Assembly: GCA_020073665.1 (NCBI GenBank)
Contig: JAIQEU010000006.1
Span: forward strand, 310,001-374,000
DNA length: 64,000 bases
Direction: 5' to 3'
DNA from: Terriglobia bacterium
GTDB lineage: Bacteria; Acidobacteriota; Terriglobia; Terriglobales; Acidobacteriaceae
The position numbers were made by a program, and so were the translations under genes. Position 1 is the stretch's first letter, and the number at the start of each line of letters is the position of its first letter. The notes beneath the pieces are model-generated. The model was given only the letters and a program-made list of their open reading frames with translations, was not told where the DNA came from and did no database searches. Below, in pieces: positions 1 to 64,000 of the stretch.

Positions 1-20
1 AGCCTGGGGGTTCCCCTGCT

Positions 21-926
21 ATGGAATGGCTCAACTATCACCATCTGCTTTACTTCTGGACTGTTGCCCGCACCGGGAGCGTGGTTGCCGCAAGCAAGGA
101 GCTCCGCCTGGCGTCGCCGACGATCAGCAGTCAGATCCGCAAGCTTGAAAACGACTTGGGTGAACAGCTGTTGCGTCGGTCTGGTCGCAAACTTGTCCTT
201 ACAGACATGGGCCGCATCGCCATGCGTTACGCAGAGGAAATATTCTCGCTCGGTCAGGAGTTCACCAGCACAATGAAGGAACGGCCGACCGGCCGCCCAC
301 TCCGTTTCTGCGTAGGCATCGCCGATGTCCTGCCGAAAACCATTGCGTTTCGCCTCCTGCAGCCAGCTTTACGGCTGCGGATACCTATTCACCTGATCTG
401 TCGCGAAGACCGGCCCGATCACTTGCTGGCTGATCTGGCAGTACATGATGTCGACCTTGTACTCTCCGACGCTCCCTCCAGTCCGGCGGCGAATATCCGT
501 GCCTTTAACCACTTGCTCGGAGAGAGTGGGGTAAGCTTCCTGGCGCCTAAGAAACTTTGGAACCTCAAGAAAGGATTCCCTCGCTCCCTGGACGGCGCGC
601 CATTCTTGCTTCCCTTAGACAACACTGCCCTGCGCCGTGATTTGGAAGAGTGGTTCTACTCACAAAACCTCAGGCCAACTGTCATGGGAGAATTTGCCGA
701 CCTTGCTCTGCTGCGAGTATTTGCAGAAGAAGGTCTCGGCGCCTTCGCGGTACCGACCGTGATGGAGGAACAGATGCTACGCTACGGATTCCACAAGGTT
801 GGCGGAACACGGAAAATCACTGTCCGTTTTTACGCTATTTCCGTGGAACGTCAATTGCGGCATCCGGGTGTCGCTGCGGTTTGCGAAGCTTCAAAGAACT
901 CTCTGTTCAGTCGGGTAACCCCATAA
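21..926 (+). CDS. nhaR: LysR-family regulator, NhaR-like
   Basis: 301-aa LysR-type transcriptional regulator. The N-terminal winged helix (about residues 1-65, opening MEWLNYHHLLYFWTVARTGS) has the extended YHHLLYFW start typical of NhaR, the sodium/proton-antiporter regulator, and the rest is the LysR substrate-binding fold with the NhaR-type phrase VGIADVLPKT. NhaR activates nhaA in response to sodium in enterobacteria. No antiporter gene is visible downstream; one may lie left of the window edge, so the target is unknown. The start is the first ATG after the window edge and an upstream start cannot be excluded. Confidence 0.85.
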   Translation: MEWLNYHHLLYFWTVARTGSVVAASKELRLASPTISSQIRKLENDLGEQLLRRSGRKLVLTDMGRIAMRYAEEIFSLGQEFTSTMKERPTGRPLRFCVGIADVLPKTIAFRLLQPALRLRIPIHLICREDRPDHLLADLAVHDVDLVLSDAPSSPAANIRAFNHLLGESGVSFLAPKKLWNLKKGFPRSLDGAPFLLPLDNTALRRDLEEWFYSQNLRPTVMGEFADLALLRVFAEEGLGAFAVPTVMEEQMLRYGFHKVGGTRKITVRFYAISVERQLRHPGVAAVCEASKNSLFSRVTP

Positions 927-1270
927 CCAGGCACAGCGACTAATTCATTCTTGTGGTAGCGTGATACAAACAATCTCTCCCGGGCGCCGCAGGCGCATGC
1001 GTGACCCCCAGGCTCCTGTACCGACAAGCGATAACCGTCATGCCGTTTACCTCGCACTTGCCAGCGAGGAAAGGATGGGCGAGGCGGACACGATAGCCGA
1101 AGGGCCCGTCGTCGCCTCGACTGTCCTGAGTGAGAATCGTGTTGTTGGTTATCTCGCTTCCCCGAAGAGCAGGTCCCACTGCGGGATGTGCTCAGCCAAA
1201 ACACGACTTTGCTGGATTCCTGCTCCATTGTTCTAACCATTTGGCAAACTCGCCGTTTCCTTTGACCTCC
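927..1270. other. Intergenic stretch without a recognised gene
   Basis: About 340 bases between the convergent nhaR-like gene and the kinase gene. A minus-strand open frame of 79 codons (940-1179) crosses it, but it has no Shine-Dalgarno match, no hydrophobic segment and no family I recognise. It could be a decayed gene. No terminator with a T-run was seen. Confidence 0.4.
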
Positions 1271-3424
1271 CTAAGTTGTGGGTGTCTGCATCAGTGCCCG
1301 AAAACGGGGATGGTCGCGCACCGGGGCCAAGTCAGGATCGTGTTCCATCCACTCGCGTTGCCCCCATCCATGGGTGATAGACTTTTCCAGACAGTCCACG
1401 GCCTTATCCGCCTCGCCCAGCAGGGCATAGACGCACGCTACGTTGTATAGAACCTGTGGCTCTTCTCCTTCCAGCGTCAAAGCTCGTGCCGCCCATTCCA
1501 TGCTCTTTTCCCGTTCTCCCAGCTGGGACATGGCATTCGCGCCGAAATACAGCGCGCGAGCATCCCCGCAATGAAACTCCAGGTGTCTTTCGGCAGCCTC
1601 GAGCCCACGGCGGTAAGCAGCGTGAGCCTCTGCTTTTAAGCCCAAGCCGTTCAAGGCGCTGGCCAGGAGCATGGGTGCTTGATAATCCTCTGGGCTGACT
1701 TTGCTGGCCTGCTCGAACCAGGCTACGGCATCCTCAAATTTCCCCTGGGCGTAGCAGTTGCGGGCGTAGAAATAGTAGGGCTCGAACAGCCGCGGTCCCA
1801 GCCGCATCGCCATGCGGAATTCACCTTCAGCCTCCTCGTAATGCTTCTTCATGGAGGCGGTAAGACCCCGCGAAGCGTGTGCTTCCGCCAGATCGGGATC
1901 AAGTTCCAGGGCCTTTCGACTGGCCTGATCCGCCTGCTCCAGATTGGCAGTGCTCGAGTCCCAGTAGAAATACAGAAACGCCGAGCAATCGGCAATGCCG
2001 GCGTAGGCTCGGGCGTAGCCGGGATCGATTTCGATGGCCTTGGCGAACATCCGCCGCGCTAAATCGAAGCCCTTGCGGCGAAACTGGTGAAAGAATTGAC
2101 GTCCGCGAAGATAGACGTCGTAAGCACGCACGTCCGCGGTCGGAATTTTTGCAATGGCCTGTTTCTCGGTCTCGGTCAGTACGACCTGCAACTGGTGCGC
2201 GATGTTGGTCGCGATCTCGTCTTGGATGCTGAACACATCCTCCAGTTTCCGGTCATACCTCTCGGCCCAGACACAGTGCCCGCTCCGGGTCTCCACGAGT
2301 TTCGCGGTGATGCGCAGCCGGTCGGCATCGCGGCGAAGGCTCCCCTCCAGCAGGTAAAGTGCGCTCAGTTGCTGGCCCACCTGGGCCGGTGTGACCGCCC
2401 GGTCGCGAAAGGCCAGAACCGCGGAACGGGAAAAGACACGCAGCTCTTTGATCTTGGAGAGCTCAGTGGTGATGTCTTCGGTGATGCCGTCGCGGAAATA
2501 TTCGTCTTCCTTTTGCCTGCTAAGGTTCTCAAAATAGAGCACCGCCACTGATTTTTCCTGCGCCACGGCCCGGCCTGCTCTCCGCAGGTCAGTCACCAGT
2601 TCCAGGGCGGATTGATATCGGTAACCAGGTCTCTTCTCAAGACACTTCAGAATGATCTGCTCCAGCTGGGTCGAGAGCTCGGGGCGCAAGCGCCCGGGCG
2701 GCAGCGCCGGTTGATGAAGAATGGCATCCACCAATGTGGTGGTAAGCGGTGCTTCAAACGGCCGTCGTCCCGTGGCCATCTCATACAAAATCACGCCCAT
2801 GGAGTAGATGTCACCGCGCACGTCCGTGACCTCGCCCCGGAGTTGCTCGGGCGACATGTAGGTTAGCGTGCCCGACAGAGCCGGCGCATCAGTGCTTTCC
2901 GTGGAACTGGTTTGCCCAGCGGCGGGCAGCGGCCGAGCCAGCCCGAAATCGAGAATCTTCAGCCGCCCATCCGCCATAACTCGCAAGTTGCTGGGTTTGA
3001 GATCGCGGTGGACGATGCCTTGGCCATGGGCCGCAGCCATACCCTCAGCCAGTTGAGTACCTAGTTGCAGCATTTTGTCCTCGGACAGAGGACCTTGCGC
3101 CAGTTGCTCATTCAGGGAGATGCCGGGCACGAACTCGGTCACCAGGAAGTCCGTTTCGTGATGGCAGTCGAAGTCGTGGACAGTCGCGATGCTGGGATGA
3201 TTGAGCTTGGAAAGGGTTAAGGCCTCTCGGCGGAAGCTGTGGCGGGCTTCCTCATCCGCCAGCGTGCCTTCAGGAAGTACTTTGATGGCCACTTCCCGGT
3301 CCAGATGCTCATCCCGGGCCCGGTACACTTCGCCCATTCCACCAGCACCAATCTTTTCCAGTATGTGGTAGTGGCCCAGGCGCTCGCCGACAAGATGTCG
3401 TTCCACAATGGCTTGGCGGTTCAC
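1271..3424 (-). CDS. Ser/Thr protein kinase with TolB-like and TPR domains
   Basis: 717-aa Hanks-type kinase. The glycine-rich loop is GAGGMGEVY (residues 26-34), the ATP lysine is K48 in AIKVL, the catalytic loop is HRDLKPSN with D141, the DFG motif is at 159-161 and SPEQL replaces APE. From about 290 to 410 follows a FlgO/TolB-N-like domain (VAVLYFENLS... LEGSLRR), then TPR repeats to the C-terminus. No transmembrane helix is evident, so it is probably cytosolic. This kinase/TolB-like/TPR architecture is expanded in Acidobacteria, where substrates are mostly unknown. The GTG start at 3424 has a GGGAAGGAG ribosome-binding site. It is monocistronic and converges on nhaR. Confidence 0.9.
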   Translation of the reverse strand: MNRQAIVERHLVGERLGHYHILEKIGAGGMGEVYRARDEHLDREVAIKVLPEGTLADEEARHSFRREALTLSKLNHPSIATVHDFDCHHETDFLVTEFVPGISLNEQLAQGPLSEDKMLQLGTQLAEGMAAAHGQGIVHRDLKPSNLRVMADGRLKILDFGLARPLPAAGQTSSTESTDAPALSGTLTYMSPEQLRGEVTDVRGDIYSMGVILYEMATGRRPFEAPLTTTLVDAILHQPALPPGRLRPELSTQLEQIILKCLEKRPGYRYQSALELVTDLRRAGRAVAQEKSVAVLYFENLSRQKEDEYFRDGITEDITTELSKIKELRVFSRSAVLAFRDRAVTPAQVGQQLSALYLLEGSLRRDADRLRITAKLVETRSGHCVWAERYDRKLEDVFSIQDEIATNIAHQLQVVLTETEKQAIAKIPTADVRAYDVYLRGRQFFHQFRRKGFDLARRMFAKAIEIDPGYARAYAGIADCSAFLYFYWDSSTANLEQADQASRKALELDPDLAEAHASRGLTASMKKHYEEAEGEFRMAMRLGPRLFEPYYFYARNCYAQGKFEDAVAWFEQASKVSPEDYQAPMLLASALNGLGLKAEAHAAYRRGLEAAERHLEFHCGDARALYFGANAMSQLGEREKSMEWAARALTLEGEEPQVLYNVACVYALLGEADKAVDCLEKSITHGWGQREWMEHDPDLAPVRDHPRFRALMQTPTT

Positions 3425-3602
3425 AGGGAAGACTCCTTCCCCTCACCCTTAGCAGCATCGTAGGCAAGGTCCGATGGCAAAGTCAAAGGCAACCATCACA
3501 CAACTCGGTTCGCACCCGGGTCGCGGCCAAATCGGAAGTTATCCGCCCTGGACGACAACTGAAAGCCGGCCAAAGCTAGCCACGCTTGCGCTTTGTAGGG
3601 AC

Positions 3603-3933
3603 ATGGAAACGAATTCATCTCGACGTTTCACGGTCACGGCGAAAGCCGACAAGACCGTGGAAATCTATCTCTACGACGAGATCGGCCAAAGTTTCTGGGG
3701 CGAAGGCATCACCGCAAGAGATTTCGCCAAGCAATTGAATGCCATCGAGAAGGCGGACAGCATTCTCCTGCGGATCAATTCCCCCGGAGGTGATGTTTTC
3801 CAAGCCTCCGCTATTCACGACCTCATCACTCAGAATTTCCATCCCCGTGAACGTGCGCGTCGACGGCCTCGCGGCTTCTGCGGCCTTCACCGTAGCCATG
3901 GCCGGCAAGAGCACGGCTCCCTCCCGTTATTAG
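3603..3933 (+). pseudogene. Phage ClpP-like head-maturation protease, frameshifted remnant
   Basis: The first about 78 codons match the N-terminus of phage ClpP-like prohead proteases: a beta-strand (VEIYLYDEIGQSFWGE), a TARDF helix and the LLRINSPGGDVFQASAIHDL core. Near 3835 the homology moves to another frame, where NVRVDGLAASAAFTVAMAG continues it. This is equivalent to a single inserted base. The frame then ends inside an inverted repeat (3926-3990), and nothing resembling the rest of the family follows. The ATG at 3603 follows AGGGAC; the same frame is open back to 3474. A sequencing error could explain the frameshift but not the missing C-terminus. Confidence 0.75.
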
Positions 3934-3990
3934 AAACAGGCGTTTTTGGGCAAGCCCGTCGTGAAGCAGCTTAAGTCTGTTTCTAATAAC
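3926..3990. repeat. 14-bp perfect inverted repeat around a 37-bp core
   Basis: GTTATTAGAAACAG (3926-3939) is repeated as its exact reverse complement CTGTTTCTAATAAC (3977-3990). The arms are AT-rich compared with the surroundings, and the left arm truncates the ClpP-like reading frame. It could be a tiny non-autonomous element, an operator or a hairpin. No flanking target duplication was recognised. Confidence 0.6.
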
Positions 3991-4103
3991 AGGAGGTCTT
4001 CCGCCGCAGGGGGCGCAAGTTTGGAAAATGGTACTTGGCTGCATGAGACAGCAATTCTCAAGTCTCAGACCAGTTCGGCTAACGCTTTAGGGTCTAATAC
4101 AAG

Positions 4104-4661
4104 CTAGGAGCTCTGCTCCTTGACTTCCGGACGAACGAGCAAGGGGCGGGTGTCCTTTTTTTCGGCAGCGAAGTGGAAACCGCAGACGGTGTGCCGTAGG
4201 ACCAGGTCCCGATCCCGCAGGTCGGTGGGCGTGATGGGAAAAATGCGGCAGACGCGTGGCCGGGATTCATAGGCAGTGCACAAGCGTGAGTCCGTATCCC
4301 AGAGCGGGCAACGAAACAGCAGGTTGCAACTCGCGCCGCAGCTGTTACATCCGCCTTGAAGCCCATAGTGGGCGCCCAAGTGCCGTGCCAGCGGGGGCAC
4401 GGAGCAAATCAACAAGCGCCGGAACTTGCCGCGGATCAAGATCCGCCCCTCGCGGGTGAGCATGCCTTCCCGCGAAAAAACAGCTGTGACAAACGACGGC
4501 GCTACGCGCCACAGTTGCCGGATGGCCTCGCTGCCGGGAAACTCTAAACGCGACAGGCGGCCAAAGAGAAGCGGGGAGGAACCATGTGCCATGCAGATCG
4601 GCTGCCCTTTCTCGCCGGGGTAAGCAATCAGATTATCACCTTGGTCACTAGCGGTAGACAC
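4104..4661 (-). CDS. YkgJ-family cysteine-cluster protein
   Basis: 185-aa protein with the UPF0153/YkgJ cysteine pattern: CNSCGASCNLLFRCPLW, then LCTAYESRPRVCRIFP. The family is thought to bind zinc or an iron-sulfur cluster through these cysteines; its biochemical role is unknown. The region before the cluster (about residues 1-100) has no recognisable fold. The GTG start at 4661 lacks a clear ribosome-binding site, and M24 (4592), preceded by GAGAAAGGG, is a plausible alternative. It lies in the accessory stretch between the ClpP remnant and the Ntn hydrolase gene. Confidence 0.7.
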   Translation of the reverse strand: MSTASDQGDNLIAYPGEKGQPICMAHGSSPLLFGRLSRLEFPGSEAIRQLWRVAPSFVTAVFSREGMLTREGRILIRGKFRRLLICSVPPLARHLGAHYGLQGGCNSCGASCNLLFRCPLWDTDSRLCTAYESRPRVCRIFPITPTDLRDRDLVLRHTVCGFHFAAEKKDTRPLLVRPEVKEQSS

Positions 4662-4693
4662 GGAAACGGCCCGCCTTGCTCTGGCTGCCTTGT

Positions 4694-6205
4694 TTAATTT
4701 GTCGAAAAATCGCCATTACACTCATTGACCGGATTGTTGGTGAAATCGCCGATTCCATCAATCGATGGAGGTCGCTGAAGCTGAAAAGGGCCGATGGCCT
4801 GTGGGACCTCAATTCTGCTATTCTTGCAATCGAATCCGTGTTGTCGGCCCTTCTTTTTGATCACAATCCGGCCATTTGAGGAACGACTGACGCATCCAAC
4901 AGGCCTCGCTCTTATGGACGAGCCGACGGTGTGTTCTTGAACAACTGCTCTCACTCGCCCGACAGTGCACTGTCTCAACTCCGTGCTATTGGGGAACTCA
5001 ACTCCTTCCGAGATTTGTAGCCAACAGGCCTCTAAGTGATTGCTCGAGTCGAAATGGAAAGGCCTACCAGCGTACCGAAAATGGACATTGATGAAACGGT
5101 TCCCGGCGAAGACATTACCGTCGAGCATGACAGGAACATCGCGGATCATTCCACCCAGAAACACCTGCGTGAATTGTTCTTCAAACGGCTGCGACAAAGA
5201 CATCGAAATTTCAGAGAAAGCCTGCTTGCCTCGCATTTGAGAATGTTCGTTGGCGGGGAAGCCTTCCCAACTATATGAGGCACCGACATTGAGAACGGTG
5301 CTTCTTAGCTTTTGCCTGCTACCCGGCAATTCCGGTAAATGCCATCTGACAGAACCATGCTTCGGAAAGACGCCTATTTGGTCTGGCCCGCCCACAACTG
5401 GAGTCACACGCTTCGTTTCCTCCAGAATCGCAACAGCGAGGTCTTCAAGGCTGTTTAACGACAGCTGATCGAGTTTGCCCTCATTCCGAGCGCGGTAATA
5501 TTCAAGAATCCGCGGATCGATTGTACTAAACCCTCCATCCAGAACCGATCTTGCGAGATCATCTACGCCTGCGGACAGACATTCAAAATGCCTTACAACT
5601 TTCGTGGTAACAACCGGTTCGTATCGAGGTACTGGCAGACCAAAAGGGCCATAGACCTCGATATGTGGTCTGAACTCCAGTCGAAGAAGTACTAGTTTCG
5701 ATTTGTCGAAACCCGCTGCGAGCATTTGAAAGTTCAACGCCGTCGGGCTCTCACCATTTGCCGCCAGTAATCCGGCAAACATCGTGAGTTGTTCGCCAAC
5801 TAACGACATCAGAGTTGGTGGCAAGTTCGGGAGCTTACGTTTCCCCTTTTCCCATTCCGTATCACTAAACTCTTCCCGCAGAGCTGCGGCTACCTGAAAG
5901 TCAATCGGGCTTCCCCCGTTGACCCAACTGGCGAATCCGGAGATAACCGCTGCCGACTTCGGACCCACTCGAAACAGCTTTTGGCTATCGTCCCAGTAGG
6001 CGAATGGAGAGGGGCGGCTTCTTCGACTGTCTGCAGCAATCACGAACCCATTTCGGTTAGCGAGTAATAAATTCAGCGTACCACTGTCTGCATGTGCGGA
6101 GCCGGTTTCGCCAGCGGCTGGCATTCCCGTCAAGAAGCCAATAATTAGCAGCACGGTCATGCAGACACGTCGCACCAAGACAACGCCCGTACCAAGGTTC
6201 ACCAC
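4694..6205 (-). CDS. Secreted proteasome-like Ntn-hydrolase, predicted
   Basis: 503-aa protein with a signal peptide (hydrophobic 14-30, AAG region) and then a proteasome-beta-like strand. Counting T43 as residue 1 of a mature enzyme, T43-L-N-L...G-F-V-I-A-A-D59-S aligns without gaps to proteasome Thr1...Asp17-Ser18. G42 occupies the Gly(-1) position of propeptide cleavage, K76 falls at about the Lys33 position (SQKLF), and ISGFAS matches the SGxxxD region. The C-terminal about 170 residues (GNVFAGNRFINVHFRYAG onward) look like a separate beta-rich domain. The GTG start follows AGAGGAAG. Base composition is visibly more AT-rich than its neighbours, suggesting acquisition. Ntn-hydrolase membership is inferred from the motif alignment; substrate and activity are unknown. 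Confidence 0.65.
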   Translation of the reverse strand: MVNLGTGVVLVRRVCMTVLLIIGFLTGMPAAGETGSAHADSGTLNLLLANRNGFVIAADSRRSRPSPFAYWDDSQKLFRVGPKSAAVISGFASWVNGGSPIDFQVAAALREEFSDTEWEKGKRKLPNLPPTLMSLVGEQLTMFAGLLAANGESPTALNFQMLAAGFDKSKLVLLRLEFRPHIEVYGPFGLPVPRYEPVVTTKVVRHFECLSAGVDDLARSVLDGGFSTIDPRILEYYRARNEGKLDQLSLNSLEDLAVAILEETKRVTPVVGGPDQIGVFPKHGSVRWHLPELPGSRQKLRSTVLNVGASYSWEGFPANEHSQMRGKQAFSEISMSLSQPFEEQFTQVFLGGMIRDVPVMLDGNVFAGNRFINVHFRYAGRPFHFDSSNHLEACWLQISEGVEFPNSTELRQCTVGRVRAVVQEHTVGSSIRARPVGCVSRSSNGRIVIKKKGRQHGFDCKNSRIEVPQAIGPFQLQRPPSIDGIGDFTNNPVNECNGDFSTN

Positions 6206-6624
6206 AGATTCTTCCTCTGATCACACTACCGACGATTACCAAGCTACTATAGAACGTTCAGTAGGGCGCCCCTTGCGCGTGCTTGTCTGCATGGCGTAAG
6301 CGATTGGAACTCGGACCGCTCGCCGTCAAAACCGGCGGAATCGAGGTGCGCGGATTTGGGTTGTTGGCGAAAAATCCCGATTACACCAACAATCGGCATG
6401 CCTCAAAATGAACCGGTATAGGGCGTGACAGCAGGAAAGTTCGAAAATCGATTGCTAGAGCAGGCCAACCTAATTTCGGGACTTGCAGGGACACCCATCC
6501 AGCGCATTTTAACCGGTCTGGCAGACGGATCGGTAGACTCGCCTGTTTACATCAGGCATTCTCTCGGATACGCTCGTTCACTCTCTTTAGGTGGATTACT
6601 TCGCTCGGCCTCGGAGAGCTCGCC
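6206..6624. other. Degenerate spacer between Ntn hydrolase and integrase stub
   Basis: About 420 bases. A 70-codon plus-strand frame (6425-6637) matches no family I know. The sequence at 6361-6392 forms TTGTTGG/CCAACAA arms and includes a copy of a 20-bp sequence also found at 4702-4721. This is probably decayed mobile DNA, although integrase homology begins only around 6670. Confidence 0.4.
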
Positions 6625-6987
6625 GTGGCGTATCTAGGCGTATCGGGCGGCGGCAAGGCGGGGGTGCCGGAGAACGTGATCATGGCGATTGCCGGCTGGA
6701 AGACGCCGAGCATCTTCCGGCGCTACTCGATTGTCGACGACACCGACACCCGGGTGGCGATGGAGCGCTTGGGCGAATACGAAGCGAAGGCGCGGCACGG
6801 ACGGGCGGCGCTTGCCCGGCAGGACGAGATGGTGTTTAGTGAGGCCAAGCAGGGTCTGGCGGGAAAAGATAAGTTACATTTTGGTTACACTGATCGGAAA
6901 AAGCACTCGGTTCGGGTCCGCACCCGGGCCCAGTCGGAAGCGGATAAGCTGTTGAAATTTCGTAAGTTAGCTGGTAATGTAGGTTGA
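6625..6987 (+). pseudogene. Tyrosine integrase, C-terminal remnant
   Basis: Only the end of a phage-type tyrosine recombinase is present: GVPENVIMAIAGWKTPSIFRRYS carries the GH(K/W)T box and the nucleophile Tyr (RRYSIVD), followed by a basic tail. The GTG at 6625 is an arbitrary open-frame start; the N-terminal and core domains, with the catalytic Arg, are missing. It ends 4 bases before tRNA-Lys. Integrases usually sit next to the tRNA used as attachment site, but on its 3' side; here the stub abuts the 5' side, so this may be the far end of a decayed element. Confidence 0.75.
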
Positions 6988-6991
6988 GTGT

Positions 6992-7067
6992 GGGCGCGTA
7001 GCTCAGTTGGTAGAGCAATGCCCTTTTAAGGCATGGGTCGCAGGTTCGAGTCCTGCCGCGCTCACCA
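6992..7067 (+). tRNA. tRNA-Lys (anticodon TTT)
   Basis: A full cloverleaf can be folded: acceptor GGGCGCG/CGCGCTC with one G-T pair, D-arm GCTCAGTTGGTAGAGC, anticodon stem ATGCC/GGCAT with loop CTTTTAA (anticodon TTT at 7025-7027), T-arm GCAGG TTCGAGT CCTGC, discriminator A and an encoded CCA. It reads lysine AAA/AAG codons. It lies between an integrase stub and a convergent histidine kinase gene. Confidence 0.97.
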
Positions 7068-7085
7068 TTTCCTTCCACGTAACCG

Positions 7086-8525
7086 TCACGCCACCGGCAG
7101 TGTGAAGTAGAAAACAGACCCGTTCCCGGGTTGGCTGGTGACTCCGATTCGGCCGCCGTGGGCTTCCACAATAGCCTTGGCGATGGCCAGGCCCATCCCC
7201 GTTCCCTGAATCTGGAAGCGCTGGTTGCGTCCGCGGTAGAACTTGTCGAACACCAGGGACAGTTCAAAATCGTCAATGCCGGGGCCACGGTCGGCGACGC
7301 TGGTGGAGAGCATCCGGTTCTTGGCTTCCGCGGTCACGTGAATCGGAGACTCCGGCGAAGAGTACTTGGCGGCGTTCTCCAGCAACTGCACCAGCACTTC
7401 CTTGATTCTTTCCAGGTCGATGCGGACCGGCGGAAGATCCTCCGGCAGACGGACCTCTACCGGATGCCTGCCGAGAATCGGTTTGGATTCCTCCAGGGCT
7501 CGCTCGACCGCGTCTCGAATCGGATGGGGCTCCAGTTGGAGTTCGACCTTGTGGGCATCGAGCTGCGCCATCTCCGCGGCTTCTCCCACCAGGCGGTTCA
7601 GACGGTCGCTTTCCTCGTTGATTACGGTTAGCAGTTCCTGGCGTTGCGCATTATCGAGATTCGGGCTGCCGAGCAGGGAAGTGACTGAGGCCTTGACCGC
7701 GGTCAAGGGCGTGCGAAACTCGTGGGTCACCGAATCCAGCAGGACGGATCGCAGTTCCTCGCTCTCACGGGCAGCCTCGGCGCGCCCTAACTTCTCCACC
7801 GCCCCGGCTCGTTCGATGGCGATGGCGATAAGGCTGCTCATGGCATCCAGCGTCTCGCGAGAAAGGAGCGCGCCCGACACGCCCAGGCTACCCACCACGC
7901 GCACCCCCATCTTGAGGGGCATGAACATGAGTCGGTTTTGCGGATCGATCTTCGGTTCGCCCCGCAAGCTGACCAGTTGCAGATCGTGGAGTTCCAGCCC
8001 ATCGGTCGCGGGACCGGAGCGGTATACGTCGGTGCGGTTGGGCACGGAGAGGGCGGCGGCCTTCACTCCGAACGACTCCACGATGTAGCGTGGGAGGAAG
8101 TTCAGCAGCTCAACCACGTTGTCGCTGGACAGCAACTGCTGGCTGAAGGCGTAGAGACGCTCCACATCGTGACGGCGCTCGTTGGCGTTGTTGGCTTCTC
8201 GGCGCGCCCGCTCCGACAACTCGCTGGCCGTCACCGCCGTGACCAGAAATGCGAACAAGGCGACCCAGTTCTGCGGGTCGGCGATGGTGAGGGTCAAGTA
8301 CGGTGGCAGGAAATAGTAGTTGAACGCCAGCGTAGCCACGATCGCCATGAACACCGCAGGCCGCAACCCCCAGGCTGCCGACACCACCAGCACTCCCAGC
8401 AGAAAGGTGAGCGCGACCGTGGTGGGGTTTACCCGGAGCACCACGTGGTAGCCGTAAACGACGATGAAGACTATGGCCGCAACGGCGAGGTACCGCAGAA
8501 CCGGTTTGGCCGCCATCAGTTCCAC
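7086..8525 (-). CDS. Histidine kinase with KdpD-type membrane domain (detached C-terminal half of KdpD)
   Basis: 479-aa sensor kinase. After a short N-terminus come several transmembrane helices of the DUF4118 type found in KdpD (LRYLAVAAIVF..., ending LPPYLTLTIADPQNWV), a GAF-like region (about 150-280), the H-box SVTHEFRTPLTA, the N-box LLENAAKYSS, the G1 box DRGPGI and the G2 box GTGMGLAIAKA. It corresponds to the C-terminal half of Escherichia coli KdpD, whose N-terminal sensor half is the divergent gene at 8581. Presumably it phosphorylates KdpE (9711) in the potassium response. The GTG at 8525 was chosen because it sits 6 nt after TACAAT; ATG at 8516 is the close alternative. Confidence 0.88.
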   Translation of the reverse strand: MELMAAKPVLRYLAVAAIVFIVVYGYHVVLRVNPTTVALTFLLGVLVVSAAWGLRPAVFMAIVATLAFNYYFLPPYLTLTIADPQNWVALFAFLVTAVTASELSERARREANNANERRHDVERLYAFSQQLLSSDNVVELLNFLPRYIVESFGVKAAALSVPNRTDVYRSGPATDGLELHDLQLVSLRGEPKIDPQNRLMFMPLKMGVRVVGSLGVSGALLSRETLDAMSSLIAIAIERAGAVEKLGRAEAARESEELRSVLLDSVTHEFRTPLTAVKASVTSLLGSPNLDNAQRQELLTVINEESDRLNRLVGEAAEMAQLDAHKVELQLEPHPIRDAVERALEESKPILGRHPVEVRLPEDLPPVRIDLERIKEVLVQLLENAAKYSSPESPIHVTAEAKNRMLSTSVADRGPGIDDFELSLVFDKFYRGRNQRFQIQGTGMGLAIAKAIVEAHGGRIGVTSQPGNGSVFYFTLPVA

Positions 8526-8531
8526 GCGCCG

Positions 8532-8537
8532 ATTGTA
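8532..8537 (-). promoter_or_regulatory. -10 element TACAAT of the KdpD-type kinase gene
   Basis: TACAAT on the minus strand ends 6 nt before the GTG at 8525, implying an essentially leaderless transcript. It lies in a 55-bp divergent promoter region shared with the KdpD sensor gene. Confidence 0.5.
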
Positions 8538-8567
8538 GCTGACATCGACAATTTCGCGCTGCTCAAC

Positions 8568-8573
8568 GACAAT
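8568..8573 (+). promoter_or_regulatory. Possible -10 element GACAAT of the kdpD sensor gene
   Basis: GACAAT ends 7 nt before the ATG at 8581, the same spacing as several other genes here. The first base departs from the usual T, so confidence is lower. Confidence 0.35.
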
Positions 8574-8580
8574 ATGCGCG

Positions 8581-9702
8581 ATGCCCAAAACCCCCGAGCA
8601 ATGGCTGGAGCATGCGGCGCCCGCGAAGAAGGGAGGCATTTTCAAGCTCTTCCTCGGATACGCCCCCGGCGTGGGCAAAACCTACAACATGCTGAGCGAG
8701 GCCGTCCGCCGCCACAGCCGCGGCGAAGATGTCGTGATCGGGGTGGTGGAAACCCACGGACGTAAGGCCATCGGGGAACTGGCCGCGAAACTCGAAACTG
8801 TCCCCCGAAAAAAAATCGAATACAAGGGCACAACCTTCGAAGAGATGGACGTGGATGCCATTCTGGCGCGTAAACCACAGGTTGCCCTGGTCGATGAATT
8901 GGCCCACACCAACATCGAAGGCAGCAAACACCAGAAACGCTACGAAGACATCTTCGAGCTGCTCGACGCCGGCATCGACGTGCTTTCCACCCTGAACATT
9001 CAGCACGTGGAAAGCGTTACGCCTACGGTGCAGGGTGTCACCGGCATCCAGGTAAGAGAGACGGTCCCGGACTGGGTGCTGCAGCGGGTCAGCGAAGTGG
9101 TGATGGCCGACCTCACTCCCGAGGCGTTGCAGAGCCGCATGCGGCGCGGAGATATTTACCCGTTGGAGCGAGTCGGCCGGGCTTTGGACAACTTCTTCCG
9201 CGAGGGGAATCTGATTGCCTTGCGGGAATTGGCATTGCGCCAGGTGGCGCAAGCCGTGGACAGGAGCTTGGAGTCTTACCGCGAAAAGGAAGAACCAGGG
9301 CGGGCGGTTGCGATTCGGGAACGCATCGCGGTCGGCGTCAGTTCCAACCCCGCGGCGCAGTATCTGATCGCACGCGCGGCGCGTATGGCCCAGGCGATTG
9401 ACGCCGAGTTGTATGTAGTCTACATCGATCTGGGGCAGGACCGCAGCGAGGCCAACCAGAAGACCCTCAGCGCAAACATCCGTTTTGCGGAGAACGTCGG
9501 CGCCCGCGTGGTCCGGCTCCAGGGCAAGAGCGTGGCCGAAGTGATGGCGGAATTTGTCCGCGAGAAACACATCACCCAGGTGGTCTTTGGCCGCTCTGCG
9601 ACCCGCGGCTGGCGCAGATATTTTTACCTCTCCGCCATCCACCAGTTCCTGCGCGATGCCCCGGCAGTGGATGTCCACATTGTCACCCAGGAACCGAGCT
9701 GA
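8581..9702 (+). CDS. kdpD: KdpD N-terminal sensor protein (KdpD + Usp domains)
   Basis: 373-aa protein matching only the cytoplasmic N-terminal part of KdpD. A P-loop GYAPGVGKT lies at residues 26-34, followed by the KdpD-family phrases ETHGRKAIGEL, DELAHTN and STLNIQHVES. A universal-stress-protein-like domain (about 245-370) contains VVFGRSATRGWRRYF. It has no transmembrane helices and no kinase core; these are supplied by the divergent gene ending at 7086. In E. coli this module senses potassium and ATP, and in some bacteria it binds c-di-AMP. Free-standing KdpD N-terminal proteins are known, for example in cyanobacteria. It lies 8 bp upstream of kdpE and is probably co-transcribed with it. 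Confidence 0.92.
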   Translation: MPKTPEQWLEHAAPAKKGGIFKLFLGYAPGVGKTYNMLSEAVRRHSRGEDVVIGVVETHGRKAIGELAAKLETVPRKKIEYKGTTFEEMDVDAILARKPQVALVDELAHTNIEGSKHQKRYEDIFELLDAGIDVLSTLNIQHVESVTPTVQGVTGIQVRETVPDWVLQRVSEVVMADLTPEALQSRMRRGDIYPLERVGRALDNFFREGNLIALRELALRQVAQAVDRSLESYREKEEPGRAVAIRERIAVGVSSNPAAQYLIARAARMAQAIDAELYVVYIDLGQDRSEANQKTLSANIRFAENVGARVVRLQGKSVAEVMAEFVREKHITQVVFGRSATRGWRRYFYLSAIHQFLRDAPAVDVHIVTQEPS

Positions 9703-9710
9703 GCTTCCAC

Positions 9711-10406
9711 ATGCCTAACCATCGCCGCATCCTGGTCGTGGACGACGAACCCCAGATCACCCGGGTGCTGCGCACCAGCCTATCCAGTCAGGGATATGAC
9801 ATTCGCGCTGCGAACGACGGCGAGACCGCGCTCGAAATCATGAAGGACTGGACGCCCGAGCTGGTGATCACCGATCTCTCCATGCCGAATATGGATGGCC
9901 TGGAGCTATGCCGTCGAATAAGGTCGGTCAGCCAGATTCCCATCATCGTGCTCTCCGTCCGCGGCGAGGAGCGGACCAAGATTCAAGCGCTGGACGCGGG
10001 CGCCGACGACTACGTCACTAAACCCTTCGGGATCGACGAACTATTGGCACGTGTACGGGCCCATCTGCGCCGGGCTCCGGCGGTGGGCAGCGAGGCGCCT
10101 ACGCTGATTGAAGTCGGCGATTTCCACATCGACCTGGCCGCCCACAAGGTGACAGTCCGCCAGCGCGAGGTTCATCTGACCCCTAAGGAATTCGACTTGT
10201 TGGTTTTCCTCTCCCGTGCCCCAGGGAAAGTGATGACGCACCGCGCCCTTTTGAATGCGGTGTGGGGCGGCAACAGCACCGAGCAGGTGGAATATCTGCG
10301 CGTCTTTGTTGGCCAGTTGCGCAAGAAGCTGGAGCCGGAAACCGCTTCTCCCCGCTATATCGTTACCGAGCCATGGGTTGGGTATCGCTTCGAACCCGGC
10401 GCATAA
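9711..10406 (+). CDS. kdpE: KdpE response regulator
   Basis: 231-aa OmpR/PhoB-type response regulator. The receiver domain (1-120) has acidic residues D11-D12, phospho-acceptor D55 in VITDLSMP and K in VTKPFG. The C-terminal winged helix (130-231) contains LTPKEFDLLVFLSRAPGKV and VEYLRVFVGQLRKKLE, characteristic of KdpE. It should bind tandem 11-bp half-sites upstream of the kdp genes; two such arrays are visible at 10432-10475 and 10927-10959. The start is 8 bp after the kdpD sensor stop. Confidence 0.95.
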   Translation: MPNHRRILVVDDEPQITRVLRTSLSSQGYDIRAANDGETALEIMKDWTPELVITDLSMPNMDGLELCRRIRSVSQIPIIVLSVRGEERTKIQALDAGADDYVTKPFGIDELLARVRAHLRRAPAVGSEAPTLIEVGDFHIDLAAHKVTVRQREVHLTPKEFDLLVFLSRAPGKVMTHRALLNAVWGGNSTEQVEYLRVFVGQLRKKLEPETASPRYIVTEPWVGYRFEPGA

Positions 10407-10431
10407 CTCCCGTCTTTTGAGCGCCCTACAT

Positions 10432-10475
10432 TTCTTACGAACATTCTACGAACTCTTTATTCGATCTTTACGCCT
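10432..10475. promoter_or_regulatory. Four tandem 11-bp repeats, candidate KdpE operator
   Basis: TTCTTACGAAC, ATTCTACGAAC, TCTTTATTCGA and TCTTTACGCCT follow each other with exact 11-bp periodicity. This is the geometry of OmpR/PhoB-family binding sites, one half-site per helical turn. They lie between kdpE and the first small gene of the kdp transcription unit. Operator function is inferred. Confidence 0.55.
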
Positions 10476-10515
10476 TCCGTTATCCAATCAACTGCGTTAG
10501 GGGAGCAAAGCTGAA

Positions 10516-10614
10516 ATGATCGTGCTTGCGGTTGTAAACATGCTTCTGTTGCTTCTGGGATTCTTCGCTGATTTGTGCAAGTCGGGCAGCGCGTCACCAG
10601 AGCAACAAAAATAG
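10516..10614 (+). CDS. Small membrane peptide (32 aa), hypothetical
   Basis: A 32-codon frame from ATG to TAG: residues 1-20 are one hydrophobic helix (MIVLAVVNMLLLLLGFFADL) and the tail is polar. GGGGAG lies 11 nt upstream of the ATG. It comes directly after the putative KdpE operator and ends 14 nt before the next gene. Small hydrophobic peptides such as KdpF are usual in kdp operons, but this one has no recognised relative. Confidence 0.45.
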   Translation: MIVLAVVNMLLLLLGFFADLCKSGSASPEQQK

Positions 10615-10628
10615 GAGAGGAACGTCTT

Positions 10629-10889
10629 ATGGTGTCGTCGATTCAGAATGTGTCTGCCGAACAACTGGCCAAAGTTTTCCACCACTATCACGAAGCGCTG
10701 GCGCACGACTTCCACGGTTGCGCCAGTCGCGAAGTCGCTACTTCCTGGGATCAGGCTCCCCAGGATGAACGCAAACTGATGGTCGCTGCCGCCCGGCTTA
10801 CCCTGCTCGAACTGGCCGTTCCTGCCCAGGAAGAACCGCCGAATCGTCAGTATTTCGCCAAACCAGGCGAGGCTGAGTGGGGCTGCTGA
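10629..10889 (+). CDS. 86-aa hypothetical protein of the kdp cluster
   Basis: Soluble, histidine-rich near the N-terminus (VFHHYHEALAHDFHGC) and ending in Cys. There is no signal peptide or membrane helix and no family that I recognise. The start is well supported by AGGAGAGGA, 7 nt before the ATG at 10629. Its place between kdpE and the structural genes suggests a regulatory or accessory role in the potassium response, but this is inferred from position only. Confidence 0.65.
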   Translation: MVSSIQNVSAEQLAKVFHHYHEALAHDFHGCASREVATSWDQAPQDERKLMVAAARLTLLELAVPAQEEPPNRQYFAKPGEAEWGC

Positions 10890-10926
10890 ATTCCCCATTT
10901 GGTCATCGACCCGCGGCCTTTATGAA

Positions 10927-10959
10927 TTCTTTACGAAATGCTTAGCCCACTCTTACGGG
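10927..10959. promoter_or_regulatory. Second 11-bp repeat array, candidate KdpE operator
   Basis: TTCTTTACGAA, ATGCTTAGCCC and ACTCTTACGGG run in 11-bp steps and share a CTTA core. The first unit closely repeats the array at 10432-10475. The array lies upstream of the porin and kdpFABC. Binding is inferred from geometry and similarity. Confidence 0.45.
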
Positions 10960-11179
10960 AGACGCAGTCAAATTGCGCTGGCGACGTCTTCCCGATAACT
11001 ATGCCTGGATAGTCTGTATGAAACTCGGTCTCACATTGTTGTGCTCGGGTGCGGTGATTTTCTTGCTGCGGTTTCTTGTGGCTCTTTTTGGAGAAGCAAA
11101 GAGTTCGTCGCCACGCGCGGTAAAGGTCTATTTTTTCACGAAGTTCAATCCATCTAAAAAACGCGGAGAACTGGTACTT

Positions 11180-12835
11180 ATGAATTCTAAGAAAGATGCG
11201 AACACATCTGCCGGGGAAACCGGAAAGCGGGCGATCTTGGTGGTACTGGCAGCGGCATTGCTGACGCTTCCATTGCATGGCCAACAGATGGTAGCGGCTT
11301 CCACCGGTAGCGAATCAGTCAATCCACCAGCTGGCGTCACCGATCAGCCAATACCACCTGCAGTGGCCAGAGAGCTCGAAGCCATGAAGCAGCGCATCGC
11401 TGAACTGGAAGCGGCGCTGAAACTGCACGATGCGGCAGCGCAATCAAGCGGGGTCGCAGGTACCGCTAGCGTCGGCACCGTTGTATCCGCGCTTCCCTCA
11501 CCTGTAGGAGGCGAGGCGATGCTGCCGCATGCCGCTCAAGGCGAAGCCGCCAAGCCCGAGCAGAAACCGCAGCCGGCCGAACCTTTCGCCTTCGCCGACT
11601 GGACCTGGCTCAACGGCAACCCGCGCACCAAAGAATCGCCCATGGATACGAAATTCTTTACACCCGAAATCCGTGCGGACGTCGACTACATCGTCGACTT
11701 CAATCATCCCAAGGACGACACCATCGGCGGCTCCAGCGAAGTCTTTCGCTCCAGTGAAGTCCATGTAACCCAACTCGGCGTCGGCGGCGATTTTCATTAC
11801 GACAACGTTCGTGCCCGGCTGATGACCCAGTTCGGACTGTATTCTCAAACCACTCCCCGCAACGATGCCAGTCCCGCGCGAGGCCAATGGAACCTCGACA
11901 ACGCCTATCGCTACCTATCCGAAGCCTACGGCGGGTACCACTTCAACGCGCTGCACGGCGTCAACGTGGATGCCGGAATTTTTATGTCCTACATCGGGCT
12001 GTTCAGCTACTACAACTTCGACAACTGGGCCTATCAGCCCTCGTATGTTTCGTCGAACACGCCCTGGTTCTTCAACGGTGTGCGGGTGCAGATCTTTCCT
12101 ACAGCGAAACTGAAGATCGAACCCTGGTTCATCAACGGATGGCAGTCCTACGGCCGGTTCAACGGCCGGCCTGGTTTGGGCGGACAGATTCTGTATCGCC
12201 CCAACGGGTCGATCTCGATCATCTCGAACAACTATGGAGTAGGTGCCGATGCACTGGGAATTCCCAACCGCACGCGCCTGCATACCGACGACAGCATCGA
12301 GGTCAAGTACTACGACAAGCCGGACAAATATTTGGACAAGATGGCATTCTCGTTGACCGGCGATGCGGGATGCGAGTCCGGCGGCGGCGTGAGTTGCACC
12401 GGCAATCACGGAACGGACCGCAAGCAGAGCTTTCTGGGTTACATGGCTTACAACCGCTTCTGGTTCAAGCACGACCTCTACGGCGTGACCCTTGGCGGGG
12501 GCCAAATCAACAATCCCGGCCGCTATCTGGTGCTGTTGCCGCCCATCAACGGCGCGACTGCAGTCTCGGGTACGCCGTACTTCACCGAGAATCCCGGCGA
12601 TCCGTACAAGGCCTGGGATGCTTCTGCGACCTTCGATTACATGCCCAGCCAGTACATTACGTTTCGCTGGGAGTTCGATCATCGCGCGGCGAACGTCCCA
12701 TACTTCTCCGGACGCGGCGGAATCACGCCGCCTGGAGGCAATCAAGGTGCCCCGGGTTCAAACGTGGCGAATTGGGCGCCGGATTTGCGCAAGGACGAGA
12801 ACCGCTTGAACCTGGCCATCCTCGTGAAATTCTGA
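11180..12835 (+). CDS. Outer-membrane beta-barrel porin of the kdp cluster
   Basis: 551 aa from ATG 11180: signal peptide with hydrophobic stretch AILVVLAAALLTLPLHGQ, a short coiled coil (ARELEAMKQRIAELEAALK, about 60-80), then a large Tyr/Trp/Gly-rich barrel ending LNLAILVKF with the terminal Phe expected for BAM substrates. It resembles the putative beta-barrel porin-2 type. It sits immediately before kdpF, so it probably supplies an outer-membrane entry route for potassium. The frame stays open upstream to 10973 and contains another hydrophobic segment from ATG 11018 (MKLGLTLLCSGAVIFLL), so a longer product or a read-through small protein is possible. The start at 11180 has GGAG upstream and a normal signal peptide. 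Confidence 0.8.
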   Translation: MNSKKDANTSAGETGKRAILVVLAAALLTLPLHGQQMVAASTGSESVNPPAGVTDQPIPPAVARELEAMKQRIAELEAALKLHDAAAQSSGVAGTASVGTVVSALPSPVGGEAMLPHAAQGEAAKPEQKPQPAEPFAFADWTWLNGNPRTKESPMDTKFFTPEIRADVDYIVDFNHPKDDTIGGSSEVFRSSEVHVTQLGVGGDFHYDNVRARLMTQFGLYSQTTPRNDASPARGQWNLDNAYRYLSEAYGGYHFNALHGVNVDAGIFMSYIGLFSYYNFDNWAYQPSYVSSNTPWFFNGVRVQIFPTAKLKIEPWFINGWQSYGRFNGRPGLGGQILYRPNGSISIISNNYGVGADALGIPNRTRLHTDDSIEVKYYDKPDKYLDKMAFSLTGDAGCESGGGVSCTGNHGTDRKQSFLGYMAYNRFWFKHDLYGVTLGGGQINNPGRYLVLLPPINGATAVSGTPYFTENPGDPYKAWDASATFDYMPSQYITFRWEFDHRAANVPYFSGRGGITPPGGNQGAPGSNVANWAPDLRKDENRLNLAILVKF

Positions 12836-12866
12836 TTCTGCGGATGGTGTAGGAGGAGGAACAATT

Positions 12867-12953
12867 ATGACTGATTTGATCTTCGTGATTCTGAGCGTTG
12901 CGTTTTTTCTGATTTCGATTGGCTATGTGCGGTTCTGCGATCGCATTCGTTGA
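12867..12953 (+). CDS. Small membrane peptide (28 aa) upstream of kdpF
   Basis: 28 codons, MTDLIFVILSVAFFLISIGY then a positively charged tail: one transmembrane helix. A strong ribosome-binding site, AGGAGGAGG, lies 6 nt before the ATG. Similar short peptides with an SIGYV/R-C-R ending occur before kdpF/kdpA in several phyla. Function unknown; probably a Kdp complex accessory. It ends 11 bp before kdpF. Confidence 0.7.
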   Translation: MTDLIFVILSVAFFLISIGYVRFCDRIR

Positions 12954-12964
12954 GGTGAAATGTG

Positions 12965-13054
12965 ATGAATCTTGAATCAGCCATCATGCTGGCGGTAAGC
13001 GCTCTGCTGATGGTTTACCTGTTGTACGCCCTGTTGCGGCCGGAGAAGTTCTGA
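12965..13054 (+). CDS. kdpF: KdpF, small stabilising subunit of the Kdp ATPase
   Basis: 29 codons: one transmembrane helix ending [12 protein letters not shown], the characteristic KdpF C-terminus. In E. coli KdpF stabilises the KdpABC complex in the inner membrane. Its TGA overlaps the ATG of kdpA by one base (TGATG), indicating translational coupling. Its own ATG is preceded by GAGGTG. Confidence 0.85.
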
Positions 13055-14853
13055 TGACGGCGAATGGATGGATCCAGATCATCGTTTTCCTGGGGTTGAT
13101 ACTGGCGGTCACCAAGCCACTGGGCATCTTCATGGCCAGAGTGTTTAGCCGCGAGCGCACGTTCCTCGATCCAGTCATGCGACCCGTGGAGCGGCTGCTG
13201 TATCGCATGACCGGCGTGGACGAAGATCATGAGATGCGCTGGACGGAATACGCACTAACCATGCTGCTGTTCAGCGGCGTGTCCATGCTGCTGCTGTACG
13301 CAATAGAGCGGTCGCAACAGTTATTGCCCTGGTTGAATCCACAACACCTCCCGGCAGTGGCTCCTGCCCTGGCTTTCAACACCGCCGCTTCGTTCACCAC
13401 CAACACCAACTGGCAGAACTACGGCGGCGAGAGCACCATGAGCTACCTCACCCAGATGGTGGGCCTGGCGTACCACAACTTTGCCTCTGCCGCGGTGGGC
13501 ATTGCGCTGGCGATTGCGTTCATTCGCGGTATCGCGCGGCGGGAGAAGGAAACCATCGGCAACTTCTGGGTCGACATGACCCGGGCCACGCTCTGGTTAC
13601 TGTTGCCCATGTGCGTGATCGGAGCGCTGCTGCTGGTTTCACAGGGAGTAGTTCAGAACCTCAAGCCCTACGACACGGTGAAGTTAGTTGAGCCCCAGCA
13701 AATCCAGAAGACTGGCCCAGACGGCAAGCCGATGGTCGGACAAGACGGCAAGCCGGTGATGGATACCGTCGCCACTCAAACCATCGCACAGGGCCCGGTA
13801 GCCTCGCAGGAAGCTATCAAAGAACTGGGCACTAACGGCGGAGGCTTCTTCAACGCCAACAGCGCGCATCCCTTCGAGAATCCCACTCCCTTCAGCAACT
13901 ATCTGGAGATGTTTTTCATCTTTGCCATTCCCGCCGGCCTCACCTACACGCTTGGCCGAATGACTGGATCGCAGCGTCATGGATGGGCCGTGTGGGCAGC
14001 CATGGCAGTTTTGTTCCTGACTGGAGTGACCACAGCCTACTGGGCCGAAGCGCACGGCAATCCGTTGCTGAGCGGAGTGGACCAGCGTACCAGCCTCGCG
14101 CAGCCGGGCGGCAACATGGAAGGCAAGGAAGTCCGCTTTGGCATTGCCGATTCCACCCTGTTCGCTACCATCACCACCGACGCCAGCTGTGGAGCGATCA
14201 ACGGCTGGCACGATTCCTACACGCCGCTGGGCGGCATGGTGCCGCTGGTCAACATCATGCTCAGCGAAACCGTGTTCGGCGGCGTGGGCGCTGGTCTCTA
14301 CGGGATCTTGATCTACGTTGTCCTGGCGGTGTTTATCGCCGGGCTTATGGTGGGCCGTACGCCAGAGTATTTGGGGAAGAAGATCGAAGCCTACGACGTG
14401 AAGATGGCCATGCTGGTCACGCTAGTTTTCCCGTTCATCATCCTGGTGCTGACCGCGATCTCGTCGGTGGCAGGGTTCGGTACCTCCAGCATCAGCAACC
14501 CGGGCCCCCACGGATTGACCCAGATTCTCTACGCCTTCACCTCCATGGCCGGCAACAACGGCTCCGCTTTCGGCGGACTCAACGGCAACACGCTCTGGTA
14601 CAACACCGCGGGCGCAATGACCATGCTGGTGGGGCGCTTCTTCATGATTATTCCCATGCTGGCCATCGCCGGCAATCTGGCGAAGAAAAAGTACGTTCCG
14701 CCCTCTCTAGGCACTTTCCCGGTGACCACGCCGTTGTTCACGGTGTTGCTGGTGGGAGTGATTCTGATTGTGGGTGCGTTGACGTTCTTCCCGGCGTTGA
14801 GCCTGGGGCCGATCCTTGAGCACCTGCAGATGGTGGCGGGCAAGACTTTCTGA
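13054..14853 (+). CDS. kdpA: Potassium-transporting ATPase subunit A
   Basis: 599-aa potassium channel-like subunit of the KdpFABC P-type ATPase, an inner-membrane protein with about ten helices. The four selectivity-filter loops of the SKT superfamily are visible: [44 protein letters not shown] and [13 protein letters not shown]. It is about 40 residues longer than E. coli KdpA because of a hydrophilic insert near 210-245 ([20 protein letters not shown]). The start overlaps kdpF, and kdpB begins 7 bp after its stop. Confidence 0.97.
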
Positions 14854-14860
14854 GGAACTA

Positions 14861-16891
14861 ATGGCAGACAAAAAGAAATCGAAGGCTATTTGGGACGTGA
14901 AGATCGTGCGCAGCGCGATCCTGCAGTCGTTGCTAAAACTCAATCCGCGCAAGATGATGGGCAACCCCGTCATGTTCGTGGTGGAAGTTGGGAGCGTGGT
15001 CACCACGCTGCTGCTGTTCCGCGCCCACTCCAGCTTTTCGTTCAATCTGCAGATCACGTTGTGGTTGTGGTTTACCGTGCTGTTTGCCAATTTCGCCGAG
15101 GCTATGGCTGAGGGCCGGGGCAAAGCCCAGGCCGAAACCCTGCGCAAGGCCCGCGCTGAAACCATGGCGCGACGCCTGCTGCCCGGCGGTGGCGAGGAAA
15201 TGGTCGCCAGCGCCAAGTTGCGCTCGGGCGACGAAGTGCTGGTGGTTGCTGGCGAGTTCATCCCCGGTGACGGAGAGATATTCGAAGGCATCGCCTCGGT
15301 CGATGAATCCGCTATCACCGGAGAATCTGCTCCTGTGATTCGCGAAGCCGGCGGAGACCGCTCCGCTGTCACCGGGGGCACACGAGTGCTTTCCGATCAG
15401 ATCAAAGTGCGTATTACGTCAGATCCAGGCTCGACTTTCCTCGATCGCATGATCGCGCTGGTCGAAGGCGCGGAGCGGCAGAAGACCCCGAACGAGATTG
15501 CACTTAACATCCTACTCGCAGGTCTGACCATCATCTTCCTGCTGGCAGTGGTCACGTTGCAACCGTTTGCCATCTACTCCGGCTCACCGCAGACCGTGTT
15601 TGTTCTAGTCTCGCTGCTGGTCTGCCTGATTCCTACGACGATTGGCGGCCTGCTTTCCGCGATCGGCATTGCTGGCATGGACCGCCTGGTACAGCACAAC
15701 GTTCTCGCCATGTCGGGGCGCGCGGTTGAGGCCGCCGGCGATGTGAACACTCTGCTGCTCGACAAGACCGGAACCATCACCCTCGGCAACCGCCAGGCGT
15801 CGGAGTTCATTCCCGCCCCCGGCATCACCGCCGCGCAAATGGCCGACGCGGCCCAACTCTCTTCGCTGGCCGACGAGACCCCCGAAGGCCGATCAATTGT
15901 CGTGCTGGCGAAAACGCAGTACGGCCTGCGTGGCCGCGAGTTGGCGGCGCATGAGGCCGTGTTTGTCCCCTTCACCGCGCAGACCCGCATGTCGGGAGTG
16001 AATCTCGATGGCCGTGAAATCCGCAAGGGAGCAGTCGACGCCATCATCAAATACCTGCAGCAACATGGCACGGTCTTACCCAAAGACGTTCAAGCTTCGG
16101 TAGAAACGATCGCACGCTCGGGTGGCACGCCGTTGGTGGTGGCGGAGAATCGCCGCGCCCTGGGCGTGATCCACCTCAAAGACATTGTCAAAGGCGGCAT
16201 GCGCGAGCGCTTCACCCAGTTGCGGGCCATGGGCATCAAGACCGTAATGATTACCGGCGACAACCCGCTTACGGCCGCCGCCATTTCCCGCGAGGCCGGC
16301 GTGGATGACTTCCTGGCCGAGGCGACGCCTAAAGACAAAATGGACTTGATCCGCCGCGAGCAGGCGGAAGGGAAACTGGTCGCCATGACCGGAGACGGTA
16401 CCAACGATGCTCCCGCGCTGGCCCAGGCCGACGTCGGGGTCGCCATGAACAGCGGCACTCAGGCCGCCAAAGAAGCCGGCAACATGGTCGATCTCGATTC
16501 CAATCCCACCAAGCTGATTGAGGTGGTGGAGATAGGCAAGCAACTGCTTATGACGCGAGGGGCACTTACAACGTTTTCGATTGCGAACGATGTAGCCAAG
16601 TATTTCGCCATCATCCCCGCCATGTTTGCCGCGACGTTCCCGGTGCTGAACGTGCTGAACATCATGCATCTGAAGACGCCGGAATCGGCCGTGCTCTCGG
16701 CAGTCATCTTCAACGCGCTAATTATTATTGCCCTGGTCCCGCTGGCACTACGCGGCGTGGCCTATCGCGCCCGGAGCGCCGAAGCTTTGCTGCGGCGCAA
16801 CCTCCTGATCTATGGCGTAGGCGGACTCATCGCGCCGTTCATCGGGATCAAGCTGATTGATGTGCTGATCACCGGTATTCATCTGGCATAG
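14861..16891 (+). CDS. kdpB: Potassium-transporting ATPase ATP-binding subunit B
   Basis: 676-aa P-type ATPase that hydrolyses ATP to drive potassium uptake through KdpA. Phosphorylated D301 lies in DKTGTIT, the actuator-domain TGES motif is in ITGESAPV, and the hinge is [20 protein letters not shown]. The ATG at 14861 follows GAGGAACTA and gives the usual [12 protein letters not shown] start; the frame is open further upstream inside kdpA. Operon order F-A-B-C is conserved. Confidence 0.97.
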
Positions 16892-16911
16892 AACTGGCAT
16901 AGAAGAAGAAA

Positions 16912-17481
16912 ATGAAAAAACATCTCGTCACATCCGTTCTCATGACGATCGCAACCACCGTCCTGCTGGGAATCTTGTATCCGCTGGTTGTGACTGCGCT
17001 CGCGCAACTTGTTTTTCCTGATCAGGCCAACGGCCAGCTTCTCCACCGGAATGGAACCGTCGTAGGCTCGCGGCTGATTGGTCAGGCGTTCGTCGGCCCC
17101 GGATACTTCCACTCGCGCCCGTCCAACGCGGGCACCGGATATGACGCCGCCAACTCCAACGGCTCCCAACTCGGGCCCACAAATCACGCGCTTATTGATC
17201 GAGTCAAAGGTGATGTCGCCGCCAACCAAGCAGACCATCCGGGGCAGGCAGTGCCCGTCGATCTGGTGACCGCGTCCGGCTCTGGACTCGATCCCGACAT
17301 TTCTCCTGCGGCGGCGGAGTTCCAGGTTGCGCGCGTCGCGAGGGAACGAGCACTGCCTGAAGCAGACGTCCGGCGCTTGGTTCAGGAACACACAACGGCG
17401 CGGCAATTCGGTCTGCTGGGTGAGCCTCGAGTCAATGTGTTGGAGCTGAATCTCGTGCTCGACGATCTAACTCGCCGGTGA
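16912..17481 (+). CDS. kdpC: Potassium-transporting ATPase subunit C
   Basis: 189-aa periplasm-facing subunit with one N-terminal membrane helix (about 8-30). Family phrases are [34 protein letters not shown] and [12 protein letters not shown]. KdpC stabilises the complex. It ends the kdp operon 20 bp after kdpB and converges on the phosphodiesterase gene at 17498. Confidence 0.96.
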
Positions 17482-17486
17482 GTGAA

Positions 17487-17530
17487 GGGAATCGGCGTCA
17501 TGCCGCTTGGGAATCGGCGTCATGCCGCTT
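17487..17530. repeat. 22-bp perfect tandem duplication
   Basis: The 22-mer beginning GGGAATCGGCGTCATGCCGC occurs at 17487-17508 and again at 17509-17530. It covers the stop codon and last residues of the minus-strand phosphodiesterase gene. Because 22 is not a multiple of three, the duplication probably altered that protein's C-terminus. Confidence 0.9.
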
Positions 17531-19549
17531 CGATGCCGGAATCGCGCGAAGATCAGCAACGCTGCGCTTCTTCTTGATCTCTGAGATCGCGCGTTGATGT
17601 TCCAGTATCCGTCCAGGATCAGAACGACGATGACGGTAAATGGCTACCAGCCAGCGATGCGCGTTGATCAGTCCGGGAGCCATCGACAAAGCTGTACGAA
17701 AAGCGATCTCCGCTCGATCCAGTTGGCCAAGGCGGCTAAGTGCGACTCCCAAACAATAATGTCCCATGGGAAGAAAATGCTGCAGCCCGACAGCGGCAAG
17801 CGCTTCTTCGGCTGCCTCGTGATTCCTGCGGGTGCGAAGCCTCAATCGGGCCATGCTCAGATGTGCGTCCGCGGAATCAGGATCGATGACGAGCGCCTTC
17901 TGAAAAGCCTGCTCTGCCTCGTTCAAGCGGTTCATTCGCAGATAGGTATTGCCTAAGCGAATATGGAGGTCCGGCAAGCGCGGTTCTGCCTCGGCAGCAC
18001 GGGCCAAGTGCTCGGCAGCCTCCTCGAGCGAGTTCTCTTCGAAATGCAGCAAGCCCATGAGCCAATCCGCCCACGGCTGCCGCCCACGCTTTTGAAGCTC
18101 TTCAAGGATCACACGCGCTTCCCGGAGCCGCCCCAGCTCCATGTAGCACTGGGCGAGATGGAGAGCGAAGCGAATTTCATCCGGCTTTTGCTGGACGATC
18201 GTTTCGAGGATCCTGAGCGCCTCCGTCGGCCGGTGTGAGTCGAGGTAGACCTGTGCCAGGTTGAATTGCGATTCTATCTTGCAAGTTTCGACTGCCTTGG
18301 TGACATCAGCGTCGGGGGCTTCCACGTAGCCCAGGTTGACGAGCCTTTCCAGCATGGCTTTAGCCGCTGCGGCATCGACCCGTCGCGTTTGAATGTGCAT
18401 GCCGCACTCCCCGGGAGCGGTTTCCCAGCTGGGAATCTTCTCCACTTGGGGAGCCACGTTGAAGGCTTCGGCGAGTACGCGGCCATCCATATCTTCTCCC
18501 ACGGGCAATCCAAGCAACGTAAGCACTGTCGGCGCGACATCCAGCAAAGTCGCCCCGTAGACGCGTTCATCCTGTCGCAGGTGCGGACCGGAAATGCACA
18601 GCACACCCATGGGACGATGGCCGACGGCCGGTCCCGGACCGGCCTTTGGCATGTAACGCGGGCGCAGGTGATCGGAATGAAATCCGTGGTCGGAGACCAG
18701 CAGCACGGTAGCGTCCGGGCCGGCAAGCTGCAGCAGTTTCTCCAGCATCATGTCGTGGAACTTGTAAATGCCGGTGACCACATCCTTATAAATTTCGAAC
18801 TCCTGCTCCGGCACGCCCGCCTGTCGCGGCGGATGGAAATTCATGAAGCCATGGCATACGTGGTCGATGGCGTCGTAGTACACCGCCATGAAGTCCCATT
18901 CTTCGTTGTCTAGAATCCACGTGGCCGCATTGTGAATCGAGCAGTTCTCCGCCAAGATTTTGGCAAACGAGCCGAGGCGGGTGTCTTTCTCCTGATCGAT
19001 CTCGGCCGCACGCGGAATAAAAGACAGGATCTCGGCCTGTCCGATCTCGCCAGGATGCACGCGCAGATCAGCGAACGTCTCCCTCATTGCCTCAGGGTGC
19101 ACGCAGTCTCTCGGCAAAGGCCACGCCTCGCCCACAGGAGCAACAGCTTCATGGAACGCGGGAGAGATGCTTATACCGTTGATCGGTTCGGCGGGATGTC
19201 CAGCAAACCAACCGAGCACATGACTGCGCATGCCCGATTGGGTGCAGATATTCCACAGCGCCTTGACCTTGCGGGAGGTGCTGGTGACCGGATGAAGCGA
19301 GCCGGTGTCGGGATCCGGTTCGACGAAGCCCAGAATGCCATGTTTGTCGGGACGCTTGCCGGTAGCGATGGAGTTCCACAGCATGGGCGAAAGGATCGGC
19401 CGCAGGGTTGCGATATTGCCCATCACGCCGTGATTGATCAGGCGTTCGAGCGCGGGCATGTGTCCCTGGTCGAGCAGAGGGTTGATGACCTTCCAGTCGG
19501 CAGCATCCCAACCGATGAGGAGAACTTTCTTGGCAAGGCGAGGAGGCAT
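17498..19549 (-). CDS. Type I phosphodiesterase/alkaline-phosphatase-fold protein with TPR domain
   Basis: 683 aa. The N-terminal about 390 residues form an alkaline-phosphatase superfamily domain: metal-site Asp in LLIGWDAADW, the nucleophile region LSPMLWNSIATGKRPDKHGI, YDAIDHVCHG and LLVSDHGFHSDH. From about 410 to 650 there are consecutive TPR units (LDSHRPTEALRILETIVQQK and similar). There is no signal peptide. The substrate is unknown; related enzymes cleave phosphodiester bonds in nucleotides or lipid head groups. The start lies 5 bp after the stop of the secreted paralog at 19555, so the three genes 20957 to 17498 form an apparent operon. Confidence 0.85.
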   Translation of the reverse strand: MPPRLAKKVLLIGWDAADWKVINPLLDQGHMPALERLINHGVMGNIATLRPILSPMLWNSIATGKRPDKHGILGFVEPDPDTGSLHPVTSTSRKVKALWNICTQSGMRSHVLGWFAGHPAEPINGISISPAFHEAVAPVGEAWPLPRDCVHPEAMRETFADLRVHPGEIGQAEILSFIPRAAEIDQEKDTRLGSFAKILAENCSIHNAATWILDNEEWDFMAVYYDAIDHVCHGFMNFHPPRQAGVPEQEFEIYKDVVTGIYKFHDMMLEKLLQLAGPDATVLLVSDHGFHSDHLRPRYMPKAGPGPAVGHRPMGVLCISGPHLRQDERVYGATLLDVAPTVLTLLGLPVGEDMDGRVLAEAFNVAPQVEKIPSWETAPGECGMHIQTRRVDAAAAKAMLERLVNLGYVEAPDADVTKAVETCKIESQFNLAQVYLDSHRPTEALRILETIVQQKPDEIRFALHLAQCYMELGRLREARVILEELQKRGRQPWADWLMGLLHFEENSLEEAAEHLARAAEAEPRLPDLHIRLGNTYLRMNRLNEAEQAFQKALVIDPDSADAHLSMARLRLRTRRNHEAAEEALAAVGLQHFLPMGHYCLGVALSRLGQLDRAEIAFRTALSMAPGLINAHRWLVAIYRHRRSDPGRILEHQRAISEIKKKRSVADLRAIPASKRHDADSQAA

Positions 19550-19554
19550 AGGGT

Positions 19555-20253
19555 TTAGGGCGCGTTGCGCTTGCGGCGCTGGTCTATGGCGGTGTGGCCG
19601 GAAGCAAGAATCTCCAACGAAGTGGGATGGATCGAATTATCAAGTGAGGCGGTTGTACCGGTGTCGCCGGCTAAGATCGGCATGTCAGGCACAGTTTCAT
19701 ATGCCCAGCCGTAGAGTTTGGCAGCTATGGGGAAAACACCCACCTCACGAAAACCAATCCATCCATAGTGAACTTCTCCATTAATTAGAAACCTGACTCC
19801 TAAGTATCGGTCCTTGAGGTTCCGCCAGTCATTGCCGCCGTATATGTCAGATGACTCCATGATTCCGAGAGCCCGAAAGCCTTGTCCGGCTCCAATTTGC
19901 GTGTTCTTTCTTAACGGCAGGGCATCCGCGCCGGCCGTAACGACCTGACCAGATGGAGGATGCCCGTAAGCGAATAATGCCGGTATCAGGGCGGTGGTGT
20001 CGTAATGAATCAACCTTATGACCAGCGAGAAATCGGCGGAGCCATCGTTGTCAAGATCAATATCGAATTTTCCCAGTCCTCTAAAAACAGCGTTGCTTGG
20101 GGTAAAAATCACCTCGGCCTGGCTGGGTGCGCTACAGGCAAGGGTTGCGCCCGCGGCCAGGGCATAGAGCAGAAGCCTTTGATCGAGTGCGGTATCGCTG
20201 AAATGGCGGTTGGCGCGAGCTGGGGACGGGAGGGATCGTCGGTCCGTTGTCAT
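19555..20253 (-). CDS. Secreted protein, tandem paralog 2, with PEP-CTERM-like tail
   Basis: 232 aa. N-terminal signal (LDQRLLLYALAAGATLACSA), then FDIDLDNDGSADF, a DxDxDGxxD calcium-loop-like motif, and the conserved LINGEVHYGWIGF. The C-terminus PTSLEILASGHTAI followed by RRKR has the layout of acidobacterial PEP-CTERM-type sorting tails (S-L-x-x-L-A-x-G...RRxR), but its middle is unusually polar. It is closely related along its whole length to the upstream gene, so this is a recent duplication. The ATG at 20253 overlaps the upstream TGA by one base and has GGAGGAC, indicating coupling. Function unknown. Confidence 0.75.
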   Translation of the reverse strand: MTTDRRSLPSPARANRHFSDTALDQRLLLYALAAGATLACSAPSQAEVIFTPSNAVFRGLGKFDIDLDNDGSADFSLVIRLIHYDTTALIPALFAYGHPPSGQVVTAGADALPLRKNTQIGAGQGFRALGIMESSDIYGGNDWRNLKDRYLGVRFLINGEVHYGWIGFREVGVFPIAAKLYGWAYETVPDMPILAGDTGTTASLDNSIHPTSLEILASGHTAIDQRRKRNAP

Positions 20254-20957
20254 CAATGTCCTCCTGCAAAACCTGTTCGCTTGCGGCGCGGCTCGATGGC
20301 AGTGTGGCCGGACGCCAGGATCTCCAGCGAAGTCGGATGGAAGGAACCATCGGTTGGAGCCGACGTACCCGTGTCTCCGGCTAAGATCTTTTGGTTGGGC
20401 TGAGTTTCGTATGCCCAACCGTACAACTTGATCGCGACGGGGATGTCATGCACCCCGCGAAAACCAATCCATCCATAGTGAACTTCCCCGTTAATCAGAA
20501 ACTTGACTCCCAGGGATCGGTTCTTGGCGTTTTGCCAGAGTCCGCCGTAGATAGGTGTCTCCATGAGTGCGACAGCCGCAAATTGCCGTCCCGATCCAAT
20601 CGGCGCGTTCTTTTTCAACGCCAGGGCATCACCGCCGCCCAGCGTCACGATGTAATTAGATGGACCATCTCCGTAAGCGAATATTGCTTGAATCATGTTG
20701 CTGGTGTCGTACTGGGTCCATTTTGCGACGATGGTGAAATCCGCGGAGCCGTCGTTATCGAGATCAATGTCGAATTTTCCAAGTCCTTGGAGAAGAGCAT
20801 TGCTCGGGGTAAAAACTATCTGGGCTTGGCTCGCGGGCGCCGCGGCCAGTGTGGCCCCTGCAGCCAGAGCATAAAGCAGCAAGCGACGGTCGAGTACACC
20901 CGGAATTACATTTTTGGTGCGAAGTCTTGCAAGTCCTGGTCGCGGCTTAGTCGCCAT
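20253..20957 (-). CDS. Secreted protein, tandem paralog 1, with PEP-CTERM-like tail
   Basis: 234 aa. Signal peptide with LDRRLLLYALAAGATLAAAP and cleavage near ASQA; FDIDLDNDGSADF calcium-loop-like motif; LINGEVHYGWIGFRG; the same PTSLEILASGHTAI tail followed by RRKR. It is the first gene of a three-gene unit with its paralog and the phosphodiesterase. The ribosome-binding site is GGAGGCTC. The family is unnamed as far as I can tell. A cell-surface or exported role is inferred from signal and tail. Confidence 0.75.
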   Translation of the reverse strand: MATKPRPGLARLRTKNVIPGVLDRRLLLYALAAGATLAAAPASQAQIVFTPSNALLQGLGKFDIDLDNDGSADFTIVAKWTQYDTSNMIQAIFAYGDGPSNYIVTLGGGDALALKKNAPIGSGRQFAAVALMETPIYGGLWQNAKNRSLGVKFLINGEVHYGWIGFRGVHDIPVAIKLYGWAYETQPNQKILAGDTGTSAPTDGSFHPTSLEILASGHTAIEPRRKRTGFAGGH

Positions 20958-21266
20958 AAGAGCCTCCGGTCGAGCGATGAGATCTTTAGTTCTAAGTGCG
21001 TTGTGGCTTTGAGCATCCGGATCTAGGCAATCCGTTCAGCGCGGGGGGAGAGTTATCAGGATTGCCTCTACAGCGCGGGAAGTGTGAAGGACTATGCTGG
21101 CCATGTCAAGATGAAAAAGTCTGCAGACATGGGCAAGGCTCCTAATTCCATTCTGATCTCACCCGGACATGTGGACATCCTCCAAAGCCACGGATTCTGA
21201 TGGCTAATATCACCGGATGACGATTGCCATCCCCACCCCCTCCCGCCCTCGTGTATCCTCCCGTGC
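20958..21266. other. Divergent intergenic region with inverted repeat
   Basis: About 310 bases between divergent genes. AGGCAATCC (21025-21033) and GGATTGCCT (21059-21067) are perfect 9-bp inverted repeats separated by 25 bp, in the promoter or leader region of the minus-strand operon. No small gene is convincing here. Confidence 0.5.
21254..21259 (+). promoter_or_regulatory. -10 element TATCCT of the symporter gene
   Basis: TATCCT ends 7 nt before the ATG at 21267. No Shine-Dalgarno fits in the gap, so the mRNA is probably leaderless. Confidence 0.5.
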
Positions 21267-23057
21267 ATGAACTTCACCGTCCTCGATTGGTCGGCCATCG
21301 TCGGCTATCTGGCCATCACCCTGGTTCTGGGTCTGTATTTCCGGCGGCGCTCGGGGCAGAGTGTGGACGACTACTTCGTCTCCGGACGCAACGTCTCCTG
21401 GTGGCTGGCCGGCACCTCGATGGTTGCGACCACGTTCGCGGCCGACACCCCGCTGGTGGTTACCGGCCTGGTTTACACCCAGGGCATAGCCGGGAACTGG
21501 CTGTGGTGGTCGTTTCTGCTGTCGGGGATGATGACCGTGTTTCTGTTTGCGCGGCTGTGGCGGCGCTCCGGCCTGCTCACCGACGTGCAGTTTGCCGAGA
21601 TGCGTTACTCGGGCAAGCCGGCCGCGTTTTTGCGCGGGTTCCGCGCGGTGTATCTCGGCCTGCTCATGAATTGCCTGATCCTTGGCTGGGTGACCAAGGC
21701 CATGACCAGCATCGTGGCCGTCACCCTGGGTGTCAGCGACCAGCGCGCGCTGGCCATCTGCGTCTTCTTCCTGATTCCGTTTACCGGGCTGTACGTAGCT
21801 CTGGGCGGCCTTTGGGGCGTGCTGTGGACTGACCTGTTCCAGTTCGCACTGAAGATGTCGATTGTGATAGCGGTCGCGTACTACGCCGTGGCGGCCGCCG
21901 GCGGAATGTCTGCGCTGCTGCATCGGCTGGCGGAAATGCGTGCCGCCCAACCTGGCGCCGGAGATGCAACCGCATTCTTTCCTGACTTCTCGCGGCCGTT
22001 TTCCGAAGAAGGTTTATGGCTGCTGCCCGTTTTGACTTTCGTGGTGAACATCGGCCTGCAGTGGTGGGCCTTCTGGTATCCCGGCGCAGAGCCGGGCGGC
22101 GGTGGATACATCGCGCAGCGCATCTTCAGCGCCAAAGATGAACGCAACGGCCTGCTCTCGGTGTTGTGGTTCAACGTCGCCCACTATGCGGTACGTCCGT
22201 GGCCGTGGGTGCTGACGGCGCTGGCTGCCATCGTTCTCTATCCCAACCTGCAGCATCCTGAGACCGGATACATGCTGGTGGTGAGCCAGCACGTGCCCCC
22301 GGCGTTGCGCGGCATTGTGATTGCCGGATTCATGGCCGCGTTCATGTCCACGATTGCGACGCAGCTTAACTGGGGAGCGTCTTATCTGGTGTCTGATTTC
22401 TACCGCCGCTTCATCCGCCGCGATGCGGACGACAAGCATTACGTAATGATCTCCCGCGTGGCGACTGTATTGCTAGTGATCGCGTCTGCGCTGATTTCTG
22501 TTCTGCTGGCCGACATTCGCTCAGGGTGGCAAGTTGTGCTCGAAGTGGGTGCAGGCACCGGCGGCGTCTACCTGCTGCGCTGGTACTGGTGGCGGATCAA
22601 CGCCTGGAGCGAAATCTCGGCGATGGCGACTGCTCTGGTGATGACTGTTTTGTTGCGCTGGGACGCGCCGTTCTCTGGCTCAAACCCGGTGGTATTCGCC
22701 AAGACCGCGTTGACGACGACGCTGGTGACCACACTGGTGTGGGTCGTAGTCACGTTCGCAACCGGGCCCGAGCCGGAGCCGATCCTCGTGCAGTTCTACC
22801 GTAGCGTCCGCCCACATGTTGGCGGATGGAAGCCCATCGCCCGTCTCGTGCCTGACGTCGCACCCACGCGCGATCTGGGACGCAACCTCGTGTCCTGGGT
22901 GCTGGGTTGTGCCATGGTTTACCTGGCCCTGTTTGGAGCAGGGAAAGTACTCCTCGGAGGGGCGGGTGAAGGGCTTCTCCTGCTAGTTGGAGCGGCCGCG
23001 TGTGCCGCAGCGCTCTACGCCAACCTCGCGCGCCAGGGCTGGAGCAGCGCCGGTTAG
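21267..23057 (+). CDS. Sodium:solute symporter (SSS family)
   Basis: 596-aa inner-membrane transporter with about 13-14 hydrophobic segments. The SSS signature is visible in the N-terminal YFVSGRNVSWWLAGTSMVATTFAADTP region (first helices and sodium site) and in IVIAGFMAAFMSTIATQLNWGASYLVSDFY (helices 8-9). Substrate cannot be named; related proteins move sugars, amino acids or organic acids. The gene stands alone. Confidence 0.88.
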   Translation: MNFTVLDWSAIVGYLAITLVLGLYFRRRSGQSVDDYFVSGRNVSWWLAGTSMVATTFAADTPLVVTGLVYTQGIAGNWLWWSFLLSGMMTVFLFARLWRRSGLLTDVQFAEMRYSGKPAAFLRGFRAVYLGLLMNCLILGWVTKAMTSIVAVTLGVSDQRALAICVFFLIPFTGLYVALGGLWGVLWTDLFQFALKMSIVIAVAYYAVAAAGGMSALLHRLAEMRAAQPGAGDATAFFPDFSRPFSEEGLWLLPVLTFVVNIGLQWWAFWYPGAEPGGGGYIAQRIFSAKDERNGLLSVLWFNVAHYAVRPWPWVLTALAAIVLYPNLQHPETGYMLVVSQHVPPALRGIVIAGFMAAFMSTIATQLNWGASYLVSDFYRRFIRRDADDKHYVMISRVATVLLVIASALISVLLADIRSGWQVVLEVGAGTGGVYLLRWYWWRINAWSEISAMATALVMTVLLRWDAPFSGSNPVVFAKTALTTTLVTTLVWVVVTFATGPEPEPILVQFYRSVRPHVGGWKPIARLVPDVAPTRDLGRNLVSWVLGCAMVYLALFGAGKVLLGGAGEGLLLLVGAAACAAALYANLARQGWSSAG

Positions 23058-23257
23058 TGTGCAAGCGGCTGCACACTTCTTGCAGGATGAACCTGCCCAA
23101 ACCACTTGTGAAAAGATTGTAAAAACTCCGCTTCGGGATCCGCAGGCGACCGACGGCGTTGTAAGATCACCGCGGTCGAAATGCCCGCAGCCCTCCCCCG
23201 TTGTCGGCATTCTCGCGGTCCGAGACGATCCGCAATCCCCGGACCCTGGAGGCGACC

Positions 23258-24613
23258 ATGAAGTACAACGAGCCGCCGGCGAACGCGTGCCGGCGGCTGG
23301 CGGTTCTAATAGTCCTCATCATCTTTCTATCCGCGGGCCACGCTTTGGCCGCGGGACCGAAAGACAAAGTCCTCTACAGTTTTCAAGGTGCCGACGATGG
23401 CGCGGTGCCCAAGGGCGGGCTGATTGTCGACCGCGCCGGCAATCTCTACGGCACCACGTATTCCGGCGGCAGCCAGAACTTCAAAGGCACCGTCTTCCAA
23501 CTGTCACCGCCATCGGCTCCGGGCAATCCCTGGACTGAGAATGTCCTCTACGATTTTCCCGATTTGTCCGCAGGCGAAAACCCGTGGGCAGGTCTCACCG
23601 CTGACGCCGCGGGCAATCTCTACGGCACAACCTGGTTAGGCGGCCCCCAGAGCCCGAATGGTGTGGTCTTCGAACTCTCGCCACCATCTAATCCCGGCAA
23701 TCCCTGGACGTACACCGTGCTCTACAACTTCACCGGCGGCAGCGATGGCGGGCAGCCGCAGGCCGGCGTGGTTTTCGACAAGGCAGGGAATCTCTACGGC
23801 ACCACCGAGATCGGCGGGGCCCCCGTCTGCATGGGAGGATGTGGCGTGGTTTTCAAGCTGACGCCGCCCGCTCAACAGGGTAGCGCGTGGACTGAAACCT
23901 CGCTCTACGCCTTCAGCAACCTGGAGGGTGGCACCACGGCAGGTGTCATCGTCGACAGCAAAGGCGCGGTGTATGGCACCACGGTCGCGGGCGGCAACGG
24001 TCCCTGTCTTCAGGGATGCGGCACGGTTTTCCAGTTGGTGCCGCCGCCTCAGCCCGGAGGCAAGTGGACTCACCGCGTGCTGTACAACTTCCAGGGCGGC
24101 AACGACGGAATCCAGCCCGAAGCCAGCCTGGTCTTGGATAGCAAGCACAATCTCTACGGCACAACCATCACTGACGGCACGGGCGTGTGCTTCACCGGAG
24201 GACCGGGCTGTGGCACCGTCTTCGAACTGTCACCGCCGACCGCTCCGGGTGCCCCTTGGACCGAGGCCATCCTTTACAAATTCCTGGGCGGAAACGACGG
24301 GATCGAACCGCTCTCTCCTCTGATTTTCGATAGAGCCGGAAATCTTTACGGGACGACCGAGATTGGGGGCAACGGTGGTACCTGCCTCGGCGCAGGCTGT
24401 GGCACGGTTTTCAAACTCACGCCGCCCGCGCAAGTCGGCGGCGCCTGGACCGAGTCCGTGCTCTACCGCTTCACCGGCGGCACGGATGGATTCGTGCCGC
24501 TCGGAGTGGTCTTTGGCAGAGGCGGCGCACTCTATGGCACCACCAGAAGTGGCGACACTGCCCCCGCATGTTTTGGAGTCGGCTGCGGCACCGTGTTTAG
24601 CGTACTGCCGTGA
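23258..24613 (+). CDS. Secreted GloVer-type tandem-repeat protein
   Basis: 451 aa with a signal peptide (RLAVLIVLIIFLSAGHALAA). Seven repeats of roughly 55-60 residues follow, each with a core such as AGNLYGTT, a GG turn and then GTVF-x-L-x-PP; the joining segments read VLY-x-F-x-GG-x-DG. Repeats 3-7 carry Cys pairs (for example MGGCG, LQGCG), suggesting disulfides. This matches the family NCBI names choice-of-anchor tandem repeat GloVer-containing protein, common in Acidobacteria, function unknown; a beta-propeller-like fold is likely. ATG 23258 follows TGGAGG. No separate anchor domain is visible at the C-terminus. Confidence 0.82.
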   Translation: MKYNEPPANACRRLAVLIVLIIFLSAGHALAAGPKDKVLYSFQGADDGAVPKGGLIVDRAGNLYGTTYSGGSQNFKGTVFQLSPPSAPGNPWTENVLYDFPDLSAGENPWAGLTADAAGNLYGTTWLGGPQSPNGVVFELSPPSNPGNPWTYTVLYNFTGGSDGGQPQAGVVFDKAGNLYGTTEIGGAPVCMGGCGVVFKLTPPAQQGSAWTETSLYAFSNLEGGTTAGVIVDSKGAVYGTTVAGGNGPCLQGCGTVFQLVPPPQPGGKWTHRVLYNFQGGNDGIQPEASLVLDSKHNLYGTTITDGTGVCFTGGPGCGTVFELSPPTAPGAPWTEAILYKFLGGNDGIEPLSPLIFDRAGNLYGTTEIGGNGGTCLGAGCGTVFKLTPPAQVGGAWTESVLYRFTGGTDGFVPLGVVFGRGGALYGTTRSGDTAPACFGVGCGTVFSVLP

Positions 24614-24616
24614 TAT

Positions 24617-24642
24617 GTAGCGCCGGCGTCCCGCCGCGCTAC
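24617..24642. repeat. Palindromic intergenic element GTAGCG...CGCTAC
   Basis: GTAGCG pairs with CGCTAC and CGGCG with CGCCG around a 3-nt loop, with one bulged C. It lies between the convergent GloVer and glucoamylase genes. No T-run follows on either strand, so it is not a canonical terminator; it resembles dispersed palindromes. Confidence 0.5.
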
Positions 24643-24650
24643 AAAAAGAA

Positions 24651-27050
24651 CTACTCCACCACCACCGAATAATCCGTCCCTTCCCAGCGCTGCTCCCGCG
24701 TCCAATAAAACGTGAACACGATCTCCTGCCCAGAAGCCAACTGATCGGCGGGTAAATCCACGGCGAACACGCCCAACCCGGTGTCACGCGTGCTGGTATC
24801 GTTCGCGGTCTGCCAATGATCGAAGCTCCAATGTACCAGTGCAGGCGCGGCCAGCACGATCCGCAATTGTTTGCCCGGCGGCATGCTGCGGCACTTGTTG
24901 TTGAAGCGCCAGGCAAAGTGTGAGGACCTCTGTTTCTCCACCTGGTAGCGCTGCACGGTTTGCGGAGGCTGGTCGAAGATTTTGCCATCGCGCAGCGACC
25001 GCCGCAGCTTGATGTACTCCGAGTGCGCCCACACCAGCGGACACGCCGATCCCGAAGGCTTGCCCAGGAACAACTCTCGCGCCGGGATGTCCGCCACGTC
25101 CCACACCTGCTCGGGAATCAAGCGGCTGCCGTAGGTGGATCCCTCCATCACCCGCAGCAGTTCTTCCGCGGCCTGGGGACGTCCGGCAGCCAGTTCGTAG
25201 TGGGCGCGCTCGCCGGCCAGCAGCGGCCAGGCGCGTCCAATGCCGGTGCCGTCGAAGGGCGAGCCGTCGTCGTGCTCGCCGTAGCCGTCATTGTTGTAGC
25301 GATACCAGCACAGGCCCTGCGGCAGCTTCACCCGGAGCAGGGCATCAATCACTTTGATAGTGTTCAGAATGCGCGGGTCATCGGGCGCGCGCAGCCCGAA
25401 GCGCACCAGCGCCAGCGAATCGGGACTGATGAGATGCGTCGCGGAAATCTCGCCCTGTCCTGGCGGCTGGTTCTTGATGGGCACAAAGCCTTCCAGGGGC
25501 GACGACGCGCAGTCACTGTCGGGCGGTGCGATACGCACATAGTATCCGTCCACTCCGATCTGACGGGCCAGATCGCTGCCGGTGGCATACACCCAGCGTT
25601 CGATGTTTTCGTTCCAGGAGTCGGCGGTCTCCCGCAGATAGGCGGCCATCTGCTTTTGGCCAACCGTGTCGGCCAGGTCCGCTGCCGCCAGCAGCGCAGA
25701 GACTTCCACTGCCAGGGTAAAAGGCGAGTAGCCGGCGTCTTCTTCCCACCGATCCTGTTGGGTCACTGGCCCGTTCTGCAGCATGAAAGACGCCGCCCGA
25801 CGCACCACCGTCCACCAGCGCTGGGGATCGCCCAATGCGAATGGCGATTGCCGCCGCATAGCGTCCACCAGCAGGATGGGGAAGGCGGTTTCATCCATCT
25901 GCAAGCCACTCCAGTAGGACCGCCCATCCAGCCACATGTTCTGCGGCCAGTGTCCATCAGCCTCCTGGGTGGTTTCGAGATATCGCAGAATGCGCAGCGC
26001 ATCCGGTTCAGCGCCCGCTGCCAAGAATCCCAACCCGGCCTCCACCAAGTCACGCGGCCAGATCAGGTGATACCCGCCCAGATCTTCGTCGCCCTTGTTG
26101 AAGCCCCAGGGAATGGAGAGGCTGGCGATGACTCCACCCAGGAAGTCTTTCGATTCATGAGACCGCAGCACCGCCACACTGGCGCGGTACAGGTCGTTCT
26201 CTCGCTGCGGCTTGTCCAATTCCAGCAGGCCATCCTGCCAGTTCTTCCAGTGCCAAACGTAGTGCGCGAGGAGTTCCTGGTAGGGCTCCAGCAGGCTGGA
26301 GCGCGCCTGTTCGCCGGCCTCTGTCCAGGCCCCGCCAAAGCCGATGGCCAGAACAAATTCCCCGCCGCAGGCCGCGAGATCGATCTCTCCGGCGAGTGCG
26401 ATGTTGCCGTTTTCGGCCCGCTCGTATTCCCAGGTCATCTGGTGGTTTTGCGAGAGGTCTTGCCAGCTGTCAGACACCCCGGCGAATCCCACCGAGCGTT
26501 TGCGCCACGGTACCGAAGCAGCGAACGCCAGGGCACAACCATTGCGCTCGGCGAACAACATAGGAACGCCTTTGTAGTCGCCCGACCAGCCGTTGTTGCC
26601 GGTGCCGAAGTTGGCCAGGTGAGGCGCCAGCAGCGCGTACAGGCGATAGTCGGCCAGCGCGCCCACCAGTGGCTTGAATCGAATTTTCTGCAGCACCACG
26701 TTGCGGTACGGGTCGCTGAAGACTTCTTTTTCGATACGGTACCGCCCTTGCATCTCCGTGTTCCTCAACTCGTAGACGGGAACGCCGGGCTCGAGCGGCA
26801 GGTTCTCAAACCGGCAGTGGCGCTTCTCTTCGGAGAAGTAGCTGGCGCCGTCGGTGACAATCAACCCCATGTCGCGAGTGCAGGCCTGATCCACGCGCGG
26901 AAAATAAATCTCATTCACAATGCCGTGGCTCAAGGTGAACCACACCCGGCTATGTAGGTTCAGGGCGGTGCCGATGCCGGTTTTGGCGCTTGACGTCCAG
27001 CGCGGCGGAATCCCCGGCCATCCCGGGGCAAAGCGGTCGGAGTCGCTCAA
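24651..27050 (-). CDS. Glucan 1,4-alpha-glucosidase (GH15 glucoamylase)
   Basis: 799 aa. An N-terminal beta-sandwich domain (about 1-270; TGIGTALN, LSHGIVNEIYFPRVD) is followed by the (alpha/alpha)6 catalytic domain with LIWPRDLVEAGLG, the general acid in RWEEDAGYSPFT (E436/E437) and the base in PEQVWD (E647). The enzyme releases glucose from non-reducing ends of alpha-glucans. There is no signal peptide, so it probably acts on cytosolic glycogen or maltodextrin. The TTG start at 27050 has only a weak AGGA upstream. The last about 100 residues form an extra beta-rich domain. Confidence 0.92.
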   Translation of the reverse strand: MSDSDRFAPGWPGIPPRWTSSAKTGIGTALNLHSRVWFTLSHGIVNEIYFPRVDQACTRDMGLIVTDGASYFSEEKRHCRFENLPLEPGVPVYELRNTEMQGRYRIEKEVFSDPYRNVVLQKIRFKPLVGALADYRLYALLAPHLANFGTGNNGWSGDYKGVPMLFAERNGCALAFAASVPWRKRSVGFAGVSDSWQDLSQNHQMTWEYERAENGNIALAGEIDLAACGGEFVLAIGFGGAWTEAGEQARSSLLEPYQELLAHYVWHWKNWQDGLLELDKPQRENDLYRASVAVLRSHESKDFLGGVIASLSIPWGFNKGDEDLGGYHLIWPRDLVEAGLGFLAAGAEPDALRILRYLETTQEADGHWPQNMWLDGRSYWSGLQMDETAFPILLVDAMRRQSPFALGDPQRWWTVVRRAASFMLQNGPVTQQDRWEEDAGYSPFTLAVEVSALLAAADLADTVGQKQMAAYLRETADSWNENIERWVYATGSDLARQIGVDGYYVRIAPPDSDCASSPLEGFVPIKNQPPGQGEISATHLISPDSLALVRFGLRAPDDPRILNTIKVIDALLRVKLPQGLCWYRYNNDGYGEHDDGSPFDGTGIGRAWPLLAGERAHYELAAGRPQAAEELLRVMEGSTYGSRLIPEQVWDVADIPARELFLGKPSGSACPLVWAHSEYIKLRRSLRDGKIFDQPPQTVQRYQVEKQRSSHFAWRFNNKCRSMPPGKQLRIVLAAPALVHWSFDHWQTANDTSTRDTGLGVFAVDLPADQLASGQEIVFTFYWTREQRWEGTDYSVVVE

Positions 27051-27060
27051 TGTGATAGTT

Positions 27061-27094
27061 CCTGGTAGCTGGTAGCTAGTGGCTGGCAGCTGGC
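27061..27094. repeat. Degenerate GCTGGTAGCTGG-type spacer repeat
   Basis: CTGGTAGCTGGTAGCTAG followed by TGGCTGGCAGCTGG: overlapping copies of a CTGGTAG/CTGGCAG word just upstream of the glucoamylase gene. Similar words, partly inverted, recur at 28238-28290. Confidence 0.6.
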
Positions 27095-27116
27095 AAAAAT
27101 GTCAAATCACGGCTGA

Positions 27117-27854
27117 TCACTTGGTATCTCCCGCGGACGCCGGCGTCGGCTTCCCAAACCGCGCATCGTCCAGCAGAATGTTCACTTCCACTTTGTCAAA
27201 GACCAACTTCTGCTTGTTGGTGTCTCCCACCGGGTTGGAGTCAATAGCAAATGCAAACATCACCCCTTCGACCTTTCTGTAGTCGTGGAAGTACGACTCA
27301 ACAGCAAAGTCCTTATCGCCTCCGGAGATCTTGCCCTGCCACTTCGTGCCCAGGTAGGTCTTGCAGTCGATAAACTCGTAGCGCACCTGGCCGTCGGCCA
27401 TGGTGACCATCAGCTTGTACGCGTCTCGGCCTTCGACTTTTTCCTTGCCTTGCAGTTCCACCCGGTTGCCCTTGGTCTTGTAATCCAGGAGCGGTCCATC
27501 AATGTCTGCTCCTCCGGCCATGTTTTTGACTGCGCCGGCGGAGAGCGGTTGGGGCTCTTCTGCTCCGTCAACCACCCAGCCGGTCGTGCCATTCATGGTG
27601 CGAATATTGGTTTTGCCGCCCAAGGTCATCTCTTCGCGCATCTTGTTTCCACGCTTGATTTCGACCACGAACGGGCCTTCGGCGTCAGGGCTAAGGGAAA
27701 TGCGACCGGTCAGGCGTTGGGTCTCGATTGCCTTGATTTTCTCGACGCCGCCACGCGCGGCCAGCGCCCTGGCGACAATCTCATCCGCAGTTTGCGCGGA
27801 CATTGTCAGCGCTGAAAGCAGTGCTGCCGCAACCATGGTTAATCGCATCCTCAT
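27117..27854 (-). CDS. LolA-like outer-membrane-lipoprotein carrier-fold protein
   Basis: 245 aa from ATG 27854, chosen for its GGGGAG site and signal peptide (MRMRLTMVAAALLSALTMSA). The mature part starts TADEIVARALAARGGVEKIKAIETQRLTG in outline, a pattern common to acidobacterial LolA/LolB-fold secreted proteins, and continues as one beta-sheet domain (GRDAYKLMVTMADGQ, KLVFDKVEVN). It may bind lipid or lipoprotein in the periplasm. It is not a standard LolA because it is longer and stands outside a lol locus, so no gene symbol is given. Confidence 0.7.
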   Translation of the reverse strand: MRMRLTMVAAALLSALTMSAQTADEIVARALAARGGVEKIKAIETQRLTGRISLSPDAEGPFVVEIKRGNKMREEMTLGGKTNIRTMNGTTGWVVDGAEEPQPLSAGAVKNMAGGADIDGPLLDYKTKGNRVELQGKEKVEGRDAYKLMVTMADGQVRYEFIDCKTYLGTKWQGKISGGDKDFAVESYFHDYRKVEGVMFAFAIDSNPVGDTNKQKLVFDKVEVNILLDDARFGKPTPASAGDTK

Positions 27855-28054
27855 GCTGCACTTCTCCCCAACTGTGATCGCATTTCCGCGCCGCAAGACA
27901 ACTCCCGCAACCTTACTGTAAAATCGTCAGCAGCGGAAGAGAGTTGAAGAACCAACTCAGCGTTGCTGAGTCTCAGCGGTTTCAGACAAACGCCGCCCCC
28001 ACTTGCATTTGCCGGACTCCCGGGATGGGGTGTGAATAATTTCAGGAGAAGACC

Positions 28055-28231
28055 ATGAAGATTGCAAAGACTGCGGATCGCAAGAAGGTGATGGACACCT
28101 CCAAGAGCACTGATTGCCCCAAGTGCGGCAAGCCGACCCGCATCGTAAAACGAATGAAAGACCGCGAGCGCAGCATCCCCGGCGGAATTTTTATTTCCTG
28201 CTCGGCCTGCGAATTCTACGAGAAACTCTAA
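28055..28231 (+). CDS. 58-aa zinc-ribbon protein
   Basis: 58 codons with two CxxC knuckles, CPKCG (21-25) and CSAC (49-52), spaced like a rubredoxin-type zinc ribbon, with a basic N-terminus and middle (KRMKDRERS). AGGAG lies 7 nt before the ATG. It is probably a nucleic-acid- or protein-binding zinc ribbon; function unknown. Confidence 0.75.
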   Translation: MKIAKTADRKKVMDTSKSTDCPKCGKPTRIVKRMKDRERSIPGGIFISCSACEFYEKL

Positions 28232-28237
28232 AAATTA

Positions 28238-28290
28238 GCTGGTAGCCAGGAGCTGGGAAAAACAAACACCAACTGCCAGCCACCAGCTAC
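28238..28290. repeat. Word-repeat spacer, inverted copies of CTGGTAGC
   Basis: AGCTGGTAGCCAGGAGCTGG is followed after about 15 bp by CTGCCAGCCACCAGCTAC, roughly its reverse complement. The pair lies between the convergent zinc-ribbon and pyrF genes and may form a hairpin; similar words occur at 27061-27094. Confidence 0.55.
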
Positions 28291-28994
28291 TCTCGCAGAC
28301 TGATCAGCCCTAGAATTTCTCTAGCCTCTTCGGCCGGATCCGCGGCTTCCGTGATCGGACGTCCCACCACAATGTAGGTTGCTCCTGCCGCGATGGCTTC
28401 GGTCGGCGTCACCACCCGCACCTGGTCGCCATAGCCCGCGCCTTCGGGACGCACACCAGGAGTCACAATCACGAAGTCGTTCCCCAGTTCCTTGCGCAGT
28501 TCTGAAGCCTCGTGCGCTGAACTCACGAGGCCGTGACATCCGTCCGCCAGGGCCAGCGCGCCCAGGCGCAGCACCTGGTCGACTACCCGGCCGCGCACGC
28601 CCACGCGCTCCAGATCGTTGTCGTCGAGGCTGGTGAGCACGGTCACGGCCAGCACCAGGAGACCGGAATTGGCGGCCGCCGCGGCTTCGGTCGCGGCCCG
28701 CAGCATCTTGCCTCCGCCCGACGCATGCACCGTCAGCATATGCACGCCCAGCTGAGCCGCTTCGCGGACGGCCGCTGCCACGGTGTTCGGAATGTCGTGA
28801 TATTTCAGATCCAGGAAGACCTTGCGCCCGGAGACGATCAGGTCGCGCACCACCTGCGGGCCCTCAGCCGTGTAAAGCTGCATCCCGACTTTGTAGGTAA
28901 ACGCAGAGTCGCCCACGGCCGCCACAATCTTCTGGGCGGCGGCCGCAGACGAGACATCCAAGGCGACGATCAGACGCTGGCGCGGATCGTGCAT
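28287..28994 (-). CDS. pyrF: Orotidine 5'-phosphate decarboxylase
   Basis: 235-aa TIM-barrel enzyme that decarboxylates OMP to UMP, the last step of de novo pyrimidine synthesis. Signature residues are LIVALDVSS near the N-terminus, the catalytic FLDLKYHDIPNTV (Asp-Lys-Asp array), LVSSAHEA, VTPGVRPEG and YIVVGRPIT. It is full length. The ATG at 28994 lies 7 nt after a TACACT hexamer. Confidence 0.96.
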   Translation of the reverse strand: MHDPRQRLIVALDVSSAAAAQKIVAAVGDSAFTYKVGMQLYTAEGPQVVRDLIVSGRKVFLDLKYHDIPNTVAAAVREAAQLGVHMLTVHASGGGKMLRAATEAAAAANSGLLVLAVTVLTSLDDNDLERVGVRGRVVDQVLRLGALALADGCHGLVSSAHEASELRKELGNDFVIVTPGVRPEGAGYGDQVRVVTPTEAIAAGATYIVVGRPITEAADPAEEAREILGLISLRE

Positions 28995-29001
28995 CCCTCT
29001 G

Positions 29002-29007
29002 AGTGTA
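29002..29007 (-). promoter_or_regulatory. -10 element TACACT of pyrF
   Basis: TACACT on the minus strand ends 7 nt before the ATG at 28994. The intervening CAGAGGG could act as a very close ribosome site only on a longer transcript, so a leaderless mRNA is favoured. Confidence 0.5.
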
Positions 29008-29019
29008 GAAGTTTTGGAA

Positions 29020-29502
29020 TTATTCCGCTACCGCGCGGGCCATTTCCACGGTTTGTGGCGGAACCAGGTCCAGGCGAACCTGCTGCAGGCCCTGGGCGTT
29101 GAACTTGAGCACCCGGGCCGCGGTGTAGGAGAGGTCTATAATCCGCCCGGGCACGATCGGTCCGCGATCGTTCACCCGCACCACAACCGTCCGCCCGTTG
29201 CGGAGGTTGGTGACCCTTACCCAGCTGCCCAGCGGCAAGGTGGGATGGGCTGCGGTCAGGTCGTACATGTTGAAAGGCTCGCCGCTGGCCGTCGGCTTAC
29301 CATCAAAGTAGCTTCCGTACCAGGAGGCCGTCCCAACTTGATACGGCTTATGTCGGGCAGCTTTCTTCTTAGGCCCAACAACAACTGGATGGGGCATCGC
29401 TGCTCGGGTTGGCGCTGACTCTGCCCTGGCTGGCCCCTGAACCGCCCCCAGGCTGGCAACCGACAAGATCAGCGCCAGTCCATGAGCTGTACGTATTTGC
29501 AT
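29020..29502 (-). CDS. rlpA: RlpA-like septal ring lytic transglycosylase family protein
   Basis: 160 aa with a signal peptide (ALILSVASLGAVQGPARA) and a double-psi beta-barrel: GTASWYGSYFDGKPTASGE, AAHPTLPLGSWVRVTNLRNG and RVNDRGPIVPGRIIDLS. RlpA family proteins cleave or bind denuded peptidoglycan at septa. No lipobox Cys and no SPOR domain are present, so this is a short periplasmic form. The ATG at 29502 follows CGAGGTG. Confidence 0.88.
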   Translation of the reverse strand: MQIRTAHGLALILSVASLGAVQGPARAESAPTRAAMPHPVVVGPKKKAARHKPYQVGTASWYGSYFDGKPTASGEPFNMYDLTAAHPTLPLGSWVRVTNLRNGRTVVVRVNDRGPIVPGRIIDLSYTAARVLKFNAQGLQQVRLDLVPPQTVEMARAVAE

Positions 29503-30012
29503 TCAGTGCACCTCGCACTTTCAAAGTCGTACCTCCCCAACCACAGGTCACCAAGGATTTGGAGATGCTAACGGGGCCAAGCGGACCTGTCAACATGAAA
29601 CGTACGGGGCCAAGATGATCATCTAGTAATAGATATCTCACGTAACTTCATGTTAAATCTGAGTAATGCTCCAGATGATGATATGTTTCAGTAGCTTACA
29701 TGTTTATTAAATAGTAAATAATCTGGGATTTGCAGGGGAAGAAAATTTTACCGCCCTTTTTGTTTCAATGACTTAACCGGAAGTTTGCACTTTGTCTATT
29801 ATATTGAGCTACTTGCACAGGTTCGAGGGGTGAAATCCCCTGGCTGGCCGGTGGATCCCGCATTCTCTGCGACCGCTTTCTGCGACCTCCGCGGTTTGGG
29901 GTTTTTCGGCCGTCTGCGGCCCAAAGCTCTAGCGTCATCGGCTACCCATCCGTAACCAGCTAGCCAGGGAAAGCGGTTTCCCTTGGAGCCCGGTTTCCGC
30001 TAAATTGCCTTT
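29503..30012. other. 510-bp intergenic region, AT-rich centre
   Basis: The divergent spacer between rlpA and thiD. Positions about 29640-29800 are strikingly AT-rich for this window. Hairpins: AGGGG/CCCCT (29826-29841) and AGGGAAA-GCGG-TTTCCCT (29966-29983), the latter just upstream of the thiD -10. I looked for a TPP riboswitch before thiD but saw no matching CTGAGA/ACC-TGA core. No coding frame is convincing. Confidence 0.45.
30001..30006 (+). promoter_or_regulatory. -10 element TAAATT of thiD
   Basis: TAAATT ends 6 nt before the ATG at 30013; no ribosome-binding site fits in between. Confidence 0.45.
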
Positions 30013-30861
30013 ATGGGGCAAGCGCCGCCCGTCGTACTGACCATTGCCGGTTTTGACCCGTCTTCGGGCGCCGGGGTAACCGCTGACATAAAGACGATCG
30101 CCGCCCACGGCTGTTACGGAGTCTCCTGCATCACTGCCCTGACCGTGCAGTCCACCAAAGGGGTGCGCCGGGTTGAGCCGGTAAGTGCTGACCTGGTGGC
30201 CGAGACCCTCACCGAACTCGTAGCTGACGTCGAAATTGCCGCCGTCCACATCGGCATGCTGGCCTCAGGCAAGGTGGTTCGGGCAGTTGCAGACTTCCTG
30301 GCAAAAGAGAAGCTGCCCAACGTGGTGCTTGACCCGATCCTGAAGTCCACATCTGGGGCCAACCTGGTGGATCCCTCCGGAGCCCGCCTGCTGATCGAGA
30401 GGATTCTTCCCATCGCCGCCGTCGTCACCCCGAATGTAGATGAAGCTTCCGCCCTGACTGGCCTTGCGGTCACCAATCCCGACCAGATGCGCGCGGCTGC
30501 GCTGAAGCTCCATGAAATGGGCGCCGCTGCCGTGGTCGTTACCGGTGGTCACCTCGAGAAGGCGATTGATCTTCTGAGTTTCAAAACCAGGCGCGGAGTC
30601 GAGCAGGAAATTTTCAAGTCCGATCGCCAGCGCTCCAACTCCACTCATGGCACGGGATGCGCTTTTGCTAGCGCCATCGCCTGCCACCTCGCGCAAGACC
30701 GGGGATTGCCTGAAGCCGTACTGCTGGCCAAAGCCTACGTGGCAGCAGCCATTTCCAACGCGCATCCCATGGGCCGTGGCATCGGGCCAGTGCATCACCT
30801 CTACCGCATGTATCAACAGCGCCGCGTGGTGATCGACAAAGACCCCGAACCGGTCCACTAG
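30013..30861 (+). CDS. thiD: Hydroxymethylpyrimidine/phosphomethylpyrimidine kinase
   Basis: 282-aa ribokinase-fold enzyme of thiamine synthesis that phosphorylates HMP and HMP-phosphate. Motifs: TIAGFDPSSGAGVTADIKT, CYGVSCITALTVQST, VLDPILKSTSGA, TPNVDEA, VVVTGGH and the anion-hole STHGTGCAFASAIA. There are no other thi genes in the window. Confidence 0.94.
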   Translation: MGQAPPVVLTIAGFDPSSGAGVTADIKTIAAHGCYGVSCITALTVQSTKGVRRVEPVSADLVAETLTELVADVEIAAVHIGMLASGKVVRAVADFLAKEKLPNVVLDPILKSTSGANLVDPSGARLLIERILPIAAVVTPNVDEASALTGLAVTNPDQMRAAALKLHEMGAAAVVVTGGHLEKAIDLLSFKTRRGVEQEIFKSDRQRSNSTHGTGCAFASAIACHLAQDRGLPEAVLLAKAYVAAAISNAHPMGRGIGPVHHLYRMYQQRRVVIDKDPEPVH

Positions 30862-30972
30862 GACCTACAGCCCGCGCACCTTACTTGGGGAAGGGCACGA
30901 CCTTGTACGCGTGTCGGGAGCGACATCATTACTAAAAGGAAATGTTGGAAATGGAAAGATGATCAGCGGGCT

Positions 30973-31004
30973 AGTCGGAGGGGGGAGGGGGGAGGGGTCC
31001 GACT
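30973..31004. repeat. Stem-loop with G-quadruplex-prone loop
   Basis: AGTCGGA (30973-30979) and TCCGACT (30998-31004) form a 7-bp stem. The loop consists of runs of 6, 6 and 4 G separated by single A. It lies between the convergent thiD and zinc-ribbon genes and may act in transcription termination or RNA stability. Confidence 0.5.
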
Positions 31005-31011
31005 CGGCCAG

Positions 31012-31434
31012 TTAATTGGGGGACGTCTTCTTCAGCAGAATGCCGGCGACAAATGCTGCCACCGCCGCCAGCAGCCATTCCATCCGGTACATCTGGATGG
31101 CCTGGAAATCGGTAAAGGTCTGAATGGTATAAATCATGCCGACGGCGAGCACGCCGCCGATACAACCCAGACCGAGGAAAAACGCAATCAGCGAGGCCGT
31201 GCCCAGGCCCAGTCCCTGTTTGATGTACTGAAACTCCAGAAACCGGGTCCAGGAGGAAGCCACAGCGAGTTGCGCCTGCCGTGCACCGCCGCAAACATGG
31301 CAAAAGCGCGCTCCCACCATGAACTCCGTCCCGCAGCCGTCGCAGGCTTCTACCATGGTTGGACCAGCCGCCTCTGGCTGCCCCGCCGGGGGACGCCAGA
31401 ACTCGTGCTGGGCGTTATGTACGACATCCGACAT
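31012..31434 (-). CDS. Zinc-ribbon membrane protein, hypothetical
   Basis: 140 aa. One zinc ribbon, CDGCGTEF and FCHVCGG (about residues 31-49), is followed by two transmembrane helices (about 75-102 and 117-135). ATG 31434 has GGAGG 6 nt upstream. This soluble-ribbon plus membrane-tail architecture is common in Acidobacteria; function unknown. It is unrelated to its neighbours. Confidence 0.7.
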   Translation of the reverse strand: MSDVVHNAQHEFWRPPAGQPEAAGPTMVEACDGCGTEFMVGARFCHVCGGARQAQLAVASSWTRFLEFQYIKQGLGLGTASLIAFFLGLGCIGGVLAVGMIYTIQTFTDFQAIQMYRMEWLLAAVAAFVAGILLKKTSPN

Positions 31435-31703
31435 CGACTACCTCCATCGGCCACGTCGCAACCCAGTGGCCAAAGACTGAATCGTCCTAACTGCCTGATA
31501 AATCGACAACTTGCACGCCAGCCGAAAACTTCCCGGGCAGTTCTCAAGCAAGAATTACTCCGTAACCCGGAAAGATTATCGTGGCTGCGATTATAGGGTG
31601 ATTCCGGCGGGTTCAACCGGTCAGCCAGTAGCGTTCTTGGTTCTGCTCGCGGGCGCTCATTGGTACACTGAAGAACCACACCCCTTAAGGATGAGCCTCC
31701 GAC

Positions 31704-32924
31704 TTGCCCCATCGCCCCAGATTCCGTAGTCGTCTCGTGCTCTCGCTGCTGGCGTGGTGCCTGGCGGTTGCGTCTGCTCAGACCAACCCAGCTCCCCCCC
31801 GTTTGTCGTTCCGCCCGGCTGATCCGCTCAATGGCGCCGCGTTTGACCAGTTCTATAACCTCAACTACGACGCCGCCATCCAGGGGTTCGAACAGGTGCT
31901 GGCGCGGCATCCCGACGACGCCTTCGCGGTCAACCACCTGCTCACCGCAGTCCTGTTTAAAGAGCTTTACCGCATGGGCGCGTTGAACTCCGGCGACTAC
32001 GAAAACGACAGTTTCCTCGGGCCGCCGCATCGGCCACCCGATCCCAAGGTGCAGCAGCGGATCAAAGATCTGGCGGACCGGGCCTTCAAGATCGAGGAGA
32101 CACGCCTGGACGCCGACTCCAAGGACGTGGACGCGCTCTACGCACGGGGAGTCACCCGGGGCCAGTTTTCCACCTACACGGCGTTGGTCGAGCGTGCATG
32201 GTTTTCGGCCCTGCGAAATGCCGTAGGCGCGCGCCGCGACCACGAGCGTGTGCTTGCGCTTTCGCCCGGCTACACCGACGCCAAGCTGATCGTGGGCGCC
32301 CACTACTACGTGATGGGCAGCCTTCCCTGGGGAGTGAAGGTGGCAGTAGCGCTGGTTGGCCTGAGCGGCAGCAAGGAAAAGGGGATCCAGTATCTGCAGG
32401 AAGCCGCCAACGGTGCTGGAGAAACCAGCGTCGACGCCAAAGTCGTGCTCATGGTTTTCCTGCGCCGTGAGCATCGCTATAACGAGGCGCTGCAGATCGT
32501 GCGTGGTTTGTCGCCCCAGTACCCGCAAGACCTGCTGCTGGCGCTGGAAGAAGGCAACTTGCTGCGCGCCTCAGGGCAGAACCCGCAAGCCGCCGCCGTG
32601 TACCGCAAAGTCTGGCAAGAGGGAAGAGAAGGGCGCTTTCCCAATCTGCATTACGAGGTTGCCGCCGTGAGTCTGGGCGACTTGCTGCGCAGCCAGAAAG
32701 ACCACGCCGGCGCCGCTGCTGCCTACGAGCAGGTCAACGAAGTAGCGCAACCGGACCCTGAGATTCTGCAGAAAGCCAACCTGGCTGCCGGCGAGATGTA
32801 CGACTTGCTGCAGAAGCGCGATCTGGCGGTGAAAAAGTACCAGGCAGTGATCGCCAGCAACGGCGAGTCGCCGCCGGCGGAGACCGCCCGGAAACGGCTG
32901 AAAGACGCATTCCGGGAACAGTAA
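31704..32924 (+). CDS. Secreted TPR protein (paralog of the gene at 57960)
   Basis: 406 aa with a signal peptide (LVLSLLAWCLAVASAQT). TPR-like helices run from about 45 (FYNLNYDAAIQGFEQVLARH) to the end. The central phrase YYVMGSLPWGVKVAVALVG, then GSKEKGIQYL, matches the protein at 57960-58805 in the same order. Probably periplasmic, in protein-protein interactions; function unknown. The TTG start at 31704 gives the signal peptide; AAGGATGAG lies upstream. Confidence 0.75.
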   Translation: MPHRPRFRSRLVLSLLAWCLAVASAQTNPAPPRLSFRPADPLNGAAFDQFYNLNYDAAIQGFEQVLARHPDDAFAVNHLLTAVLFKELYRMGALNSGDYENDSFLGPPHRPPDPKVQQRIKDLADRAFKIEETRLDADSKDVDALYARGVTRGQFSTYTALVERAWFSALRNAVGARRDHERVLALSPGYTDAKLIVGAHYYVMGSLPWGVKVAVALVGLSGSKEKGIQYLQEAANGAGETSVDAKVVLMVFLRREHRYNEALQIVRGLSPQYPQDLLLALEEGNLLRASGQNPQAAAVYRKVWQEGREGRFPNLHYEVAAVSLGDLLRSQKDHAGAAAAYEQVNEVAQPDPEILQKANLAAGEMYDLLQKRDLAVKKYQAVIASNGESPPAETARKRLKDAFREQ

Positions 32925-32977
32925 TCCCCGGAACTTTTCATCCGCCGCCGGCGTATCCTTAGACAGGGAGAGCACCC

Positions 32978-33289
32978 ATGTACTGCAACTACTGTGGCAA
33001 GGTCATCCAGGAAGACGCCAACCTCTGTGCCTACTGCGGCAAGCGTGTCGGCGCGGTGATCGCGCGCAAGCGCCTGGTGCGTCCTCGCGCCGGACGCAGA
33101 ATCGCCGGTGTATGCCTGGGCGTCGCCGAGTACTTCGATCTCGACGTGACCCTGGTTCGCCTGGTCTGGCTGCTGGGTTCAGTGTTGACGGGGGTCGGAT
33201 TGCTGTCCTATCCCATCGCGTGGATCGTGATGCCGGAAGAGCCGCTGTACCTGATGGCACCGGCCGCGCAACACGTGACCACTCCGTAA
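32978..33289 (+). CDS. Zinc-ribbon PspC-domain protein
   Basis: 103 aa: an N-terminal zinc ribbon CNYCG...CAYCG (3-21) fused to a PspC domain (RRIAGVCLGVAEYFDLDV, LLGSVLTGVGLLSYPIAWI) with a transmembrane helix and the typical VMPEEP end. PspC proteins sense envelope stress in enterobacteria. No psp operon is present. GGGAG precedes the ATG. Confidence 0.85.
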   Translation: MYCNYCGKVIQEDANLCAYCGKRVGAVIARKRLVRPRAGRRIAGVCLGVAEYFDLDVTLVRLVWLLGSVLTGVGLLSYPIAWIVMPEEPLYLMAPAAQHVTTP

Positions 33290-33301
33290 GAACGGACTTA
33301 G

Positions 33302-33367
33302 GAACTCAGCACTCGGAGGTCAGACATTTGCCCCTGAAGTCTGAGGTCCAACGCCTGAGGTCTGAGT
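33302..33367. repeat. CTGAGGTC word-repeat spacer
   Basis: Variants of a CTGAGGTC / CTCGGAGGTC / CTGAAGTC word repeat several times immediately upstream of the TAGAAT -10 of the next gene. The arrangement parallels spacers at 34432, 47853 and 57872. Confidence 0.5.
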
Positions 33368-33373
33368 TAGAAT
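33368..33373 (+). promoter_or_regulatory. -10 element TAGAAT of the hydrolase gene
   Basis: TAGAAT ends 7 nt before the ATG at 33381, with no Shine-Dalgarno between them. Confidence 0.5.
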
Positions 33374-33380
33374 CCCGCCG

Positions 33381-34175
33381 ATGCCCGTAATCCAATCCGG
33401 CGATGCCGAGATTTTCTACGAGAGCCTGGGAAGCGGGCCCCCGCTGGTCCTGCTCCATCCCTTTCCCGCCCATCGCGCCCTGTGGATGCCGGCTGCTCAT
33501 GCGCTGCTTTTGCGTTATCGCGTGATTCTCCCTGACCTCCGAGGGCACGGCGACTCCGGTATTGGCGAGGGCCCGGCCACCATGCAAAAGCATGCCGCCG
33601 ATCTCGCTCGCGTACTTGACCATGCCGAAGTCGGCCGCGCCTGCTTCGCCGGAGTGTCCATCGGCGGATACGTGCTGTTCGAGTTCTGGCGCAAGTTCCG
33701 CGACCGCGTTGCCGCCCTGGCGCTGTTCAACACCAAAGCCCAGCCCGACGCTCCGGAAGCCCGCGCCGCCCGCTTGCAGTCCGCCGCCGAGGTGCTGGAG
33801 CGCGGCAACGAACCGTTCATCGAGAGCATGCTGCCCAAGTTGCTCGGCAGGACCACCCGCACCGCGCGTCCCGACCTGGTCGAGGCCGCACGCGCCATGA
33901 TGCGAAAAATGTCCCCCGAGGACATCAGCCTGGTGCAGCGAGGCATGGCGGAGCGTCCCGACTCGGTGCCGACGCTGAAAACCATCAACGTGCCCACGCT
34001 GATCGTGACCGGCGACGAGGACATCTTGACCGGCCCGCCGGAAGCGGAACTGATGCGCCAGAGCATTCCCGGCAGCCAGATGAAAGTGATTACCAAGGCC
34101 GGACACTACTCGCCGTGGGAACAGCCGGAGGAAGCGGGAAGGCTGCTGCGGCAATTCTTGGAGCAGGTTTCATAG
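33381..34175 (+). CDS. Alpha/beta hydrolase
   Basis: 264-aa alpha/beta-hydrolase fold. Oxyanion region PLVLLHPFPAHRALW, nucleophile elbow GVSIGG (Ser of GxSxG), acid in TLIVTGDEDILT, and catalytic His in KAGHYSPWEQP. It resembles the 3-oxoadipate enol-lactonase/esterase branch, but the substrate cannot be named. No signal peptide. Monocistronic. Confidence 0.88.
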   Translation: MPVIQSGDAEIFYESLGSGPPLVLLHPFPAHRALWMPAAHALLLRYRVILPDLRGHGDSGIGEGPATMQKHAADLARVLDHAEVGRACFAGVSIGGYVLFEFWRKFRDRVAALALFNTKAQPDAPEARAARLQSAAEVLERGNEPFIESMLPKLLGRTTRTARPDLVEAARAMMRKMSPEDISLVQRGMAERPDSVPTLKTINVPTLIVTGDEDILTGPPEAELMRQSIPGSQMKVITKAGHYSPWEQPEEAGRLLRQFLEQVS

Positions 34176-34476
34176 GCCGAGAGGGGCGCCCAGTTTGGGG
34201 TGTTGGTTTGAAAGGGCGCGGCTTCAGTCGCGCCGTGCGAGTCCGTCTTGAGATTGGGCTTCAGCCCCTGAGGTGCAGGGCCGCAATCTGTTCTTGACGC
34301 CGTGGGATCTCCTCAATCGATTTACCCCAGCGGCTAAAGCCGTTTTCATTTGCTGCTGTGTCGGCGCGCCTGAAGGCGCGCCCTTTCAAGGCGAGTCAGA
34401 CAAAGCGGGGTGGATCGTCGTGAATTGCTCACTACCCGCTATTCACTACCCGCTACTCATTTATAATCCTCTCGCC
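34176..34476. repeat. Intergenic cluster of GGCTTCAGCC-type hairpins
   Basis: About 300 bases without a gene hold four short palindromes with related cores: GGCGCGGCTTCAGTCGCGCC (34215-34234), GGGCTTCAGCCC (34256-34267), CGGCTAAAGCCG (34331-34342) and GGCGCGCCTGAAGGCGCGCC (34363-34382). Then come words CTCACTACCCGCTATT and CACTACCCGCTACTC before the -10 of the next gene. This looks like a dispersed repeat family. Confidence 0.65.
34462..34467 (+). promoter_or_regulatory. -10 element TATAAT
   Basis: A perfect consensus TATAAT ends 9 nt before the ATG at 34477, leaving a leader of only a few nucleotides. Confidence 0.6.
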
Positions 34477-34884
34477 ATGATTGATACCCAACTGGTTCCC
34501 GAAAAGACGGTCGCGACTGCCAAGGGCGACGGCCCGTCCGTGGACGTGAGCGGCGCTTCCAGCCGCGTGTTCCTGCTGACCCTGCATATCACCAACATCA
34601 TCGAGCAGGAATCTCTGGACGTGAGCGTCTACGGCTCGGCCGACGGTACGGCTTGGGCGGCGAAGCCGGTCATCGCGTTTCCCCAGAAGTTCTATCGCGG
34701 ACAGCATCCGCTGCTGCTCAACTTGAGCGATCACGCCGACGTCAAGGTTCTGCGAGCGCATTGGGAAGTCGCCCGCTGGGGACGCGGCACGGAGACGCCT
34801 ATGTTCGAGTTCCACGTCGGGCTGAGGGAAGTGCCGGCGGATGTTTTGAAAGAGGCGACGGCCGAGGCCAAGGCACTGGCGTAG
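34477..34884 (+). CDS. 135-aa conserved-looking hypothetical protein
   Basis: No family recognised. Soluble, probably beta-rich (VFLLTLHITNIIEQESLDVS), ending in a short Ala/Glu helix (DVLKEATAEAKALA). The ATG at 34477 is placed by the TATAAT just upstream; an open frame reaches back to 34273 through the repeat cluster but is unlikely to be coding. Converges on the gene at 34914. Confidence 0.6.
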   Translation: MIDTQLVPEKTVATAKGDGPSVDVSGASSRVFLLTLHITNIIEQESLDVSVYGSADGTAWAAKPVIAFPQKFYRGQHPLLLNLSDHADVKVLRAHWEVARWGRGTETPMFEFHVGLREVPADVLKEATAEAKALA

Positions 34885-34913
34885 TAGAAGTTGTCCTGCG
34901 GGGTGTTGTGGGC

Positions 34914-35711
34914 TTACGGACAAGTCCGTTGTTCTTCCCAACTACCTCCCCATCCAGCCTCCGGGTGTTCTTTGTGGTAGCGCGCCGCGTCGGGCATGAG
35001 GTCGCAGAGTGTCCGGCAACCGACGCGTGAAGTGAGACACGATACGTTAATGTTGCGTCCCGCACGACTTTCAGAATTCGTTGCGGACGGGGTGACCCAG
35101 ACCTCAACTCCTTCGCCTAGTCCGTTGTCAACGTTTAGGTTTGTCCATCCGACTACGTATCGGCTGAGTTCAGGCCAAGGTGGTTTCACCGAAGAGTACT
35201 CTTGTAGCACATAGTCGGGAATTCCGGGTTCAAGGCTCCACATTCCGCCGAGCCACTCATCTTTGCCTTCTACGAGCACTTGCGCTGACACTCTTTCCAC
35301 CCGACCTTGGTTCATGTCGATACCCCCACCTGCGGTCCAAAGGCGCAGGCCGACGACCTGTCGGAAACGGGGGTTGGCATTGAGTATGTCAACAGCTTTT
35401 GTCACGATGCTTTCAAATCGTTGACGATGGCCGGTCAAGTTCCCGAAGTACCATGGGTTTACTTCAACGACGTACTCGTATGCGCCGCGAGACTTGTCAT
35501 GTGGACTCCAGCGGTATCCACCGTACCTTTCGACTGCCGACAACGCCGATTCTTCCGTGTCGCCAATGTTGATGCCATTCAAAGTAGTTAGCACCTGAGA
35601 CACGCGATGGGCTTCGTAGCTCAGATACAGTCGAAGCGAAAGGTAAAGGCCGATACTGATGACAACGAGTAGCGCAACGATTCTTGCCGTTCTTTTCGCT
35701 GCCCTGCTCAT
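34914..35711 (-). CDS. Membrane-anchored hypothetical protein
   Basis: 265 aa from ATG 35711. One N-terminal helix (ARIVALLVVISIGLYLSLRL) anchors a soluble domain of unknown family. Near its C-terminus it has three Cys (NVSCLTSRVGCRTLCDLMP). Composition is closer to 50% GC than its neighbours, suggesting an acquired gene. The start was chosen because TACAAT ends 7 nt upstream; in-frame ATGs further upstream (35720, 35744, 35768) would lie on or before the promoter. Confidence 0.6.
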   Translation of the reverse strand: MSRAAKRTARIVALLVVISIGLYLSLRLYLSYEAHRVSQVLTTLNGINIGDTEESALSAVERYGGYRWSPHDKSRGAYEYVVEVNPWYFGNLTGHRQRFESIVTKAVDILNANPRFRQVVGLRLWTAGGGIDMNQGRVERVSAQVLVEGKDEWLGGMWSLEPGIPDYVLQEYSSVKPPWPELSRYVVGWTNLNVDNGLGEGVEVWVTPSATNSESRAGRNINVSCLTSRVGCRTLCDLMPDAARYHKEHPEAGWGGSWEEQRTCP

Positions 35712-35718
35712 GCACAGC

Positions 35719-35724
35719 ATTGTA
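35719..35724 (-). promoter_or_regulatory. -10 element TACAAT
   Basis: TACAAT on the minus strand ends 7 nt before the ATG at 35711; same geometry as other leaderless candidates here. Confidence 0.5.
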
Positions 35725-35834
35725 CCCGGGCGAAGTAATCTCATGGCATAGCTGTTGTAGCAGGTCATCCCACCACTTATTTTGACAGCACAATCATGAG
35801 CTAGCCTGATAGCCTCTAAGATCGACCATCAGCA

Positions 35835-37127
35835 ATGAGAGGACCCTCCACCATAGTCGTCCTGCCCGCCCGGAACATATCCGGCTCCCTCCGCCTACCC
35901 GGCGACAAATCCATCTCGCACCGCTATGCCATGCTGGCTGCGATCGCAGAAGGTACCACGCGTCTCGAGAATTTCTCCACCGGAGCGGATTGCGCCAGCA
36001 CTCTGTGCTGCCTGAAGACGCTCGGTGTCCAGTGGGAGCGAAAAGAGCAGGAAGTCATCATTCACGGCCGCGGGCCGACGCTGCAGCCGCCCACCGCGCC
36101 TCTCGACTGCGGCAACTCCGGCTCCACCATGCGCATGCTGAGCGGCATCCTGGCCGGACAGGAATTCAGCAGCGAGCTTATCGGCGACGAGTCGCTCTCC
36201 CGACGGCCGATGGCGCGGGTCATCACGCCGCTGGAAGCCATGGGCGCGCGGATTACTTCTGCCGACGGTGGCCGGCCGCCGCTGCGTGTCTCCGGCGGAA
36301 ATCTGCGCGCAATCGACTACCAGATGCCGGTGGCCAGCGCGCAGGTGAAGACCGCGTTGCTGTTTGCCGGGCTGTACGCCCATGGCGAGACCCGCGTCAC
36401 CGAACCAGTGCGCACTCGCGATCATGGAGAACTGGCGCTGAGGGCGTTTGGCGCGACGGTGAACCAGAGCGGAAATCAGGCGCGCATTGTGGGCGGGCAG
36501 AAGCTGCATGCCATCGAGGCCCAGGTTCCCGGAGACCTCTCCAGCGCTGCATTTTTTCTGTGCGCGGCGGCGCTGTTTCCCGGCGCGCAACTCGTCATCG
36601 AGCGGTTGCTCATGAATCCCACTCGCGCTCGCCTGCTCGATATCCTGGTCTCCATGGGCGTGGGCATCTCCATCACCCAACTGGAAGAGCAGCATGGCGA
36701 AGTCGTCGGCACGGTGCAGGCGGAAGGCCGCACGCTGAAGGGCGCCACCATCCAGGGAGCGGACAGCGCCGCGCTGATCGATGAGATCCCGGTGCTGGCG
36801 GCGATTGCCCCATACACTTCGTCGGGAATGGAAATCCGCGACGCGCGCGAACTGCGGGTGAAGGAGTCCGACCGCATCGCGGCCGTTGCGGCCAACCTGC
36901 GCGCCATGGGAGCTCAAGTCGAGGAACGCGACGACGGATTGAAGATACCCGGCGGCCAGGCGCTACACGGCGCAGAAGTGGATTCCCAAGGCGATCACCG
37001 CATTGCCATGGCCTTTGCGGTGGCGGCGCTGCGGGCGAAAGGCGAGACCGCCATCCGCAATGCCAACGCGGCCGTCATCTCGTTCCCTGGGTTCTTCGAT
37101 GTGCTGGAGAGTGTGGTACAGAGGTGA
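35835..37127 (+). CDS. aroA: 3-phosphoshikimate 1-carboxyvinyltransferase (EPSP synthase)
   Basis: 430 aa. Transfers enolpyruvate from PEP to shikimate-3-phosphate in aromatic amino-acid synthesis. Motifs: LPGDKSISHRYAMLAAIAEG, LDCGNSGSTMRMLSGILAG, SLSRRPM, ARELRVKESDRIAA and the late GDHRIAMAFAVAAL. Full length. No Shine-Dalgarno is obvious before the ATG; TAAGAT (35817-35822) lies 12 nt upstream, so a very short leader is possible. No other aro genes are nearby. Confidence 0.96.
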   Translation: MRGPSTIVVLPARNISGSLRLPGDKSISHRYAMLAAIAEGTTRLENFSTGADCASTLCCLKTLGVQWERKEQEVIIHGRGPTLQPPTAPLDCGNSGSTMRMLSGILAGQEFSSELIGDESLSRRPMARVITPLEAMGARITSADGGRPPLRVSGGNLRAIDYQMPVASAQVKTALLFAGLYAHGETRVTEPVRTRDHGELALRAFGATVNQSGNQARIVGGQKLHAIEAQVPGDLSSAAFFLCAAALFPGAQLVIERLLMNPTRARLLDILVSMGVGISITQLEEQHGEVVGTVQAEGRTLKGATIQGADSAALIDEIPVLAAIAPYTSSGMEIRDARELRVKESDRIAAVAANLRAMGAQVEERDDGLKIPGGQALHGAEVDSQGDHRIAMAFAVAALRAKGETAIRNANAAVISFPGFFDVLESVVQR

Positions 37128-37137
37128 AATCAGAACC

Positions 37138-37191
37138 CACCACGGAGGCCGGAGAAGACAATTACTTGTTTTTCTCCGTGCCTCTGTGGTG
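37138..37191. terminator. Long imperfect hairpin between convergent genes
   Basis: CACCACGGAGGCCGGAGAA (37138-37156) pairs with TTCTCCGTGCCTCTGTGGTG (37172-37191) with one mismatch and one bulge, then GAAAGATTTT. It lies between aroA and the minus-strand gene ending at 37201. It probably terminates aroA transcription; the T-run is weak. Confidence 0.55.
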
Positions 37192-37200
37192 AAAGATTTT

Positions 37201-37767
37201 CTAATGAATTTCTTCGCTCTTGCCGTCGTACTTCACTTTGCCGGTTGACTGGTTGAAGCGGTCAACATCTTCATTGGTGTACGTCTTTGACGCTTTCTGC
37301 GGAGCACTCCTGCCCACCAGCAGCTGCGACAAGCCCTGGCTGTACTGGAACGACGACACGGTAAAGTCTCGGGCGTGCCCATGTCCATGCCGTTCCGCCC
37401 CTTCCGCGCCGGCCTGCATACCCGCTTCCGGAGCAACCATCAGCGGTGCGACCACCACCGGTGACGAGGCGTTCGGCCCGTACCACACCGGCACGGTGTA
37501 CACGCCTACTTGGGGTGTGTTGACGATAGAGAGCGTGGCGTTGGTGGCGCCGGCCACGTTTCCGAAGGTGGCGTTGCTTGCGCCCACCGGATCCGGAGAA
37601 ACTGATTCCAGCGTGACCGAAGGGGTAACAACGCGGGGCACGAACGGAGCGGCATAAACTCCGTAAGACGGTACCCAGTTGCTGGCGGTACCACCAATCA
37701 CCGTCGCTTGCGCGGCCGCAAATCCGCACAGCGCTAATACCAAGGCAAGAATCGTGAGTTGACGCAT
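37201..37767 (-). CDS. Secreted hypothetical protein, 188 aa
   Basis: Signal peptide MRQLTILALVLALCGFAAAQ followed by a Pro/Val/Ala-rich low-complexity region (VPRVVTPSVTLESVSPDP, VPVWYGPN), a short His-rich patch (RHGHGHARDF) and a charged C-terminus with KTYTNEDVDRFNQSTGKVKY. No domain is recognised. GAGGAGGATC precedes the ATG. Probably periplasmic or surface-exposed. Confidence 0.65.
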   Translation of the reverse strand: MRQLTILALVLALCGFAAAQATVIGGTASNWVPSYGVYAAPFVPRVVTPSVTLESVSPDPVGASNATFGNVAGATNATLSIVNTPQVGVYTVPVWYGPNASSPVVVAPLMVAPEAGMQAGAEGAERHGHGHARDFTVSSFQYSQGLSQLLVGRSAPQKASKTYTNEDVDRFNQSTGKVKYDGKSEEIH

Positions 37768-37949
37768 AGGGATCCTCCTCGAACCGGGGCAATTTTTTAA
37801 TATTTCTCAGGGCGCAAACCCAGGGTGATCGCTTTCAGGGGAGGAAAGTCAGACCTGGAGGTAAGCCAGCCCGTGTAACTCCGACGCCAGCATCATACAC
37901 CGGAAACCCCGATCTGGCACCCGAAACCCGGCTCTGGGCGCGGGTTTCG

Positions 37950-38975
37950 TCAGTTTCCGACATAACGGGCATAGAGACTTCTGGCCACGGCGGTATCGGT
38001 TGTGCCTTTGATGATGGCGCGGCCGTCGGGAAACAGGGTTACTTCATAGGGCTCAGGCCAGAACTTCAAAACGAAGGCGTTGTGTCGCACCGCGCCATGA
38101 GGGCTAAGCCGTTGGCTCATTTCGGCAAAGTCCAGCGGCCGGTGGCGTTCGTGGATTTGTACCGAGTTGCGCCCGCATAGGGTGATATGCGGACGTCCCT
38201 CCCCGGCCAGGTGGACGAAATCCTTCAGTCCGCAGGCCCGGCATCCAATGCGGGGCTTGGACGCTCCCACTTCCGCCCGCTGGTTGTGCCAGACGTCGAA
38301 CGAAAGCAGGGTCCGCCGCAGTTGCTCTTCGGCTCCCACCATCAGCTTCAGGGCTTCTGTGACCGCGATCGAGGCCGCCAGGTTCACCGCCGAATTAAGG
38401 ATGCCGGCGGTCTCGCAGGTTTCAATCGCACCGCGCGGAGAATCGGGGAAAACGCAGGCCAGGCAAGCAGTTTTCCCAGGCAAGATGTTCAGCGACACGC
38501 CGTAGCTGCCCACCGCCGCGGTGTAAATCCAGGGCAGGGAAGCCTGCACTGCGAAGTCGTTAATCAGGTAGCGGGTCTCGAAATTGTCGGTGCCGTCGAG
38601 GATGAGCTGCATGCCTTCCAGCAGCGCCGCGATGTTGTCGGGAGTCAGGTCCGCGACCTGGGGCTCAACTACAATCTGCGAATTGAAGGCCGCGATCCTG
38701 CGCGCGGCGGCGATGGCTTTGGGCAGCGACTCGGCGGCATCGGCTTCATCGAACAGCGTTTGCCGCTGCAGGTTGCTGGGCTCGACGTAGTCGCGATCAA
38801 TGATCCGCAGGGTTCCCACCCCGGCTCGGGCCAGCAGCGAAGCGATCGCCGACCCGGTAGCGCCGCAGCCCACCACCGCCACGCGCGCCTCTGCCAGTCT
38901 GCGTTGTCCTTCCGGCCCTATGCCGCGGAAAAGCACCTGGCGGGAATATCGCTCGTCCGGTTCCAAAGAGGTCAC
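37950..38975 (-). CDS. ThiF/MoeB/HesA-type E1-like adenylyltransferase
   Basis: 341 aa. E1-like Rossmann domain: VAVVGCGATGSAIASLLARAG, IIDRDYVEPSNLQRQTLF, DGTDNFETRYLIND. Catalytic-type Cys in ETCETAGIL and a zinc site CLAC...CRAC. Such enzymes adenylate the C-terminus of ThiS, MoaD or other ubiquitin-like sulfur carriers. The about 80-residue C-terminal extension (ITLCGRNSVQIHERHRPLDF...) is a separate small domain. No sulfur-carrier gene is adjacent, so the pathway (thiamine, molybdopterin or other) is undecided. The GTG start follows GGAG, with TATAAT about 23 nt upstream. Confidence 0.85.
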   Translation of the reverse strand: MTSLEPDERYSRQVLFRGIGPEGQRRLAEARVAVVGCGATGSAIASLLARAGVGTLRIIDRDYVEPSNLQRQTLFDEADAAESLPKAIAAARRIAAFNSQIVVEPQVADLTPDNIAALLEGMQLILDGTDNFETRYLINDFAVQASLPWIYTAAVGSYGVSLNILPGKTACLACVFPDSPRGAIETCETAGILNSAVNLAASIAVTEALKLMVGAEEQLRRTLLSFDVWHNQRAEVGASKPRIGCRACGLKDFVHLAGEGRPHITLCGRNSVQIHERHRPLDFAEMSQRLSPHGAVRHNAFVLKFWPEPYEVTLFPDGRAIIKGTTDTAVARSLYARYVGN

Positions 38976-39180
38976 CAGTTTCTCCGCTCCAAACCATTAT
39001 TATAGGTGGCGTCGGTTTCCCGGTCAGTAAGCTGAATGGTCTTTCCGCCGGTGAACCGGCAAAAGTCCGGGTGGATGCGGGATTGGGCCGCAAACCGTAG
39101 AATCAACGCACAATACAACATTGCCTTGCGCCCGTTCATCGAACCAATGTAATCGGCCGCGGTCACGTTGAGGAGCCTGC

Positions 39181-42100
39181 TTGCGATTGAAGGAAGTGTT
39201 GTTGGGAACACTGGGACTGCTGGCGCTCACGGCGATGGTTGCCGCGAGGGCATCGGCCAGCCCAGCGGCGACCGGCTCCTCCCAGGAAGCGCCGCCAGCG
39301 CAAACAGAAACTCCGCCTCCGGTTCCTCCCGCCAACGGCGTGTCATCGTATGAAGGTCTAACCATCCAGGATGTCCGGTTTCCCCAGGTTCGTGACCAGG
39401 AGCAACAACGGCTGCGGGATGTAGTCCCGGCCAAGGCCGGAGAACCCCTTGACCGCGAGCGGGTTCGCCAGAGTGTGCAGGCGCTGTACGCCACCGGACG
39501 CTTCTCCGATATCAGCGTGGAGGCCGAACGCACCGCGAATGGCCAGGTGGAGCTGAGCTTTGATACCGTGCCAAATTATTTCATCGGCGACGTCACCGTT
39601 GAGGGAACGCCCAATCGCCCCAACCAGAACCAGGTGGTTAACGCCTCCAAGCTGCAGTTGGGTGAGCTGTACAGCAGCGCAAAACTCGATCGCGCCCTGG
39701 GCAACATCCGGCAGATCATGCAGGAGAACGGCTACTACCGTGCCACCGTCAGCGCGCAGGAACAACGGCATCCGGACACGCAACAGATCGATATTCTGAT
39801 CCAAATCGCTGCCGGAGCGCAGGCCCAAATTGGGCGCGTGACCGTGCGCGGTAATGCGGGATATTCCGACGGGCAGATCCAGGACATCGCCCACATGGAG
39901 CCCGGCGACCCAGTGACAGTGCAGCGAGTCAGCAACGCGCTTGACCGGCTGCGGAAAAAATATGAGAAGCAAAACCGCTTGCTGTCGCAGGTGTCGATTG
40001 CCTCCCGCGTCTACCGCCCCGAGGTCAATGCCGTGGATTTCACTTTCGACATCCAGCCCGGTCCCAAGGTCGACATCGCGACGGAAGGCTCCAAAATCTC
40101 GCCGCGGGTGCTGAAGCGGAATATTCCGGTCTACGAAGAGAACGCCCTTGATGATGACCTGCTCAACGAGGGCCGCCGCAACCTGCTCAACTACATGCAG
40201 AGCCGGGGATACTTCGATGCCACCGTGGGGTTGAAGAAGCACTCGGAACCTCCCGACACCGAGGTGCGGGTCATCTACGTGATTGACGAGGGCCCGCGTC
40301 ACAAGCTGGTACGGATTGACATCGCCGGAAACAAGTATTTTCCCGAAGACCTGCTGCGGTCGCTGCTGCAAGTGCAGCCTGCAGGCCGCTTTCTTTCGCA
40401 TGGCCGCTACAGCCAGGGACTGCTCAACACGGATATGCGCGGCCTGGAGAACCTCTATCGCAATAACGGATTCCAGCAGGTCAAGATCACCAGTGAAACC
40501 CTCGACAACTACCGCGGGCAGCAGAACCAGCTGGTGGTCAAGCTGACGGTGAACGAAGGTCCGCAGACGGTGGTGGGTGCGCTGCACATCGTCGGCAATA
40601 CCAACATCCGAGAGGAACAGTTTCCCGCCCTCAACACTGCCGTGGGCCAGCCATTTTCCGAGTCCAACATCGCCTCCGACCGCGACATCCTGTTGAACCA
40701 TTACTTCAACCGCGGTTTTCCCAACGCCAGTTTCGAGGCTTCGGCCAAACCTTCGCCCGACGATGCCAACCGCATGGATGTCACCTTTACTCTGCACGAG
40801 GGTGATCAGGTCTTCGTGGACCAGGTGCTGCTCTCCGGGCTCGATCACACCCGGCCATTTATTGCCCAAAGGGAACTGCAGGTGAAGTCCGGAGATCCGC
40901 TGAGCCAGTTGGGCATGCTGCGAACCCAGCAGGGACTTTATAACCTCGGCATCTTCAGCCAGGTGGACACGGCGGTGCAGAATCCGGACGGTACCGAGCG
41001 CGAGAAGAATGTGCTGGTGGATGTCCAGGAAGCCAAGCGCTACACCTTTCAATACGGCTTGGGGCTAGAGTTTCAGACCGGTCAGCCGGCGGTCGGCACC
41101 AACCAGCCGCAGGGACAGACCGGGGTAAGCCCGCGCGTCTCGTTCGAAGTGACCCGGCTCAACTTTCACGGCCTCAACCACACCATTACCTTTAAGGCCC
41201 ATGTGGGCCGCCTGCAGCAGCGCGGACTCATCAGTTACGATGCGCCCGATTTGCTGAACAGCCGTAACTGGCGGGGCTCAATCACCGCCTTTTACGACAA
41301 CACGCTGGACGTTACCACCTTTACCTCGCAGCGGCTGGAAGGCTCAGTGCAAGCGGCCGAGACCCTGACCCGTGCTGGAAATGGGACCCCAGTCAGCACC
41401 TTGCTTTACCACCTCACCTACCGCCGGGTGCGCGCCAGCAACATCGAAATCAGCTCTGACCAGATTCCTCTGCTGTCGCAACCCACACGGGTGGGTATTC
41501 CCGGGTTCACATACATTCGCGACAAGCGCGACAATCCGCTGGAGAGTACCCGGGGCAACTACACCACCGTGGATGGCGGCGTCGCCAACAGCTATTTCGG
41601 TTCCGAGGCCGATTTCAGCCGCGCGCTGATCCAGAACTCCACCTACCATTCCTTCGGAAAAAATCGCCCGGCGGGGAAGAAGTTTGTCTTCGCCCGCTCT
41701 ACCCGCATTGGAGTGGAAACCCCGTTCAGCAACACGGTGGTGATCGCTCCCGGGCAGACACTGCCCCTGAACACCACGTTGATCCCACTTCCCGAACGTT
41801 TCTTCTCAGGCGGTGGAAATTCGCATCGCGGCTTTGGGCTGAATCAGGCCGGCCCCCGGGATCCCACGTCCGGCTTCCCCCTGGGCGGAAGCGCCCTGTT
41901 TCTGAACAACCTGGAACTTCGAATGCCTCCTCCGACCCTGCCATTCTTCCAGGACAACCTTAGCTTCGCGATTTTTCACGATGCCGGCAACGTTTTCAAC
42001 ACCGGGCACGATATGCTGCACAACCTGCTGCGCTGGCAGCAGAAGAACCCCCAGTTTTGCGAGCAAGCCAAGACCGCCACCGAATGTGACTATAGCTACA

Positions 42101-42303
42101 TTTCCCACGCCATAGGCGTTGGTGTACGCTACAAGACGCCGATCGGTCCGGTCCGTTTCGATTTCGGCTATAACCTGAATCCGCCAAAGTTTCCAAGCAC
42201 GCAAACGGTGACCGATCCGGTGACGGGACTGCCGACTAGCGTTTTTGTCCCGCAACAAGCGAGCCATTTCAATATTTACTTTAGTATTGGGCAGACCTTC
42301 TGA
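39181..42303 (+). CDS. TamA/BamA-like outer-membrane assembly protein
   Basis: 1040 aa. Signal peptide (LLGTLGLLALTAMVAARASA), a Pro/Gln-rich linker, then about five or six POTRA domains (first QDVRFPQVRDQE, later GNAGYSDGQI, DIAGNKYFPEDLL, HIVGNTNIREEQF, VLLSGLDHTRPF) and a C-terminal Omp85 barrel (about 630-1040) ending NIYFSIGQTF with terminal Phe. The barrel motif VGVRYKTPIGPVRFDFGY is the conserved Omp85 end. It inserts or translocates proteins at the outer membrane. Adjacent SurA-like and TamB-like genes favour a TamA role; it is larger than E. coli TamA and has more POTRAs. TTG start. Confidence 0.88.
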   Translation: MRLKEVLLGTLGLLALTAMVAARASASPAATGSSQEAPPAQTETPPPVPPANGVSSYEGLTIQDVRFPQVRDQEQQRLRDVVPAKAGEPLDRERVRQSVQALYATGRFSDISVEAERTANGQVELSFDTVPNYFIGDVTVEGTPNRPNQNQVVNASKLQLGELYSSAKLDRALGNIRQIMQENGYYRATVSAQEQRHPDTQQIDILIQIAAGAQAQIGRVTVRGNAGYSDGQIQDIAHMEPGDPVTVQRVSNALDRLRKKYEKQNRLLSQVSIASRVYRPEVNAVDFTFDIQPGPKVDIATEGSKISPRVLKRNIPVYEENALDDDLLNEGRRNLLNYMQSRGYFDATVGLKKHSEPPDTEVRVIYVIDEGPRHKLVRIDIAGNKYFPEDLLRSLLQVQPAGRFLSHGRYSQGLLNTDMRGLENLYRNNGFQQVKITSETLDNYRGQQNQLVVKLTVNEGPQTVVGALHIVGNTNIREEQFPALNTAVGQPFSESNIASDRDILLNHYFNRGFPNASFEASAKPSPDDANRMDVTFTLHEGDQVFVDQVLLSGLDHTRPFIAQRELQVKSGDPLSQLGMLRTQQGLYNLGIFSQVDTAVQNPDGTEREKNVLVDVQEAKRYTFQYGLGLEFQTGQPAVGTNQPQGQTGVSPRVSFEVTRLNFHGLNHTITFKAHVGRLQQRGLISYDAPDLLNSRNWRGSITAFYDNTLDVTTFTSQRLEGSVQAAETLTRAGNGTPVSTLLYHLTYRRVRASNIEISSDQIPLLSQPTRVGIPGFTYIRDKRDNPLESTRGNYTTVDGGVANSYFGSEADFSRALIQNSTYHSFGKNRPAGKKFVFARSTRIGVETPFSNTVVIAPGQTLPLNTTLIPLPERFFSGGGNSHRGFGLNQAGPRDPTSGFPLGGSALFLNNLELRMPPPTLPFFQDNLSFAIFHDAGNVFNTGHDMLHNLLRWQQKNPQFCEQAKTATECDYSYISHAIGVGVRYKTPIGPVRFDFGYNLNPPKFPSTQTVTDPVTGLPTSVFVPQQASHFNIYFSIGQTF

Positions 42304-42992
42304 TGGCCAAACGATTTGCCATATTCATCTTCGGCGCACTGCTGGTCTTGGCTGGCCGGCCTGCCCGCGCGGGCGACGTGATCGATCGCATCGTGGCCAC
42401 GGTAAACCGTCACATCATTCTGCAAAGCGACTGGGAAGACGCTCTCTGCTTCGAGGCCTTCACCGCTGGCAAGCCGGTGGAGCAGCTCAGCCCCGGCGAT
42501 CGCAAGGCTGCCCTGGATCGCCTCATCGACCAGGAGTTGCTGCGCGAGCAAATCCAGGCGGCTGACTTCCCGCACGCCTCCGCCGAGGAAGTCAGCAAGC
42601 GGGTGGAGGAAGTCCGCAAGCAGTACCCAGGCTCAGAAACCGAACCGGGATGGCAGAGAACGCTTGCCCGCTATCGTCTGACCGAGAGCGAACTGAAAGG
42701 TCGGTTGGCCTTACAACTTGACCTGTTGCGCCTGGTGGATGCCCGTCTCCGGCCCACGGTGCAGATTGATTCCAGCAGCATCGAGAGCTACTACCAGCAA
42801 GAACTCCTGCCCCAGCTTCGGCAAGCTGGCGCCAAAGAAGTTCCCTTGGCCGAAGTGACTCCCAAAATCAAAGAGCTGCTTACCCAGCAGAAGATGAACC
42901 AGTTGCTCACCGCTTGGCTGCAGAACCTTCGGGCCGGAAGCGAAATCCGCACCGACGCGGGTTCGTCCTCTCCCGGAGGCCAGGCGCAGTGA
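42303..42992 (+). CDS. SurA N-terminal-domain chaperone-like protein
   Basis: 229 aa: signal peptide (AIFIFGALLVLAGRPARA), then DRIVATVNRHIILQSDWEDA, the hallmark SurA/PpiD N-terminal segment, and long helices to about 190. No parvulin PPIase domain is present; the peptide QQKMNQLLTAWLQNLRAGSE at the end matches SurA's C-terminal helix. A periplasmic chaperone for outer-membrane proteins is likely. Its ATG overlaps the TamA-like stop and its TGA overlaps the TamB GTG, so translation is coupled. Confidence 0.82.
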   Translation: MAKRFAIFIFGALLVLAGRPARAGDVIDRIVATVNRHIILQSDWEDALCFEAFTAGKPVEQLSPGDRKAALDRLIDQELLREQIQAADFPHASAEEVSKRVEEVRKQYPGSETEPGWQRTLARYRLTESELKGRLALQLDLLRLVDARLRPTVQIDSSSIESYYQQELLPQLRQAGAKEVPLAEVTPKIKELLTQQKMNQLLTAWLQNLRAGSEIRTDAGSSSPGGQAQ

Positions 42993-45900
42993 CGGAGCCC
43001 AAACCCAAACCCAATCCGCGCCGGCTATGGAAATACCTGCTGGGCACTGGCGTGGCCGGCGTGCTCTTGCTGGCGGGAGCGGGCTGGTACACCACCACCG
43101 ATTCCTTCCAGGCCATGGTACGTCGCCGTCTGGTGTCGGAGCTGGAACGCGTCACCGGGGGCCGGGTTGAACTGGGAGGCTTCCACACCCTGCCCTTCCG
43201 CCTGCGAGTGGATGTGCGCGACCTCACCATTCATGGACTGGAGAAGCCCGGCGACGTTCCCTACGCCCACGTGGACCGGTTGGTCGCCGATGTCAAGGTG
43301 ATCTCTGCGCTAGGTGCCGAGTTTGGTTTCAGTTCGGTGGTCCTCGACCGCCCGGTGGTAGACATTATTTTCTATCCTGATGGCACCACCAACCAACCCC
43401 AGCCCAAACTCAAGAGCGCGTCCCCGCAGGATCCCATGCAGCGAATGTTCGCGCTTTCCATCCGCAAGCTGGAAGTGCGCCACGGAGAGTTGATCTGGGA
43501 CAACCAGATCGTCCCCCTCGACTTCAAGGCCAACGACATTTCGGCCGACATGAACTACTCGCTGTTGCACCAGCGCTATGAGAGCAACTTGTTGCTGGGG
43601 AAGGTGGACACGAAACTCCAGGACTGCCGCCCGTTTGCCTGGACTGCGGAAGCGCACTTCAGCCTCGGACAGAACGGCGTCGAGGTCAAATCGTTGAAGG
43701 CCACGTCCGGCCGTTTGCGTCTTGAGGCCAGCGGACGTATCGACGATTTCCGGAAACCGAAGGTTGATGCCACCTACGATGTCACCCTCGATCTGGCAGA
43801 AGTAGCCGCGATCCTGCGCCGCCCGGAGGCGCGCGGCGGCACCCTCCAGGCCAGCGGCCACGGTTCCTGGTCGGTCAGCGATTTTTTTTCCACCGGCAAG
43901 CTGCAACTGAAAGACGTGGACTGGCGCGACGAGTCGGTGAACTTGCGAAAGGCATCCCTGAATGCGCAGTATTCCGCGACTCCGCAACGGCTCACCCTTT
44001 CGCAAATCCAAGCCAGGGTGTTCGGAGGTAGCGCGGAGGGTGACGCCGACATCGCCAACTGGCTGGCTCTGCCCACGGCCAAGAAACCAGCGGATGAGCA
44101 GAAGGGTGTGGTGCGCCTAAGACTGAAAGATATCTCCGCGTCAGAGCTGACCGCGGGGCTGGCCACGCCCAGCCATCCTCTCAACCGCCTCAATGTGGGC
44201 GGCACCGTCAAAGGAACCATTGAAGCACGCTGGGTGCGCACAGCGCGCAACCTGGAGACCGAAATCGCCCTCGACCTTGTGCCCCCGTCTCAACCCTCGC
44301 CGGGCCAGTTGCCGCTGAACCTGCATGCTCGCGCCAAGTACCGCGCCGCGGCTGGCGAGTTGGAGGTCGCAGAATTCAACGCCAGCACTCGTGCCAGCCA
44401 GCTGCGCGCCTCGGGAACCCTTTCCTCCATGGCCGCGCTCAAGCTCTCCGTAGCCACGACTGATTTGGCTGAGTTACGTTCCGTCCTGGAAGCACTCGGC
44501 AGTTCGCAGCGCATTCCCCTGGCCCTGCACGGGCATGCTTCTTTCAACGGCATCGCCAGCGGCAGACTTCCGGATGTGACCCTGGCGGGCAATCTCCAGG
44601 TACAGGATTTTGACGTTTTGCTGCCGGCCACCTCGCGCCGGCCCGGACGCCAGGTCCACTGGGACTCCCTGGTCGCTGATGTCCAGACCTCACAGCACGT
44701 GTTCGCGGTGCGCAACGGTGTCCTCACGCGCGGCAGTACCACCATAAGGGTTGACGTCAGCGCCGCCTTGCAACGGGGCCAGTTTGTTGACGCGAATACT
44801 TTCCGGGCGCGTTTTGACCTGCACGATGCCGACGTGCAGGAGATCCTGGCCCTGGTCGGATACGACTACCCCGTCAGCGGGACGATGAACCTGTTCTTAA
44901 ATGCCTCGGGGACGAAGGCAGACCCGCGCGGTTCGGGTCGTGTCCAGCTCACCCACGCAACGATTTATGGGGAGCCGGTGGAGCATTTCAATTCCGACCT
45001 GCTTTTCGCCAACGGGCAGGTGGAACTCAACAACCTCCGGTTGACGCACTACGAGGCCAGGGTCACCGGCGATGCCAGTTTCGATCCCTCCACCCACGCC
45101 GTGCATTTCAACTTGACGGGCAAGAACTTCGATCTCGCCCGCGTCGCGCAACTGAAAGCCAGCCGCGTGAGTATCGGCGGGAGCGTGAACTTCACCGCGG
45201 TGGGCTCAGGGACTCTCGAAGCACCCGCCATCGATGCGGCGCTCATCTTGCATGACCTAACTTTCGATGGCGAACGCGCCGGCGATTTCACGGTCGATGC
45301 CGTTACCCGGGGTTCCGACCTCCACATTAGCGGCCGTTCCCAATTCGAGCACGCTGAACTGAATGTGGACGGAGACATCCAGCTGCGCGGCGATTGGCCG
45401 GCCGCCCTGAATCTGCGTTTCGATCATCTCGACGCCGACTCGCTGCTGCGCTCCTACACCCAAGCCCGGGTCACCGGACATTCGGCGGTCGCCGGCACTC
45501 TGACGCTAAACGGGCCGCTCCGCAAGCCAGATGATCTGACCCTCACCGCTAACCTCAGCGACCTTTACGCCGACGTGGAAGGCATCAAGGTGCGTAGCGA
45601 TGGTCCGGTACGCTTTGCCGTGTCCCACGAGTTTCTCAATATGGAGCAGTTCCACCTGGTGGGTGAGGACACCGATTTCACCGCCTCCGGGTCAGTGCAA
45701 CTCTCTGGCGAACGGCGGCTCGATATGCGCGCCCAAGGCAAAGTAAATTTGAAGCTCATCGAAAGCTTCAACTCCGACTTCACCTCCTCCGGCATTGTGA
45801 CCGTGGACATGAGCGTGGTGGGTACGGCGGCAAAACCCAGTCTGCAAGGCCGGGTGCAAATCGCCAACGCCGGCATTGCCTATGTGGATCTGCCTAGTGC

Positions 45901-47005
45901 GCTGAGCGATGTAAATGGATCGCTCATCTTTAACCAGAACCGTTTGCAGGTTGAAACCCTTACCGCGAGGGTAGGAGGCGGAACGGTATCGTTCGGCGGA
46001 TACGCCACCACCTACAACCGCCAGGTCAACTTCGATCTCGACCTGCACGGGCAGGACGTCCGCTTGCGTTACCCGCCCGGGGTGAGTTCCAACACCACGG
46101 CAGACCTGCACTGGGTGGGCAGTTCCACCACCTCCACCCTGTCAGGCGATATCACTGTCAATAAGCTGTCCATTACTCCTGGCTTTGATTTTGCCGCTTA
46201 CCTGGAGCGCGCCGCCCAGGCCTCGACCCTGTCGCAGACCAATCCTCTGCTGAATCGCATCAAGCTCGACGTACACATCGTGACTGCGCCCGAGTTGCGC
46301 ATGCAGACGGCTTCTGTGCGCTTGTCGGGAGACGCCGATTTGCGGCTGCGCGGGACCGCCGCCAAACCGGTGGTGCTGGGCCGCGCCGACGTGATTGAGG
46401 GCGAGATCTACTTCAACGGCACCAAGTACCGGCTGGAACGCGGCGATGTCACCTTCACCAATCCGGTTTCCACCCGGCCCGTGCTCGACCTGCAAGCGTC
46501 CACCCACGTCCGCGACTATGACATCACCGTCAACCTTAATGGCGAGCCCGATAAGCAGCTCAAGGTGAACTGGCGCTCGGAGCCGCCGTTGCCCGAAGCC
46601 GACATCATCGCCCTGCTGGCCCTGGGCCGTACCCAGGAAGAATCGGCGCAATTGCAGCAGTCCGGGCAGTCGCAGTTTGGGCAGGAAGCTTCCAATGCGC
46701 TCCTCTCCGAGGCCCTGAATGCCACAGTCAGCAACCGGGTGCAACGCCTGTTTGGAGTCAGCCGCATCAAGATCGATCCCCAGGGCCAGAACACGGAAAC
46801 CAACGCCGCCCGCGGACCACAGGTCACCATCGAGCAGCAAGTCGCTAACAACCTGACCCTCACCTACAGCACCGCGGTATCGCAGGCCTCGCAGCAGATC
46901 ATCCAGGTCGAGTACAACCTCACCCGCAACGTTTCGATCATCGGCATCCGCGACCAGAACGGCGTAGTCAGCATTGACGTAAAGATCCGCCAGCGAAAAA
47001 AGTAG
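42989..47005 (+). CDS. TamB-like translocation/assembly protein (DUF490)
   Basis: 1338 aa. N-terminal membrane anchor (LLGTGVAGVLLLAGAGWY, about 15-33), a long run of beta-rich repeats forming the AsmA/TamB groove, and the C-terminal DUF490 domain with VTFTNPVSTRPVLDLQAST, PLPEADIIALLALGR and NLTRNVSIIGIRDQNGVVSI. TamB spans the periplasm and works with TamA in outer-membrane assembly, and AsmA-like proteins move phospholipids. GTG 42989 overlaps the previous TGA as GTGA and has GGAGGC upstream; an open frame begins at 42914, inside the previous gene. Confidence 0.9.
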   Translation: MTEPKPKPNPRRLWKYLLGTGVAGVLLLAGAGWYTTTDSFQAMVRRRLVSELERVTGGRVELGGFHTLPFRLRVDVRDLTIHGLEKPGDVPYAHVDRLVADVKVISALGAEFGFSSVVLDRPVVDIIFYPDGTTNQPQPKLKSASPQDPMQRMFALSIRKLEVRHGELIWDNQIVPLDFKANDISADMNYSLLHQRYESNLLLGKVDTKLQDCRPFAWTAEAHFSLGQNGVEVKSLKATSGRLRLEASGRIDDFRKPKVDATYDVTLDLAEVAAILRRPEARGGTLQASGHGSWSVSDFFSTGKLQLKDVDWRDESVNLRKASLNAQYSATPQRLTLSQIQARVFGGSAEGDADIANWLALPTAKKPADEQKGVVRLRLKDISASELTAGLATPSHPLNRLNVGGTVKGTIEARWVRTARNLETEIALDLVPPSQPSPGQLPLNLHARAKYRAAAGELEVAEFNASTRASQLRASGTLSSMAALKLSVATTDLAELRSVLEALGSSQRIPLALHGHASFNGIASGRLPDVTLAGNLQVQDFDVLLPATSRRPGRQVHWDSLVADVQTSQHVFAVRNGVLTRGSTTIRVDVSAALQRGQFVDANTFRARFDLHDADVQEILALVGYDYPVSGTMNLFLNASGTKADPRGSGRVQLTHATIYGEPVEHFNSDLLFANGQVELNNLRLTHYEARVTGDASFDPSTHAVHFNLTGKNFDLARVAQLKASRVSIGGSVNFTAVGSGTLEAPAIDAALILHDLTFDGERAGDFTVDAVTRGSDLHISGRSQFEHAELNVDGDIQLRGDWPAALNLRFDHLDADSLLRSYTQARVTGHSAVAGTLTLNGPLRKPDDLTLTANLSDLYADVEGIKVRSDGPVRFAVSHEFLNMEQFHLVGEDTDFTASGSVQLSGERRLDMRAQGKVNLKLIESFNSDFTSSGIVTVDMSVVGTAAKPSLQGRVQIANAGIAYVDLPSALSDVNGSLIFNQNRLQVETLTARVGGGTVSFGGYATTYNRQVNFDLDLHGQDVRLRYPPGVSSNTTADLHWVGSSTTSTLSGDITVNKLSITPGFDFAAYLERAAQASTLSQTNPLLNRIKLDVHIVTAPELRMQTASVRLSGDADLRLRGTAAKPVVLGRADVIEGEIYFNGTKYRLERGDVTFTNPVSTRPVLDLQASTHVRDYDITVNLNGEPDKQLKVNWRSEPPLPEADIIALLALGRTQEESAQLQQSGQSQFGQEASNALLSEALNATVSNRVQRLFGVSRIKIDPQGQNTETNAARGPQVTIEQQVANNLTLTYSTAVSQASQQIIQVEYNLTRNVSIIGIRDQNGVVSIDVKIRQRKK

Positions 47006-47018
47006 CGCAGCCTGCCCC

Positions 47019-47035
47019 GAGCGAAGTCGAAGGGT
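47019..47035. repeat. GAGCGAAGTCGAAGGG word
   Basis: CCGAGCGAAGTCGAAGGGTC after tamB is a word I recognise as dispersed in intergenic DNA of several soil bacteria. A related word lies near 32950. Confidence 0.35.
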
Positions 47036-47103
47036 CACGCCGGCAATCCGGGAACTCAAGTAATAGGGACAGCAGATCGCTCGGCGGCCGCATCAAACCG
47101 GCG

Positions 47104-47109
47104 TATCCT
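47104..47109 (+). promoter_or_regulatory. -10 element TATCCT of pcm
   Basis: TATCCT ends 9 nt before the ATG at 47119. The same hexamer is found before the symporter gene. Confidence 0.4.
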
Positions 47110-47118
47110 GTGATTGAG

Positions 47119-47787
47119 ATGCGCACGGAAACCCAGCCCGACCGCTTTACTGCGCCGCGGGAGAGCATGGTAGCCTCGCAACTGCGCGGCCGCGGCATTG
47201 CTGACGAACGGGTGTTGGCCGCCATGACTCGGGTCCCGCGTCACCAGTTTGTCTCCGACAGCTACCACGACCAGGCTTACGAGGACCACCCGATTCCTAT
47301 CGGGGAGGGGCAGACCATCTCCCAGCCTTACATCGTTGGCATAACCCTGGAAGCGCTGGCGCTGCAACCGTCGGACATTGTCCTGGAAGTAGGCACCGGC
47401 TCCGGCTATCAAACCGCCATTCTGGCCGAACTAGCACACCACGTTTATTCCATCGAACGGCACGCCTCGCTGGCGCAAGGCGCGCACTCGATCCTGGCCA
47501 GCTTGGGTTATGACAACGTGACCGTCGTGGTCGGCGACGGAAGTCATGGCCTGGCCCAATCCGCGCCTTTCGACGCGATCGTGGTATCGGCGGCCGCTCC
47601 ACAGATTCCTCCTTTGCTGATCGAGCAGTTGAGCGAAGGCGGCCGCATGGTGATTCCCGTGGGCCCTGCCCATGCCCAGGAGTTGCTGTTGGTCCGCAAA
47701 CAACTGAGCAACACGGCGGTCCGAGTTCTCGAGGGATGCCGCTTCGTCCCGCTGATCGGCAGCGAGGGATACGGGTCTGATTGGTAG
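47119..47787 (+). CDS. pcm: Protein-L-isoaspartate O-methyltransferase
   Basis: 222 aa. Repairs isoaspartyl residues using S-adenosylmethionine. Motifs: ESMVASQLRGRGI, VPRHQFV, GQTISQPYIV, the SAM loop LEVGTGSGYQTAILAEL, GDGSHG and APFDAIVVSAAAP, LSEGGRMVIPVG. ATG 47119 was chosen; an upstream GTG at 47110 overlaps the expected transcription start. It follows tamB by 113 bp. Confidence 0.94.
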   Translation: MRTETQPDRFTAPRESMVASQLRGRGIADERVLAAMTRVPRHQFVSDSYHDQAYEDHPIPIGEGQTISQPYIVGITLEALALQPSDIVLEVGTGSGYQTAILAELAHHVYSIERHASLAQGAHSILASLGYDNVTVVVGDGSHGLAQSAPFDAIVVSAAAPQIPPLLIEQLSEGGRMVIPVGPAHAQELLLVRKQLSNTAVRVLEGCRFVPLIGSEGYGSDW

Positions 47788-47803
47788 CGCGTTGCCAGCG
47801 TAG

Positions 47804-47824
47804 GGACAGCCGCCTCGGCTGTCC
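47804..47824. repeat. Hairpin element GGACAGCCG-CCT-CGGCTGTCC
   Basis: A perfect 9-bp stem with 3-nt loop just after pcm, followed by GCCGAGCGAAGCGAGG. No T-run; it may be a dispersed palindrome, or it may protect mRNA ends. Confidence 0.55.
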
Positions 47825-47885
47825 GCCGAGCGAAGCGAGGTAAGGTGTTCCGGAAAGCTGAGAGCTGACATCTGATTTCTTGCTT

Positions 47886-47891
47886 TACAAT
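47886..47891 (+). promoter_or_regulatory. -10 element TACAAT of mqnP
   Basis: TACAAT ends 6 nt before the GTG at 47898, the same arrangement as TACAAT-N6-GTG before the KdpD-type kinase. A CTGAGAGCTGACATCTGAT word spacer precedes it. Confidence 0.55.
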
Positions 47892-47897
47892 CTCCCC

Positions 47898-48761
47898 GTG
47901 CCTGCCCTGCACAACCTGCGTGTCGCGCTGGAAATGATCAAGTGGGAGCACTCGGTGTTCGCGCTGCCATTTGCGCTGTGCGGAGCCATGCTGGCGGCGG
48001 ACGGGATGCCCACCGTCCACCAGTTGGGCTGGATCATTGTCGCCATGATCACCGCGCGTTCCGCGGCCATGGCCTTCAACCGTCTGGCCGACGCCCAGAT
48101 TGATGCGGCCAATCCCCGCACCCAAACCCGCGCCCTGCCCGCGGGCACCCTGACCCCCGGCTTCGTCGCTCTGTTTGTCACCGTGTCCTGCGCCGTCTTC
48201 GTGTTGGCCGCGTCACAACTCAACCGTCTGACTCTGGCGCTGTCGCCGGTGGCGCTGGCGGTGGTGCTGCTCTACTCCTACACCAAGCGCTTCACCCGCT
48301 GGTCGCACCTGGTATTGGGATTCGCCCTGGGCATCGCGCCCTCTGCAGCCTGGATTGCGGTGCGCGGGTCCTTCGATCCACGCATCCTGCTGCTCACCGT
48401 GGCCGTGACGTTCTGGGTAGGCGGCTTCGACGTGCTCTACGCTTGCCAGGACTACGAATTCGATCGCGAAGCCGGACTGCACTCGATCCCGCGCTACGTC
48501 GGAATCCCCAAAGCGTTGTGGATCGCCCGGTTGTTTCATGTGGTCATGCTGCTGTTGCTGATCGGATTGGTGCCCGCATTCGGGCTGGGGAAACTAGCGG
48601 TAGCGGGAGTGGCCGCGGTGTCCCTCCTGCTCGCCTACGAGCATTCCCTGGTATCTCCGCGCGACCTCTCTAAACTCAACGCCGCCTTCTTCACCATGAA
48701 CGGGGTGATCGCGGTAGTGTTCTTTGTGTTCGTGGCGGGGGACCGGTTGCTGAAGTGGTAA
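47898..48761 (+). CDS. mqnP: UbiA-family prenyltransferase, MqnP-like
   Basis: 287-aa inner-membrane prenyltransferase with about eight helices. The first Asp-rich site is NRLADAQIDA and the second is CQDYEFDREAGLHSIP, both typical of UbiA enzymes that bind prenyl diphosphate through magnesium. Position directly before mqnE supports MqnP, the prenyltransferase of the futalosine menaquinone route, rather than ubiquinone synthesis. GTG 47898 was chosen from the -10 spacing; the frame opens at 47880. Confidence 0.87.
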   Translation: MPALHNLRVALEMIKWEHSVFALPFALCGAMLAADGMPTVHQLGWIIVAMITARSAAMAFNRLADAQIDAANPRTQTRALPAGTLTPGFVALFVTVSCAVFVLAASQLNRLTLALSPVALAVVLLYSYTKRFTRWSHLVLGFALGIAPSAAWIAVRGSFDPRILLLTVAVTFWVGGFDVLYACQDYEFDREAGLHSIPRYVGIPKALWIARLFHVVMLLLLIGLVPAFGLGKLAVAGVAAVSLLLAYEHSLVSPRDLSKLNAAFFTMNGVIAVVFFVFVAGDRLLKW

Positions 48762-48836
48762 GGGACAAGCTGCCTGGCTGAGAGGTTGACACGGTACTCG
48801 CTACTCGGCACTGCCTTACGTTATCATCACAACAGG

Positions 48837-49967
48837 ATGGCGAACCTGCACCCCTTTCAAACTGATGACCCGCGCCTGCAGCCCGTCGCGGGCAAAGTTG
48901 TTGCCGGCGAGCGGCTGAGCGCTGACGACGCGCTGGCCCTCTACCGCACTGGCGACGTGCTGGCGGTGGGCTGGCTGGCCAATTCTGTCCGCGAGCGCCT
49001 GCACGGCAACAAGACGTACTTCAACGTCAACCGCCACATCAATCCCACCAACGTCTGTGTGGCCGCGTGCCGTCTATGCGCCTTTGGTCGCAAGAAGGAC
49101 ACGCCCGGCGCCTACACCATGGCTCTCGAAGAAGCCTTTGAGACCGCCGCTTCCGGTTACAGCGAGGCGGTTACCGAGTTTCATATTGTCGGCGGCCTGC
49201 ATCCCGATTTGCCTTTCCAGTATTTCCTCGACCTGTGCTCGGGACTCAAGCAGCGTTTTCCGCAGGTGCACCTGAAAGCCTTTACCATGGTCGAGGTGGC
49301 GTACCTGGCGAAGCGGGCCAAGCTTTCCATTCGCGAGACCCTGGAACAACTGAAAGCCGCGGGGGTGGATTCACTCCCTGGCGGCGGGGCGGAGATTTTT
49401 GCCGATCGCGTGCGCCACATCATCTGCGACCACAAGATCGACGGCGACCAGTGGCTAGAGACCGCCAAGCTCGCCCACCAGTTGGGGCTGAAATCCAACG
49501 CCACCATGCTCTATGGCCATGTCGAAAACGACGAAGATCGCGTGGACCATTTGCTCAAGCTGCGCGCATTACAAGATGAAACCGGCGGCTTCCAGACCTT
49601 CATCCCGCTGGCTTTCCATCCCGATAACACACCGTTGCAGCACCTGCCCAAGACCACCGGCATGCTCGACATCAAGCAGATCGCAGTCAGCCGCCTGGTA
49701 CTGGACAATTTTCCCCACATCAAAGCGTACTGGCAGATGCTCACGCCCAAGATCGCGCAAATCGCGCTGCGCTTCGGGGCCGACGACCTGGATGGCACCG
49801 TGATTGAAGAAAAGATTTACCACGACGCCGGCGCCACCACCCCGCAAGGCATGCGGCGGCAGGAACTGGTGCGCCTGATCAGGGAAGCCGGACGCGAACC
49901 GGTGGAGCGCGACACGCTCTACCGGCCAGTCACGCGAACCGAAACGTCGGTTACGGTCGCAGTTTAG
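48837..49967 (+). CDS. mqnE: Aminofutalosine synthase MqnE
   Basis: 376-aa radical-SAM enzyme. The cluster ligands are C74, C78 and C81 in VCVAACRLCAF. HIVGGLHPDLPFQYF, LPGGGAEIFADRVR and LKSNATMLYGHVEN are signatures of the MqnE/MqnC/CofH group. MqnE joins SAM-derived adenosyl to 3-[(1-carboxyvinyl)oxy]benzoate to make aminofutalosine, an early menaquinone step. The ATG at 48837 follows a CAGG; TTATCA lies 10 nt upstream, and the frame is open to 48786. Together with mqnP it implies menaquinone-based respiration by the futalosine pathway. Confidence 0.93.
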   Translation: MANLHPFQTDDPRLQPVAGKVVAGERLSADDALALYRTGDVLAVGWLANSVRERLHGNKTYFNVNRHINPTNVCVAACRLCAFGRKKDTPGAYTMALEEAFETAASGYSEAVTEFHIVGGLHPDLPFQYFLDLCSGLKQRFPQVHLKAFTMVEVAYLAKRAKLSIRETLEQLKAAGVDSLPGGGAEIFADRVRHIICDHKIDGDQWLETAKLAHQLGLKSNATMLYGHVENDEDRVDHLLKLRALQDETGGFQTFIPLAFHPDNTPLQHLPKTTGMLDIKQIAVSRLVLDNFPHIKAYWQMLTPKIAQIALRFGADDLDGTVIEEKIYHDAGATTPQGMRRQELVRLIREAGREPVERDTLYRPVTRTETSVTVAV

Positions 49968-50096
49968 AAGCCACCCGGCGCGCCCCGGAACCCCTGTGGA
50001 CTGGAAGCGTGTCCCGCGCAAGTACAGCCGTCACAACCCCTTCGCCCGTCGTAACTGGTACACCCGCAATTTGCTCTGGCTTCCCCCGCTCAGGTG

Positions 50097-50102
50097 TAGA
50101 AT
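50097..50102 (+). promoter_or_regulatory. -10 element TAGAAT of the RaiA-sigma operon
   Basis: TAGAAT about 56 nt before the ATG at 50159. Unlike most promoters here it leaves a substantial leader, containing the hairpin at 50128-50145. Confidence 0.4.
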
Positions 50103-50127
50103 CAGGTTGTAGCGAAAGGGAAGCTTC

Positions 50128-50145
50128 ACGGGGTCTGCTCCCCGT
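50128..50145 (+). promoter_or_regulatory. Leader hairpin before the RaiA-sigma gene
   Basis: ACGGGG-TCTGCT-CCCCGT forms a 6-bp GC-rich stem ending 4 nt upstream of the GAGG ribosome-binding site (50150-50153). It could modulate translation initiation; function is inferred. Confidence 0.4.
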
Positions 50146-50158
50146 TTCCGAGGCGCGC

Positions 50159-51205
50159 ATGAACGTCCACATCAGCTACAGAGTTCATAAAACCCCCGAC
50201 ATAGAAAAAGACGTCAACCACTTCATCGAAAAGCTGCGTAAGCGGCTGCAGGTGTTTCGCCCCGAACTGGTTCATCTGAAGGGCGTGGTGGAACAGAACT
50301 CCCCGCGGGAGGGGACCATCGTGTCCCTGAATCTGCGGCTGCCGTCGGGCCAGATGGCGGTGCAAAACTCGGCCGCCACGGCTGCGTCTGCCCTGAAGGG
50401 CGCATTTGACGACCTGCTGCAGCAGATCAACAAGCACAAGGACTTGCTGCGCAGCACCCACAAATGGTCGAACCGGCGGGGGGTGACCAGCACCCGGCGG
50501 GAGCCGCCGCAAGTGCCTTTCGAACAGACCATGGCATCGGTGCAGCCGGCTACCGTTTCTCCAGACGACATTCGCACCTACGTGAACGCGAACCTGGGGC
50601 GACTGGAGCGCTTTGTCGAGCGGGAGTTGCTGTTCCGCGAATACGCCGAGCAGATCCCCGCCGACCTGGTGAGTAAGGAGGAAGTAATCGACGAAGCCAT
50701 CGTCCAGGCCCTGGGTGAAGACAGCGAGAGGCCGGAGCGGCTGGCCCTCGAGCCATGGCTGTACCGGCTGTCGATCCACGCCATCAATGACCTGGCGTTG
50801 CGCAATCGGGAGACCTTCTCCTCGGTGCCGCTGGAAGAATCGGCACGCCGGCAGAATGTCCGTGCCAGCGATGAGCCCGGACTGCAGTTCCACCAGCCCG
50901 ACGAGGCCCTGACCGCCGAGAACGTGATTGCCGACCGCCGTACCGCCACGCCCGAAGACATCGCGTCCTCGGACGAAATGATCACGCTGGTGCAGTTTGC
51001 CCTGGGTAAGACCAGCAATGTGGACCGGGAAGCGTTCATTCTGCACGCCATCGAGGGCTTCTCGGTCGAAGAGATCGCCGCCATTACCGATCGTAAATCC
51101 GAAGATGTCCGTTCATCAATTGCCGCCGCGCGCGAGCACCTCCGCCACTCCCCCCCGATTGCCGATCGCTTCAAGGGGAAACTGCTGCAGGAGACCAAAG
51201 CCTAA
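50159..51205 (+). CDS. RaiA/HPF ribosome-hibernation domain fused to an ECF-like sigma factor
   Basis: 348 aa. Residues 1-100 match the S30AE/HPF-RaiA fold (VHISYRVHKTPDIEKDVNHF, LRLPSGQMAVQNSA, LLQQINKHKDLLR), which binds the small subunit's decoding groove and silences ribosomes. After a basic linker (101-135), residues 137-220 resemble sigma-70 region 2 (EEVIDEAIVQALG, LEPWLYRLSIHAINDLALRN). Residues 270-330 are a clear region 4 helix-turn-helix (REAFILHAIEGFSVEEIAAI, then SSIAAAREHLR). Region 2 is diverged. ATG 50159 has GAGG at 5 nt; the frame is open upstream but without homology. The next gene starts 29 bp later. Domain calls are from sequence pattern; a combined function is inference. 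Confidence 0.8.
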   Translation: MNVHISYRVHKTPDIEKDVNHFIEKLRKRLQVFRPELVHLKGVVEQNSPREGTIVSLNLRLPSGQMAVQNSAATAASALKGAFDDLLQQINKHKDLLRSTHKWSNRRGVTSTRREPPQVPFEQTMASVQPATVSPDDIRTYVNANLGRLERFVERELLFREYAEQIPADLVSKEEVIDEAIVQALGEDSERPERLALEPWLYRLSIHAINDLALRNRETFSSVPLEESARRQNVRASDEPGLQFHQPDEALTAENVIADRRTATPEDIASSDEMITLVQFALGKTSNVDREAFILHAIEGFSVEEIAAITDRKSEDVRSSIAAAREHLRHSPPIADRFKGKLLQETKA

Positions 51206-51234
51206 ATCCAAATTCAGACTCGGGAGAATCCGTG

Positions 51235-52413
51235 ATGATCACACGCGAAGACATCCGTGAGCTGGCTCAATTCCAAATCGATAGTCCGGAAGACTGTGCC
51301 CTGAGCTTTTACTTCCAGCCGCAAACTCCGCAGAACAAGTCGCACCGCGGAGAAACCATCCTAGTCAAAGACCTGGTACGGAACGCGCTGCGCGAGGCCG
51401 AAAAAAACGGCAAGAACGGTCTCACCCGTGCCAGCCTCGACCGCATCCTCGAGCTAGCCGCCGGATTGCACGGCAACCAGGCGCGGGCCAAGGCGGTGTT
51501 TTCCTGCGGCAGCCGTGATTTCTGGCGCGAGTTTGACCTGCCGCCGCGGTTGCCTGGAACCCAGCTGTTCGTCAACCGCCGTTTTCATCTGAAACCGCTG
51601 GCCCTGCTGCTAGGGGCACAGCCGCGTTTGGGAGTGGCGCTGGTGGATCGGCAGCGGGCGCGTTTTTTTGACATGCGCCTGGATGAGCTAAGGGAGCGCG
51701 AAGCCCTGTTCCATTCCATGCCCCGCCACGGCCGCAGCGATGGTTACGCCGGATACGATGCCGGCCATAGCCAGCGGCGCGTGGACGACGAGGCCCGCCA
51801 TCACTTCAAGAACGTCGCCGAACACCTGCGGGAAGCCATGGAAAAAGGCAAGTTCGAGCGCCTGATCGTGGGCTGCAACGACGCCACCTGGCATGAGGTC
51901 GAGCCGCTACTCCATCCCTATGTGAAGCAGCGGCTGCTGGGCCGTTTCTCCTGTGAAGTCGCGAACGCCAGCGGCGACCGGGTCAGGGCAGAAGCGGACC
52001 GCATCCTGCGAGAGGCACTCGATCAGCGCTGCCACAAGCTGGTTCGCGAAGTGCTGGACCAGGCCAAGAGCAACAGTCGCGGCGTCACCGGACTGCGTCG
52101 GGTGCTGCGTTCGATTGAAATGGGCGAGGTGCAGACCCTGTTTATCGGCGACCGGTATGCGGCCCACGCGGTGGAGTGCGCGAAATGCGGCCACCTCGAT
52201 CCTCACATGGTTCGCCACTGTCCGGTGTGCGCGCAGGAAACGCGCGAGCTCGACGACGTATGCGACGTGATTATCCCCACCGCGATCCTCCGCGACATCG
52301 AACTGTTCTACGTGAAGGACGACGAGGAATTCGATCAGGCGGGCAACATTGCCGCCCTGCTGCGCTTCCGCGCCGACCAGAGCAAGGGCACCAGGATCCC
52401 GGCAGCCTCGTAA
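51235..52413 (+). CDS. baeRF-family (eRF1/Vms1-like) ribosome-associated protein
   Basis: 392 aa. It resembles the bacterial archaeo-eukaryotic-release-factor (baeRF) group related to eRF1 and Vms1/ANKZF1. An N-terminal region is followed by a central RNase-H-like/eRF1 domain-2-like segment (LGVALVDRQRARFFDMRLDE). The loop GHSQRRVDDEARHHF (177-191) occupies the place of eRF1's GGQ loop and following helix. A C-terminal domain has NASGDRVRAEADRIL, a zinc ribbon (C315, C318, C329, C332) and the ending NIAALLRFR. Vms1-type proteins release peptidyl-tRNA on stalled subunits. Co-operonic with the hibernation-sigma fusion. GGGAG lies 8 nt before ATG 51235; GTG 51232 is also possible. Confidence 0.72.
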   Translation: MITREDIRELAQFQIDSPEDCALSFYFQPQTPQNKSHRGETILVKDLVRNALREAEKNGKNGLTRASLDRILELAAGLHGNQARAKAVFSCGSRDFWREFDLPPRLPGTQLFVNRRFHLKPLALLLGAQPRLGVALVDRQRARFFDMRLDELREREALFHSMPRHGRSDGYAGYDAGHSQRRVDDEARHHFKNVAEHLREAMEKGKFERLIVGCNDATWHEVEPLLHPYVKQRLLGRFSCEVANASGDRVRAEADRILREALDQRCHKLVREVLDQAKSNSRGVTGLRRVLRSIEMGEVQTLFIGDRYAAHAVECAKCGHLDPHMVRHCPVCAQETRELDDVCDVIIPTAILRDIELFYVKDDEEFDQAGNIAALLRFRADQSKGTRIPAAS

Positions 52414-52433
52414 ATCAATAACTTGGGATGGGA

Positions 52434-52461
52434 GGGCCCGCCAGGTGCGGGCCCTTTCTTT
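52434..52461 (+). terminator. Rho-independent terminator of the RaiA-sigma/baeRF operon
   Basis: GGGCCCGC-CAGGT-GCGGGCCC is a perfect 8-bp stem followed by TTTCTTT, 20 bp after the baeRF stop. Confidence 0.88.
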
Positions 52462-52694
52462 GTGTGAACAGCATGTAATAGCTATAAGATAATACTTCCG
52501 TAGAGATCAGAAGCCTCATTCGATGGGCAACCACCCATCCGACCATCGCCCAGAATGCCATCCAGTTGCGCTTGGAAGCCCGTTGGGGCGCTGCTGGCTA
52601 TCGGGAGATGTCCTTGGTCGTCCGAATGCAGGGGTGGCCGCAAAACGCATCCTGACGCAAAAGATTAGCCTATGGTTAATGTGTGCTCGCTGAC
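52462..52694. other. Intergenic region
   Basis: About 230 bases. A short plus-strand frame around 52520-52650 reads like protein (AQNAIQLRLEARWGAAGYRE) but ends quickly and has no start signal; possibly a decayed gene. Nothing else recognised. Confidence 0.3.
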
Positions 52695-53165
52695 CTAAGG
52701 CTTCGCCTTGGCTGGATCATCGGCCGGGTTCACGTAGTTCATGACAAACGGTCCGCTGCCGTGCAATTGCAGCACGGTCTCGCCCTTGGCTTGGGCAAAG
52801 TGGTGCATTTCCTTTGGCATCATCACGTACGAACCCGCCGGCAATTCCTGCAGTGCCGCTGCGTCGAACTTGTCTCCCATACCCGCCAGGAACGACCCGC
52901 GCATCACCGTTACATTCTCATCCTCCGGATGCCAGTGCGGAGGCACCTTGGTCCCATCCGGCATGCGCAGGCGAAGCGTGTAAGGCCCGGTCTTGCTGGG
53001 ATCGCCGGAAAGCACGGTCATCTCCACCCCGGGCATCAGGGCAGCCCACTTGAAGCCTCCCGGCTTGGCAATGATGGGGGCGTTGTTCTGCGCGGCGGCG
53101 CAGGAAACCAAGCAGTAGAAACTCACTAAAACCGGCAGCACCATGGCAGCGATGCAGCGCTTCAT
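52695..53165 (-). CDS. Secreted cupin-domain protein
   Basis: 156 aa with a signal peptide (MVLPVLVSFYCLVSCAAAQ) and one cupin barrel: metal motif 1 PPHWHPEDENVTVMRG (two His and a Glu) and motif 2 GSYVMMPKEMHHFAQAKG. It probably binds a divalent metal in the periplasm; enzymatic role unknown. GGAGAT precedes the ATG. Divergent from the asparaginase gene. Confidence 0.82.
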   Translation of the reverse strand: MKRCIAAMVLPVLVSFYCLVSCAAAQNNAPIIAKPGGFKWAALMPGVEMTVLSGDPSKTGPYTLRLRMPDGTKVPPHWHPEDENVTVMRGSFLAGMGDKFDAAALQELPAGSYVMMPKEMHHFAQAKGETVLQLHGSGPFVMNYVNPADDPAKAKP

Positions 53166-53320
53166 CGAAGATCTCCTTGAGAGTGGTTAACGGGGACGAG
53201 AGTGCATGCCATCCGCCCCCTGAGCAAGCATTAGATGGCAACCCTGAAAGGACGTCAAGCCCAAGATCGGCAGCGTGCTATGCTGTTCGCCGCTTCCACC
53301 AAGACCGTAGTGAGGTTGAC

Positions 53321-54559
53321 ATGGGTTATTCGCGCCGCGATTTTCTGGCGACCGCCGTGGTCGGGTCGCTTTCGCTGGGCTTGGAAGGGCAAGAAAGCAA
53401 GGCTACGGAACCTGCACGTGCCGCAACTGACCCCACGACCGGCAAGCGGCCGATCATCGTGTGCGCCAAGAACGGCCTCAATTATCTCGATGAGGCGTTC
53501 GGCATGCTGCGCGGCGGAGCCGACACCCTGGATGCCGCGCTGCGAGTAATACGCGGGCCGGAGGACGATCCCAACAACGACAGTGTCGGCCTGGGCGGTA
53601 TCCCCAACGAGGAAGGCGTCGTCGAGCTCGATGCCTGCTGCATGCACGGCCCCACTCGGCGCGCGGGCGCGGTCGGCGGTGTGCGCAACATCAAGAATGT
53701 TTCCCTGGTGGCTAAGGCCGTGATGGAGCACACCGGGCACGTCATGCTGGTAGGCGAGGGTGCCGAACGCTTTGCCGTGGCCCAGGGCTTTCCGCGCGAG
53801 AACCTGCTGACCGAGCACTCCCGCAAAATCTGGATGCTGTGGAAAGAGTGGCAATCCAGCCGTGACTGGTGGGGGCCTGGCATCGACGCACCCAACTGGA
53901 AAGCGCCGGAGACCGTACCCGATTCGGAGTTGTGGCAGCAGCGCATCCAGAAGCTCGAAGAAATAGCTGCTGGCCTGGCGATCGAGCCGGAGTTTCGTTC
54001 TGCCGCCATCCACCGCGTCCTATTCCCGCCCACCGGAACCATCCACTGCTCGGCCTTGAATGAAAAAGGCGAGATCTCGGGTTGCACCACCACCAGTGGC
54101 CTGGCATTCAAACTCCCCGGCCGGGTCGGCGATTCGCCCATCATCGGCGCCGGATGCTACACCGACCAGGACGTGGGTTCGGCCGGAGCCACCGGCACCG
54201 GGGAACAGAACATCAAGGTGGCGGGCGCGCATACCATTGTCGAAAATATGCGCCGCGGCATGTCACCGCAGGAAGCGGGTCTGGACGCCCTCAAGCGTAT
54301 CGTGCGCAACTTCAACGGAGACCACAACAAACTTCGCTTCATGGACATGACCTACTACGTTCTTCGCACCGATGGCGCCTACGCCTGCGTGTCGTTGTGG
54401 GAGGGCTACTCGCCCACCGATCCGCATGGCATGGCCATCCACGACGGCACTCGGCGCATCGAGAAGTCCGTCGGTTTGCTGAAGGGCAATTCGCAGGAAT
54501 TCCCCCCGGTGCCGAAGATACCGCCGGAGCTGTTGAAGAATTCGGATTACTACAAGTAG
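53321..54559 (+). CDS. Tat-exported N4-(beta-N-acetylglucosaminyl)-L-asparaginase/isoaspartyl peptidase family Ntn hydrolase
   Basis: 412 aa. A twin-arginine signal (YSRRDFLATAVVGSLSLG) at the N-terminus. The T2 Ntn-hydrolase core follows: GGAD-TLDAAL, DDPNNDSVGLGGIPNEEG, predicted autoprocessing nucleophile T240 in PPTGTIHCSALN, and the glycosylasparaginase signature CTTTSGLAFKLPGRVGDSPI. In glycosylasparaginase the residue before Thr is Asp; here it is Gly. Family enzymes cleave GlcNAc-Asn, isoaspartyl or asparagine bonds. The ATG was chosen for the Tat signal and GAGG upstream. Confidence 0.88.
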   Translation: MGYSRRDFLATAVVGSLSLGLEGQESKATEPARAATDPTTGKRPIIVCAKNGLNYLDEAFGMLRGGADTLDAALRVIRGPEDDPNNDSVGLGGIPNEEGVVELDACCMHGPTRRAGAVGGVRNIKNVSLVAKAVMEHTGHVMLVGEGAERFAVAQGFPRENLLTEHSRKIWMLWKEWQSSRDWWGPGIDAPNWKAPETVPDSELWQQRIQKLEEIAAGLAIEPEFRSAAIHRVLFPPTGTIHCSALNEKGEISGCTTTSGLAFKLPGRVGDSPIIGAGCYTDQDVGSAGATGTGEQNIKVAGAHTIVENMRRGMSPQEAGLDALKRIVRNFNGDHNKLRFMDMTYYVLRTDGAYACVSLWEGYSPTDPHGMAIHDGTRRIEKSVGLLKGNSQEFPPVPKIPPELLKNSDYYK

Positions 54560-54568
54560 GGCAGGGGC

Positions 54569-54760
54569 GTGCTGGCAATCCACTCTTCTCCCGCTCTTTA
54601 CGTGGAAGCTTTACGAATTACAGGAAAGCATCGCCTGGCCTGGTATGACGCGCTCATTGTCGCCGCCGCCCGCGAAGGCCAATGCGCAACGCTCTACAGT
54701 GAAGACCTCCAGCACGGGCGGGAAATAGAAGGTCTGCGGATCACGAACCCGTTTGTGTGA
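54569..54760 (+). pseudogene. PIN-domain (VapC-type) toxin, C-terminal remnant
   Basis: 63 codons matching the last third of a PIN ribonuclease: AWYDALIVAAAREGQCATLYSED with the acidic active-site residues (D in WYDALI, ED in SEDL), then GLRITNPF. The N-terminal Asp and any antitoxin are missing, so it is probably inactive. GTG is an arbitrary start. Confidence 0.75.
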
Positions 54761-54844
54761 ATCGAGGAGACAAGTATGGGACAGGCGCTCGCCTGACTTG
54801 GCGAAGCCTGTCCTGACGACTGGAGACGGACTACCGGCGACTGC

Positions 54845-55879
54845 CTACATGAACCTCACCTTCACATCCGGTCCCTTCTCCAGATGGATGCTTTCGATGA
54901 ACCGCACTTTGCCGGTTTTCAGCGTCATGATCACCGACGAGGTGCGAGTGCCTTCGCCGAAGAAGCGGACACCTTTCATCAGCGCACCTTCGGTCACGCC
55001 AGTGGCCGCGAAAATGAGCTGCTTGCCGGGGGCAAGGTCTTCGGCCTCGTAAATCTTCTTGCCGTCTTTGATGCCCATGCGGGCGATGCGCTGTTCGAGT
55101 TCGGGCTTGTCGATGACCAGCCGGCCCAACATGTAGCCATTCAGGCAGCGAATGGCGGCGGCAGTGATGACGCCTTCCGGCGCGCCGCCCGAACCCATGA
55201 CCGCATGCACTCCGGTGCCGATTACGGCCGAAGCGATGCCGGCCGAGAGGTCGCCATCGCCAATCAGCTTGATGCGGGCGCCGGCCGCGCGGATCTCGGC
55301 AATCAGCTTCTCGTGCCGCGGACGGTCAAGCACGATGACCACCAGGTCCTCGACGTCGCGGCCCATGCGCTTGGCGATGTTCTTCAAGTTGTCGGCCGGG
55401 GGAGCGTCCAGATCGACCGCGCCTTTGCATGATGGTCCCACCACAATCTTTTCCATGTAGCAGTCCGGCGCGTTCAGCAGCCCGCCTTTTTCCGACGCGG
55501 CCAGCACGGTAATGGATCCCGGCGACCCCGTGGCGCACAGGTTGGTGCCTTCCAAGGGATCGACTGCAATGTCCACTTCGGGGACGTCGCGTCCGTCGGG
55601 AAACTCGGCGCCAACCTTCTCTCCGATGTAGAGCATGGGAGCTTCATCGCGCTCGCCCTCGCCAATCACGATGGTGCCGCGCATGGGGACCGTGTCCATG
55701 GTCTGGCGCATGGCCTCGGTGGCCACATGGTCAGATAGTTTGCGCTCGCCCTGGCCCATGGTGTGGGCCGAAGCGATGGCGGCGTTTTCCACCACCCGCA
55801 GGAATTCGAGCGCCAGGTCGCTCTCCAGGTTTTCGCCAAAACTCCTGGCCTTCACATCAGGGCGGGCTTGGGTCGTCAT
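54845..55879 (-). CDS. glpX: Class II fructose-1,6-bisphosphatase
   Basis: 344 aa. Hydrolyses fructose-1,6-bisphosphate to fructose-6-phosphate in gluconeogenesis. Signature: [57 protein letters not shown] and the metal-binding acidic residues around them. Full length. GGAGGCA precedes the ATG at 55879. Monocistronic, divergent from the AhpD-like gene. Confidence 0.95.
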
Positions 55880-55982
55880 AAGTGCCTCCGAATGAACCGG
55901 CTAGAGAATATAAACCGAACAGGTGGCGGAGGGGAAGGAGGCATGTCACTTTACCCTCGCGCCTCCATCTTTCACCTTCTGC

Positions 55983-55988
55983 TAACCT
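55983..55988 (+). promoter_or_regulatory. -10 element TAACCT of the AhpD-like gene
   Basis: TAACCT ends 7 nt before the ATG at 55996, matching the spacing of other leaderless candidates. Confidence 0.4.
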
Positions 55989-55995
55989 TTTCTCC

Positions 55996-56394
55996 ATGAC
56001 TACCGAGCGCAAGGAACCTGCCTATCTGTTTACCGAGACGCAAGTCGCCGGCAAGAGCGCTTTGGCGCGCCAGTTTCTGGAGACCCGGACGCGGTTGAAC
56101 GCTAACGTCGACAAAGCCGACAATTTCCTGGTCAAGCGCTTCTACAACATCGACCACAATACCTATCTGGAAGGCGCGATCCCGGCGAAATACAAAGAGC
56201 TGATGGGACTGGTGGTCTCGGCAGGATTGCGTTGCGACGACTGCATCAACTACCACATCATCCAGTCATACCGCTTAGGGGCGAATCGCGAGGAGCAGGA
56301 AGAAGCGCTGAATGTGGCCCTGGTGGTGGGCGGGAGCATCGTGATCCCGCACCTGCGACGGGCTTACGCCCTGCTGGAAGAGCTTTACGGTTAA
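55996..56394 (+). CDS. AhpD-like carboxymuconolactone decarboxylase family protein
   Basis: 132 aa, one CMD domain: KYKELMGLVVSAGLRCDDC, where the CxxC (CDDC) and downstream His (NYHI) form the AhpD peroxidatic proton-relay motif. It may reduce peroxides or act as a redox partner. An upstream open frame to 55882 has no homology; the -10 position favours 55996. Convergent with the acyl-CoA dehydrogenase gene. Confidence 0.85.
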   Translation: MTTERKEPAYLFTETQVAGKSALARQFLETRTRLNANVDKADNFLVKRFYNIDHNTYLEGAIPAKYKELMGLVVSAGLRCDDCINYHIIQSYRLGANREEQEEALNVALVVGGSIVIPHLRRAYALLEELYG

Positions 56395-56447
56395 CCGCGA
56401 GGAGAAAACCTCCGCTGCGCTTTCGGCGCGGTTCAAGATTTTGACAT

Positions 56448-57626
56448 TCAGAACGCGTCGATCCCGGTAACCCGCGCCCCGATGATCAGAGTATGGATGT
56501 CCTGCGTGCCTTCGTAGGTCTTCACCGATTCCAGGTTCATCATGTGGCGCATGATGGGGTAGTCGTCGGCAACGCCGTTGGCGCCCAGGATGTCGCGGGA
56601 GAGGCGGGCGCATTCGAGAGCCATCCAGACGTTGTTCCGCTTGGCCATCGAGATGTGGTAGTGCTCGGCCTTGCCCTGGTCCTTGAGGCGGCCCACCTGC
56701 AGCACCAGCAACTGGGCTTTGGTGATCTCGGTAATCATCCAGGAAAGTTTTTCCTGCACCAGTTGGTGCGAGGCGATAGGCTGATCACGGAATTGCTTGC
56801 GCAGCAGGGAATACTGCAAAGCGCAGTCGTAGCAAGCCATAGCCGCGCCGATAGCGCCCCAAGCGATGCCGTAGCGCGCCTGGTTCAGGCACATCAGCGG
56901 CGACTTCAGTCCGCCGGAGCCGGGCAGCAGGTTCGATTCCGGTACGCGCACGTCCTGCAGCGACAGGCCCGAGGTTACCGAGGCTCGCAGCGACCACTTG
57001 CCGTGGATGTCCTCGGCTTTGAAGCCCGGGCGATTGGTTTCCACCAGGAAGCCGCGAATCTTGTTGTCTTCGTTCTCCACCTTGGCCCAGATGATGGCCA
57101 CGTCGGCGATGGTGCCGGAGGTGATCCACATCTTCTCGCCGTTGAGGACGTATTCGTTTCCCACCTTGCGGGCGCGGGTGCGCATGCCTCCGGGATTGGA
57201 GCCGAAGTCGGGCTCAGTCAGGCCGAAGCAGCCGAGTTTCTCGCCTTTCTGCAGGGCAGGGAGCCAGGTCTGCTTCTGCTCGTCGCTGCCGAAGGCGTAA
57301 ATGGGATACATGACCAGGGCGGATTGCACGCTGACAAAGCTGCGCACGCCGGAGTCGCCGCGCTCCAATTCCTGGGTGACCAGTCCGTACTCCACGTTCG
57401 ACATTCCGGCGCAGCCGTAGCCCTTCAGGCTGGCGCCAAAAAAGCCCAGGTCGCCCATGGGCTTGACCAGTTCGCGGGGGAAGCGCCCAGCGCGGTTGCA
57501 CTCTTCGATGATGGGGATGAGGTTGTCTTCAATGAACTTGCGGGCGGTGTCTCGGACCAGCCGCTCGTCGTCGGTCAACAGCGTGTCAAATTCGATGAAG
57601 TCAACGCCCTTAAACTTGATGGCCAT
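56448..57626 (-). CDS. Acyl-CoA dehydrogenase, glutaryl-CoA dehydrogenase-like
   Basis: 392-aa FAD enzyme. Signature FGLTEPDFGSNPGGMRTRA, WITSGTIADVAIIWAKV, RYGIAWGAIGAAMACYD, and the catalytic Glu in KTYEGTQDIHTL. The RYGIAWG and C-terminal IIGARVTGIDAF phrases are typical of GcdH, which oxidatively decarboxylates glutaryl-CoA to crotonyl-CoA in lysine/tryptophan degradation. No pathway partners are nearby, so the substrate is inferred. ATG 57626 follows AAAAGAGAA. Confidence 0.9.
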   Translation of the reverse strand: MAIKFKGVDFIEFDTLLTDDERLVRDTARKFIEDNLIPIIEECNRAGRFPRELVKPMGDLGFFGASLKGYGCAGMSNVEYGLVTQELERGDSGVRSFVSVQSALVMYPIYAFGSDEQKQTWLPALQKGEKLGCFGLTEPDFGSNPGGMRTRARKVGNEYVLNGEKMWITSGTIADVAIIWAKVENEDNKIRGFLVETNRPGFKAEDIHGKWSLRASVTSGLSLQDVRVPESNLLPGSGGLKSPLMCLNQARYGIAWGAIGAAMACYDCALQYSLLRKQFRDQPIASHQLVQEKLSWMITEITKAQLLVLQVGRLKDQGKAEHYHISMAKRNNVWMALECARLSRDILGANGVADDYPIMRHMMNLESVKTYEGTQDIHTLIIGARVTGIDAF

Positions 57627-57959
57627 GCGGTTCTCTTTTCTGACGGCACTCTAGCGAAGCTAACGCGTAGAAGGAAACTCTCCACGCTAACAAAGGGTGC
57701 CCATGGCGTCAAACTTAAGCGTACCGAGCACGCGGTTCCTAGTAATGAGAGAAGCCAAGCGCCGGGAAGTCGCCATGGTTTCTTCGGAACTTGGTACTGC
57801 TTTTGACAATCTTTTTGCAATTCCCACCCGCGGTTATAGCCCACTGGCATCTAAACTTGGAAGCGAGGTTTCTCGGTACTCGGACTACTCGGTACTGACG
57901 TAACCCGAACGAGCAGTTGCCCTCCGGCTAGACAAAGGGCACAATACCTCGATTGCCTT
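57627..57959. other. Intergenic region with TACTCGG word repeats
   Basis: About 330 bases without a gene. CTCGGTACTCGGACTACTCG followed by GTACTGAC (57872-57898) is an imperfect repeat like that at 48791-48812 before mqnE. TACCTC (57945-57950) may be the -10 of the next gene, 9 nt before its ATG. Confidence 0.45.
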
Positions 57960-58805
57960 ATGAAACGGACGACACCAGATGCGCTCGCGATATTGCTGAC
58001 CTTGGCGATTCTGGCCGGGTCAGCCGGGGCTGCCGATGTCCCCGCCATCGGTGCCTCTGGGCTCGATCGCGGCTTCCGCTTGATGTACAACCTGGACTTC
58101 GACCACGCTCACCAGGTTTTTTCCGCCTGGCAGCAGGACCACCCCGAAGATCCGCTAGGCCCGGCGGGCGACGCGGCGGGGCTGCTGTTCTCCGAGTTCG
58201 ACCGGCTGGGCGTGCTGGAATCTCAGTTTGACGACAAGGCGTTCGAAGCCCGCAAGAAGCTCTCTCCCGACCCGGCCTTGCGCGAGCGTTTCAACGCCGC
58301 GTTGAGCTTGGCGGAGAGTCGGGCCCGCACCCGCCTGGCTAAGGATCCCAAAGACCGCGATGCGCTGTTTGCCATGACGCTTTCGTCCGGGCTGCAGGCC
58401 GACTACGCTGCATTCATCGACAAGAGCAACTTCTCAGCTCTCCACCACACCAAGGACGCCACCTCGTGGGCCGACCAGTTGCTGGCTGTGGATCCGCAAT
58501 GCTACGACGCTCACCTGGCCACTGGAATCAGCCGCTACATAGTCGGGAGCATGGCGGCGCCGGTCCGCTGGTTCCTGCGCCTGGGAGGCGTGTCGGGCGA
58601 CAAGAAGGCGGGCATTGAGGAGTTGCAATTGACCGCCGAGCGGGGCCACTACCTGGCGCCGTTCGCGCGCATCCTGCTGGCCATCGCCTACGTGCGAGAC
58701 AAAGACAACGCCAGCGCCCGCGACCTGCTGTCGTCGCTGCGTCAGGAATTCCCCAACAACTCGCTGTTCGCCCTCGAAATCGCGCGTCTCGACTCCATTC
58801 GCTAA
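57960..58805 (+). CDS. Secreted TPR protein (paralog of 31704)
   Basis: 281 aa with a signal peptide (LAILLTLAILAGSAGAADV). It shares with the gene at 31704 the start of the mature part (YNLDFDHAHQVFSAWQQDHP) and the middle phrase YIVGSMAAPVRWFLRLGGVS, then DKKAGIEELQ; TPR-like helices throughout. It lacks the C-terminal about 120 residues of the paralog. Probably periplasmic; role unknown. Confidence 0.75.
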   Translation: MKRTTPDALAILLTLAILAGSAGAADVPAIGASGLDRGFRLMYNLDFDHAHQVFSAWQQDHPEDPLGPAGDAAGLLFSEFDRLGVLESQFDDKAFEARKKLSPDPALRERFNAALSLAESRARTRLAKDPKDRDALFAMTLSSGLQADYAAFIDKSNFSALHHTKDATSWADQLLAVDPQCYDAHLATGISRYIVGSMAAPVRWFLRLGGVSGDKKAGIEELQLTAERGHYLAPFARILLAIAYVRDKDNASARDLLSSLRQEFPNNSLFALEIARLDSIR

Positions 58806-58874
58806 GCGCGCTGGCGCGCGCCATCACTCTGCAAGTCCCGCCGTTTCTTGTCGATTCATCAGAAATTTACCCTG

Positions 58875-58896
58875 CTGTAATAATCCTGTAACACAG
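58875..58896 (+). promoter_or_regulatory. Pho box upstream of pstS
   Basis: CTGTAAT-AATC-CTGTAAC-ACAG is two 11-bp PhoB half-sites closely matching the CTGTCAT consensus. A TATACC -10-like hexamer follows at 58916-58921, and the pstS start is at 58942. Phosphate-starvation control by a PhoB-type regulator is inferred. Confidence 0.65.
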
Positions 58897-58941
58897 CGAA
58901 CGTAAAACTCGACCGTATACCAACGCAAGGAGGAACTTCGA

Positions 58942-59943
58942 GTGATACGTCGCATTGCGCTTGTCTGTCTCGCTCTGGTGTTACCCGCCTTGGGGCAAAC
59001 CACATTGAATGGGGCGGGTGCAACGTTCCCTTATCCGATGTATTCCAAGTGGTTCAGCGAATACCACAAGGCCCATCCCGACATCGAGATCAACTACCAG
59101 TCCATCGGAAGCGGCGGCGGGATTCGCCAGGTGCTGGCCCAGACCGTCGAATTTGGCGCCAGCGACGGCCCCATGACCGATGAACAACTGGCGCAAGCCA
59201 AGGTCAAGATCCTGCACATTCCGACCGTACTGGGCGCGGTGGTTCCAGCCTACAACGTGGCCGGGGTGAGTGGCGAGTTGCGGTTTGCTCCGCAGTCCAT
59301 TGCCGGCATTTGCCTGGGCAAGATCACCAACTGGAATGACAAGTCCATCGCCGCCGACAACCCGGGAGTAAAGTTGCCAGACAAATCCATCATCGTAATC
59401 CACCGCTCCGACGGCAGCGGCACCAACTACATCTTCACCGATTATCTCTCCAAGGTGAGTGACGAGTGGAAGAACCAGGTGGGAAAGGGGACGTCCGTCA
59501 AATGGCCCGTCGGGCTCGGGGCCAAGGGGAACGAAGGAGTTTCCGGCATGATCCGCCAGATGGATGGTTCCTTCGGCTATGTCGAGCTGATCTACGCCCT
59601 GCAGAACAAGATCTCTTACGGCGCCATCAAGAACTCTGCCGGTTCCTGGCTGAAAGGCAGCTTGCAAGGGGCCACCGCAGCGGCTGGGTCAGTGAAGAGC
59701 ATGCCTGCGGATTTCAGGGTCTCCATTACCAACGCTCCCGGCAAAGATGCCTATCCCATCTCCAGCTTTACCTGGCTGCTGATCCCGGTGCAATCCAAGG
59801 ATCCGGCCAAGGGAAAGATCCTGGTGGATTTTCTCACCTGGATGCTCGACCAGGGGGAGACTTTAACCGCCGATTTGGACTACGCGCCACTTCCGCAAAA
59901 CGTGGCCGCCAAAGTGAAAGACGCGATCAAGCAGGTCCACTGA
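58942..59943 (+). CDS. pstS: Phosphate ABC transporter substrate-binding protein
   Basis: 333 aa. Signal peptide (IALVCLALVLPALGQ), then GAGATFPYPMYSKWF, IGSGGGIRQ and RSDGSGTNYIFTDYL, the phosphate-binding loops of PstS. It captures phosphate in the periplasm for PstCAB, which is not in the window. GTG start with AGGAGG. A Pho box lies upstream; the following porin gene starts 66 bp after the stop. Confidence 0.95.
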   Translation: MIRRIALVCLALVLPALGQTTLNGAGATFPYPMYSKWFSEYHKAHPDIEINYQSIGSGGGIRQVLAQTVEFGASDGPMTDEQLAQAKVKILHIPTVLGAVVPAYNVAGVSGELRFAPQSIAGICLGKITNWNDKSIAADNPGVKLPDKSIIVIHRSDGSGTNYIFTDYLSKVSDEWKNQVGKGTSVKWPVGLGAKGNEGVSGMIRQMDGSFGYVELIYALQNKISYGAIKNSAGSWLKGSLQGATAAAGSVKSMPADFRVSITNAPGKDAYPISSFTWLLIPVQSKDPAKGKILVDFLTWMLDQGETLTADLDYAPLPQNVAAKVKDAIKQVH

Positions 59944-60009
59944 TTCGGGACCTTGAATTTCATTATTGATGACACGCCTCCACTCCAACGAGGCAAAAAG
60001 GAGAAGCGA

Positions 60010-61641
60010 ATGAAGGCTGTTCTCAGGTGGTGCGTGGTTCCGCTGTTGGCGACAACGCTGGTGGCGCAGACTGCGGCTAAACCGAAGCCGAAGAAGGCGT
60101 CTGCCAAGGCTGTGACTGCCCAGGATGTGCAAGCGCTGAAAGATGCTCTAGCGGCACAGCAGCAGCAGATTGAGCAACTGCAGCAGCAGATGCAAACCCG
60201 CGATGCGGCCCTGCAACAGGCCCAGCAAGCGGCCCAGCAAGCGCAGCAGCAACTGCAGGCCACGCAGGCGGCGGCGAGTGACGCGCAGCAGAAGGCCGCG
60301 TCCGCGGAGTCCTCGGCGAACGAGCAGAAGGACACGGTCTCCAAGCTGTCCACGGACCTGGCCGACGTGAAGAGTAATTTGACCAATGCGGCGGTCACCA
60401 CCCAGGACGAGCAGAAAAGGATGTCGGCCCTCGAAGGGCTCGTCGGGCGCTTCCGCCTGAGCGGCGACGTGCGCATCCGCGACGAGAACTTTTTCCAGAA
60501 TTGCACCGCCTGCGCCGATCGCAACCGGGCCCGCATCCGCGTGCGCCTCGGCATTGACGGTAAATTGAGTGAGGACTTCGTCGGCGGCGTGGCGCTGGCA
60601 ACTGGTTCGCTGGGCGATCCCACCACAACCAATGAAACCCTGACCAACTTCTTCGATCGCAAGACCATCCAGCTCGACCGTGGCTACATCACTTATGCGC
60701 CGGTGGCCCACAAGTGGATCCAAGCCACGGGCGGCAAGTTCGCATACCCCTGGCAGCGGACGTCGGTGACTTTCGATCCGGACCTTAACCCTGAAGGTTT
60801 TGATGAGAAATTCTCTTTCGACCTGAAGGCACCGGTGGTGAAAAACATCACGGGGCAGTTCATGCAATTGCTCTACAACGAGGCCAACAAGACGGTATTT
60901 AGCGACTCCTTCGCCATCGGCGGGCAGGTCTCAGCCAAGCTGCAATACAAACGCTGGACGGCGACGCCTTCGTTCTTGTTGATGAAGTGGAACCAGCCGG
61001 ATGCCATCCTGAATGCGAGTGCGTTCTCGGTGGCTACCAGTCCGGGAGAAGGCCCGGGTTGTGCCGGTGGCTCCCCGGCGACGGCCTGCTTTTTCGCGCC
61101 CAACGGGATGACCAACGCGACCTACACCGACCCGAGCGGCAGGGCCCACTTCTACTCGCAGTTCCTTTACGCCGACTTCATCATCAACAACCTGATCCAG
61201 ACCGGTCTGAGCCGCCTGCCTTTGAACCTGCTGGTGGAGTATCAGAACAACCTGGACGCCAAGGATCATCCTCTCGATTCCGCCGGGAACGTGCTTACCG
61301 GCGTGGGCAAGCAGTCGCAAGCGTACCAGGGTGACATCAGCCTGGGCCAGCAGAAGAACAAGAACGACATCCAGTTCGGGTATGCGTGGCTGCGGCAGGA
61401 ACAGGATTCGGCCATCTCTTCGTTCAACGAAAGCGATCAGCGCGCGCCGACGAACATCCTGCAGAACCGCTTTTACGCCTTGTGGAGGGTGCGTTCCAAC
61501 GTGACCTCCGCATTCACCTACTGGTACGGACGCACCTTGAACAGCAACCTGCAACATGCCGTATTGGCTCCCGGCACCAGTGCGGGGCAGACCGAGCCGC
61601 ACTTGAAGCGCATGCAGATTGACCTGATTTACACGTTCTAA
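60010..61641 (+). CDS. Outer-membrane porin with N-terminal coiled coil
   Basis: 543 aa. Signal peptide (LRWCVVPLLATTLVAQT), a basic stretch, and a Gln/Ala-rich coiled coil (about 35-130; IEQLQQQMQTRDAALQQ). Then LSGDVRIRDENFF begins a barrel that ends MQIDLIYTF with terminal Phe. It resembles acidobacterial putative porins. Position directly after pstS suggests a phosphate-uptake role. AAGGAGAAG precedes the ATG. One CxxC (NCTACAD) sits at the barrel start. Confidence 0.82.
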   Translation: MKAVLRWCVVPLLATTLVAQTAAKPKPKKASAKAVTAQDVQALKDALAAQQQQIEQLQQQMQTRDAALQQAQQAAQQAQQQLQATQAAASDAQQKAASAESSANEQKDTVSKLSTDLADVKSNLTNAAVTTQDEQKRMSALEGLVGRFRLSGDVRIRDENFFQNCTACADRNRARIRVRLGIDGKLSEDFVGGVALATGSLGDPTTTNETLTNFFDRKTIQLDRGYITYAPVAHKWIQATGGKFAYPWQRTSVTFDPDLNPEGFDEKFSFDLKAPVVKNITGQFMQLLYNEANKTVFSDSFAIGGQVSAKLQYKRWTATPSFLLMKWNQPDAILNASAFSVATSPGEGPGCAGGSPATACFFAPNGMTNATYTDPSGRAHFYSQFLYADFIINNLIQTGLSRLPLNLLVEYQNNLDAKDHPLDSAGNVLTGVGKQSQAYQGDISLGQQKNKNDIQFGYAWLRQEQDSAISSFNESDQRAPTNILQNRFYALWRVRSNVTSAFTYWYGRTLNSNLQHAVLAPGTSAGQTEPHLKRMQIDLIYTF

Positions 61642-61651
61642 ATGCGGGGCT

Positions 61652-61687
61652 ATCGGGCGCTGGTTCCTTTGCCGGCGCCCGATTTTT
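61652..61687 (+). terminator. Rho-independent terminator after the porin gene
   Basis: ATCGGGCGC...GCGCCCGAT forms a 9-bp stem around a 14-nt loop and is followed by TTTTT, 10 bp after the porin stop. Confidence 0.85.
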
Positions 61688-61779
61688 CCGCAGGCTGGCG
61701 CGTGGCATAAACTCCCTCATGCTTTACACTGTCCAACATCAAGGCTGAGCATCATGCCCTATCCAGAGCACTAGGAACT

Positions 61780-63942
61780 ATGGCTCGCGCATCACTCGAT
61801 AGTCCGGCGTATTACATCAACCGCGAGGCTTCCTGGCTGGCGTTCAATCGCCGCGTGCTGGAAGAAGCGGAGGACACCAACAACCCGCTGCTGGAGCGGC
61901 TGAAGTTCCTTTCCATCAGCGCCAGCAACCTGGACGAGTTCTTCGAAGTGCGGGTCGCCGGGCTGGTACAGCAGATTGAAGATGGCTTCACCGAAGCGGG
62001 CGCGGATGGCTTGACCCTGCTGGAAGAGCGCGACTTGGTTTCCAGGGTGATCCACGAGTTCGTGGGCGACCAGTACAGCTGCTGGAACGAGCATTTGCGT
62101 CCCCAGCTGGCGGAAAACGGCATCCGCGTACTCGGCATTCATGAACTGGAGTCGGAAGCGCGCGCCTTTGTTGAGGAGTATTGCGAGAAGGAACTGGACC
62201 TGCTGCTGACCCCGGTCACGATTGATCCTGCTCATCCCTTTCCCCGGGTCATCAACAAGGCGCTGTGCGTAGCGTTTCTGCTGCGCCGGCGGCGGCGTTC
62301 GTCGCTCACCTATACCGGTGTGGTAACCGTGCCGCGCGCCCTGCCCCGCCTGGTGCGCTTGCCTTCGGAGGGAACTGACGACTTCATCTTCCTGGCCGAC
62401 CTAGTCACCTACCATGCCGCTCGCATGTATCACGGTTACGACATTGTTTCCTCCGCGGCGTTCCGCGTCACCCGCAACAGCAATCTCTACCTGGCGGAGG
62501 AGGAATCGCGCAGCCTGCTGGAGTCGGTGCGCACCGAGTTGCACAACCGCCGCAAAGGCGACGCGGTGCGCCTGGAAATTGAAGCCGACGCCGACCCGGA
62601 AATCATCGAGCGCCTGCGTACCAACTTTGAGCTGGAGCCCTGGCAGGTTTTCCCGGTAAATGGCCCGGTGAACCTTTCGCGGCTGTTCAATATCTACGAG
62701 CAGACCGGACATCCGGAACTGAAGTTCAAACCCTTTGCCCCGCGCGAGCTCCGGCTGACAGCCAAGTCCCAGGACCTGTTCGAGGAATTGCGGCGGCACG
62801 ATGTCCTGCTGCATCATCCCTACGATTCTTACGACGCTGTGGTGTCGTTTATTGAATCTGCGGCGGAAGATGCGCGCGTGCTTTCCATCAAGCAGACGCT
62901 GTACCGGACCAACGAGCACTCGCTGATTGTTCCCGCCTTGATCTCCGCGGCTGCGCGGAAAGAAGTCACCGCGGTGGTGGAGTTGAAGGCGCGTTTCGAC
63001 GAAGCCACCAACATCCGCTGGGCGCGCGACCTGGAAGATGCCGGGGTGCAAGTGTTCCACGGACTGGTGGGCCTCAAGACCCACTGCAAGCTGTCGCTTC
63101 TGGTGCGCAGCGATCCCGATGGCGTCACCCGGCGCTATGCCCACCTGGGGACGGGGAACTACAACGCGGCTACGGCCCGCATCTACACCGACCTGAGCCT
63201 GCTTACGGCCGACCCGGAGATTACCGCTGCGGTACACGACGTGTTCAGTTTTCTGACCGCCTACGCCGAGCACCCCAACTACGATCCGCTTCTAGTCGCG
63301 CCCCTGAACCTGGCGGAGCATTGCCTGGCGCTGATTGCCCGCGAAGCCGAACACGCACGTCACGGCCGGCCGGCACACATCATCGCCAAGATGAACGCCT
63401 TACTCGACAAGAACATCATCGCTGCGCTGTACCGGGCCTCGCAAGCCGGGGTGCGGATCGATTTGATCGTGCGTGGCATGTGTAGCCTGCGTCCCGGCGT
63501 CCGCGGGGTGAGCGACAACATCCGGGTGCGGAGTATTGTGGGCCGCTTCCTGGAGCACAGCCGCATCTACCATTTTGCCAACGGTGGGGAAGAGGAAGTC
63601 TACGTGGGAAGTGCCGACTGGATGCCCCGCAATCTCTACGAACGAGTCGAGGTGCTTTTTCCGCTGAAAGACGAACTGCTGCGCGAGCGGGTGCGGCAGG
63701 AGATCCTGGGCGCCTACCTGGCGGACAACCTGAAGACGCGCGTGATGCAGAAGGATGGCCACTACCCCCGGGTGTGGCAGGCCCAGGGGAAGAGGAAGTC
63801 GCCGGCGGGAGCGGCCGCATTCAATGCCCAGGAATTCCTCATCGCATTGGCGGAAGGGAAGCAGAAGCTGGAAGGCATGCCTGAACCTGCCACGCGCAAG
63901 GCCCGGAGTGCTTCCCTGCGTAAAACTGGAAAGGAAAGATAA
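61780..63942 (+). CDS. ppk: Polyphosphate kinase 1
   Basis: 720 aa. Reversibly transfers the ATP gamma-phosphate to polyphosphate. N-terminal NREASWLAFNRRVLEEA; head domain; C-terminal PLD-like domains with catalytic H435 (GLKTHCKLSLLVR, same number as in E. coli), RYAHLGTGNYN, and the second His in RIYHFANGG then VYVGSADWMPRNL. AGGAAC precedes the ATG. It follows the pstS-porin pair and precedes sixA, forming a phosphate-themed group. Confidence 0.97.
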   Translation: MARASLDSPAYYINREASWLAFNRRVLEEAEDTNNPLLERLKFLSISASNLDEFFEVRVAGLVQQIEDGFTEAGADGLTLLEERDLVSRVIHEFVGDQYSCWNEHLRPQLAENGIRVLGIHELESEARAFVEEYCEKELDLLLTPVTIDPAHPFPRVINKALCVAFLLRRRRRSSLTYTGVVTVPRALPRLVRLPSEGTDDFIFLADLVTYHAARMYHGYDIVSSAAFRVTRNSNLYLAEEESRSLLESVRTELHNRRKGDAVRLEIEADADPEIIERLRTNFELEPWQVFPVNGPVNLSRLFNIYEQTGHPELKFKPFAPRELRLTAKSQDLFEELRRHDVLLHHPYDSYDAVVSFIESAAEDARVLSIKQTLYRTNEHSLIVPALISAAARKEVTAVVELKARFDEATNIRWARDLEDAGVQVFHGLVGLKTHCKLSLLVRSDPDGVTRRYAHLGTGNYNAATARIYTDLSLLTADPEITAAVHDVFSFLTAYAEHPNYDPLLVAPLNLAEHCLALIAREAEHARHGRPAHIIAKMNALLDKNIIAALYRASQAGVRIDLIVRGMCSLRPGVRGVSDNIRVRSIVGRFLEHSRIYHFANGGEEEVYVGSADWMPRNLYERVEVLFPLKDELLRERVRQEILGAYLADNLKTRVMQKDGHYPRVWQAQGKRKSPAGAAAFNAQEFLIALAEGKQKLEGMPEPATRKARSASLRKTGKER

Positions 63943-63948
63943 GGCCCC

Positions 63949-64000
63949 ATGATCATTTACTTCCTGCGTCATGCCAACGCTGGCGAACGCATGACCAATC
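63949..64000 (+). CDS. sixA: SixA-like phosphohistidine phosphatase, 5' end only
   Basis: The 17 codons visible encode MIIYFLRHANAGERMTN: a beta-strand and the RHA/RHG histidine-phosphatase motif in the position expected for SixA. The gene runs off the window. It starts 6 bp after the ppk stop; ppk-sixA adjacency is common. Confidence 0.7.
   Translation, partial: MIIYFLRHANAGERMTN

Follow-up and report, generated by a model that had tools for sequence, protein, structure and literature searches.

What might a protein do that carries a ribosome-hibernation domain and a sigma-like half in one chain? The question is raised by a gene in a 64,000-nucleotide stretch of DNA from a Terriglobia bacterium of soil (contig JAIQEU010000006.1); the whole stretch is called the window here. 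A single forward-strand frame of 348 aa, from the ATG at 50159 to the stop at 51205, encodes an HPF/RaiA domain followed by a sigma2-like and a sigma4-like domain. We named the family HPF-SL (HPF plus sigma-like), and P0001 is the fusion protein of the window.

Domains and predicted structure of the fusion

The frame (50159..51205) was analysed with Pfam, NCBIfam and AlphaFold. The HPF/RaiA (S30AE) domain occupies residues 1-106 (50159..50476), by Pfam and a structural match. Pfam S30AE matched residues 9-95 of P0001 (E 1.6e-6) with 29.2 bits, above the gathering score of 23.7. This score was also exceeded by members L067, L065 and L180; L181 and L182 stayed below it, and no S30AE match was listed for L066 and P0003. 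At the C-terminus, Sigma70_r4_2 matched residues 289-328 above its cut-off (E 1.5e-8); the profile of the sigma mimic, PhyR_sigma-like, matched the same region as well (residues 289-326, E 7.9e-7, 29.2 bits against a cut-off of 27). NCBIfam TIGR02937 (sigma70-ECF) covered residues 158-330 (E 2.3e-8) but fell short of its cut-off, scoring 33.8 bits where 42.9 are required. In members other than P0001, PhyR_sigma-like matches were weaker and all below cut-off (L181, E 1.1e-5), as was PhyR_sigma2 in L181 (E 6.4e-4). The C-terminal ribosome-dimerisation domain of long HPF was absent among the six Pfam matches of P0001 (E<=10), its C-terminus being sigma-like, and no Pfam match to a receiver domain was found in P0001, where the partner domain is HPF.

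One open frame was kept, at 52-77% identity, in 25 of 28 close matches to the fusion; the exceptions are two fragments (L021 and L025) and one interrupted frame (L028). These intact relatives, and the presence of the family on completely sequenced plasmids, rule out an assembly or frame artefact and a chance fusion. The three domains that the earlier note had read in one frame are borne out by Pfam, AlphaFold and the 25 relatives.

AlphaFold predicted three folded units (residues 2-106, 135-219 and 265-330), with pLDDT<50 at residues 102-129, 220-267 and 335-348. The HPF half (residues 1-106) was modelled as beta-alpha-beta-beta-beta-alpha, and the structure that ranked first for it was 8rd8_D, RaiA from the ribosome with Balon (98 residues aligned at rmsd 1.4, Z 15.3); 4hei_A and 6h4n_x, other HPF/RaiA entries, scored within 1 Z of it and count as ties. 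For the sigma half, the best rows spanning both domains were anti-sigma-bound forms, namely 5uxx_C (RpoE-NepR; Z 10.7, rmsd 4.5, 151 aligned) and 2lfw (PhyR-NepR; Z 10.3, rmsd 5.2, 141 aligned). A free sigma, 7qh5_B, reached Z 9.3 (rmsd 4.9), and RNA-polymerase-bound sigmas lay about 1 Z lower than the best rows (Z 9.0-9.7, rmsd >20); the tool itself cautions that for helical folds a Z below about 13 counts as weak. The closed arrangement of the sigma half depends on a model of low confidence (pTM 0.32; pLDDT<50 in the linker).

Promoter reading, constraint and the QPDE linker

The sigma2-like domain (residues 135-219, 50561..50815), assigned by NCBIfam, residue comparison and AlphaFold, is about 10 residues longer than an ECF sigma2. 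It is followed by a linker (residues 220-267, 50816..50959) and by the sigma4-like domain (residues 268-330, 50960..51148; Pfam and residue comparison). The residues of the sigma half were compared between alignment A1 of the fusions and the ECF sigma factors of the same genome. A1 holds 34 of 54 listed sequences; outside it stand the fragments L021, L025, L028, L078 and L082, the plain sigma L059, the overlong frame L079 and other close relatives. The control comprises those 22 of 30 loci that had a match at E<=1e-3 (47 region-4 matches genome-wide; the fusion's own locus, L110, excluded), with 18 to 22 aligned per position and L105 and L108 among the poorly aligned ones. Results showed that the recognition helix (residues 312-327) is short of the basic residues of ECFs, with a mean net charge of +0.18 in the fusions (n=34) against +3.23 in the ECFs (n=22, p 6e-8), the ranges overlapping (-3 to +3 and 0 to +6). 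Region 2.4 averaged -0.35 in the fusions and +1.94 in the ECFs (n=18, p 2.6e-5). Asp replaces the region 2.2 Gln at position 178 (D178 in P0001) in 32 of 34 fusions; Gln stands there in 16 of 20 aligned ECFs and is therefore not universal even among these. The region 2.3 Asn is retained in a single fusion, L008. Among close relatives, variability reaches 1.78 bits in the recognition helix, as against 1.17 bits over the whole sigma4-like domain.

These residues bear on the model of the earlier note, in which a functional sigma factor stays bound to idle ribosomes and, once freed, switches on a regulon for recovery or stress. Both sigma domains are still recognisable, W200 is kept in 32/34 fusions, R290 in 34/34 and Arg318 in 15/34, and regulatory domains fused to ECF sigmas are a known theme (ECF41; PMC3426412, in part). 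Against this stand the charge lost from the recognition helix and region 2.4, the variability of that helix even among close relatives, the change from Gln to Asp, the near-complete loss of the region 2.3 Asn, and a gene of its own without a visible ECF-type promoter. The sigma half is thus probably not a working sigma factor, as judged from its residues, and a regulon driven by it is distinctly unlikely. Loss of key residues, which the earlier note had named as telling against its model, is largely what we found, not wholly: since the charge ranges overlap and Arg318 persists in 15 of the 34, the sigma half may retain residual DNA contact.

Upstream of the fusion gene, no ECF-type promoter was seen by eye. 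The leader instead shows a TAxAAT -10, the -10-like TAGAAT at 50097..50102 (+), placed by eye at a conserved position in Terriglobales relatives (mostly GTGTA[GCA]AAT); it is absent from the output of the consensus promoter scan. A weakly conserved hairpin, ACGGGG-loop-CCCCGT (50128..50145, +), has 4 consensus pairs in 12 leaders chosen from 24 aligned ones, 9 of the 24 forming a second leader type by simple word search; the leader may be structured. The Shine-Dalgarno GAGG (50150..50153, +) is invariant in the 24 aligned leaders.

The most telling motif, missing from the earlier note, lies in the linker. FHQPDE (residues 244-249, 50888..50905) is the hallmark of the family: a (F/Y/W)xQPDE-like motif occupies the corresponding alignment position in 44 of 45 members from three phyla and is found in none of the 22 ECFs, the exception, L081, being a chance match elsewhere in the protein. 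Linker residues 239-267 are conserved about like the HPF domain (0.81 vs 0.78 bits). Median dN/dS was 0.095 for sigma2, 0.084 for the linker and 0.083 for HPF, and 0.216 for sigma4, which is under less constraint than any other folded part. The earlier note had allowed for a relic that helps dimerisation. A sigma half that is decaying and has no function at all might be read from this sigma4 value and from the near-disappearance of sigma4 in orf11 of tLST (below). Such a pure relic is disfavoured because sigma2 and the linker are about as constrained as HPF, and the motif persists across three phyla and the fusion in 110 of the 250 genomes from the window's family; we consider it highly improbable.

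Neighbouring genes and distribution

The fusion gene is followed by a gene for a Balon-like baeRF10 protein of 392 aa (51235..52413, +; Pfam, NCBIfam and structural search). Its ATG at 51235 lies 29 nt past the fusion stop, and a GTG at 51232 is a possible start too. Pfam assigned it to baeRF_family10 (E 1.6e-26), and it contains two CxxC pairs. An intrinsic-terminator-like hairpin (52430..52458, +) closes the gene pair, again as noted before; over the region that it covered, the terminator scan listed 8 such sites, where shuffled sequence would give 3.0. The downstream protein was modelled from alignment A6 (16 rows), not A4 (20 rows). Its model matched Balon best, with all six Balon entries listed at Z 23.1-30.3 (8v9l_z: Z 30.3, rmsd 2.9, 360 aligned) and eRF1 next at 16.5. 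Neither GGQ nor NIKS occurs in the protein, which has NKS at 34-36. It did not reach the cut-offs of the Balon-type NCBIfam families (best 53 bits vs 330), and a single-sequence search against the PDB gave nothing significant, a profile search being required. Its predicted fold is that of Balon, which is a ribosome-hibernation factor, and not that of a rescue factor. Its closeness to the Balon entries makes the clearing of stalled complexes, proposed earlier, less likely, and a Vms1-like rescue role was judged unlikely on the same Z values.

Among 250 genomes from the window's family, 110 carry the fusion, and both halves are present in 108 of these (G468 and G480 are contig-end fragments). 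In 86 of the 110 the very next gene is Balon-like, which supports the pairing of fusion and baeRF gene that the earlier note had raised. Of the other 24, 18 were examined (G468, G502, G510, G526, G541 and G546 left out): at least 13 with >=1.8 kb of downstream sequence lack the gene there, L159 shows a Balon-like start at the contig end, and four have <=1.3 kb downstream. Beyond this family, a single-sequence search found the full-length fusion in 21 of 396 acidobacteriotal genomes under 10 family labels, so that it is known from the window's family, nine further acidobacteriotal families and Proteobacteria. It was found in 1 of 299 Pseudomonadota genomes; when the search was repeated with profile A5 on an equally large Pseudomonadota sample, the matches were again in 3 of 299, the genomes matched before. 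Of 72,556 plasmids, 288 were matched in one search and 298 in another. A phage gene was rejected, with no tblastn match to the fusion among 50,697 phage records. The neighbours of the fusion differ widely between the two phyla, and Proteobacteria carry it in chaperone/protease stress islands.

In hhalign, the acidobacterial and proteobacterial sets matched over the full length of HPF, sigma2, QPDE and sigma4 (prob 100, E 3.2e-54, 335 columns). The proteobacterial set includes orf11 of tLST (also called the locus of heat resistance), a mobile heat-resistance island of E. coli and Klebsiella, which by this profile match appears to belong to the same fusion family. orf11 sits between hdeD-GI and trx-GI, carries an FYQPDD motif, and was matched in 152 of 5,426 complete E. 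coli genomes. Little of its sigma4 part can still be recognised (Pfam E 0.022). Pfam does not recognise S30AE in it, so its HPF assignment depends on the profile alignment of a 7-sequence set, the weakest link. A domain structure is hereby assigned to a previously unexplained orf. orf11 is outside the 7 of 13 tLST1 genes that E. coli MG1655 lacZ::LHR reportedly needs to resist heat or chlorine (PMC8407380, in part).

The sigma half might have no part in transcription and only stabilise hibernating ribosomes, either in place of the dimerisation domain of long HPF or through contact with a second ribosome, bS1 or Balon. The layout of N-terminal S30AE, linker and C-terminal module parallels long HPF, and the genome of the window encodes two further S30AE proteins, one a separate long HPF behind rpoN. 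The Balon-like neighbour in the window's family and the reduced DNA-reading charge agree with such a role, and two phyla with very different neighbours would fit a universal ribosomal partner. Two observations point the other way. A linker motif of this kind also occurs in sigma-like proteins whose frame lacks HPF, in 1 of 47 genomes of the Eisenbacteria phylum (L173) and in 1 of 299 Pseudomonadota genomes (L178), so the module is of use without a fused HPF. In family f61 (three genomes only), 3 of 5 fusions are immediately followed by a STAS-domain gene, which suggests sigma biology. A purely structural role is possible, if doubtful.

The STAS genes also keep plausible the link between ribosome and sigma that the earlier note had drawn, without the regulon that it attached to the sigma part. 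A narrow version of our preferred reading (below) is a partner switch in the PhyR sense only, in which the sigma half would sequester an anti-sigma factor and free a separate ECF sigma when ribosomes idle. Besides the f61 neighbours, the PhyR_sigma-like match above cut-off in P0001 and the PhyR_sigma2 match below cut-off in L181 are in line with it. It is nevertheless unlikely: no anti-sigma gene was recognised by eye near the fusions or among the 10 neighbour proteins scanned, and a family carried on the plasmids of many hosts is a poor fit to a lineage-specific anti-sigma factor.

A proposed mechanism and its relation to known systems

The best explanation, to which we give not quite an even chance, is a factor that docks on the ribosome and whose protein-binding, sigma-mimicking module couples ribosome status to transcription. 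The fusion would be a stress or stasis factor. By fold and profile, its HPF domain would dock in the decoding channel of idle ribosomes like HPF and RaiA. The C-terminal half would descend from an ECF-type sigma that has probably lost promoter reading, and would be retained with its conserved QPDE linker as a protein-binding module. Most likely it would pass for sigma with a protein that binds sigma factors: core RNA polymerase or, in those lineages where the neighbour is a partner-switch gene, an anti-sigma factor. Occupation of the ribosome by the HPF half would shift the availability of the sigma half, so that translation shutdown and transcription control would be coupled in one polypeptide. 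In the window's family, the fusion would act beside the Balon-type hibernation factor encoded right behind it.

In favour of this explanation we counted the union of HPF and sigma domains in single frames of two phyla, the weakened promoter reading, the PhyR_sigma-like match, the anti-sigma-bound structural rows, the STAS neighbours, the Balon partner, the TAxAAT -10 and the dN/dS values. Counted against it were the lack of a recognised anti-sigma gene among the neighbours viewed, the confinement of STAS neighbours to three genomes of one family, the low confidence of the closed sigma model, the nearly equal Z of free and RNA-polymerase-bound sigmas, the overlapping charges and the persistence of Arg318, the eroded sigma4 of orf11, the 13 fusion genomes without a Balon-like gene, and the position of orf11 outside the genes required for heat or chlorine resistance. 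More speculatively, the protein could be a single coupler of both hibernating machines, the HPF half parking ribosomes and a promoter-blind sigma half filling the sigma site of RNA polymerase or trapping an anti-sigma factor. Transcription and translation would then stop or restart together; Acidobacteriota would have Balon as its partner, and Gram-negatives would carry the coupler as orf11 of a mobile stress island. We offer this bolder form tentatively.

The fusion resembles short and long HPF/RaiA (S30AE) in N-terminal fold and profile, position 92 being basic in 95% of the 43 members aligned, and differs from long HPF in having a sigma-derived module in the place of the dimerisation domain. 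It resembles the PhyR sigma-like domain of the alphaproteobacterial general stress response, which is not known to read promoters, in fold and Pfam match, with 2lfw and 3t0y among the structural rows. In contrast to PhyR, it has HPF, no receiver domain that we could find and a QPDE linker, and neither a NepR nor an EcfG partner is known here. Balon genes most often adjoin raiA, with alternative sigma70 factors among the listed neighbours (PMC10901736, in part); in the window, the S30AE protein next door and the sigma-like fusion are one and the same, and the downstream protein shares the fold of Balon but falls short of the NCBIfam Balon-type cut-offs. tLST orf11 has the full-length profile match and a QPDE-type motif in common with the acidobacterial fusions but differs in its neighbours (ClpK, YfdX, HdeD, Trx and KefB, not Balon), its much eroded sigma4 and the S30AE domain missed by Pfam.

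No description of an HPF-sigma fusion was found among open-licence papers in PMC. A parallel is archaeal HibA, in which an N-terminal CBS module is fused to an HPF domain (PMC13324472, in part). That paper screened domains fused to HPF; the portion of its text consulted has no mention of a sigma-like fusion, and its supplement could list one. HibA and the present fusion are alike in joining a regulatory module to HPF and differ in that HibA is archaeal, with CBS at the N-terminus. The QPDE motif is a hallmark by which the present family can be searched and mutated. Bacteria shut down ribosomes and RNA polymerase in a coordinated way, E. coli by means of separate proteins, RMF and Rsd (PMC6904343, in part); one protein with ribosome-parking and sigma-derived domains would make the coupling of translation and transcription directly testable.

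Domain structure and leader of the fusion gene

A 348-residue protein is encoded in one open frame at 50159-51205 (+), and a 392-residue reading frame on the same strand (51235-52413) begins 29 nt after its stop codon. A terminator-like hairpin at 52430-52458 closes the pair, so the arrangement described in the earlier note stands, as does its reading of an HPF domain and sigma 2- and 4-like regions in a single frame. In Pfam, S30AE (residues 9-95, E 1.6e-6), Sigma70_r4_2 (residues 289-328, E 1.5e-8) and PhyR_sigma-like (residues 289-326, E 7.9e-7) scored above cut-off, and an NCBIfam ECF model covered residues 158-330 with a score below its cut-off. The AlphaFold model built from 26 close sequences (mean pLDDT 71, pTM 0.32) contained three units with low-confidence linkers between them: an HPF domain of beta-alpha-beta-beta-beta-alpha order (residues 2-106), a helical unit resembling sigma2 (135-219) and a unit resembling sigma4 (265-330). 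The best structural row for the HPF unit was 8rd8_D, the RaiA of a Balon-bound ribosome (Z 15.3, rmsd 1.4, 98 residues aligned), tied with other HPF entries within 1 Z.

The genes upstream (47110-49967), which by eye we take to be a Pcm-type methyltransferase, a UbiA-type prenyltransferase and a radical-SAM futalosine-pathway enzyme, are apparently unrelated to the fusion. Two further S30AE proteins are carried by the same genome: a long HPF immediately after rpoN (C16:156568-156837; naming by eye) and, 1.4 kb ahead of the window start, a short one (C10:308349-308630).

Within 50097-50158 and in the leaders of Terriglobales relatives, a -10-like TGTA[GC]AAT is conserved; the leader that follows it is some 50 nt long and carries a weak hairpin and an invariant GAGG. 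Word search separated at least two leader types, the CTTCACGGG type and the GCACT...GGTTGCG type (9/24 each). Among the 18 distant loci L065-L082, nine (L067, L069, L070, L071, L073, L074, L075, L077 and L082), some of them near relatives of one another, carried TATAAT 7-11 nt 5' of the chosen ATG, which suggests leaderless fusion mRNAs in some acidobacteriotal lineages.

Distribution of the fusion and its match to tLST orf11

A search for the same fusion across Acidobacteriota, proposed in the earlier note, recovered it at full length (query aligned from residue 23 or earlier to residue 328 or later) in 21 of 396 genomes under 10 family labels, the own genome included; most of the non-full-length matches among the 125 tallied were sigma parts only. 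A genome-contig scan gave 28 relatives at 52-77% identity, all acidobacteriotal MAGs by title, and 3 further matches to sigma parts only. Within its own family, the fusion was matched in 110 of 250 genomes and 46 of 79 genera (E ≤ 1e-20, own genome included), with both halves visible in 108 and contig-end fragments in G468 and G480. One copy (L028:1021-1990 / L164) is broken after about residue 157-178, probably through MAG error or decay.

Among the 299 Pseudomonadota genomes, three gave a match: a complete fusion in one, a sigma half close to a contig end in another, and in the third a sigma-like protein whose frame has no HPF domain. The phylum to which the Eisenbacteria locus belongs was covered by 47 genomes: in none did a fusion match at E ≤ 1e-15 extend into the HPF part, and one encoded a sigma-like protein whose linker motif is similar. 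These two sigma-like proteins lie at L173:5678-6433 (Eisenbacteria phylum) and L178:1375-2088 (Pseudomonadota); both have a linker of QPDE type, and neither has an HPF domain in frame.

With an alphaproteobacterial fusion as tblastn query, 288 of 72,556 plasmids were matched, mostly from Klebsiella, Enterobacter, Acinetobacter and Escherichia. The Klebsiella match examined is a 'hypothetical protein' between hdeD-GI and trx-GI, and it occupies the place of orf11 in tLST1, the mobile heat-resistance island, since the gene order given for tLST1 in PMC8290217 puts orf11 between those genes. Searches with the orf11 protein itself hit 298 plasmids, 266 of them at 80% coverage or more, and 152 of 5,426 E. 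coli genomes gave a match to its gene, 144 of these at 80% coverage or more. Seven proteobacterial sequences, orf11 first, aligned with the acidobacterial set over the full length (hhalign probability 100, E 3.2e-54); in their profile, the N-terminus matched HPF structures (best 6.9e-4), and the C-terminus matched structures of sigma factors and PhyR (1.4e-8; 2lfw, 2.7e-4). Between one Klebsiella and one Acinetobacter copy, dN/dS of orf11 was 0.46, based on 28 differences, a substitution pattern resembling that of the neighbouring genes yfdX2 (0.47) and hdeD (0.42). In the passages of PMC8407380 on single deletion of 13 tLST1 genes, orf11 falls outside the seven for which a need in heat or chlorine resistance is reported, and its deletion left lipid oxidation unchanged; on those results, its role is not visible in killing assays.

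The sigma half compared with ECF sigma factors

The earlier note proposed a working sigma factor driving a regulon. We placed 34 fusions and 22 ECF-type proteins from the window's own genome in one alignment and compared positions with a functional role in ECF sigmas: the recognition helix, regions 2.2-2.4 and Arg318. Mean net charge of the recognition helix (312-327) was +0.18 in the fusions and +3.23 in the ECFs (Mann-Whitney p 6e-8), with overlapping ranges (-3 to +3 and 0 to +6), and that of region 2.4 was -0.35 and +1.94 (n = 18; p 2.6e-5), both p-values overstating significance because related sequences were taken as independent. Within the fusions, the helix was more positive in close relatives (+0.8) than in distant ones (-0.7), and region 2.4 grouped the opposite way (close -1.1, distant +0.7). 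The region 2.2 Gln of 16/20 aligned ECFs was Asp in 32/34 fusions, and the region 2.3 Asn of 15/20 was retained by a single fusion (L008). These charges and the Gln-to-Asp change speak against the regulon proposal. The earlier note had named loss of key residues in all homologues as what would refute a sigma role: Gln, Asn and helix charge are largely gone, but Arg318, kept in 15/34 fusions, counts against a loss of promoter reading.

Median dN/dS over 32 pairs was 0.095 for the sigma2-like part and 0.084 for the linker, about that of the HPF domain (0.083), and 0.216 for sigma4; across 26 close sequences the recognition helix varied more (1.78 bits) than the whole of sigma4 (1.17 bits). As DNA-reading charge is reduced while the sigma2-like part and linker are constrained like the HPF domain, the sigma-derived module has probably been retained for something other than promoter reading. 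Any core binding kept by the sigma half would be altered, given the Gln-to-Asp change and an insertion of roughly 10 residues in the sigma2-like part relative to ECFs.

The family hallmark is the linker motif FHQPDE (residues 244-249). Across 45 sequences (34 acidobacterial, 9 proteobacterial and 2 without HPF), P247 and R290 were invariant, Q246 and D248 each occurred in 43, E/D249 in 44, D178 in 93% and P265 in 96%. The pattern (F/Y/W)x(Q/E)P(D/E)(D/E) stood at the aligned place in 44/45 (the exception, L081, has GYEPEQ) and in 0/22 own-genome ECFs. In the window protein this conserved motif sits in a stretch of pLDDT below 50, which suggests a binding segment, or one folding only with a partner.

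Gene neighbours, mechanism and known systems

Co-occurrence with a baeRF-type gene, which the earlier note proposed to check, was confirmed. A relative of the downstream gene occurred in 103 of 250 own-family genomes, and it lay directly behind the fusion on the same strand in 86/110 (median gap 43 nt, -4 to 301); conversely, 89 of the 91 genomes whose partner relative is at least 42% identical carried the fusion. The association is strong and not obligatory, because 13 of the 18 fetched exceptions (of 24) had at least 1.8 kb downstream without a partner. In L157, L152, L148 and L147, the next gene by eye is an asparaginase-like gene, found further downstream in the window (53177-54559). The partner model (pLDDT 83) matched six listed Balon entries at Z 23.1-30.3, well above eRF1 (Z at most 16.5) and Pelota/Dom34, and neither GGQ nor NIKS was found in the protein.

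All three genomes of family f61 carried fusions, and a STAS-domain gene lay directly behind three of these (L066:4896-5234, L080:5099-5437, L175:5438-5779). Pfam confirmed the domain in two (E 1.2e-20 and 3.1e-18), and one as tblastn query found the others at 97% and 76%. Two other f61 fusions were followed by a baeRF10-type gene; two of the three STAS genomes carry such a second fusion. Several other acidobacteriotal fusions adjoin an OB-HD protein, an aminotransferase or both, with no obvious meaning. Fusion flanks in Shinella and Klebsiella held Hsp20, FtsH, Clp-type ATPases, HdeD, thioredoxin and KefB-type antiporters, those in Burkholderia and Paraburkholderia Hsp20 and GroES-GroEL-DnaK, with comparable partial sets in Caulobacter, Acinetobacter and Sphingomonas.

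We propose that the HPF half would dock on the ribosome, while the sigma half would have lost promoter reading and bind a protein partner. The main rival gives the sigma half a purely ribosomal role; our preference is for a sigma mimic, since the fold, the constraint, the PhyR-like profile hits and the STAS neighbours all speak for sigma biology and the DNA-reading surface is weakened. For such a mimic, RNA polymerase core fits the distribution better as partner than a lineage-specific anti-sigma, since the gene occurs in several phyla and on plasmids.

In passages of PMC10901736, Balon genes most often adjoin raiA and alternative sigma70 factors are listed among their neighbours; its main text contains no 'acidobacteri', and those passages describe no fusion. 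The downstream protein resembles Balon in predicted fold and falls below the curated family cut-offs. At family level the fusion departs from ECF sigma factors in two features, the basic charge of the recognition helix and region 2.4 and the region 2.2 Gln, and on its sequence we do not class it as one; nor is it classed as PhyR, because it has no receiver domain. No description of an HPF-sigma fusion was found in the open-licence papers searched, and we place it, as an architecture not described there, within the S30AE superfamily.
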